Positions 1 through 30,724 of a DNA stretch of 30,724 nt are shown one piece after another (positions within the stretch are counted from its first letter, which is position 1; each line of letters starts with the position of its first letter). The stretch is taken from the IMG/VR virus record IMGVR_UViG_3300030090_003002, positions 1-30,724 of that record. One strand, given 5' to 3'. Source of the stretch: a virus. The position numbers and the translations under genes are program-made. A model generated the notes under the pieces. That model saw only the letters and a program-made list of their open reading frames with translations. It ran no database searches and was not told the origin of the DNA.

Positions 1-20
1 TCGGCGTGGTAAAAGACTAA
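1..20 (+). CDS. 3' end of a decoration-protein gene (partial)
   Basis: These bases encode the last residues GVVKD and a stop, and the stop shares its final A with the ATG of the LamG gene. The same bases end the complete gene at 28976-29479. The fragment therefore shows that the LamG copy at the window start sits behind the same neighbour as the copy at the window end. This is the main clue that the two window ends are the same locus. Confidence 0.75.
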
Positions 21-1111
21 TGTTTCCATCAAGACGAGCGACAATAGGTGGCGATGTATTTAGAGATGAGTTCTCTTTAGCGTTTGATGGTACTAATGAC
101 CACGTTCTAACAGACTTTAAGCCTGACTACATACACACCAATGCAACATTTGCTATGTGGGTTAAAATGAATGACCTTGTTGGTACTCAGACAATGGGTT
201 GCCATAGTAATAAGAGATGGTATTTTGGATTTTCAAGTAATAAAGCATTTATAGGAGTTGCAAATCAGAATAAAAATAATATTATAATAACACCCACGCC
301 TGTTGCAGGAGAATGGCTACACTATGCTTGTACAGCAATAGATGGAACAGCAACTGTATATATAAATGGTGTGGCTATGGCAGACACTATGAGCTATACT
401 CAAAATTCAGGGCATAATCCAGTTGATGGTTTTACAATGGGAGCAAGAAATACATCAACATTGGGTAATGGTGAAGACATTATTCTTGAAGCATATATGA
501 ACGCTAATATTTCTGAAGTAGTGCAATATGATAAAGGGCTATCAGCATCTGAAGTAAAAACACTATACAATGGCAGAGAGCCTTATAATCACAAAGAAGG
601 CGTATGCTCATCTAATCTACAAGCGTGGTGGCGTATGGGTGATGGAGTATTAGATGATAGAAATGGACTTGTAGCAGACCAAACAAATGCAACCCTAACA
701 TCTAATGTAGTTGTTAATGGGGAATTTGATACAGATTCTGATTGGACTAAGGGAACTGGGTGGAGCATAAATAATGGAGAAGCAATTTTTACTGGATCAG
801 ATTTTGCAAATTTAACTCCTGCATCTTCACCTTTAGAGTCAGGGAAAAATTATAAAATAACTTTAGATGCAACTGTTACAAATGGTTCTTTTAAACTACA
901 ACATAATAGTGTTGATATAATTACTGGAAACACTACAGGTAGTTTTACTGCGTATTTTACTTCATCAAATACAACATTTAATATTGCAAGAGCAAGTGTT
1001 GGTGTTCAAAATGATTTTACAGTTGATAATATTGTAATAAAAAAAATTAATGGCAAATCAGGTATTATGACAAATATGGATACAAATGACTTTGAAGGAG
1101 ATACGCCATAA
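20..1111 (+). CDS. LamG-like adhesin with C-terminal carbohydrate-binding-like module (copy A)
   Basis: This 363-residue protein is a probable virion surface protein that binds a glycan or other host-surface ligand. Residues of about 15-185 have a laminin-G/concanavalin A-like pattern: AFDGTNDHV, ATFAMWVKM, GEWLHYACTAIDGTATVYI, GFTMGARN, and a closing segment around SASEVKTLYNG. A short linker rich in Trp and Gly (LQAWWRMGDG) follows. Residues of about 226-345 form a separate beta-rich domain beginning NGEFDTDSDW, which resembles CBM4/9-type jelly-roll domains. The last residues (NMDTNDFEGDTP) again match copy B. It overlaps both neighbours by one base (TAATG). LamG is a family-level call; the ligand is unknown, and capsid rather than tail attachment is possible. 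Confidence 0.8.
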   Translation: MFPSRRATIGGDVFRDEFSLAFDGTNDHVLTDFKPDYIHTNATFAMWVKMNDLVGTQTMGCHSNKRWYFGFSSNKAFIGVANQNKNNIIITPTPVAGEWLHYACTAIDGTATVYINGVAMADTMSYTQNSGHNPVDGFTMGARNTSTLGNGEDIILEAYMNANISEVVQYDKGLSASEVKTLYNGREPYNHKEGVCSSNLQAWWRMGDGVLDDRNGLVADQTNATLTSNVVVNGEFDTDSDWTKGTGWSINNGEAIFTGSDFANLTPASSPLESGKNYKITLDATVTNGSFKLQHNSVDIITGNTTGSFTAYFTSSNTTFNIARASVGVQNDFTVDNIVIKKINGKSGIMTNMDTNDFEGDTP

Positions 1112-1347
1112 TGGATTATAGTAACAGAAAATGGGTGATTGTAAATGTATCTGATATAACAGAAGAAATGATTGATAGTGCAATACAATCATCTATGGAT
1201 ACATTAAGAAAAACATTAGATGGCACTCAAGCGATACTTAAATGGGATGGCGACACGCCTACTTGCTTTGATGGTATGACAACGTATAATCATAGCGAGA
1301 TATTAACAGAACTTGCTAAATCAACTTGGACAGAAGCAGATGCCTAA
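1111..1347 (+). CDS. Conserved small protein following the LamG gene
   Basis: A 78-residue acidic protein that I do not recognise by function. It starts with MDYSNRKWVIVNVSDI and has a helical middle (EEMIDSAIQSSMDTLRK) followed by ILKWDGDTPTCF, which echoes the GDTP end of the LamG protein. The ATG overlaps the LamG stop by one base, so the two are probably co-translated. A near-identical copy follows the other LamG gene at 30525. The fixed pairing suggests a partner or chaperone of the adhesin, but this is inference. Confidence 0.7.
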   Translation: MDYSNRKWVIVNVSDITEEMIDSAIQSSMDTLRKTLDGTQAILKWDGDTPTCFDGMTTYNHSEILTELAKSTWTEADA

Positions 1348-1741
1348 GTTTGGTAAAAGGTCAAGAGAAAACTTAGCGACTTGCGATGAAAGGTTACAAA
1401 AGGTATTCAATGAAGTTATTAAACACGTGGATTGCTCAGTTCTCGAAGGCGAAAGAAGTGAAGAAAGACAAAACGAACTTTACAAGTCAGGCAAGACAAA
1501 GGTTAAATACCCTAATGGTCGCCATAATAGTTCCCCTTCTCGTGCTGTTGATGTTACGCCTTATCCTGTAAATTGGAAAGACAGAGAAAGACAAACATTG
1601 TTTGCAGGGTTTGTATTAGGCGTTGCAAAACAGATGGGAATTAATCTGAGATGGGGTGGCGATTGGGATCAAGATTTTGAAGTAATGGATAATCGATTTG
1701 ACGATTTTCCACATTTTGAATTGGATAAAAGTGAGGAGTAA
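1340..1741 (+). CDS. Endolysin, M15 (VanY-like) peptidase
   Basis: This cell-wall peptidase of about 133 residues probably cuts peptide cross-links in peptidoglycan during lysis. The zinc-ligand pattern of phage M15 endopeptidases is visible: GRHNSSPSRAVDV gives His62 and Asp71, and DFPHFEL gives His125. WGGDWD and PYPVNW are also typical. The reading frame is open from a TTG at 1313, but ATG 1340 is preferred because it overlaps the preceding stop by eight bases and begins where homology begins. There is no signal peptide, so release needs a holin, and a candidate lies at 2980. The cleaved bond cannot be read from sequence. Confidence 0.88.
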   Translation: MPKFGKRSRENLATCDERLQKVFNEVIKHVDCSVLEGERSEERQNELYKSGKTKVKYPNGRHNSSPSRAVDVTPYPVNWKDRERQTLFAGFVLGVAKQMGINLRWGGDWDQDFEVMDNRFDDFPHFELDKSEE

Positions 1742-1762
1742 CACTTAATAACAGGATTCTAA

Positions 1763-2980
1763 ATGATAGATATAAATCCTAAAGAGCTTATATGCCCACA
1801 TTGTTATCACGTGGGAATGAGTAAGCAAGGATTCAATGAAAGAGGGCAACAACGATATCAATGTAAAAGTTGCCGAGTAAAAACAATATTTCCTATCTAC
1901 GATGCAGACGTAGAAGTAATAAAAGAAAACGTAAGACTTTCTAAACAGAAACAGAAAGCACAAGACAGAAATAGAATACAAAATAAAGCATTTCGTGAAC
2001 ACGCAAGAATCGAAAATGCAATTGAAGAATATACTAAAGAATTAAAAACGCTTTTTGAAAATAATAGTTTAAATTGTACTACTACAAAACACAAGACGAA
2101 TAATAAAGCAGTTGGTGTCATACAATTTTCAGATGTCCACTTTAACGAACTCGTTGATTTAGAAAACAATAAATATGACTTTAGCGTTGCATCCAAAAGA
2201 ACAAGACATTTCGTAAATAAGGCTAAAACGTACTTTAAAACAGCAAAGGTAAGCAATATAGTCTTTGCATTAACAGGCGACCTTATGAATAGTGATAGAA
2301 GATTGGATGAGCTATTGAATCAAGCTACAAACAGAGCTAAGGCAACATTTCTTGGGGTGGACATATTACAACAAGCAATACTTGATATGGCTAAAGAGTT
2401 TAATGTAACAGTTGCATCTATTGTTGGTAACGAAGGTAGAGCAAACAAAGAACTTGGGTGGAGCGATATAATAGCAACAGATAACTATGATTATACGATA
2501 TTTCAATGTTTGAGATATTTATTTAGAGATAGTGATGTTAAATTTATACACGGTGATCCATCAGAATTAGTGGTTAACGTAGCAGGTCAAAATCTTTTAA
2601 TGATGCACGGACACGGATCATTTAGAGGTAAACTTGATACAGCAGTTAATCAGATAGCAGGTCGCTATTCTTTGAAAGGTATAAAGATAGACTATGTTAT
2701 ATTTGGACACGTTCATAGTGCAAGAGTAGGTGATAATTTCGGTAGGTCATCTTCTATGGTCGGTGCAAATTCGTATTCAGAGAAAGCACTTAATCTCAAT
2801 GGAAGGGCAAGTCAGAATTGCTATATATTCTATGACAATGGGAATAGGGATGGGATTAAAATTGACCTGCAAAACACACAAAACGAGGGATATGATATAG
2901 ACAAATCACTCGAAGCGTATAATGCAAAGTCGCACGGTAAAGTTAAAACAAAGAAAACAATATTTGAGGTAGTAGTATAA
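1763..2980 (+). CDS. Zinc-ribbon plus calcineurin-like metallophosphoesterase
   Basis: A 405-residue two-domain protein. Residues 11-37 form a zinc ribbon (CPHC...CKSC; Cys11, 14, 34, 37), like the DNA-binding ribbons of transposases. A charged helical linker spans about 50-100. The rest carries metallophosphoesterase motifs in order: FSDVHF (Asp124, His126), LTGDLMNS, VGNEGR in place of the usual GNHE/GNHD, MMHGHGSF and IFGHVHSARV. Such enzymes cut phosphodiesters in nucleic acids, nucleotides or proteins, and the fused ribbon favours a nucleic acid substrate. It sits 21 bases after the endolysin and overlaps the holin-like gene by one base. Substrate and role are unknown. Confidence 0.85.
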   Translation: MIDINPKELICPHCYHVGMSKQGFNERGQQRYQCKSCRVKTIFPIYDADVEVIKENVRLSKQKQKAQDRNRIQNKAFREHARIENAIEEYTKELKTLFENNSLNCTTTKHKTNNKAVGVIQFSDVHFNELVDLENNKYDFSVASKRTRHFVNKAKTYFKTAKVSNIVFALTGDLMNSDRRLDELLNQATNRAKATFLGVDILQQAILDMAKEFNVTVASIVGNEGRANKELGWSDIIATDNYDYTIFQCLRYLFRDSDVKFIHGDPSELVVNVAGQNLLMMHGHGSFRGKLDTAVNQIAGRYSLKGIKIDYVIFGHVHSARVGDNFGRSSSMVGANSYSEKALNLNGRASQNCYIFYDNGNRDGIKIDLQNTQNEGYDIDKSLEAYNAKSHGKVKTKKTIFEVVV

Positions 2981-3276
2981 TGGATTTATTTGCAATATTA
3001 GAACAATTTGGCGTACCAGTAGCTATGTGTGTGGCGTTTGGATATTTTATATTTAAGCAAAACTCTTGGATACAAAATGATTTAAAGCGTGATTTAGATG
3101 ATGCAAATGAAAGATTTGAAAAAATAGTAATAGGACTTATAAACTCGCAAAAACAAATGCAATTAGATATTAAAGAATCTAAAGCGAGTTATAGAGCAAT
3201 AGTAGAAATACTGGCTTCTCTTAGTGGAAATGGATTAAAAGAGAAGTTTTTAAACAAAAGAGATAACAATTATTAA
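2980..3276 (+). CDS. Holin-like membrane protein (BhlA/UviB type candidate)
   Basis: This 98-residue protein has one hydrophobic segment near the N-terminus (about residues 10-25, FGVPVAMCVAFGYFIF) followed by a long charged helical region of coiled-coil character. This resembles BhlA/UviB-type holins: a single membrane helix and a charged cytoplasmic tail. It lies two genes behind the endolysin and overlaps the phosphoesterase stop by one base. It would permeabilise the membrane so that the signal-less endolysin can escape. The topology is seen; the holin role is inferred from topology and place. Confidence 0.6.
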   Translation: MDLFAILEQFGVPVAMCVAFGYFIFKQNSWIQNDLKRDLDDANERFEKIVIGLINSQKQMQLDIKESKASYRAIVEILASLSGNGLKEKFLNKRDNNY

Positions 3277-3289
3277 AAGGAGATAACCT

Positions 3290-3586
3290 ATGTTAGATTC
3301 AGTATTAGGAGTATTAGGTAACAATTCAGGATTATTAGTTGGTGGTGGATCATCTGCCATCGTTTTATGGGTATTAAAAAAGATACCTAACGAGCATATT
3401 TGCTCTGTCATAGAAACTGGGTGCGAAAGCATTGGTAGAGTAATGACATTAAACCTTAGTAAATGGAAAGCAACAGCAAAGGTGTGGAACTCAACTATAG
3501 AGCCATACTTTATTGATTTGATTGACAATGTGTTTGGTAGCATTGTTAGAGGGTTTATTAAGGGATTGAGAGTTGATAACAAGTAA
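3290..3586 (+). CDS. Small membrane protein of the lysis region
   Basis: A 98-residue protein preceded by a good SD (AAGGAG). Residues of about 12-31 are Gly-rich and hydrophobic (SGLLVGGGSSAIVLWVL), consistent with one membrane helix. The rest contains amphipathic helices (YFIDLIDNVFGSIVRGF). I do not recognise the family. Its place after the holin candidate makes a second holin, antiholin or membrane accessory protein possible. There is no spanin signature such as a lipobox. Confidence 0.55.
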   Translation: MLDSVLGVLGNNSGLLVGGGSSAIVLWVLKKIPNEHICSVIETGCESIGRVMTLNLSKWKATAKVWNSTIEPYFIDLIDNVFGSIVRGFIKGLRVDNK

Positions 3587-3761
3587 GATTATCGCAAAAG
3601 TATTGCCTTTCATAATGAAACAAGTGTGGAAGGCAATCTTGCCTGAATTAAAGCCTTTACAGAAATATGTAAATGAGCCGAATGATTTAGATTTAAAAGT
3701 AAAAAGAATTGAGAAAAAACTTAAAAGATTGGAAAAGCAAATAGATGGTTTACATGGATGA
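3573..3761 (+). CDS. Small coiled-coil protein (TTG start)
   Basis: A 62-residue protein whose reading frame opens with TTG inside the end of the preceding gene. No ATG in frame is early enough, and a GAG-type SD precedes the TTG. It has an N-terminal hydrophobic/amphipathic stretch and a basic heptad-like C-terminus (VKRIEKKLKRLEKQIDGL) that should form a coiled coil. Overlap on both sides indicates translational coupling. The function is unknown; it may anchor or trimerise with the fibre-like product encoded next. Confidence 0.5.
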   Translation: MITSKIIAKVLPFIMKQVWKAILPELKPLQKYVNEPNDLDLKVKRIEKKLKRLEKQIDGLHG

Positions 3762-4341
3762 AAGAAACCTAAAGCTACAACATAAGCTATCACAAGATAG
3801 ACAAGTTGTAAAAATAGGCGATGATTCAACAGGATTATTATTAAAAGATAATCGTGTATTTGTTGAACAACAACCATCTGAAGAAAACGAAGTAGCTACA
3901 AAGAAATATGTAGATAATTTCAAGAATATCATTAATGGTGGATTTAATTATGGATATGCAGCAGGTACAAAAGTATATCTGCCACTAAACGGATATATAT
4001 TTGAATCAAGTAGCTCATCAGGCAGAAATGAGTACCAAGTATTTGTATCGCCTTATGATGGATATTTAAATCAAGTTATAATGCGTAGCGAAGAAGCGTG
4101 TGGTAGTACAATAGTTGGTTTACATAAATCATCAGCAGGAACTGAAATACCTAATAGCACAGCATCAGCAACAGTTACAGTAGATATGGCAGAAGATGAT
4201 ATAGCATATAAGTTTGACTTTACAAGCGATAATACTTTTGTTGCAGGAGATGTCTTGGCTATATCATTTGATCCAACTAACGATGCGAATGATACAATAT
4301 TTGCAGTAGAATTTATTTTAAATAGTATGGCAGGATTATAG
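3745..4341 (+). CDS. Fibre-like structural protein
   Basis: A protein of about 198 residues (195 if ATG 3754 is used; both starts overlap the upstream gene). The N-terminal part contains EVATKKYVDN, a short helix motif common where phage fibre shafts trimerise or join. The C-terminal part is beta-rich with many Ser/Thr/Asn, ending in an Ala/Asp-rich beta domain (VAGDVLAISFDPTND), and looks like a jelly-roll tip. It resembles the next gene product in layout, suggesting a pair of fibre or decoration proteins. The family is inferred from composition and the ATKKYVD motif only. Confidence 0.55.
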   Translation: MVYMDERNLKLQHKLSQDRQVVKIGDDSTGLLLKDNRVFVEQQPSEENEVATKKYVDNFKNIINGGFNYGYAAGTKVYLPLNGYIFESSSSSGRNEYQVFVSPYDGYLNQVIMRSEEACGSTIVGLHKSSAGTEIPNSTASATVTVDMAEDDIAYKFDFTSDNTFVAGDVLAISFDPTNDANDTIFAVEFILNSMAGL

Positions 4342-4348
4342 GAGAATA

Positions 4349-5125
4349 ATGAGTTTAACAGGTAAAACATTAAAAGATACATATATAGATTTACTACAAT
4401 TAGACAACTCTAATAGTGGAACACCTACAACGATAAAAAGAATAAAAGATGGTGCAGGTAGTTCAACTGCTTTAATGATATCAGATGACCAATTACGAGT
4501 AAATCCAGTAAACGATGATACAACAGCAGCATTAGTAGTAAGGGCAAAATCAGGGGATACAATATTACAAGTAGATTCTACAAATAATGTTGTATCTGCA
4601 TCAGGAAATACAGTAAATACGCAATACGCTTATTTTAGTGTAGTAACCACTCACTTTAGTAATGCAGCAGCTAATGAACATTATGCAATACCATTCGCAA
4701 ATGGTAACAACGCAGCAACTACATCATATATAAGTTTAGGTACAGGAACTGATCCTGCTACATCAGTAGATACAAATAGCGTTGCATATAAACTTGTTCC
4801 TGTTATGTGGTATATTCCTGATAATATGACAATAGATGCTGTTTATTCGTTTGAAGGTGCAGATGCAGCAACTGGTGATACAACTCGTATGCACTTAATG
4901 AGCTATGATTTTACATCAGGTGCGACAAGTCCACTAACAAACGGAACATTATTAGCACATAATTCAGATGTAACTAACGCAGGTTATGAGCAACCATATT
5001 TAAGTACGTGGACAGTAGATAGTTCAGATGTAGTAGCAGGAAAAGTAATTTTAGCAGCATTTAGATCAGATAGCAATAACTCAGATTATTCATTAACAAT
5101 TAAAGTAAAATACCATTTAACGTAG
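4349..5125 (+). CDS. Fibre or surface protein
   Basis: A 258-residue protein with SD GGAG. The N-terminus (SLTGKTLKDTYIDLLQLDN) and the following IKDGAGSSTALMIS segment have the look of the attachment end of marine-phage fibre proteins. The rest is Thr/Asn/Ser-rich beta sequence, closing with a hydrophobic strand pattern (YSLTIKVKYHLT). No enzymatic motif is seen. It stands between the shorter fibre-like protein and a large structural protein. A receptor-binding or capsid-fibre role is inference. Confidence 0.55.
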   Translation: MSLTGKTLKDTYIDLLQLDNSNSGTPTTIKRIKDGAGSSTALMISDDQLRVNPVNDDTTAALVVRAKSGDTILQVDSTNNVVSASGNTVNTQYAYFSVVTTHFSNAAANEHYAIPFANGNNAATTSYISLGTGTDPATSVDTNSVAYKLVPVMWYIPDNMTIDAVYSFEGADAATGDTTRMHLMSYDFTSGATSPLTNGTLLAHNSDVTNAGYEQPYLSTWTVDSSDVVAGKVILAAFRSDSNNSDYSLTIKVKYHLT

Positions 5126-5135
5126 GGGAAAAATT

Positions 5136-6653
5136 ATGGCAGTAGAACCATCAGGCACATATACAACACAAGATATTGGTAGGGGTATGAAAAACACAAC
5201 ATCACAAAAAGTAGATTACACAAAACCAATATCAACAAAAACAAAATCTGTAGCATATAGTGCAACAGTACACAATTTATTATTAGATTTAGCACCTACA
5301 GATGATTCAGGTGATGATGAAAAACACGTTGGCTCTGCTCCTATAAGTGCAGTAAAGGTTAAAAACGATGGATATGTGTCAGCACTTGCCATTTTAGGTT
5401 ATACAAGATATACAGCAGAAACAACAGAAGCTAACACAGAATATGTACATTATTTATTAGCACCTGAAGAAGAAATTATTATACCTGCATCAAGAGCAAT
5501 TATTGTAGATAGCTTAGACCAATTTGATGGAACAGCAATAACAGCAACAGCACCACACTCTGATATGTACGTAGCAAGTGGATGTTTACTTGATGAGGGA
5601 AGTAATATTACAGATTCAGTTACAAACTTTACAGTAGATGACGGAGATTATTTTGAAGTGGGTGATTTAATTCGTCTTGATAATGAAATTATGGAAGTAA
5701 CAGCAATATCAGGAACTGAGTTGTATGTAATAAGAGCAGTTGGTGGCTCAACAGCAGCATCACATAATGACGATGTTGCAATTAGACTACCATTTTACAA
5801 CGCATATCACGACTTTGATAAATATAGTGTTGCACAGACAGATGCACTTGGAAGATATAAAGCAACTAATCTTGCAGGATATGGTAGAGTAGCATCTGAT
5901 GAAGGTGGAATATCAGCAGGTAGTATATCAATACAATTCTATGAAGCAGGATATGCGAAACTTGGACTTACAGATGTATCATCAAATACAGAGAGTGGAC
6001 TAACAGCATCAACTGCGTATGAGTTTGATATAACAGTAGATGGTGGTACAACTTATGACAATCTATCATTTACAGTAGATTCAAGTAATACAAAGTTTGG
6101 TGGCTCTAATGGTATAATTGCAAAAATTCAAGATGCACTTGATACGCAATACTACACAGCAGGAAATCTGTTTGAAAAGAGAGTAATTGTATCAATAGAA
6201 GGTGGAGATATAATATTTAGAAGTGGCTCACACCTTTCTACATCAGCAGTTGTGCTTGGGGCAGGATCAAGTGGCACAGCAGAGTTTTTAGGCTCAGGAA
6301 GAATCCCTGCAAGTCCAACATCAGTTGCAGCACGATTAGCACAAGAAGTTAATTATGATAAAGTAACAAACGCAGCAACCTATAAAAATATATTTATTAG
6401 AGATGATGGGCGTGGTAATTTAATATATAAAAATACACAGGTTGTCGGAAGTTGCAATTATGAGAGTGGTGCAATAGACTTTACTGTAGGAGATAAGCCA
6501 AATTCAGAATTTGTAGTTAGTTTGCTACATACATCAGCTATGAGTGGAGCATTATCAACAGCAGGTAGTGGTAGAGCTAACTCATTAAGACAAGTGCTTG
6601 GGAATACACCACAACAAAAGTGTGAAGCAATCTTAACAGTAGAAACATTTTAG
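5136..6653 (+). CDS. Large beta-rich structural protein, unassigned
   Basis: A 505-residue protein with SD GGGGA. Near residues 175-220 is a segment (FEVGDLIRLDNEIMEVTAI then AVGGSTAASHNDD) of a kind found in phage virion proteins, where a GD-I-x-x-D-N-E-x-M-x-V strand pair precedes an R-x-G-GS/T-A-x-x-H turn. The remainder is rich in Ser, Thr, Gly and Asp with no catalytic motif. A tail sheath was considered, but no sheath feature is seen and the tail-tube gene stands behind a tail-terminator gene instead. It is probably a neck, fibre or capsid-surface protein. Confidence 0.5.
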   Translation: MAVEPSGTYTTQDIGRGMKNTTSQKVDYTKPISTKTKSVAYSATVHNLLLDLAPTDDSGDDEKHVGSAPISAVKVKNDGYVSALAILGYTRYTAETTEANTEYVHYLLAPEEEIIIPASRAIIVDSLDQFDGTAITATAPHSDMYVASGCLLDEGSNITDSVTNFTVDDGDYFEVGDLIRLDNEIMEVTAISGTELYVIRAVGGSTAASHNDDVAIRLPFYNAYHDFDKYSVAQTDALGRYKATNLAGYGRVASDEGGISAGSISIQFYEAGYAKLGLTDVSSNTESGLTASTAYEFDITVDGGTTYDNLSFTVDSSNTKFGGSNGIIAKIQDALDTQYYTAGNLFEKRVIVSIEGGDIIFRSGSHLSTSAVVLGAGSSGTAEFLGSGRIPASPTSVAARLAQEVNYDKVTNAATYKNIFIRDDGRGNLIYKNTQVVGSCNYESGAIDFTVGDKPNSEFVVSLLHTSAMSGALSTAGSGRANSLRQVLGNTPQQKCEAILTVETF

Positions 6654-6662
6654 GAGGTTATG

Positions 6663-6755
6663 ATGCCATATCATAAAGGATACAAAGCAGGTAAGAAAAA
6701 AATGAAAAGAAAAGCTGTAAAAAGAAAAAGAATCGTTAGAAGAAAAAGGAAATAA
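6663..6755 (+). CDS. Tiny Lys/Arg-rich protein
   Basis: A 30-residue peptide (MPYHKGYKAGKKKMKRKA and on), more than half Lys or Arg after the first few residues. Start ATG 6663 is preferred over ATG 6660 because AGGAGG at 6652-6657 gives five rather than two bases of spacing. This consensus SD is among the best in the window and argues for real expression. It stands between two structural genes. Such basic peptides could bind packaged DNA or an acidic virion protein; this is inference. Confidence 0.7.
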   Translation: MPYHKGYKAGKKKMKRKAVKRKRIVRRKRK

Positions 6756-6758
6756 TAA

Positions 6759-7754
6759 ATGGCGACAGACTTTAAATATGCAAGTCAAAGTGATTTAAAT
6801 AGATATGTAGGTGATATAGTTGCAGATGCAGATAGTAAAAGGCAAGTATATAACTGGGAAACTACAGACACTACACACTTCTACAAATCATACAATACAG
6901 GATTTATTAGCGTATTATTTTTTGATGGTATAGAAGGAACACCAGTTACAGATGATCCTAATGCTAATTATGAATTTAGATACTCAGAAGGTAATGATTC
7001 TGTTGAGGTGTTTATAAATACAGATAATCCTAATGATATTGTGGTTGAAGCAGGGTTTGACAATACAACTTACTACGACCAAATACTTGTAGATGCTTCG
7101 ATGGAGTTAAATAACTTACTTGATGCACGTTATCCAACGCCATTACCTAAATATGACCAATATGACGGAAATACAACACACTCAGCATCAACTACAGAGT
7201 ATGATGCAATAATAATTAAAATGACGTGCTACATAGCAGCATCAAACGCACTAAGAACAATAGGCGAAACAGAGAAAGCTGATTACTATTATGATTTAGT
7301 AACAAACGCAGAAAAAACAGGAATGGCAGATAGATTAAACTTAGGTGAATTTAAATTAGCATTTGAAGTAGATAGCCACGATGACAAAGGCAAAGTAAGA
7401 AATATATCTAAAGCAGGTACAATGGATATTGTAGAAACAGCAGGTGAATGGTATGGTGAAAAATATGATGTTGTGCGTATTACTTGCACAACTGGTGGTG
7501 CTTATGGTACTGCAATAGTAAAAGCAGAAACGTATGGAAATGATGCGTTATTTGGCACTACAACTGAAAACATTAAAGTTACAGGTGGACTACAGGAAAT
7601 AGTAAATGGATTATACGTTAGGTTTCAAGGTGCATCTATGAATTTAGATACAACGCCTGACCAATGGGAAGTAACTGTAACAGGATCAGATAGAAAACTT
7701 ACAAATGCACAGACAGGTGCAATAGATTTAACAAGGCGAGGATATAGCGTATAA
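6759..7754 (+). CDS. Head-tail connector protein, DUF1320/gp36-like, with extra domain
   Basis: A 331-residue protein. It begins YASQSDLNRYVGD and, after an insert of about 75 residues, continues with a helical part (DQILVDASMELNNLLDARYP, then CYIAASNALR) and a segment around EKADYYYDL. This is the pattern of short helical connector proteins that bridge portal and tail. Those are normally about 130-160 residues. Here about 120 further residues form a beta-rich C-terminal domain ending LTRRGYSV. It overlaps the following tail-completion gene by one base. The family call is moderate; the fused domain is not recognised. Confidence 0.6.
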   Translation: MATDFKYASQSDLNRYVGDIVADADSKRQVYNWETTDTTHFYKSYNTGFISVLFFDGIEGTPVTDDPNANYEFRYSEGNDSVEVFINTDNPNDIVVEAGFDNTTYYDQILVDASMELNNLLDARYPTPLPKYDQYDGNTTHSASTTEYDAIIIKMTCYIAASNALRTIGETEKADYYYDLVTNAEKTGMADRLNLGEFKLAFEVDSHDDKGKVRNISKAGTMDIVETAGEWYGEKYDVVRITCTTGGAYGTAIVKAETYGNDALFGTTTENIKVTGGLQEIVNGLYVRFQGASMNLDTTPDQWEVTVTGSDRKLTNAQTGAIDLTRRGYSV

Positions 7755-8194
7755 TGGCTGTTACTTATGATGAAATATCATATAAGTACATAGAAAAGGG
7801 TTTAAAAACCATAATAAACGATGAATTTCGTAATGTTTACGTTTCTCCGATGTTTACCATGCGTGGCACAGAATGTGTCCGAATAGCAGTAAGTAGTAGT
7901 GAAAACGATGAAACTACAAATGCTTATGAAAGAAGAATTTTCAACGTCATAGTACGTTATTATCAAAAAGGCGATTTAAGATCAGAAAAAGTTTATGCAG
8001 GAATTAGACGAAAAGCTGATAAATTACGCAAACATATACTTGACAATCAGACAGCTAATACAGCATCAGCAAAGTGGGTGTTTCTTGATATAGATAGTAT
8101 AAACTTTAATGTACAAGACGAAGAAAACGAGGGAATAGACAATTTAAATATAACAGAGTATGAACTATCTGTAGTTCATCATAATCCATTATAA
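7754..8194 (+). CDS. Tail terminator/completion-like protein
   Basis: A 146-residue protein just after the connector and just before the tail-tube candidate, the usual place of the tail terminator (lambda gpU-like). Features include an N-terminal helix (YDEISYKYIEKGLKTII), a beta strand pair (AYERRIFNVIVRYYQKGD), and a closing IDNLNITEYELSVVHH-type strand. These fit the alpha/beta fold that caps tail tubes. No residue-level motif proves it, so the call rests on size, predicted layout and synteny. Confidence 0.6.
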   Translation: MAVTYDEISYKYIEKGLKTIINDEFRNVYVSPMFTMRGTECVRIAVSSSENDETTNAYERRIFNVIVRYYQKGDLRSEKVYAGIRRKADKLRKHILDNQTANTASAKWVFLDIDSINFNVQDEENEGIDNLNITEYELSVVHHNPL

Positions 8195-8204
8195 GGAGTA
8201 AAGA

Positions 8205-9224
8205 ATGGCACAAGCAAGTAATTATTTTCCAAGCCAAAGTGTTGAATTATATTTTCAGAAAGAAGCAGCAGTTGGGGTTTCACCTGATGATGCAGATTTA
8301 AAAAAGTTACAAGTAACATCATTTACTATACCTGAAGCATCAGTACCAGTAGATTATTCATCACAAAGAAGTGGTACATTTGTAACGCAAGAAAGTCAAG
8401 GGCATCACGGCGAAGGATTAAAACTATGGACTTTTGATACTGTATTAAAAGGTACACTTACCTCAGTTAGATTGGCAACTGAAGCATTATTTGAAGATTC
8501 AGGCTCAGATGGTACAGCAATATTAATGAACACATATAGTTTTCCAACATCATCATACAAAGATGGAGAAGCAGCAAACACATTTGAGTTTAGATTTGAA
8601 CAAGGAGGATCAGATAGCTCAGAAAATAACATTAGAGTTAATGGATGTATTGCAACAGGTATGACATTGACAGAAGATATTGGTAGTGAAGGTGGAGAGC
8701 TTGTTTGCACAATTAACTGGGCAACAGCTTACTATCCAACATATACAAGTGCAGCATTAGGTGGCACAACAGCATACGATGGAGATACACCAAAAAACAT
8801 TAGAAATCTTAATATATCAAATACAACAATAGATTCAGAAGAAGTTGTATTGCAATCGTTTGAGATTTCAGCAACAAGAACAATAGAAAGAATACATTAT
8901 CAAAACACAACATCAGGTGATTATAAGCCTTTTGGCTATGTAATGACAGGTGGTTGGGAAGTAACAGGATCACTAACTTGTGTTAGGAATGATGATATTC
9001 ACGATTTAAAAGCTAAATTTATAAATGGCTCAACAGCATCTTTGTCTATTGGTGAATCAAGTGGCACAAACTTTTTAGTTTCTTGTCCAAAAATATTTAT
9101 TAATGAAACTACAATAGATAATGGTGGTGCAGTATTAATGCAAAGCGTACCATTCACAGCAGTAGGTAATGATGATTTATCAACTGGAAGTGCATTATTA
9201 CAAGTAAATATAGCTAACTCATAA
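8205..9224 (+). CDS. Major tail (tube) protein candidate
   Basis: A 339-residue protein with SD AAGGAG. The N-terminus (SVELYFQKEAAVGVSPDDA) and later QSFEISATRTIERIHYQNT fit the beta-sandwich tail-tube family in which strands repeat around a ring. Position just before the chaperone pair and tape measure supports this. It is longer than minimal tube proteins (about 150-250), so an added surface domain is likely. Its GC pattern and codon usage match its neighbours. The call is from synteny and general pattern. Confidence 0.65.
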   Translation: MAQASNYFPSQSVELYFQKEAAVGVSPDDADLKKLQVTSFTIPEASVPVDYSSQRSGTFVTQESQGHHGEGLKLWTFDTVLKGTLTSVRLATEALFEDSGSDGTAILMNTYSFPTSSYKDGEAANTFEFRFEQGGSDSSENNIRVNGCIATGMTLTEDIGSEGGELVCTINWATAYYPTYTSAALGGTTAYDGDTPKNIRNLNISNTTIDSEEVVLQSFEISATRTIERIHYQNTTSGDYKPFGYVMTGGWEVTGSLTCVRNDDIHDLKAKFINGSTASLSIGESSGTNFLVSCPKIFINETTIDNGGAVLMQSVPFTAVGNDDLSTGSALLQVNIANS

Positions 9225-9225
9225 T

Positions 9226-9495
9226 ATGAAAATAGAACTAAAAAGCAAAGAAACTGGTAAAGATATTTCGTTTAATTTAAAAGAAGTAACGATGCCTTTA
9301 AGGGAGCAATTTGTTGATGCTTATATGGTTGCAGAATCTAATGAGCCACAAAAGTTTTCTCTTTGGGTTAATTGTGTCAGAATAATTACTGACCTAACAG
9401 ATGATGATCTTCTTAAATTAACTGATTTAGATATTGTGCAAATTGCAGTAGAGTGCATACTAATAGTTAATAATAAAAAAAAAGCGAAGAAATAA
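9226..9495 (+). CDS. Tail assembly chaperone, short form (gpG-like)
   Basis: An 89-residue acidic protein (MKIELKSKETGKDISFNLKE) placed between the tail-tube gene and the tape measure, the site of gpG in lambda-type phages. The last codons run through nine A residues and end at TAA 9493-9495. A second reading frame in the -1 phase opens exactly at this run and continues to the tape measure gene. The short form should be the main product and coat the tape measure during assembly. ATG 9226 follows the tube stop by one base. Confidence 0.8.
   Translation: MKIELKSKETGKDISFNLKEVTMPLREQFVDAYMVAESNEPQKFSLWVNCVRIITDLTDDDLLKLTDLDIVQIAVECILIVNNKKKAKK
9477..9483 (+). promoter_or_regulatory. -1 ribosomal frameshift slippery heptamer
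   Basis: The heptamer A AAA AAA lies in the short-form frame (codons 9478-9480 and 9481-9483), within a run of nine A at 9475-9483 followed by G. In the -1 frame, stops at 9471-9473 and 9474-9476 block entry upstream, and the 0-frame stop comes at 9493. Slippage must therefore happen at the A-run or within the next few codons. This matches the conserved G/GT frameshift of tail chaperones. Confidence 0.85.
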
Positions 9496-9893
9496 AGTTA
9501 CGCCTTAATGTTCAAATTGCACTAAATGGTGTGCAAAAAAAACATAGTTTGCCTTATAAATTTCCTTATAAGGCGATGAATCCTATGACAACAAAGGAAC
9601 AAACATTTGAAAGCCAAGAAGATGTTTATTTAGTTTTAGAACAATGTTACGATAAGTGTATAGAAAAGGGATATAATCGGTTGGGAGAAGCCTTATATAA
9701 ACAATCACTATTTATAGCTAACGATGTTATGTTTTTAGATAGTAAGTGTCAAGATAAGATAAAATCATATAAATTTTGTAAAAAATTTAATTGTCCACCA
9801 TATCCATCCTTACAAGAAACACCAATAGAAACCATAGATTCGTTTAATATAATAGAACAAGAAATTGAACAATATACTAACAAGGAAAAATAA
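9483..9893 (+). CDS. Tail assembly chaperone, frameshift extension (gpT-like)
   Basis: This is the -1-frame part read after slippage at 9477-9483. Joined to the first 86 codons it gives a product of about 222 residues; the extension itself is 136 residues. It begins SEEIKLRLNVQIALNG and is mainly helical, with several Cys residues. It has no SD of its own, and the only early starts in frame are poor (GTG 9531), so an independent gene is unlikely. In lambda the long form recruits the tape measure to the tail tip and binds the tube protein. Its stop overlaps the tape-measure ATG. Confidence 0.8.
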   Translation, partial: SEEIKLRLNVQIALNGVQKKHSLPYKFPYKAMNPMTTKEQTFESQEDVYLVLEQCYDKCIEKGYNRLGEALYKQSLFIANDVMFLDSKCQDKIKSYKFCKKFNCPPYPSLQETPIETIDSFNIIEQEIEQYTNKEK

Positions 9894-11581
9894 TGTCAAA
9901 TAGTAATACTTTTATAATAAAAGCGTCCACAATTGGATTTGGGAAAGCTGAAAAAAATGTAAAAGGTTTATCAAGCTCAATGAAAAAATTTGCAGCAGGG
10001 TTAATAAGTGTAAGTGCTGCGTATAAAGGACTCGGAGTAGCATTTGATTCTATAAAATTAGCAGGTAGATTAGAAGGTGTCGAACAAGCTTTTAACAATC
10101 TTCGTAAAGAAGCAGGTTTTTCGATTAATACATTTAATAAATTAGATAAAGCAGTAAATGGGACGGTTGATAGGGTTACCTTAATGACACAAGCTAACAA
10201 TGCTATGTTACTTGGAATTGCTGAATCTGATGATCAAATGGCAGAACTATTTGACACAGCACAAAGATTGGCAAGGGCAGTAGGGCAAGATGCTGCATTT
10301 GGTATAGAAAGTTTTGTAACAGGGTTAGGTAGGCAATCAAGAGAGATGCTTGATAATTTGGGACTTATGGTTTCTGCTGAAGATGCACAAAAAAAATATG
10401 CAGATGCGTTAGGAAAGTCAGTAAGTAAGCTAACGGATCAAGAAAAAAAACAAGCGTTTGTAAACGAAGCGATGTCACAAGCAGATATACTTGTAAGTAG
10501 TATGGGAATAGAAACAGAAACTACAGCAGACAAGCTAAACAAACTAAATACATCTGTAACAAATTTTAAGATAGCAGTTGGAGATGCACTTATTGAAAGT
10601 GGTGCTATAGATATGTTTAATAGTTTTACTGCAGCTTTATCAGAATATGCAGATAAAATGCGAGAAGCTGATGAAAATACTGTAGAATATACAGAAGATC
10701 AAAACCAATTAGCACAATTAATAGCTATGGATAAAATGGCAATAGCTGAATTAAATGAACAATTAGACGCATTTAATCTATTAAGAGATGGTCAAGTTGA
10801 TAGGAATGCAAGTATCATTGAACAAAGAAAGCAAGAAAACGAAATTTTGAAAGCAACTTTTTTAGTTAATGAATTAATGAATGAAACTGGTCAAAATGAA
10901 GTTGAATTACGTGAAAGATTGGAAAGCCTTATACAATCATATACTGCAACTATGAATAGTAATACAGAAGAACTTATAAATAGTAGAGCTGAATCAAGGG
11001 GAATGAACGAAGAAACTGAAAAAACTATAGAATTAACTAAAGAGTCAAATAAGCAAGAAAAAACAAAGTTGCAGCTAATGCTTGACCAAATAAAAGCAGG
11101 TGCAAAAAAAATAACATTTGAAAAAGATGCAGCAAAATTATCAAAAGGTATTGGCAAAGCAGCGATTAAGTTTGGTAAAATGAACGCTATGGAAGAATGG
11201 CAAACAACGCTTTCTATGGCACTTGTTAATGCAGCAGCAGCTATAATAAAAGCAGGTAAAACTGGTGGATTTAAGGGTGGGTTGTTAATGGCAGCACAGA
11301 TGGCACCACAAGTTTCAGCTATTTATGCAAATAAACCTGAAATGCAAGGTCAAACTGGATTTGAGGGCGTAATTGATGAGCCAACACAATTTACTGTTGG
11401 TGAGGGTGGAGCAGCAGAATATGTATCTGTAACACCTCTTGAAGGCGTAAACAACGCAGGTGGACAAGGAGTAAATATAAATATAAGTGGGAATGTAATG
11501 TCGGATCAGTTTGTAGAAGAAGAACTTGCCGAGCGAATACAAGAAGCAGTTAGAAAAGGCGTAGATTTTGGGATGTCATGA
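9893..11581 (+). CDS. Tape measure protein
   Basis: A 562-residue, mostly helical protein. Diagnostic segments are REMLDNLGLMVSAEDA, followed by a YADALGK and LTDQEKKQAFVNEAM stretch, as in many siphovirus tape measures. A Gly/Ala-rich, membrane-active-looking stretch (GFKGGLLMAAQMAPQVSAIY) lies at about residues 463-483. The usual ratio of about 1.5 angstrom per residue predicts a tail of roughly 85 nm, which is short to medium. It starts on the chaperone stop (TAATG) and overlaps the hub gene by ATGA. Confidence 0.88.
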   Translation: MSNSNTFIIKASTIGFGKAEKNVKGLSSSMKKFAAGLISVSAAYKGLGVAFDSIKLAGRLEGVEQAFNNLRKEAGFSINTFNKLDKAVNGTVDRVTLMTQANNAMLLGIAESDDQMAELFDTAQRLARAVGQDAAFGIESFVTGLGRQSREMLDNLGLMVSAEDAQKKYADALGKSVSKLTDQEKKQAFVNEAMSQADILVSSMGIETETTADKLNKLNTSVTNFKIAVGDALIESGAIDMFNSFTAALSEYADKMREADENTVEYTEDQNQLAQLIAMDKMAIAELNEQLDAFNLLRDGQVDRNASIIEQRKQENEILKATFLVNELMNETGQNEVELRERLESLIQSYTATMNSNTEELINSRAESRGMNEETEKTIELTKESNKQEKTKLQLMLDQIKAGAKKITFEKDAAKLSKGIGKAAIKFGKMNAMEEWQTTLSMALVNAAAAIIKAGKTGGFKGGLLMAAQMAPQVSAIYANKPEMQGQTGFEGVIDEPTQFTVGEGGAAEYVSVTPLEGVNNAGGQGVNINISGNVMSDQFVEEELAERIQEAVRKGVDFGMS

Positions 11582-14500
11582 TAAAATTAAATAGTACAAT
11601 AAGAAATGATATAAAAGCAGGTGTGCAAAACTTTGAATATTTAATTAATATTAATGATGAAGTTTATGTAGCTACAAGAAAGCAAATGTTAAGAAAAACA
11701 CCTACTATTTCTGATTTGCGATTATCAATTGCATCAGGCAAAGGCGAAGATTTGTATTTTGAAGATGCAAATATGAGAATTACAGATTTAAGCGAGAAAA
11801 TAGACCTAAAAACAAAGAAAACACAATTAGGTAATAGTACGATAACTTTTGCTAATTTTAGTGTTTATAAGGGTGGAAAAGAAAAAAAGTTTTCTGATGA
11901 ATTTAGTGAGTTAGTTGGTAAAAATTTGAAAATATATTTCAAAACACAATCTTGCAAAACATTATCAGAATGTTTGCTTGTTGCACAACTTAAAATTACA
12001 AGAATAAAGCACGATGATAAAAAAATAACAATATCAGCAAATGATCTTAGCATTGATTCTACATACAAAGAAATACCTGACAACAATTATGTATTATTAA
12101 AAGATATAAACACATTTGACCATTATTCATTAAAGCCAGTACCAACTTTATATGGACATTTAGAAAATGCTCCTGCTATTGTTTATAAAGAAACACAGGG
12201 TGATACATATAAAATAAAACTTATACCTGATACATCGTATTTTGATGACACAGAAATTGGTGGAATATTGCCTTTTAGTAATGATGGTGAAAATGGTATA
12301 GTTTTTAATGATGGAGATGGTGAGTTTGGTGGCACATTAACAAATAAATTTTTACAATTAGCAAGACAAAATGTTTTAAAAATTGGTTTAGGCGACCATT
12401 TATGTGATGTACCTTGTTTGTCATATCAACAAACAAGAGAAAATATTACAGATACACAACACGAGGACAAATTTAAATTACATACAAAGGCACAATGGTT
12501 TTCTGATCAAAATCATATTCTGTTAAACTTTGATGTTGGTGAAGAAACAGACGAATCTTTAGAAGAAGCATCTTTGTGGTGTGCAATAAATCAAAAACCA
12601 TTAACACAAGAAACACTAACATATCAAATACGTGCAAAAGAAAGTACTGGTACATCAGGTGGCTACGAAGGCTTTTATGATGGAGCATATAATAATATTA
12701 CTATGATGAGTGTGATGGATGAACATAATCCACCAAATGATGATGCTGATAGGAGCGTTTATAAGGTTGGGGTACAAAAATTTAAATTTGCACCATTTTC
12801 AGGATTTGATTTGAACGATAAATTAGACGAAGATGAAAAAGAGCTATATAAAACTGATGCACATTTTTTAGGTAGCCTTAAAGTTACGCAATTTCTTAAT
12901 TCAGCAAATGATTCACATAAATCTACTTTAATTCATTCAGTTTTCTCGCCACCAATACATAAAAATGATGCAGTTGATGAAGATAGTTATCGTGATAATG
13001 TAGGGTATCCTGCATCTTTAACAAACGAAATGAATGGTGGGACAGTAGATGATTTTAATTTTAATGATAAATTTGCAAGAACAACGATAAAATTGCAAGG
13101 TGTTGCTGATGGATATGATGAAGGTTTTAATTTAGAGTTTGTAAATTATAGAAGTTCATTTACATCATCTTTATTTGGTTATCGTGATAAAAATTCATTT
13201 GTAAGTAGATATAGAGATGGTGCAGAATTTAAATATCCAACTATGGATGCAACTATATTGAGCTTGTATTATTTTGTTGATGATAATACTGGTGGAACAC
13301 TTGGCACAGCGCCAAATACAAGAGTAAACATAACGCCTGAGTGGCGTGATGTAGAAATGCGTAAAGTATGGTCAAACAAACAAATATTTGAAAAAGATTT
13401 TTTTGTTAATGCAAAAGGGAAGCTTGGTGATGTTGAGCCTAATATTAAAGATGTAAGTGGAAATATAATAATAAAACACGAGGGAGCAGATATACCATCT
13501 TTTAGTGAAAATAATGCTTGGAAAGATAACATACATTTTACAGAATTTTATAAACTTTTAACAAACTTAGAATTTAAAACTAAAACAATAGATGGAGAAG
13601 TGTATCAAATAATGTTAGCTTCTTATAACCCATCAACAGATAAATATAATTTTTTATTTGATGTAGAAATTGAGAATTTACATTTTGTAGAAGAAGATTT
13701 GCCAACAGGGATATTTCTTAATAATATTTTATATCCGAGTGGCACAACAATATCACATAGAACGGGATGGATTTTCAAATTTTACGGAAAATATTTTGGC
13801 GACCAATACAATATAAATTATTCAGGATTTAGGCGTGGATCAAATGGCGTAAGATTGGTTTATGGTAAAAAAATATACGAAAATACTTTTGTGTCTGATA
13901 TAGAATTTGTAGAAGATGAAGTGTTTAACGATTTTAATGAGAATAATTATTATGAGTTTCCTTTTGAAGGACAAGAGTTTTCATCAGATGATGAACTTGG
14001 ATATACAAGTGTATTTTGGGAAGCAAATGCACAACAATCAAAAAAATTAATTGAAAAACCACACGAAATAATACAAGACTTGCTATCGCAGCAAGATGCT
14101 GTAATAAATTTTGACGATGAAAAAATAAATAAAATATATGAACAAGCACCTGAGTACAAACTTGCATTTTCTATAAATGAACGAAAAAACACAAGTGAAA
14201 TTATACAAAAAATTTGTCAGCAATCGCCAATATATTATAGATATAGAGGTAGAGATAGAAAAATTGTAGTTGATTTTTTTAAAAACAAATATGATGATAG
14301 TGATTTAAGTGGTGTTATAGAAACACAAAGACTTTTAAACTTTAGCTTTGATAGAACAAAAATAGAAGATGCTTGTATGGGTGGTGTTATTGTTAATTAT
14401 GCTTATAATTATTCAACAGAAAAATTTGATAAAAGAACAGGTAAAAGAGATACAGGTGTATTTAGAACAGATTATGCACAATACTATGGTATAGATGATT

Positions 14501-15081
14501 TAAACGGGTACGAGGTAGAAATAGATGCACCATATATTCAAGACAAAGGCACAGCAGAATTTTTTAGAGATTATTATTTTGAGTTAAACAAGCAACAAAA
14601 ATTAACGTGCAGGTTTGAGCTTCCAATGTCAGATGGAATACAGTATGAAGTTGGCGACATTATAAGGTTTGATGCAAATCCGAATAAAACACAACCTTTT
14701 GGTATAGATTTAACTACAAATAATCAAATAATAGACCAAGAATCAACACCATACTTTTTTATAACAAAAGTACAAAAATCATTATTTAGGGTAAAAATAG
14801 AGTGCGTACAGACACACGACCTAAAATATGACCTACCACAAGTTTCATTACTTGGAGATATAAATTTAGATGGTCAAGTGACATCTGAGGGTTATAATAA
14901 TGATTTGTTTTTATTGTTAGATATGGTCGGTTCTACTGGACAAGATATTACTTATGACGAATTGCTTGAACAAGGATACACTATAGAACAAATAGTAAAT
15001 GCTGATATGAATCAAGATGGGGTAATTAATCAAATAGATTTAATATTGTTTATAGAACAATTTGGTGGATCAGTATCATAA
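11578..15081 (+). CDS. Large tail hub/baseplate protein with C-terminal dockerin-like module
   Basis: At 1167 residues this is the largest product. It follows the tape measure, where distal tail and hub proteins are encoded. The C-terminal half contains YEVGDIIRFDANPN and FFITKVQKSLFRVKIECVQT, typical of the final strands of tail hub proteins. After about residue 1090 comes a module with two EF-hand-type calcium loops: DINLDGQV starting at Asp1094, with an insertion in the loop, and DMNQDGVINQID starting at Asp1143, a full DxNxDGxIxxxD loop. The loops are joined by helices, as in type I dockerins. Dockerins bind cohesins; no cohesin is seen here. The central part, about 340-900, is beta-rich and unrecognised. 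Confidence 0.75.
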   Translation: MIKLNSTIRNDIKAGVQNFEYLININDEVYVATRKQMLRKTPTISDLRLSIASGKGEDLYFEDANMRITDLSEKIDLKTKKTQLGNSTITFANFSVYKGGKEKKFSDEFSELVGKNLKIYFKTQSCKTLSECLLVAQLKITRIKHDDKKITISANDLSIDSTYKEIPDNNYVLLKDINTFDHYSLKPVPTLYGHLENAPAIVYKETQGDTYKIKLIPDTSYFDDTEIGGILPFSNDGENGIVFNDGDGEFGGTLTNKFLQLARQNVLKIGLGDHLCDVPCLSYQQTRENITDTQHEDKFKLHTKAQWFSDQNHILLNFDVGEETDESLEEASLWCAINQKPLTQETLTYQIRAKESTGTSGGYEGFYDGAYNNITMMSVMDEHNPPNDDADRSVYKVGVQKFKFAPFSGFDLNDKLDEDEKELYKTDAHFLGSLKVTQFLNSANDSHKSTLIHSVFSPPIHKNDAVDEDSYRDNVGYPASLTNEMNGGTVDDFNFNDKFARTTIKLQGVADGYDEGFNLEFVNYRSSFTSSLFGYRDKNSFVSRYRDGAEFKYPTMDATILSLYYFVDDNTGGTLGTAPNTRVNITPEWRDVEMRKVWSNKQIFEKDFFVNAKGKLGDVEPNIKDVSGNIIIKHEGADIPSFSENNAWKDNIHFTEFYKLLTNLEFKTKTIDGEVYQIMLASYNPSTDKYNFLFDVEIENLHFVEEDLPTGIFLNNILYPSGTTISHRTGWIFKFYGKYFGDQYNINYSGFRRGSNGVRLVYGKKIYENTFVSDIEFVEDEVFNDFNENNYYEFPFEGQEFSSDDELGYTSVFWEANAQQSKKLIEKPHEIIQDLLSQQDAVINFDDEKINKIYEQAPEYKLAFSINERKNTSEIIQKICQQSPIYYRYRGRDRKIVVDFFKNKYDDSDLSGVIETQRLLNFSFDRTKIEDACMGGVIVNYAYNYSTEKFDKRTGKRDTGVFRTDYAQYYGIDDLNGYEVEIDAPYIQDKGTAEFFRDYYFELNKQQKLTCRFELPMSDGIQYEVGDIIRFDANPNKTQPFGIDLTTNNQIIDQESTPYFFITKVQKSLFRVKIECVQTHDLKYDLPQVSLLGDINLDGQVTSEGYNNDLFLLLDMVGSTGQDITYDELLEQGYTIEQIVNADMNQDGVINQIDLILFIEQFGGSVS

Positions 15082-15473
15082 TGAATACAAAAATGAGCAT
15101 ACTACAAGATTTCGATAAAGTAATTATAAATAATTTTGAGCCTTTTCAATATATGATAATTAATTTTAATGGCTCGTTTCAAGGCGATATGGTAGCAAAT
15201 GGTAATTTATTGGTAAAAAAAGACCAGTTGTTTATTTATGGAGTAAATCTTGATAGCACTAATGTATTGTTTACATACGATGGCAATTTTAGTATAAAAA
15301 GAGTATATGCTTATATAGACAATATAAATCATTATGTAATAACAAGAAAAAGCTCAGATAATGTAAATACAATTAAATCTACTTGGAATTTATCTACATC
15401 AAAATATACAGATTTTTATCGCACAAACAAGGGTAAGCCATACAGGCAAACAATTTTAAGAAAGAGGAAATAG
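15081..15473 (+). CDS. Small distal tail protein, unassigned
   Basis: A 130-residue protein overlapping the hub stop by one base. The middle is beta-rich (FQYMIINFNGSFQGDMVANG; YDGNFSIKRVYAYIDNI) and the tail is basic, ending YRQTILRKRK. I do not recognise the family. Place and tight coupling suggest it assembles with the hub protein. No enzymatic motif or signal peptide is visible. Confidence 0.55.
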   Translation: MNTKMSILQDFDKVIINNFEPFQYMIINFNGSFQGDMVANGNLLVKKDQLFIYGVNLDSTNVLFTYDGNFSIKRVYAYIDNINHYVITRKSSDNVNTIKSTWNLSTSKYTDFYRTNKGKPYRQTILRKRK

Positions 15474-16466
15474 ATGGCAGGAACAGTAGCAAGACCAAAG
15501 GTATATATAGATTATATAAGTTATTTTAGAGCAACAGGACTTAGTGTGCAATCTCAATCTAATAATATAGTTGAAGATACATCAGATTTATTACATTATA
15601 ACCCCAGTAATACTAAAGAATTTAATCCTATTAATCCTGAAAACACATTAAAATTTAATATACAATTAGGAGATGGTACAGGCGAATCACAAAAACTTGT
15701 AAAGTCTATAAATTTTGGTGCTTGGCTAAATCACAACGCAGAAGATTTAGGTGCAGACTATCTAACAATAAATAGCTTGGATACATCAAACTTTACGGCA
15801 ACACTTAATACAACATCAATAAATAATACAGCTAACAAAAATAATTTTAGACTACAATCACTTGATAGTTCTTTATTTCCAACAAATGCCTATGGTGTTT
15901 CATTTGAAGCTGCAATATCTAACTACACTTCATCATTCAAATTAGGATCAGTAATTGCAGGTCGTTCGTTTACATTTCCACACAATGCAAATTTATCTAT
16001 GAACATAAACAATGAAACCAACATTAGAAAAACAAGAACATTAGGTGGATCAGATATAGTAGATATAAACTATTACAGACAACCTTTATGGAATGGATAC
16101 CCACCATTTGTAGCAACTAATGAGCCATCATTAAGTGCAACATCATCTATAGGTAGAAGGTCGTGGGCGTTGACATTTTCATTTTTAACACAAGATAGTA
16201 CATTCCCACAAGATATGGGTGAAGGCTTTATGTTTGATAATAATATAACAGATGATGGCGTAAATACGTGGACTAACTGGACTACAGAAAATATAACCTC
16301 GCATTTTATGACATTAACTCTCAATGGTCAACTTCCATTTATGTTTCAGCCTGATGACACAAAAAATGTGTATGCGTGGTGCAGACTAAAATCAAATACA
16401 TTTTCTGTGCAACAATCAGCACCTAATTTATATACTTCAAAAATGACTTTTGAAGAAGTTTGGTAG
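15474..16466 (+). CDS. Distal tail or receptor-facing protein, unassigned
   Basis: A 330-residue beta-rich protein, the last gene before the late terminator. It starts MAGTVARPKVYIDYISYF, with SD AGAGGA immediately upstream. It has many Asn/Ser/Thr and paired aromatic motifs (TWTNWTTENI, YAWCRLK) near the C-terminus and ends SKMTFEEVW. This composition fits a tail-tip component. No domain is recognised with confidence. Confidence 0.55.
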   Translation: MAGTVARPKVYIDYISYFRATGLSVQSQSNNIVEDTSDLLHYNPSNTKEFNPINPENTLKFNIQLGDGTGESQKLVKSINFGAWLNHNAEDLGADYLTINSLDTSNFTATLNTTSINNTANKNNFRLQSLDSSLFPTNAYGVSFEAAISNYTSSFKLGSVIAGRSFTFPHNANLSMNINNETNIRKTRTLGGSDIVDINYYRQPLWNGYPPFVATNEPSLSATSSIGRRSWALTFSFLTQDSTFPQDMGEGFMFDNNITDDGVNTWTNWTTENITSHFMTLTLNGQLPFMFQPDDTKNVYAWCRLKSNTFSVQQSAPNLYTSKMTFEEVW

Positions 16467-16479
16467 ATTTCCCTCCGAC

Positions 16480-16496
16480 ATCCTGTTTTATAGGAT
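16480..16496 (+). other. Small hairpin before the late terminator
   Basis: ATCCT (16480-16484) and AGGAT (16492-16496) form a 5-bp stem with a 7-base loop, ten bases ahead of the strong terminator. It may be part of the 3' end structure of the late transcript. The feature is short and could arise by chance. Confidence 0.35.
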
Positions 16497-16506
16497 AGCG
16501 AAAGAA

Positions 16507-16539
16507 AAAGCTCTGTTATTGCAATAGGGCTTTTTTTTT
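16507..16539 (+). terminator. Rho-independent terminator of the late operon
   Basis: An 11-bp stem (two G-T wobbles, otherwise perfect) with loop ATTGC, starting AAAGCTCTGTT and ending AATAGGGCTTT, is followed by a run of nine T at 16531-16539. It lies 41 bases after the last late gene and before the early promoter, so it separates the late and early transcription units. Confidence 0.9.
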
Positions 16540-16583
16540 GCCTATTTCTCCTCGACAAAAGTGAGATAAAATCCCCCTTTTAC

Positions 16584-16612
16584 TTGACACTAATATTGCA
16601 TTATTTTTAAAT
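16584..16612 (+). promoter_or_regulatory. Early promoter (sigma70-like)
   Basis: A perfect -35 TTGACA at 16584-16589 is followed, after 17 bases, by TTAAAT at 16607-16612 (four of six matches to TATAAT). It lies in the largest intergenic gap, between the late terminator and the first early gene. Several other TATA-like words follow (for example around 16630-16660), so the exact -10 and start are open. It probably drives 16712 onward. Confidence 0.65.
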
Positions 16613-16711
16613 ATATGTAAATAATGCTTTGTATATATTAAGTATATATGTATATTAGTAGCACGTAAGACGTAGGAATCTTAATAAAAATAATGACATA
16701 GGAGAAAACAA

Positions 16712-17047
16712 ATGAGTATGATAGATAAATACGAATCGCTACAAGATAAACTTGGTTTTGATATACGTGAGTTATCAGAGTATAAGTTTGCACAACGACA
16801 AAAGAATGAGGTAATTATGAACAAAACTGACAAAGATGCAGAAATAGTGAGTGATGACTTACTTAACATTAAAGAAAAGCTAAAGTTAAGTGGCTGGGGT
16901 GGTTATGAGATACTTGGCTTTGTAAATGGTGATAAGAACTATAAAGTTAAATTAAAAGATAATAGCAACTTTGTAACTATAATTACAATGGAGAAGGAAG
17001 GTCGTATAATCCATATATTACAAGACAAGACTAAGGGGGTAAAATAA
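16712..17047 (+). CDS. First early protein, unassigned
   Basis: A 111-residue protein with a strong SD (AGGAGAAAAC). The N-terminal half is helical and charged (MIDKYESLQDKLGFDI); the C-terminal half is beta-rich (GDKNYKVKLKDNSNFVTIIT). No family is recognised. As the first gene behind the early promoter it may act on the host or support replication. Its stop overlaps the next ATG by one base. Confidence 0.6.
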   Translation: MSMIDKYESLQDKLGFDIRELSEYKFAQRQKNEVIMNKTDKDAEIVSDDLLNIKEKLKLSGWGGYEILGFVNGDKNYKVKLKDNSNFVTIITMEKEGRIIHILQDKTKGVK

Positions 17048-17523
17048 TGCCAGTTAATATACACGGAAAAGAATATCTTACAGTAGCTGAACGTCTAAAC
17101 GATTTAAATAAAAATGAAGATGGCAATTACAGCTTAGAATCAGAAATGGTTTATTTTAAAGATGGTATGGTTGTTTTTAAAGCAACTCTTACTGTAGGTG
17201 AAAACACTTACATAGGACACGCTATGGAAAAAGAAGGTGCTTCAACAATTAACAAAACTTCTTTTGTAGAAGTATGTGAAAGCTCAAGTTGGGGACGTGC
17301 GTTAGCAGCAGCAGGTTACGTAGGAACGCAATTAGCAAGTGCTGATGAGGTTGCAAATGCTGTTGCACAACAACAACCTGAATATGCGACACCTAATCAA
17401 GTAAAGTATATTAAGAACTTGTGTCAAGAAAAGAATATAGATACAAGTAAGTATAACTTTGATGATATGACAAAGCAAGAAGCAGGTGGAATAATTGAAA
17501 AAATAATAAAAGGAGATAAATAA
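17047..17523 (+). CDS. ERF/Rad52-like single-strand annealing protein candidate
   Basis: A 158-residue protein. The segment VEVCESSSWGRALAAAGYVG has the pattern of phage annealing proteins of the ERF/Rad52-like group (E-[ST]-x-x-GRALA-x-x-GY). It follows a beta part with VVFKATLTVGENTYIGHA and KEGASTINKTSF. After a Gln-rich linker the C-terminus (ATPNQVKYIKNLCQEKNID) resembles the small helical tail domain common in such proteins. It would anneal single strands in recombination and replication, together with the RusA resolvase encoded later. The family is assigned from motif shape only. Confidence 0.55.
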   Translation: MPVNIHGKEYLTVAERLNDLNKNEDGNYSLESEMVYFKDGMVVFKATLTVGENTYIGHAMEKEGASTINKTSFVEVCESSSWGRALAAAGYVGTQLASADEVANAVAQQQPEYATPNQVKYIKNLCQEKNIDTSKYNFDDMTKQEAGGIIEKIIKGDK

Positions 17524-18245
17524 TGAAAATAATCAATCAAGTTAGACAAACCAATGATTATAACTTGTTTTCAATATTAAAAGGAAATAGGCTTATAAAT
17601 AAAGCACATTTAAATAGATTAAAAAAATCAATAGAAGAAGAATCTCTATGTGTTCCAATAATAGTAAATGAAAATTATGAAATAATAGATGGACAAAATA
17701 GATATTATGCTTGGAAAGATTTAAATTTACCTGTTTATTTTATAGTAGCAAAAGGTTATGGATTAACACAAGTTCAAAGGCTTAATAGTAATATCAAAAA
17801 CTGGGATAATGATGACTTTATGGAGTGCTATTGTCAGTTAGAAGATGTACAGTATTTAAAATATAGAGTATTCAAGCAAACTTATGGCTTTGGACATTAT
17901 GAATGTATTGCGATGCTAACTGGCTATTACAAAGGTAATGGATTAAGTTTTACAAGATTTAGAACTGGAACATTTAAAATTAAAAATTATAAAAAGGCTT
18001 GTGATATGGCTGAAAAAATAATTTTGATACAACCATATTACGATGGATATAAAAGAAGGTCATTTGTTTCAGCTATGTTGCATTTATTAGAAAATAAAAA
18101 CTTTGATATTACAAGGTTGATACAAAAATTAAAATACCAACAATCTAAACTTGTACATTGTACTAACAAGCAACAGTATTTATCTATATTGCAAGACATA
18201 TATAATTATAAATCAACTGACAAAGTTAATCTAATTTATACATAA
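17523..18245 (+). CDS. ParB/Srx-like domain protein
   Basis: A 240-residue protein whose N-terminal 85 residues fit the ParB/sulfiredoxin-fold domain: HLNRLKKSIEEESLCVPIIV, then IIDGQNRYYAWKDLNLPVYF, where the DGxxRxxA loop is the ligand-binding signature. The rest is helical and lacks a recognisable ParB helix-turn-helix, so partitioning is unlikely. Phage proteins of this type are sometimes nucleases or regulators. Its ATG overlaps the preceding stop. The fold is fairly sure; the activity is not. Confidence 0.7.
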   Translation: MKIINQVRQTNDYNLFSILKGNRLINKAHLNRLKKSIEEESLCVPIIVNENYEIIDGQNRYYAWKDLNLPVYFIVAKGYGLTQVQRLNSNIKNWDNDDFMECYCQLEDVQYLKYRVFKQTYGFGHYECIAMLTGYYKGNGLSFTRFRTGTFKIKNYKKACDMAEKIILIQPYYDGYKRRSFVSAMLHLLENKNFDITRLIQKLKYQQSKLVHCTNKQQYLSILQDIYNYKSTDKVNLIYT

Positions 18246-18254
18246 GGAGATAGA

Positions 18255-18521
18255 ATGAAAATCAACAGAATGAAAGTAGGAAGTTATGGTAAGATAAAAG
18301 CATTTTTTGATTTAGAACTTGATAATGGTATTGTTATTAAGGGGTTTAAATTAATTGAAGGCAAAGATGGACTATTTGTAGGAAATCCATCGCAGAAAAA
18401 TGCACAAGGCACGTATGATCAAATGTGCTTTATACCAAAGGATGTCAATGATAATATTAAAAAGATTGCATTAGATTACTATGCAAATGAATCACAATCA
18501 GCAGGTGATGTACCTTTTTAA
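18255..18521 (+). CDS. SpoVG-like nucleic-acid-binding protein with SSB-like tip
   Basis: An 88-residue protein with SD AAGGAG. KGFKLIEGKDGLFVGNPSQK and the later helix DNIKKIALDYY match SpoVG family features: the G-x-x-GLFV-x-x-PS loop and a C-terminal helix. SpoVG proteins bind DNA and RNA. Unlike cellular SpoVG it ends SAGDVPF (residues 82-88), recalling the acidic DDDIPF tip by which SSB recruits replication and repair enzymes. No other SSB is seen in the window, so it may serve as the ssDNA-binding protein; that is inference. Confidence 0.7.
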   Translation: MKINRMKVGSYGKIKAFFDLELDNGIVIKGFKLIEGKDGLFVGNPSQKNAQGTYDQMCFIPKDVNDNIKKIALDYYANESQSAGDVPF

Positions 18522-18670
18522 TGATATATAAACTATACGAAGATGTAGAATGTTTTGTGTGTCTAAAATTAAAGCCATTTAAAGAAGTAGAAGAAATAAT
18601 GATTGAAGTTTTAGATGCACAGGCATCTGCAAACGTATGTAAAAAATGCTTAGGAGATTTAAAGAGATGA
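18521..18670 (+). CDS. Small two-CxxC zinc protein
   Basis: A 49-residue protein starting at ATG 18521, overlapping the upstream stop by one base and the next gene by four (ATGA). It has CFVC (residues 11-14) and CKKC (40-43), a pair suitable for one zinc ion, separated by a 25-residue helix-like spacer. The function is unknown. The tight coupling and intact Cys pairs make a real gene likely. Confidence 0.65.
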   Translation: MIYKLYEDVECFVCLKLKPFKEVEEIMIEVLDAQASANVCKKCLGDLKR

Positions 18671-18861
18671 TAATATATGAAATAATATGTAGTAGTAAAG
18701 CAGAAGATATATCTGTGTTTATGTCAAACCTTAGAAAAGCAAGTAGCTTTGTAGCTAAGAATAAAAAGTTATTTGACGAGTGTGATATAAAAAAACACGT
18801 TATAGGTAATAATAAATGCGAGATAATAAAATTTTTAAATAGGGAGAATGGCATTGGATAA
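18667..18861 (+). CDS. Small early protein, unassigned
   Basis: A 64-residue protein, MIIYEIICSSKAEDISVF and on. ATG 18667 is preferred over an upstream TTG in frame (18646) because it forms the ATGA overlap with the preceding gene. The pattern is a beta-strand/helix mix with a Lys-rich middle (FVAKNKKLF) and no known motif. It overlaps the next gene by 14 bases. Confidence 0.6.
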   Translation: MIIYEIICSSKAEDISVFMSNLRKASSFVAKNKKLFDECDIKKHVIGNNKCEIIKFLNRENGIG

Positions 18862-19180
18862 TTTAACTGGATTGTATGGTTTGCCTTATTATATCTATAC
18901 TGATCTACTTAGGACAAGCTATAAACAACCCAAAAAATCAAAATACTTTGAAGATAAGTATAAAGCAAAGGGTACAGAAGTTCGTGATGCAATACGTGAA
19001 CTTAGGGTAAAACATAAACAGCCAGTATGTTCAGGTGCAACTGGATATTATTTTGCACCTAACAAGGCACATTGGGAGCGTACAAAGGCACAACTATTAT
19101 CACGTGCAAATAAACTAAGAGAAGCAGCTAACAATCCTGATGAGTATTTTTATGATGGAAAACAAGGTAGTATGTTTTAA
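18848..19180 (+). CDS. Winged-helix-like DNA-binding protein candidate
   Basis: A 110-residue protein. KGTEVRDAIRELRVKHKQPV followed by SGATGYYFAP has the pattern of a helix-turn-helix with a beta wing: an R-x-x-I-x-x-LR recognition helix, a short strand and a GYY wing. A charged helix follows (LLSRANKLREAANN). Similar small winged-helix proteins occur in phage replication regions. It could be a regulator or replication accessory. SD is GGGAG. Confidence 0.55.
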   Translation: MALDNLTGLYGLPYYIYTDLLRTSYKQPKKSKYFEDKYKAKGTEVRDAIRELRVKHKQPVCSGATGYYFAPNKAHWERTKAQLLSRANKLREAANNPDEYFYDGKQGSMF

Positions 19181-19219
19181 TGAACTAATTTATAAAGCAT
19201 TACATAGTTAAGGAGCATA

Positions 19220-19357
19220 ATGAAGAATAAGAAAAAAAAATTTAAACTAATTTGCAAAGCAGGGGTGTATGAAGCAAGTAGTATGATAGGCTTGATATAT
19301 GAGGTTTTAAAGCATAGGACATATCATTTAATTAAAGATGGCAAGTGGATGGATTAA
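19220..19357 (+). CDS. Tiny basic protein upstream of the methyltransferase
   Basis: A 45-residue protein with a good SD (AAGGAG) and a TAATG overlap into the methyltransferase. The N-terminus is Lys-rich (MKNKKKKFKL). The rest (ASSMIGLIYEVLKHRTYHL, ending KDGKWMD) looks like a small beta/alpha domain. No family is recognised. Coupling to the methyltransferase may be functional or only packing. Confidence 0.6.
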   Translation: MKNKKKKFKLICKAGVYEASSMIGLIYEVLKHRTYHLIKDGKWMD

Positions 19358-20241
19358 TGAATGTTTTGAGTTTATTTAATGGTATGAGTACAGGGCATAC
19401 AGCTTTAGAGAATGTAGGAATTAAAGTAGGTAAATATTATTCATCTGAAATAAAACCTGCAGCTATAAAATTAACACAACACCATTACCCTGATACAATA
19501 CAATTAGGAGATGTAACTAAATGGAAAGAATGGGATATTGATTGGAAATCAATAGATATTGTGCTAAGTGGTAGTCCTTGTCAAGATTTATCGCAAATGG
19601 GAAAAATAAGCCATAAACATCAAAAAGGTTTAGAGGGTAATCGTAGTAGTTTGTTTTGGGTGTTTGTAGATATTCTAAATCATATAAAACAATTAAATCT
19701 GAAAGTCCTATTTTTGCAAGAAAATGTAGGCTCTGCACCTAAAAAAGATGTAGGTATTATGTCAAGAGCATTGGGCGTATATCCAGTTAGAATCAACTCT
19801 AAATTAGTAACAGCACAATTAAGAGATAGATATTATTGGACTAATATAAAAACAAAAAAAGATGGCTTGTTTGAAGATATTGTAACAGATATACCACAAC
19901 CTGTAGATAAAAAAATAATGCTTAATGATATATTAACAAGTGGAAATTCAACAAAAAACAAACATACTTGTTTGATGGAAGGATATATATATAGAAACAT
20001 TTTTAACATAGATCAAAAAAAATGGGAAGTCTATATAAACAAACGTGTAAATATGGGTATGGCTACAACAATAATGGATAATAATATTTTAAGATTAGTA
20101 AATAAAACAGAGATGTGTAGGCTGCAAGGATTTCCTGATGATTGGTGTGATATATTAACTTACAAAGAAGCAGGTAGCTTATTAGGCGATGGATGGACAT
20201 TACCAATAATAGAACATATATTTAGTTTTATAGATTGCTGA
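19357..20241 (+). CDS. DNA (cytosine-5) methyltransferase
   Basis: A 294-residue enzyme that should transfer a methyl group from S-adenosylmethionine to C5 of cytosine in DNA. Motifs in order: I LSLFNGMSTGHTALENVG, IV SGSPCQDLSQMG with catalytic Cys75, VI LQENVG with Glu122, VIII QLRDRYYW, IX RLQGFPDDW and X GDGWTLPII. The set is complete. The target-recognition stretch between VIII and IX is short (about 70 residues). ATG 19357 is preferred over GTG 19345 because motif I follows at once and it overlaps the upstream stop. No restriction enzyme lies nearby, so it probably protects phage DNA from host nucleases or alters regulation. Confidence 0.9.
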   Translation: MNVLSLFNGMSTGHTALENVGIKVGKYYSSEIKPAAIKLTQHHYPDTIQLGDVTKWKEWDIDWKSIDIVLSGSPCQDLSQMGKISHKHQKGLEGNRSSLFWVFVDILNHIKQLNLKVLFLQENVGSAPKKDVGIMSRALGVYPVRINSKLVTAQLRDRYYWTNIKTKKDGLFEDIVTDIPQPVDKKIMLNDILTSGNSTKNKHTCLMEGYIYRNIFNIDQKKWEVYINKRVNMGMATTIMDNNILRLVNKTEMCRLQGFPDDWCDILTYKEAGSLLGDGWTLPIIEHIFSFIDC

Positions 20242-20284
20242 GATATGTTTCTTTACTATAAATATTAACTTACAGGAGAAAACA

Positions 20285-20383
20285 ATGAATATTTTTTTAA
20301 TAATTTTAATTTTTTTAGTATTAGTATTTGTTGCTTTGTTTTGTATTTTGCAAATTATAAACATAATGTCTAAGTGGTATTAG
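20285..20383 (+). CDS. Tiny single-span membrane peptide
   Basis: A 32-residue peptide, almost wholly hydrophobic from residues 3 to 26 (IFLIILIFLVLVFVALF), then NIMSKWY. It has an excellent SD (AGGAGAAAAC) like those of proven genes, so expression is likely. It may sit in the inner membrane as an early host-acting or superinfection factor. This is inference from composition only. Confidence 0.6.
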   Translation: MNIFLIILIFLVLVFVALFCILQIINIMSKWY

Positions 20384-20402
20384 ACTAACATAGGAGAAAA
20401 AA

Positions 20403-21254
20403 ATGAAAGGTTGGATTTCAAAACATAGGAAGGTTTTAGAAAATCCCATAGTAAAAATGGCAAAGGTAAAGAGTCCATACGAAGCGTGGGATATATTATT
20501 ATTTAAAGTTAATCACAAAGAAAGAAAAGTCGTTATAGGCAACGAGATAATTAAAGTAAACAGAGGTGAAACAATAACATCATTACAGAAGTTACAAAAG
20601 GAATTTGGATGGGGATCAACGAGAACAAGATCGTTTCTAAAATTATTACAGGCTGATGGAATGATAACATACGAAAGCAACACTAAATACACTAAAATCC
20701 TCGTCAATAACTATGAAAAATATCAAAATATACAACACGATAACAACACGCTACCAACACGCAACCAAAAAACGAACAACAAACGACCAAATACAAACAA
20801 TAATGATATAAATAATGATATAAATAATGTTAATAAGAGAAAGCAAAAATTTATTAATGAAACTTTGTCTGTAATAAAAAATAAAAACATTGATATAGAG
20901 GTTGCTAACTTAGAAGCCTTTACAGATTATTGGACAGAGCTTAATAGATCAAAAACTAAGATGAAGTTTGAACTACAACAAACATTTGAAATATCACGTA
21001 GATTAAAGACGTGGCTAAATAATAATTTTAATGCAACAAAGAAAACTGCTACAAAGAAGAAATTTAAACACAGTTCAACTTACAAGCATTACGTAGGATA
21101 TTGTGGCAACACTAAATGTTCCAAATACGGACATAGCGACTTTTATGATATTTGGGAAACAGATAAAGGCTTATCGCAAACTAAATGCTGTGGCACAGAA
21201 GTATTACCTGAGCGAGAGGGAATACAAATACAGGATATAAATGCAGAAGCATAA
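20403..21254 (+). CDS. Replication initiator, DnaD-like/phage replisome organiser
   Basis: A 283-residue protein. The N-terminus (GWISKHRKVLENPIVKMAK, then NHKERKVVIGNEIIKVNRGE and LQKEFGWGSTRTRSFLKLL) is the winged-helix domain of phage replisome organisers, which bind the origin and load the host helicase. A low-complexity Asn/Thr/Lys linker spans about residues 110-145. A helical part follows, then a C-terminal zinc ribbon with CGNTKC and CCG. The linker region of the gene contains regular DNA repeats (20733-20834), as expected if the origin lies within the initiator gene, as in lambda O. SD AGGAG. Confidence 0.75.
   Translation: MKGWISKHRKVLENPIVKMAKVKSPYEAWDILLFKVNHKERKVVIGNEIIKVNRGETITSLQKLQKEFGWGSTRTRSFLKLLQADGMITYESNTKYTKILVNNYEKYQNIQHDNNTLPTRNQKTNNKRPNTNNNDINNDINNVNKRKQKFINETLSVIKNKNIDIEVANLEAFTDYWTELNRSKTKMKFELQQTFEISRRLKTWLNNNFNATKKTATKKKFKHSSTYKHYVGYCGNTKCSKYGHSDFYDIWETDKGLSQTKCCGTEVLPEREGIQIQDINAEA
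20733..20834 (+). other. Candidate replication origin: iterons plus AT-rich block
   Basis: Three copies of CAACACG start at 20733, 20744 and 20755, exactly 11 bp apart (about one helical turn). About 38 bp later come three tandem 12-bp AT units beginning at 20799, 20811 and 20823 (AATAATGATATA twice, then AATAATGTTAAT). Iterons next to an easily melted block inside the initiator gene is the arrangement of the lambda origin. The same bases encode a low-complexity protein linker, which could alone produce repeats. Confidence 0.5.
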
Positions 21255-21260
21255 ACTTCA

Positions 21261-21322
21261 CACAGGGCATCTCAACTTCCTATGTCAAACACGTACTATA
21301 CCACACAAAGGGGTGTCCTGTG
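21261..21322 (+). other. Hairpin with alternative pairing before the small-protein cassette
   Basis: CACAGGGCATC (21261-21271) pairs with GGTGTCCTGTG (21312-21322) as an 11-bp stem with two G-T wobbles and a 40-base loop, followed by five T. Overlapping the left arm, ATCTCAA (21269-21275) can instead pair with TTGAGAT (21327-21333), which covers the probable SD of the gene at 21335. The two pairings exclude each other at three bases, so a switch or leader is possible. Confidence 0.45.
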
Positions 21323-21334
21323 CTTTTTGAGATA

Positions 21335-21568
21335 ATGTTTAAATATGCAATAGCGATGATGTTAATGCAACCATTAGAAGAAATATATAACTGCAATAAT
21401 CCTAATTTAGTAGGCAATCAAAGGCATCATACATTATGTGATTGGGATGAAGATGATTTTTATACAAATATAAATGGTCAAAAGATACTAAGACCTAAAC
21501 GTAAGAAAGATAATAAGATAAAAGCATATTACAGGAAAAAATATTGGTATGGGAAAAACAATAAATAA
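21335..21568 (+). CDS. Small protein of the hairpin-flanked cassette, unassigned
   Basis: A protein of about 77 residues from ATG 21335; a GTG at 21320 in the same frame is less likely because it falls in the hairpin arm. The N-terminus is hydrophobic (YAIAMMLMQPLEEIYNC). The middle has Cys, His and acidic residues (LCDWDEDDFY), and the C-terminus is Lys/Tyr-rich and basic. No family is recognised. It overlaps the next gene by 20 bases. Confidence 0.5.
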   Translation: MFKYAIAMMLMQPLEEIYNCNNPNLVGNQRHHTLCDWDEDDFYTNINGQKILRPKRKKDNKIKAYYRKKYWYGKNNK

Positions 21569-21761
21569 GCAAACAGGTGGTAGGCACGAAATACTAACTA
21601 AGAAATATCAAGCAAGGAAAAAAGATGGTGGAATGGTGTGCAATAAATGCAAAAAAGTGCGTAAATTAAATGAATATGGCTCAAATAAGAGCTATTGCTT
21701 GAAGTGTAAGAGAGAAAAAGATAAGATAAAATATAAGAAAGCAAGTTATAAATTATGGTAA
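21549..21761 (+). CDS. Small zinc-ribbon basic protein
   Basis: A 70-residue, strongly basic protein. CNKCKKVRKL and YCLKCKREKDKIKYKK supply two CxxC pairs about 18 residues apart, enough for one zinc ribbon. Such short ribbons occur in phage proteins related to HNH endonucleases or binding proteins, but the HNH residues are absent, so this is a ribbon only. It probably binds nucleic acid. A weak SD and overlap with the gene before suggest coupling. Confidence 0.6.
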   Translation: MGKTINKQTGGRHEILTKKYQARKKDGGMVCNKCKKVRKLNEYGSNKSYCLKCKREKDKIKYKKASYKLW

Positions 21762-21790
21762 ATATGGGTACAGAGATGTATCGAGTCGAA

Positions 21791-21857
21791 AAGAAAAAGG
21801 GGTAGGCAAATTAATAACAGGAGCGTTATAGTTTGGTGCAACCTACCCTTATTTCTT
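21791..21857 (+). ncRNA. Long structured RNA element (unknown class)
   Basis: The arms 21791-21806 (ending GGGGTAGG) and 21842-21857 (starting CCTACCC) pair over 16 positions with one A-A mismatch and one G-U wobble. Inside, CAAA pairs with TTTG, directly stacked on the 5' side with a 6-base bulge GTGCAA on the other. A 5-bp hairpin ATAAC/GTTAT then has loop AGGAGC. It fills the gap between genes ending at 21761 and starting at 21870. It could be a leader, a processing or binding site, or a packaging-related DNA element. I do not recognise a known riboswitch. Confidence 0.55.
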
Positions 21858-21869
21858 GAAAGGAAACAA

Positions 21870-21935
21870 ATGGAAATAATAGCAATATTAATAATATCTA
21901 CAATGATGTTAATGCACTACAAAAACAATGTTTAA
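21870..21935 (+). CDS. Tiny hydrophobic peptide before rusA
   Basis: A 21-residue peptide, hydrophobic through residues 3-15 (IIAILIISTMMLM), ending HYKNNV. SD AAGGAAAC lies well spaced ahead. It overlaps the resolvase start by eight bases, so it may mainly serve as a leader that couples translation to the resolvase. As a product it would be one membrane helix. At this length a chance reading frame is not excluded. Confidence 0.4.
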   Translation: MEIIAILIISTMMLMHYKNNV

Positions 21936-22338
21936 CTTTTTAATAAAACAACGACCAAAACCACAACAACGACATAGAAGCAACGGAAGATTTCAGTACG
22001 ATCCATCAGCAAAGGATAAAAAAGAATTTGCGTTATTAGCAAAAGAGTATGCACCAAAGACACCACTACGACATAAATTTGATTTACATTTAACATTTTG
22101 CTACAAACGACCAAAGAATCACTATAGGTCAGTAAAGAAACAACCAGTATTAAAAGACGATGCACCATACTACAATACAGGCAGACCTGATATAGATAAC
22201 CTATGTAAATTTGTAATGGATAGCCTACAAGACTTCTATGTAGATGATGCACAAGTAGTATCATTGAACGCAATAAAAGTGTATGGTGAAGAAGATTATA
22301 TACACGTAAAAATGTTTCATAATAAAAAATATTGTTAA
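21928..22338 (+). CDS. rusA: RusA-like Holliday junction resolvase
   Basis: A 136-residue enzyme that cuts four-way DNA junctions during recombination or before packaging. The RusA signature is present: a basic N-terminal half (QRPKPQQRHRSNGRFQ), GRPDIDNLCKFVMDSLQ with Asp88 and Asp90, then FYVDDAQVV with further acidic residues for metal binding. The length is normal for the family. It lies at the end of the early region just before packaging genes, where it could also remove branches from concatemers. Confidence 0.85.
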   Translation: MFNFLIKQRPKPQQRHRSNGRFQYDPSAKDKKEFALLAKEYAPKTPLRHKFDLHLTFCYKRPKNHYRSVKKQPVLKDDAPYYNTGRPDIDNLCKFVMDSLQDFYVDDAQVVSLNAIKVYGEEDYIHVKMFHNKKYC

Positions 22339-22367
22339 TTGCAAGACTTTATTTGTATTTTTAGCGT

Positions 22368-22679
22368 ATGGCAAGACCTAAAAAATATGATATTGATACA
22401 GAAGAAGTGCAAAAGTTAGCAGGATATGGATGTACAAACATAGAGATAGCAGACTTTTTTGGTTGTAGTGAGAATACTATTAGGCGTTATGGCGAATTTC
22501 TTACAAAAGGCAGAGCTACTTTAAAAAAGAGATTAAGGAAAGCACAATTAGATACAGCATTATCAGGGAATGCAACAATGTTAGTATGGTTAGGTAAGCA
22601 AATGTTAGACCAAAAAGACAAGCAAGAAATAGATACAAATATTAGACCTATATCAGGGATAGACTTTGAAGGCATCTAA
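22368..22679 (+). CDS. Terminase small subunit
   Basis: A 103-residue protein with an N-terminal helix-turn-helix (YGCTNIEIADFFGCSENTI then RRYGEFL), which should recognise the packaging site. ALSGNATMLVWLGKQMLDQK is a C-terminal helix segment common to phage small terminases. It overlaps the large-subunit gene. The gap before it (22339-22367) holds a TTGCAA word but no convincing promoter. A general HTH regulator is a less likely alternative given the place. Confidence 0.75.
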   Translation: MARPKKYDIDTEEVQKLAGYGCTNIEIADFFGCSENTIRRYGEFLTKGRATLKKRLRKAQLDTALSGNATMLVWLGKQMLDQKDKQEIDTNIRPISGIDFEGI

Positions 22680-23931
22680 TATAAAATTACATCCTGAAGA
22701 TTATTTACCACATCAATGGGACTTTATAACTAATGATAAGCCTATAAAAGCATTAGTAGGTGGATTCGGATCAGGTAAGACATACGCTTTTTTACATAAA
22801 ACATTTATAAATCACGTTACAAAACTAAACAATAAAGATATGTCAAATGGTTGGGTAATATATCCAACGTATGAACTGGCAGAAGAATTATTTGTAGAGC
22901 CAATGCGTGAAATATTGCAAAGAAAAGGAATTAAGTTTGATTACAACGTGCAGAAGCACAAGTTTACAACGCCTTATGGAATTATTAAGATTTATCAGCT
23001 ACAAAAGCCACAGAGAATAGTTGGAGCTGAATTGACGTTTATTGGATTTGACGAATTTGACGTTGAATCGTGGAAAAATTGTGATGTAGCGTACAAGAAA
23101 GCTATTGGTCGTATGAGAGGTAGTGAAAACTGCGAGATATACATAGTAACATCACCTGAAGGATTTCATTATACGCATCACCAATTTGTAGAGAATAGTA
23201 GTGAAGGCAAAGCATTGATACACGGAAAGACTACAGACAATCATTACTTGCCTGATGCTTATATAGATTTATTAGAACAGAACTATGATAGTGCGATGCT
23301 AAAAGCATACAGAGATGGTCAGTTTGTAAACATCTCAGCATTATCAACATATCATTCATTTGAAAGGGATAAAAATGTCGGAAAATGTGAATATGACAGG
23401 TCATTACCAGTTTGTATCGGACTCGATTGGAACGTCGATCCAATGTGTGCAGTTTTATTCCACATATACCCACAAAGTCCAAAGGTACGGATATTCGATG
23501 CAATCGCATTATCACATCAAGGTCAAGGGGACTTATTGAGCCAACGTATGTGTGCGACAATAAGAGAGAAATATCCTAATAATAATTATATTTGCTATCC
23601 TGATGCAAGTGGCTTCCAAAGACACACATCGGCGATGTATAGCGACATTGATATCTTAAAGCAAAATGGCTTTAAGGTAAAGGTTAGAAAGAGTAATCCT
23701 CCTGTTGTGAACAGGGTGAACTCGGTCAATAAAATGTTGGAGGGAAACATTTTAATAGACCAAAGATGCAAGATGTTAATACAAGACTTAGAAAAGGTTA
23801 CGAACAAGCAAGGTACTCGTGATATAGATAAGTCTAATAAGCTATTAACGCACATGACAGATGCACTTGGTTATGCAATAGAGTGGGAGTTTCCGATAAT
23901 TAAACCAACATTAGGAGCAATACAACGATGA
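22666..23931 (+). CDS. Terminase large subunit
   Basis: The 421-residue packaging motor and nuclease. The ATPase shows Walker A GGFGSGKT (residues 32-39) and Walker B FIGFDEFD with Asp129-Glu130. The nuclease domain has GLDWNVDP with Asp254, then CYPDASG and a final MTDALGYAIEWEF for metal binding. The start is TTG 22666, within the small-subunit end; no in-frame ATG precedes Walker A. The length is at the short end of the family. It overlaps the portal gene by four bases. Confidence 0.93.
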   Translation: MKASNIKLHPEDYLPHQWDFITNDKPIKALVGGFGSGKTYAFLHKTFINHVTKLNNKDMSNGWVIYPTYELAEELFVEPMREILQRKGIKFDYNVQKHKFTTPYGIIKIYQLQKPQRIVGAELTFIGFDEFDVESWKNCDVAYKKAIGRMRGSENCEIYIVTSPEGFHYTHHQFVENSSEGKALIHGKTTDNHYLPDAYIDLLEQNYDSAMLKAYRDGQFVNISALSTYHSFERDKNVGKCEYDRSLPVCIGLDWNVDPMCAVLFHIYPQSPKVRIFDAIALSHQGQGDLLSQRMCATIREKYPNNNYICYPDASGFQRHTSAMYSDIDILKQNGFKVKVRKSNPPVVNRVNSVNKMLEGNILIDQRCKMLIQDLEKVTNKQGTRDIDKSNKLLTHMTDALGYAIEWEFPIIKPTLGAIQR

Positions 23932-25271
23932 TACCAAACGTAGGGAAGTTACTTATTAGACAATCGAGGGTTGATGCACAGCAGAATGAAAAAGATGCTT
24001 GGCGTAAATCACGATATATAGCAAAAGATTTTTATCAAGGCAATACAGAAGCATATACAAAACAATATTTTAGTCCATCGTTGTGTAGTAAAATTCCTAT
24101 TTCTAATGTAAATATTACTAAAAGAATTATTGATAGAATAAGTTTGGTGTATATGAAGCCACCTAAAAGAGAATACTCTGATGAAAATGTTATAGAGTTT
24201 TTTAATGGCAAAGATTTTAAATTGCAACGTGCAGAGCGTATGACTAATCTACTTGAGCATATCTTAATAAAACCTACGTGGAGAAATGGCAAGATAGATT
24301 ACGATATTATTATGGACTTTGAAGCACAATTTGGTGATGATCCATTACGACCAATATCATACACGTATCCACTTGCTATGAAAGCATCTGTATTAGACGA
24401 TACTCCTGAACTTTATGCGTATTGGGATGCAGAAAACACATTTATATTTGACGAGAATGGAAAGATACAAGACGATCCTGATAATCCTGATCACATAAAT
24501 CCATACGGTATGTTGCCATTTGTAGAATGTTTTAGAGATGGGCGACCTGAATATTCATATTTAGATACAAGTCCTGCTGTTGATTTAATAGCAACAAATC
24601 TTGAAGTAAATGTATCAGAAACAAATGCTAACGCAAATACTATGTTTCAATCATTTGGTTATATGTATGTTAATGGCTCACAAGTAGAAAAAGACACATT
24701 AGAAGTTGGACAAGATAAAATTAGTTTTCTTGGAATAGATGGCACAATGAATATTGTTTCCCCACCGAATACAGTTGAAGCTCTCGCCTCCTCTATAGAG
24801 CATAGTTATAAATTACTTGCTCAAAACTATCATCTAAATATATCATTCGTAGAGGGTACTGCTGCACAAAGTGGGGTTGCAATAAAACTCAGGAACCAAG
24901 AATTGACCGACCAAAGAATATCTGATGTTATACGTTGGAAAGAACTTGAGTATAAACTTTATGAAGTAGAAACTGTGCTGCTTGATGTAGAAGCTAATAG
25001 AAGTACAGGTGAACTTTTAAAAGTAGATTATCAGGAAAGCATGGAAATATTATCTGATAAAGAACAACGTGAGAAATGGGATTGGGAACTTGCTAATGGT
25101 ATTATTGACACAGCAGATATAATGATGCAAATTGATCCTGATAGATACCCTGATAGAGAATCAGCACAAGACTATTTGTTTGAGCGTAGTGGAGCAGACA
25201 TAGCAGAGCCTGATGAAGAAGAAGCACCACAAGATAGTTTATTACAAGCATTGACAAGACCAGTACAATAA
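23928..25271 (+). CDS. Portal protein (SPP1 gp6-like)
   Basis: A 447-residue protein that forms the ring at the head vertex through which DNA is pumped. The N-terminus (DAWRKSRYIAKDFYQGNT, then NITKRIIDRISLVYMKPP) and the long helical region (QSGVAIKLRNQELTDQRI, then RWKELEYKLYEVE) are typical of SPP1-type portals. The C-terminus is acidic (ADIAEPDEEEAPQDSL). Place between the terminase and the MuF-like gene supports the call. Confidence 0.88.
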   Translation: MIPNVGKLLIRQSRVDAQQNEKDAWRKSRYIAKDFYQGNTEAYTKQYFSPSLCSKIPISNVNITKRIIDRISLVYMKPPKREYSDENVIEFFNGKDFKLQRAERMTNLLEHILIKPTWRNGKIDYDIIMDFEAQFGDDPLRPISYTYPLAMKASVLDDTPELYAYWDAENTFIFDENGKIQDDPDNPDHINPYGMLPFVECFRDGRPEYSYLDTSPAVDLIATNLEVNVSETNANANTMFQSFGYMYVNGSQVEKDTLEVGQDKISFLGIDGTMNIVSPPNTVEALASSIEHSYKLLAQNYHLNISFVEGTAAQSGVAIKLRNQELTDQRISDVIRWKELEYKLYEVETVLLDVEANRSTGELLKVDYQESMEILSDKEQREKWDWELANGIIDTADIMMQIDPDRYPDRESAQDYLFERSGADIAEPDEEEAPQDSLLQALTRPVQ

Positions 25272-25280
25272 GGAGATATT

Positions 25281-25409
25281 ATGCCGAAAAAAGTTAGTTG
25301 GATGTATGGGAAGAAAAGATATTACGGAACATTAATAAGAGAAACAAAGACAGCTAAATTTGCAAGAACTGCAAGTGGTAAGATTAAAAAGATATTAAAG
25401 AAAAAGTAA
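25281..25409 (+). CDS. Tiny basic protein after the portal
   Basis: A 42-residue protein, MPKKVSWMYGKKRYYGTLI and on, ending in a Lys-rich tail (IKKILKKK). SD AAGGAGA is excellent and the stop overlaps the next ATG. It is basic and aromatic-rich with no known domain. Together with 6663 it belongs to a set of tiny basic proteins in the structural region. Confidence 0.65.
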   Translation: MPKKVSWMYGKKRYYGTLIRETKTAKFARTASGKIKKILKKK

Positions 25410-25705
25410 TGGCAGAATATCAAGGTAAACAAGTAAGGTTAGACAAACCAAGCCGAATAACTAAAGGCGAAGCAGGATATGGTCGCAAGAAGTTTAAGGT
25501 TTACGTTAAAGATGGAGATAAAGTAAAGAAAGTTATGTTTGGTGATGCAAACCTATCTATTAAAAGATACTCTGATGAAAGACGTAGAAGTTTTAGGGCA
25601 AGGCATAGGTGCGACACAAACAAGCCAACAGACAAAACTAAAGCACGATATTGGTCGTGTAAATTTTGGCAATCACGCAAATCTGTAACTGATTTACTTA
25701 GCTAA
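25409..25705 (+). CDS. Conserved head-region protein with FRARH...YWSCK motif
   Basis: A 98-residue basic protein. RSFRARHRCDTNKPTDKTKA and YWSCKFWQ form a motif that I recall from marine phages, including T4-like ones, where it lies among head-assembly genes. MFGDANLSIKRYSDERR precedes it. The biochemical role is not established to my knowledge. Overlaps on both sides indicate one transcription unit with portal and MuF-like genes. Confidence 0.6.
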   Translation: MAEYQGKQVRLDKPSRITKGEAGYGRKKFKVYVKDGDKVKKVMFGDANLSIKRYSDERRRSFRARHRCDTNKPTDKTKARYWSCKFWQSRKSVTDLLS

Positions 25706-26421
25706 TGGCAGACCAAACAAAGATAGATAACATAGCAGCACAAGTGGCACGACAAACAGACCAACTACAACAAGAGTTGGTTAGAGATTTACTAACCTTA
25801 TCAAAAGCAGACAGATTCCAAACAATAGATCAATTTCTATTTGCATTAGAGCAACTTGACATCCAAGAACTTGTTAGAATTAAATCAGCAAACATATTGC
25901 AAGGCTACACACAAGCACATACAATCGTATTGCAAGATACAGAGTTGGTCGCACAAATAACCGAAGAAACACTTAGAAGTCTAACAAACTTTAGCACATC
26001 AACATTTGCAGAACATTTAGGGCAGATGGGTAATATAATAAAAAAAGAAATAGTCAAAGGTGCAATAGCAGGAACTACAGAGAAAGCTATATTTAATGCA
26101 ATACAACAACAAGCAGGGTTATCTAATGCACAAATGCAAACACTTGTAACTACAGGGTTGAATGACTATTCACGTAGCGTAAGAAAAGTTATGATAGACA
26201 AGCTACCTAACAAAACAGAGTATAGATACGTAGGTGCTATTGATGACAGAACAAGAGATGTCTGTTTAGAGATGTGGGGTGCAGGGAATTTAACAAAAGC
26301 ACAAATAGAATCAAGGTTTGGTGCAAGTGTATTTATATCAGGAGGCGGGTATAATTGTAGGCATAGATGGATACCAGTTGCAGCATCAATAAAATCAAAG
26401 GATGTAAGAGAAGATGCTTAG
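25705..26421 (+). CDS. Minor head protein, MuF/SPP1 gp7-like
   Basis: A 238-residue protein. The C-terminal domain YRYVGAIDDRTRDVCLEMWG, then GGYNCRHRWIPV, is the MuF domain (D-x-R-T-R-x-x-C ... G-x-NCRHRW). It is preceded by a helical domain rich in Gln/Leu. Such proteins bind the portal and enter with the DNA. No toxin domain is fused. It directly follows the portal-region genes, as expected. Confidence 0.88.
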   Translation: MADQTKIDNIAAQVARQTDQLQQELVRDLLTLSKADRFQTIDQFLFALEQLDIQELVRIKSANILQGYTQAHTIVLQDTELVAQITEETLRSLTNFSTSTFAEHLGQMGNIIKKEIVKGAIAGTTEKAIFNAIQQQAGLSNAQMQTLVTTGLNDYSRSVRKVMIDKLPNKTEYRYVGAIDDRTRDVCLEMWGAGNLTKAQIESRFGASVFISGGGYNCRHRWIPVAASIKSKDVREDA

Positions 26422-26851
26422 TTTAAGTTTTATGGAAAAAATGAGTATGAAAGTAAGAAAGTTATATGAAAGTCATACTTTTCAACGAGGTAAAGATGTT
26501 TATGGCAATCCATTTAAAACATACTCAAAGGAATATGGTAAACGCAAAAGAGCTAATGTGTTTAAAAGGCAAAAAACACAATTTGCAAATACTACAAGTC
26601 CTGTATTAACTGGTGATTTGATGAATGATTCAACAGAGTTTTCAACACCTACAGATTTTGGATTAAGGTTTGCAGCACACGGATCAAAGTTTGAAAATTT
26701 AAAAAAAATGGGTAGAGTATTGTCTGAAGAAAAGCAACCTTTACCTAAAACAATTGTAAAAATAATAGTTAGAGATGTAAGCAAAGAAATAGATAAAGAA
26801 ATAACAAAAGAATTTCCTGATAAAACAACTAAAATAGTTTTAGGAAAATAA
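26414..26851 (+). CDS. Virion morphogenesis protein, Mu gpG-like
   Basis: A 145-residue basic protein next to the MuF-like gene. PVLTGDLMNDSTEF and RFAAHGSKFENLKKMG fit the phage virion morphogenesis (Mu gpG) pattern of LTG-x-L-x-x-S and an AxHG turn. In Mu gpG helps join head and tail. The call is based on motif and synteny. Confidence 0.6.
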   Translation: MLSLSFMEKMSMKVRKLYESHTFQRGKDVYGNPFKTYSKEYGKRKRANVFKRQKTQFANTTSPVLTGDLMNDSTEFSTPTDFGLRFAAHGSKFENLKKMGRVLSEEKQPLPKTIVKIIVRDVSKEIDKEITKEFPDKTTKIVLGK

Positions 26852-26863
26852 TTATTTTTTTTC

Positions 26864-26892
26864 TTGCAATTAATTACTAATATTACTATGTA
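26864..26892 (+). promoter_or_regulatory. Possible promoter for scaffold and capsid genes
   Basis: TTGCAA at 26864-26869 and TATGTA at 26887-26892 are 17 bases apart, in a 75-base AT-rich gap before the scaffold gene. Matches to consensus are partial (four of six and three of six). A separate promoter here would allow stronger capsid expression. Confidence 0.35.
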
Positions 26893-26926
26893 AATTTGTA
26901 ACTAAAAACTCACTCAAGAGGTAAAA

Positions 26927-27481
26927 ATGTCAGAACAAATCGAAAATACCCAAGTTGAAAACAACAACGTAAAAAATGACAGCACAGAAGCTGAAACAAA
27001 TGTTAATAGTATTCCTAAGTCAAGATTAGACGAGGTTATCGCACAACGTAATAAGATTGGCGATGAGCTTAATGATGTTAGGTCGCAACTTGATAAGTTT
27101 AAAGCAGACCAAGAAGCTGCAAGAAAAAAAGAACTTGAGAAGCAAGGCGAATACAAAACATTACTTGATGAACAAGCTAAAGACTTAGCAAAGTTTCAAG
27201 CTGATTCTGAAGCGTGGAATAAATATAAAACCGACAAAAGAGCGAACATAATGGAATCAATTAAAAATGACGATGACAAATTGATTGCAGAAGGTTTATC
27301 TCTTGATAAGTTGGAAGTGTTTGCTAAAAGGGTTACGCAGACAAATACAGTAGGCACTCCGAATCAAAGACCTGCAAACTCTAACAAAGGAACTGGCGAC
27401 TTTGGTGGCTATAGTTCTTGGGCAGAATTTGCAATTAATGATCCACAGGGTGCAGATAAAGCATTACGTAACATAAAATAA
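26927..27481 (+). CDS. Scaffolding protein
   Basis: A 184-residue charged, helical protein just upstream of the capsid gene. SRLDEVIAQRNKIGDELNDV followed by a coiled-coil of Lys/Glu/Ala (RSQLDKFKADQEAARKKELE) is typical of phage scaffolds. The N-terminus is acidic and disordered. The C-terminus (SSWAEFAINDPQGADKALRN) probably binds the capsid protein. No protease domain is present. SD AGAGG. Confidence 0.82.
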   Translation: MSEQIENTQVENNNVKNDSTEAETNVNSIPKSRLDEVIAQRNKIGDELNDVRSQLDKFKADQEAARKKELEKQGEYKTLLDEQAKDLAKFQADSEAWNKYKTDKRANIMESIKNDDDKLIAEGLSLDKLEVFAKRVTQTNTVGTPNQRPANSNKGTGDFGGYSSWAEFAINDPQGADKALRNIK

Positions 27482-27496
27482 CAAAGGTAGGTTATA

Positions 27497-28462
27497 ATGA
27501 ACAATTTAATTAACAATATACAGGGATGGGTGCATAATGGTTATGCAGGTAACCATCTTATGGGTATAACTGATACAGATGTTGCTGTAGGACAATCAGC
27601 AGGAGTAGTTACTGCATCAGCTATCGTACAATTCAACAAAGCATCAGTTACACCAAGTCTAATTACAATGCAAGAAGCTCCAAGTGGCTCAATCAACGTA
27701 AACTTTCCCGAGTGGTCAAAAGTAGCAGCATCATCAGTTACTGAAAACTCAGCAGGTGCAGAAGGTGCAGAAACATCAGTAACAGATTTAACTTCTGTTT
27801 CTAATTCAGTAGAAGTGCTAAGAAAATCTATTACAGCACAAGTTACTGACCTTGTTGCACATGGCTCAAGCGATGCTTACTTAGTACAGGCAGGTCAAGT
27901 GCTTGGAAACGCAGTAGCAGCTAAGTTTGACAAAGATGTATGTGCAGCATTTGATAACTTTTCAACAGCAAAAGGTACAGCAACTGATGGCTTAAAGTTT
28001 TTAGACATCATGGATGCTCTTGCATCACTTGAAGCTAACGATGCTCCACGACCTTATAGTGCAGTTCTACATCCACTACAAATGTATGGCTCTTTTGGAT
28101 TATCAAATGAATTTGGTATTTCAGCAGAACAAGGAAGCAACGGTGCATTTAATGGTGGACACGCTGCTGCTGTAGGCAATCAGTTTATGGGTGCAGGGTT
28201 TGTAACAAGTATCGCAGGTATTAACTTTTACACATCGCCTCAAGTGTTAGCGTCATCTGACCAACACAAAGGTGGAATATTTGCAAGTACAGCTATTGGA
28301 GCAGGTGTTGTAAATATGAGTGGTGGAAGTTTCATAGAAGTTAATTCTGAAAGAAACGAACTTGGTGCTTCAACTATCTTAGCTTGTAATGGCTACTATG
28401 CAATTACAGAGTTAGTTGATTTGCACGGTGTTGAAATTAACACAGAAACAAGTACAGCTTAA
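27497..28462 (+). CDS. Major capsid protein (HK97 fold)
   Basis: A 321-residue protein behind the scaffold with a good SD (GGTAGG). The sequence is rich in Ala/Gly/Ser and has an HK97-like layout: an N-terminal arm, a helix with TAQVTDLVAHGSSDAYLVQA (spine-helix region), AVLHPLQMYGSF, and a C-terminal part (GGIFASTAIGAGVVNMSGGS then NELGASTILACNGY). Capsid proteins of this size with this motif order occur in many siphoviruses. Its hairpin-ended transcript fits high expression. Confidence 0.88.
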   Translation: MNNLINNIQGWVHNGYAGNHLMGITDTDVAVGQSAGVVTASAIVQFNKASVTPSLITMQEAPSGSINVNFPEWSKVAASSVTENSAGAEGAETSVTDLTSVSNSVEVLRKSITAQVTDLVAHGSSDAYLVQAGQVLGNAVAAKFDKDVCAAFDNFSTAKGTATDGLKFLDIMDALASLEANDAPRPYSAVLHPLQMYGSFGLSNEFGISAEQGSNGAFNGGHAAAVGNQFMGAGFVTSIAGINFYTSPQVLASSDQHKGGIFASTAIGAGVVNMSGGSFIEVNSERNELGASTILACNGYYAITELVDLHGVEINTETSTA

Positions 28463-28476
28463 TAACAGCTAATTAA

Positions 28477-28503
28477 ATAAGGGGAGTGTAATGCTCCCCT
28501 TAT
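28477..28503 (+). terminator. Strong hairpin after the capsid gene, no U-tract
   Basis: ATAAGGGGAG (28477-28486) and CTCCCCTTAT (28494-28503) form a perfect 10-bp stem with a 7-base loop. No T-run follows (ATATATC), so it is a partial terminator or an RNA-stabilising 3' end rather than a classic terminator. The next ATG lies only seven bases downstream. Confidence 0.6.
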
Positions 28504-28510
28504 ATATATC

Positions 28511-28795
28511 ATGGCAGAAAATATAATTAAAAAAAATAAACCTAAAAAAGACATCGGAAACTTAAATAATAAAGATTTTGGTGTTACTCTTGATCCAAAC
28601 AATGATTTATGTTTATCAGAATCAGGCGATAGAGGACAAGAAGCATATTACAAAGGCTCTAAAATGTCCTACTTAGATTATATAGGCGAAGTAGGTGCAA
28701 GAATAGATAAAAACAAAAAAGGTAAGAGCTTAGATAATATTGGTATGTTTAGTGGGATAAGTTTTGATAAAAATGGCAAAATAATAAAATCTTAG
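28511..28795 (+). CDS. Small head-region protein, unassigned
   Basis: A 94-residue basic protein beginning MAENIIKKNKPKKDIGNL with a Gly/Asp-rich middle (LCLSESGDRGQEAYYKG). There is no SD: the seven bases before its ATG are the run after the capsid hairpin, so its translation may be weak or coupled. No family is recognised. It could be a minor capsid accessory. Confidence 0.55.
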   Translation: MAENIIKKNKPKKDIGNLNNKDFGVTLDPNNDLCLSESGDRGQEAYYKGSKMSYLDYIGEVGARIDKNKKGKSLDNIGMFSGISFDKNGKIIKS

Positions 28796-28803
28796 GAGAA
28801 ACT

Positions 28804-28974
28804 ATGGCTGAAGCGAAAAAAGTAGCTAAAAAAGCTAAAAAAGAAGTAAAGAAAGTTAAATCATCAGGTAAATTTAAAATTACAAAGCCAAATGGTAAAG
28901 TAATATACAGAGAAAATCTTGGCGAATATGTTAAAATATACGAAGCTAAAGGCTGTAAAGTAGAGGAGGTGTAG
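28804..28974 (+). CDS. Tiny Lys-rich head-region protein
   Basis: A 56-residue protein with SD AGGAGA. An alternating Lys/Ala/Val N-terminus (MAEAKKVAKKAKKEVKKVKS) recalls histone-H1-like tails. It is followed by a small beta part (FKITKPNGKVIYR and YVKIYEAKGCKVEEV) of the kind that may bind the capsid. It could join capsid to DNA or decorate it; this is inference. GGAGG of its own 3' end supplies the SD for the next gene. Confidence 0.65.
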   Translation: MAEAKKVAKKAKKEVKKVKSSGKFKITKPNGKVIYRENLGEYVKIYEAKGCKVEEV

Positions 28975-28975
28975 T

Positions 28976-29479
28976 ATGGCAAGAACAAGTTTAGTTGGCA
29001 GAACTGCACGTGAAAAACTCAACTCAATGGCAGTTGATCTAATAACATCTACACCTGATATTGCAGAAGCAACATATTCAGATGGCGATTTGATGGCTGA
29101 AGGAGAAAAAATACAAGATGCAGTTGCAGTTGTAGGTGGGAAATGTATTTTGCAATCTGTATCTGCAATAGATACTTCAGATACAGGTGGAGCGATATAC
29201 TTGGTTGTATCAGATACTACTGTTGATTTAGGTACTGTAGGAAGTGCAATAAACGCAGCAGATTCAGCAGCAGACAATTCTATTGCTATTGTTCAATTAT
29301 CTAATTGGACAGATATTGGTGGAGCAAAAGTATGTACAAAAGGCAATATTGGCTTAGTATTATCAAGCACATCAAGTTCAAGAGATTTAAGGTATGGAGT
29401 AGTTAATGCAAGTGGTGGCAATATTGTGATTGGATCAGGCGAAGATATTATTTTTAAATTCGGCGTGGTAAAAGACTAA
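28976..29479 (+). CDS. Head decoration protein candidate
   Basis: A 167-residue protein two genes behind the capsid. It has an Arg-rich N-terminus (ARTSLVGRTAREKLN), then Ala/Gly/Ser/Asp-rich beta sequence (ESSI-type strands such as VAVVGGKCILQSVSAI), ending EDIIFKFGVVKD. Size, composition and place fit capsid decoration or cement proteins. The strong SD GGAGG lies inside the end of the previous gene. Its last codons also begin this window, which links the two ends. Confidence 0.6.
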   Translation: MARTSLVGRTAREKLNSMAVDLITSTPDIAEATYSDGDLMAEGEKIQDAVAVVGGKCILQSVSAIDTSDTGGAIYLVVSDTTVDLGTVGSAINAADSAADNSIAIVQLSNWTDIGGAKVCTKGNIGLVLSSTSSSRDLRYGVVNASGGNIVIGSGEDIIFKFGVVKD

Positions 29480-30525
29480 TGTTTCCATCAAGACGAGCGA
29501 CAATAGGTGGCGATAAGTTTAGAGATGAGTTTTCTTTAGCGTTTGATGGTAGCAATGACCACGTTCTAACAACCTTTAAACCTGACTATATACACACAAA
29601 TGCAACATTTGCTATGTGGGTTAAAATGAATACTTTAAGTGGCTCACAAACGATGGGTTCGCATGGTAGTAAAAGATGGTATTTTGGTTTTAAAAATACA
29701 GATGCCTTTATAGGAGTTGCAAATGCTATTGCAGATAATATAACAATAACGCCTACTCCTGTTGCAGGGCAATGGTTGCACTATGCTTGCACAGCAATAG
29801 ATGGAACGGCTACTGTATATATAAATGGAATAGCTCAATCAACTACATTAAGCTACACTCAATCATCTGCTACTAATCCAGTTGATGGTTTTACAATTGG
29901 AGCAAGAAATGATGGTGGAAGTATAGATCACGAGATGAACGCCAATATATCTGAAGTAGTGCAATACAATAAAGGACTATCAGCATCAGAAATAAAAACA
30001 TTATACAATGGCAGAGAGCCTTATAATCACAAAGAAGGCGTATGCTCATCTAATTTACAAGCGTGGTATCGTATGGGCGATGGAGCTTTAGATGATAGAA
30101 ATGGACTTGTAGCAGACCAAACAAATGCAACAATTTCAAATCACTTAGATGACGCATTTGCATCAGATACTGGTTATAGTGGTCAAAAAACTATTACAGG
30201 CGGACAATTAACGAAAGATGATGCAGGTTTAGTATATAGAGATGATATATTAACTATAAGTGCAGGTGATGTAATAAAATTCACAGTTGATACAGAATCT
30301 ATATCAGGAACAAATTTAAAGGCGTATGTGGGTGCAACACAAAAGTCAATATCCTCAACTGGTGTAAATGTTATATATATAAATACAGCAGCTACAAATC
30401 AGTTTATAGGTTTTAACAATGGTGATGGCTCTGTATTTAATAGTTTGAAAATTGATAAAGTTGGTGCAAATGCAGGTACGACAGAAAATATGGATGCAGA
30501 TGCTTTTAAAGGAGACACGCCTTAA
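29479..30525 (+). CDS. LamG-like adhesin (copy B)
   Basis: A 348-residue relative of the protein at 20-1111. The LamG-like part (about residues 1-205) is closely similar, with AFDGSNDHV, ATFAMWVKM, GQWLHYACTAIDGTATVYI and GFTIGARN. After ADQTNAT (about residue 216) the sequence changes to a different beta-rich module (DTGYSGQKTITGGQ, then ISAGDVIKFTVDTESISG). The final NMDADAFKGDTP returns to similarity. In genome order it follows the decoration candidate, so it probably sits on the virion head or neck. Confidence 0.8.
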   Translation: MFPSRRATIGGDKFRDEFSLAFDGSNDHVLTTFKPDYIHTNATFAMWVKMNTLSGSQTMGSHGSKRWYFGFKNTDAFIGVANAIADNITITPTPVAGQWLHYACTAIDGTATVYINGIAQSTTLSYTQSSATNPVDGFTIGARNDGGSIDHEMNANISEVVQYNKGLSASEIKTLYNGREPYNHKEGVCSSNLQAWYRMGDGALDDRNGLVADQTNATISNHLDDAFASDTGYSGQKTITGGQLTKDDAGLVYRDDILTISAGDVIKFTVDTESISGTNLKAYVGATQKSISSTGVNVIYINTAATNQFIGFNNGDGSVFNSLKIDKVGANAGTTENMDADAFKGDTP

Positions 30526-30724
30526 TGGATTATAGTAACAGAAAATGGGTAATTGTAAACGTATCTGATATAACAGAAGAAATGATTGATAGTGCAATAC
30601 AATCATCTATGGATACACTTAGAAAATCATTAGATGGCACTAAAGCAATACTTAAATGGGATGGCGACACGCCTACTTGCTTTGATGGTATGACAACGTA
30701 TAATCATAGCGAGATATTAACAGA
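30525..30724 (+). CDS. Small LamG-partner protein (partial, cut by window end)
   Basis: The 5' 200 bases of the counterpart of 1111-1347, encoding MDYSNRKWVIVNVSDI and on. It differs from the other copy by few bases, several at third codon positions, which suggests selection on the protein. The gene is cut by the window end; the rest should be as at 1311-1347. Confidence 0.7.
   Translation, partial: MDYSNRKWVIVNVSDITEEMIDSAIQSSMDTLRKSLDGTKAILKWDGDTPTCFDGMTTYNHSEILT

Follow-up and report, generated by a model that had tools for sequence, protein, structure and literature searches.

The window considered here is a stretch of 30,724 nucleotides that comes from an uncultured, probably marine, virus of bacteria, and our interest in it centres on four adjoining genes on the plus strand. 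The first, at 9893 to 11581, encodes the tape-measure protein (phrog_3779, E 2.2e-6) and lies directly upstream of the gene for a 1167-residue protein, at 11578 to 15081, predicted to be the central tail hub. The stop codon of this hub gene shares one base with the start of the gene that follows, in the sequence TAATG (15079 to 15083), and that gene (15081 to 15473) encodes a small beta protein of 130 residues; all homologous loci that extend far enough likewise have a gene for a small protein in this place. The tail-tip cluster has a further conserved gene, its third (15474 to 16466; 330 residues), which comes after the small gene in those related loci that reach so far; its product, with no match among PDB sequences, is possibly an attachment point, a distal tail protein or a receptor-binding protein. 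Further along the window, positions 27497 to 28462 encode a major capsid protein that is a distant relative (26–29%) of those of HTVC026P-type Pelagibacter phages and Phage DSL-LC06, and paralogous LamG-domain proteins are found at opposite ends of the contig (2 to 1111 and 29479 to 30525), with MFPSRRATIGGD near the start of both.

That the long gene encodes a tail hub was part of the original prediction, and its predicted fold, together with its position after the tape measure, bears this out. AlphaFold, given 34 homologues, modelled the C-terminal third with confidence (pLDDT about 80–90 over residues about 830–1080), and the best Foldseek matches of the model were the tail tip of T5 (7zqp_b, E 1.9e-9), lambda J (8k35/8iyk, E 2.1e-7), Sf11, HFTV1 and the hub of a GTA (6tba, E 2.6e-5). 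Comparison of the hub with PHROGs returned no match, and the Phage-tail_3 family (PF13550) gives a weak match just N-terminal to the dockerin described below, in distant members only. Taken together, the modelling supports the assignment as a siphovirus central tail hub. Neither the hub, nor its dockerin tail, nor a canonical dockerin from a relative found a match among INPHARED phages by tblastn, and a pattern scan of GTDB genomes returned no copy of the hub.

A divergent dockerin on the hub

Codons for residues 1091 to 1167 of the hub, with the stop codon, occupy 14848 to 15081 of the window, and it is here that a dockerin-like calcium module had been proposed to end the protein, a proposal that has stood up well. 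When the tail is scanned alone, the Pfam Dockerin_1 family (PF00404) covers residues 1093–1160 with 29.1 bits (E 1.1e-6), over the gathering score of 22.9 bits that serves as the cut-off, and falls under it, at 19.1 bits (E 0.0015), in a scan of the full-length hub; a search within the virus's own record gives E 1.4e-5, and the closest PDB sequence to the tail is the cellulosomal GH48 dockerin 2y3n_B (E 6.9e-6). The two loops start where they were said to, D1094 opening DINLDGQV and D1143 opening the complete 12-residue DMNQDGVINQID, and these are the only two places in the 1167 residues at which DxNxDG occurs. Two such motifs turned up in 67 of 200,000 shuffles of the 87-residue tail and, with the Pfam score and the conservation in relatives, this count led us to reject a chance origin. 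The hub ends in a real dockerin, albeit a divergent one.

The module (residues 1091–1167, 14848 to 15078) is termed divergent, and dockerin type I-like, because it departs from a near-symmetric tandem repeat with short spacing in two respects. Its first calcium-type loop (D1094–D1109, 14857 to 14904) has 16 residues in the window's subgroup, four above the 12-residue form, with the ligand residues kept, and its loop starts lie 49 residues apart, compared with about 29–38 in most relatives. The long spacing is due to an insert at residues 1119–1142 (14932 to 15003), with two short helices predicted at 1126–1131 and 1136–1140, which is also present in the related loci L003, L004 and L010. The second calcium-type loop (residues 1143–1154, 15004 to 15039) is canonical. 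AlphaFold places helices behind the two loops, at 1109–1118 and 1152–1162, at low confidence (pLDDT about 50–66).

A search of viral contigs recovered 50 related hub loci, with identity down to about 26%; of the 45 viral records in which they lie, 38 matched PF00404, with 37 over the cut-off. Among the misses, five contigs end early (L013, L016, L032, L046 and L049), L010 carries a degenerate copy and L015 represents a real absence. Most relatives have a textbook loop pair, for example GDVNEDGIVNVLDIV...NADMNGDGGINILDIV, and in an alignment of 22 phage dockerins the ligand positions D1, N3, D5 and D12 of both loops vary little or not at all, and each loop opens and closes with Asp in all 22. 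It might of course be supposed that the loops simply stabilise the C-terminus of the hub with calcium, as an end cap or a relic that has no cohesin-type partner and whose first loop is decaying; the extra residues of loop 1 and the wide loop spacing in the window's subgroup, the failure of PF00404 on L010 and the loss of the module in L015 would each fit such an idea. However, the calcium-ligand positions do not change even between very divergent hubs, in which the remainder is variable, and the module is present in nearly all relatives, so that we consider this explanation very improbable.

Other domains lie C-terminal to the dockerin in L011, L017 and L019, and the hubs of L019 (7989 to 13388) and L202 (5818 to 11244) run to about 1800 residues with four to five dockerin-like repeats. 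Because domains or extra dockerins lie beyond it in these four loci, the dockerin is better described as attached to the hub core than as a mere C-terminal end. The hub of L015 (6678 to 10369) stops 5 residues past the core and is still accompanied by the small beta gene, with no dockerin anywhere in its 28-kb record.

The small beta gene and its bacterial counterpart

A cohesin-like sequence pattern had been noticed in the small protein ahead of any structure work. The AlphaFold model is all-beta over residues 6–90, at a pLDDT of about 90, and its best Foldseek match in the PDB is the non-cellulosomal cohesin 2xdh (probability 0.99, E 5e-3, TM 0.32); cohesins make up six of its ten best matches, although TM values are only about 0.3. 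Pfam cohesin (PF00963) was found in none of this record, the 45 related records and the 29 members of the small-protein family, and a comparison of the small-protein and cohesin profiles gave a probability of 4.6%, which is not significant, though above 20 shuffles. Searches of the small protein against Pfam, PHROGs and PDB sequences turned up nothing convincing. We tentatively describe the predicted fold as cohesin-like, the label being a cautious one because the TM is low and neither Pfam nor the profile comparison lends it support. The beta fold of the small gene is also contained in a viral protein of 1389 residues, BFVD A0A516LNX3, which might be a fusion of a hub with the small module.

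Since the first relatives were partly found via a dockerin peptide, which could bias the search, loci were re-selected through the small gene alone. In all 47 loci selected in this way the hub gene upstream encodes a dockerin and ends within about 30 bases of the small-gene start, and in none are the two fused; L202, added via the hub search, fits the same arrangement. The dockerin-bearing loci analysed number 58, or 33 clusters at 90% identity. The one exception is L015, where the small gene persists and the dockerin is missing; the small protein may therefore be seated independently of the dockerin. Distances among dockerins and among small proteins show no co-variation once the hub background is allowed for (partial r 0.06, p 0.21).

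The small protein also has relatives among cellular proteins. Its profile matches 28 of 245 Ca. Neomarinimicrobiota genomes, with up to 12 copies per genome and a best E of 2.6e-16, and in all 15 host proteins fetched the matching module lies immediately C-terminal to a dockerin. A type IX secretion (T9SS) sorting domain follows the module in eight of nine proteins scanned with Pfam, the ninth ending at the edge of its locus, whereas this domain (Por_Secre_tail) is absent from both the phage hub and the small protein. The N-terminal parts of the host proteins vary, and include a C25-peptidase domain, a multihaem cytochrome, a dioxygenase and LamG, and no Pfam or NCBIfam model covers the beta module itself. 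In L148–L162 it is a stretch of about 85 residues between dockerin and type IX tail (for example, residues 501–587 of L149:206-2245).

When the search is reversed, a profile of the host module retrieves the phage small proteins with E values down to 1e-22. The window's small protein belongs to the weakest-scoring group, yet 15081 to 15473 is the best open reading frame in the window (E 0.002, the next being 2.1), and a profile made from the four sequences of the window's subgroup, the most divergent one, is not enough on its own for a convincing match to the host modules. Outside this phylum, the small-protein module has no credible match in 396 Bacteroidota (one spurious match concerned the unstructured tail), and is absent from 133 genomes of the Zixibacteria phylum and from nine other dockerin-bearing genomes. 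Among cellular dockerins, the one closest to the phage type also comes from Neomarinimicrobiota (61%). Both halves of the phage pair are thus homologous to the dockerin and beta module of these bacteria and come in the order found there, although in the phage they belong to two separate genes.

A proposed split docking cassette and its possible targets

The original prediction offered two uses for the dockerin, one of which was to join another virion protein, and for this we can now name a concrete candidate, namely the product of 15081 to 15473, whose homologues come straight after dockerins in Neomarinimicrobiota proteins. One organism joins the modules in a single chain and another encodes them side by side in separate genes, which suggests, without proving it, that they form a physical pair; even modules that are fused in a genome may make no contact. 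Such a joint could in principle be entirely internal to the virion, with the dockerin binding the small protein or the third gene product as a connector between hub and distal tail that makes no contact with the host. The strict adjacency and co-conservation of hub and small gene, the module order common to phage and host cassette and the cohesin-like Foldseek matches are all consistent with this idea, but the beta domains or extra dockerins that follow the dockerin in L011, L017, L019 and L202 are better suited to a variable, exposed tip, and L015 manages with no dockerin at all. We think it a tentative possibility, and somewhat unlikely.

Our preferred reading, to which we would attach a probability of about one half, is that the hub dockerin is one half of a two-part docking cassette whose other half is the product of 15081 to 15473, the whole being homologous to the host cassette. 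On the simplest reading, it would be a host surface cassette copied by the phage and presented at the tail tip, probably for adsorption. Computation establishes the dockerin, the hub fold, the conserved neighbouring gene, the homology of its product to the host module and the common module order; four further points are proposed, which we give in order of falling likelihood. The phages would infect Neomarinimicrobiota or close relatives, from which the cassette would have been taken; the small protein would sit on the hub dockerin at the tail tip, rejoining in trans what is a single polypeptide in the host; the dockerin would fold around two calcium ions, calcium dependence being expected from established dockerin biochemistry; and the exposed cassette would dock the tail to the partner that the cassette has in the host, plausibly a surface cohesin, in which case adsorption would be calcium-dependent.

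The host assignment is based on module homology, and not on CRISPR or on a prophage with this arrangement. Dockerin similarity alone was rejected as a weak host marker, rumen Bacteroidales and Ruminococcus matching too, and the hub profile is also weak in this respect, matching 2 of 396 Bacteroidota as well as 4 of 245 Neomarinimicrobiota, although the latter score much better. Hub relatives do occur in Neomarinimicrobiota metagenome-assembled genomes (L142, L144 and L147), where they are probably prophages, and there the protein stops at the core and has no dockerin; in L142 and L144 the next gene is LamG-like.

The second use originally foreseen was docking to a host cohesin, and a search for cohesin domains gave an answer that differs between the two parties: they are found over the cut-off in 136 of 245 Neomarinimicrobiota genomes, while Pfam cohesin is missing from the contig and the 45 related ones. 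Several of the Neomarinimicrobiota cohesins belong to predicted lipoproteins, either of 172–180 residues with a single cohesin (L132, L169, L173, L183, L184 and L190) or with PKD-like repeats and a terminal cohesin (L170, L171 and L174). A host surface cohesin is thus a possible target of the dockerin, and the short single-cohesin lipoproteins are plausible candidate receptors. One could go further and propose that the dockerin binds such a surface cohesin directly and by itself, the small protein being an unrelated accessory of the hub, and the abundance of host cohesins, some of them on short predicted lipoproteins, the absence of Pfam cohesin from all 46 viral records and the separation of the two parts in L015 all speak in favour of this. 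It leaves unexplained, however, why the small gene should be homologous to the very module that comes after host dockerins, and we judge it improbable.

Returning to the two-part cassette, the far-reaching proposition that a widespread, probably marine, siphovirus lineage adsorbs to Ca. Neomarinimicrobiota (SAR406) by means of a stolen host cassette, divided between the dockerin on the hub and a separate cohesin-like subunit, that binds host surface cohesins in a calcium-dependent manner is one that we regard as doubtful at present. A conserved dockerin on the hub, with a partner gene copied from exported host proteins, would mean that adsorption by the phages of this uncultured marine phylum has a definite mechanism open to testing; it would also supply a sequence marker with which such phages could be matched to their hosts, and protein engineers would gain a new natural pair. 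The analysis also exposes an unnamed module common to many type IX secreted proteins.

Comparison with known systems

Cohesin–dockerin pairs are among the strongest non-covalent protein links known, and are found in cellulosomes and on some bacterial and archaeal surfaces. The module described here resembles type I dockerins (PF00404) in its two DxNxDG loops, behind each of which a helix is predicted at low confidence, in its C-terminal position and in the profile match of the isolated tail, and its phage relatives have canonical tandem repeats. It differs in being carried by a phage tail hub, in the four extra residues of loop 1 and the 49-residue distance between loops, and in that no cohesin partner was found by sequence in the virus. 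The hub itself is like those of the T5 tail tip, lambda gpJ and the GTA in following the tape-measure gene and in its predicted core fold; to our knowledge, the hubs solved so far terminate in a fibre or a spike domain, whereas here a dockerin comes after the core.

The closest parallel is with the Neomarinimicrobiota proteins that carry dockerin, beta module and T9SS tail, since both modules are homologous and their order is identical; the bacterial cassette is a single polypeptide with a T9SS tail, whereas the phage uses two adjacent genes and has no such tail. The X-module–dockerin dyads of cellulosomes also pair a dockerin with an adjacent beta domain, but their X module precedes the dockerin and does so in cis, whereas the phage beta module follows it in trans. 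Dockerin-related annotations have appeared in phages before: gene 40 of phage VvAW1 shows BLAST similarity to dockerins and, in the accessible part of the report, is not described as a tail protein (PMC3558961), and Gp02 of phage vB_EcoS_HSE2 structurally resembles what is called a dockerin carbohydrate-binding module (PMC5967307). As far as the accessible text of these sources goes, neither phage is said to have a dockerin on its hub together with a gene for a partner, and the open literature searched contains no precedent for a dockerin on a hub. Dockerins and tail hubs are thus of known kinds, and it is their combination, together with a split cassette of putative host origin, that is new as far as we have seen.
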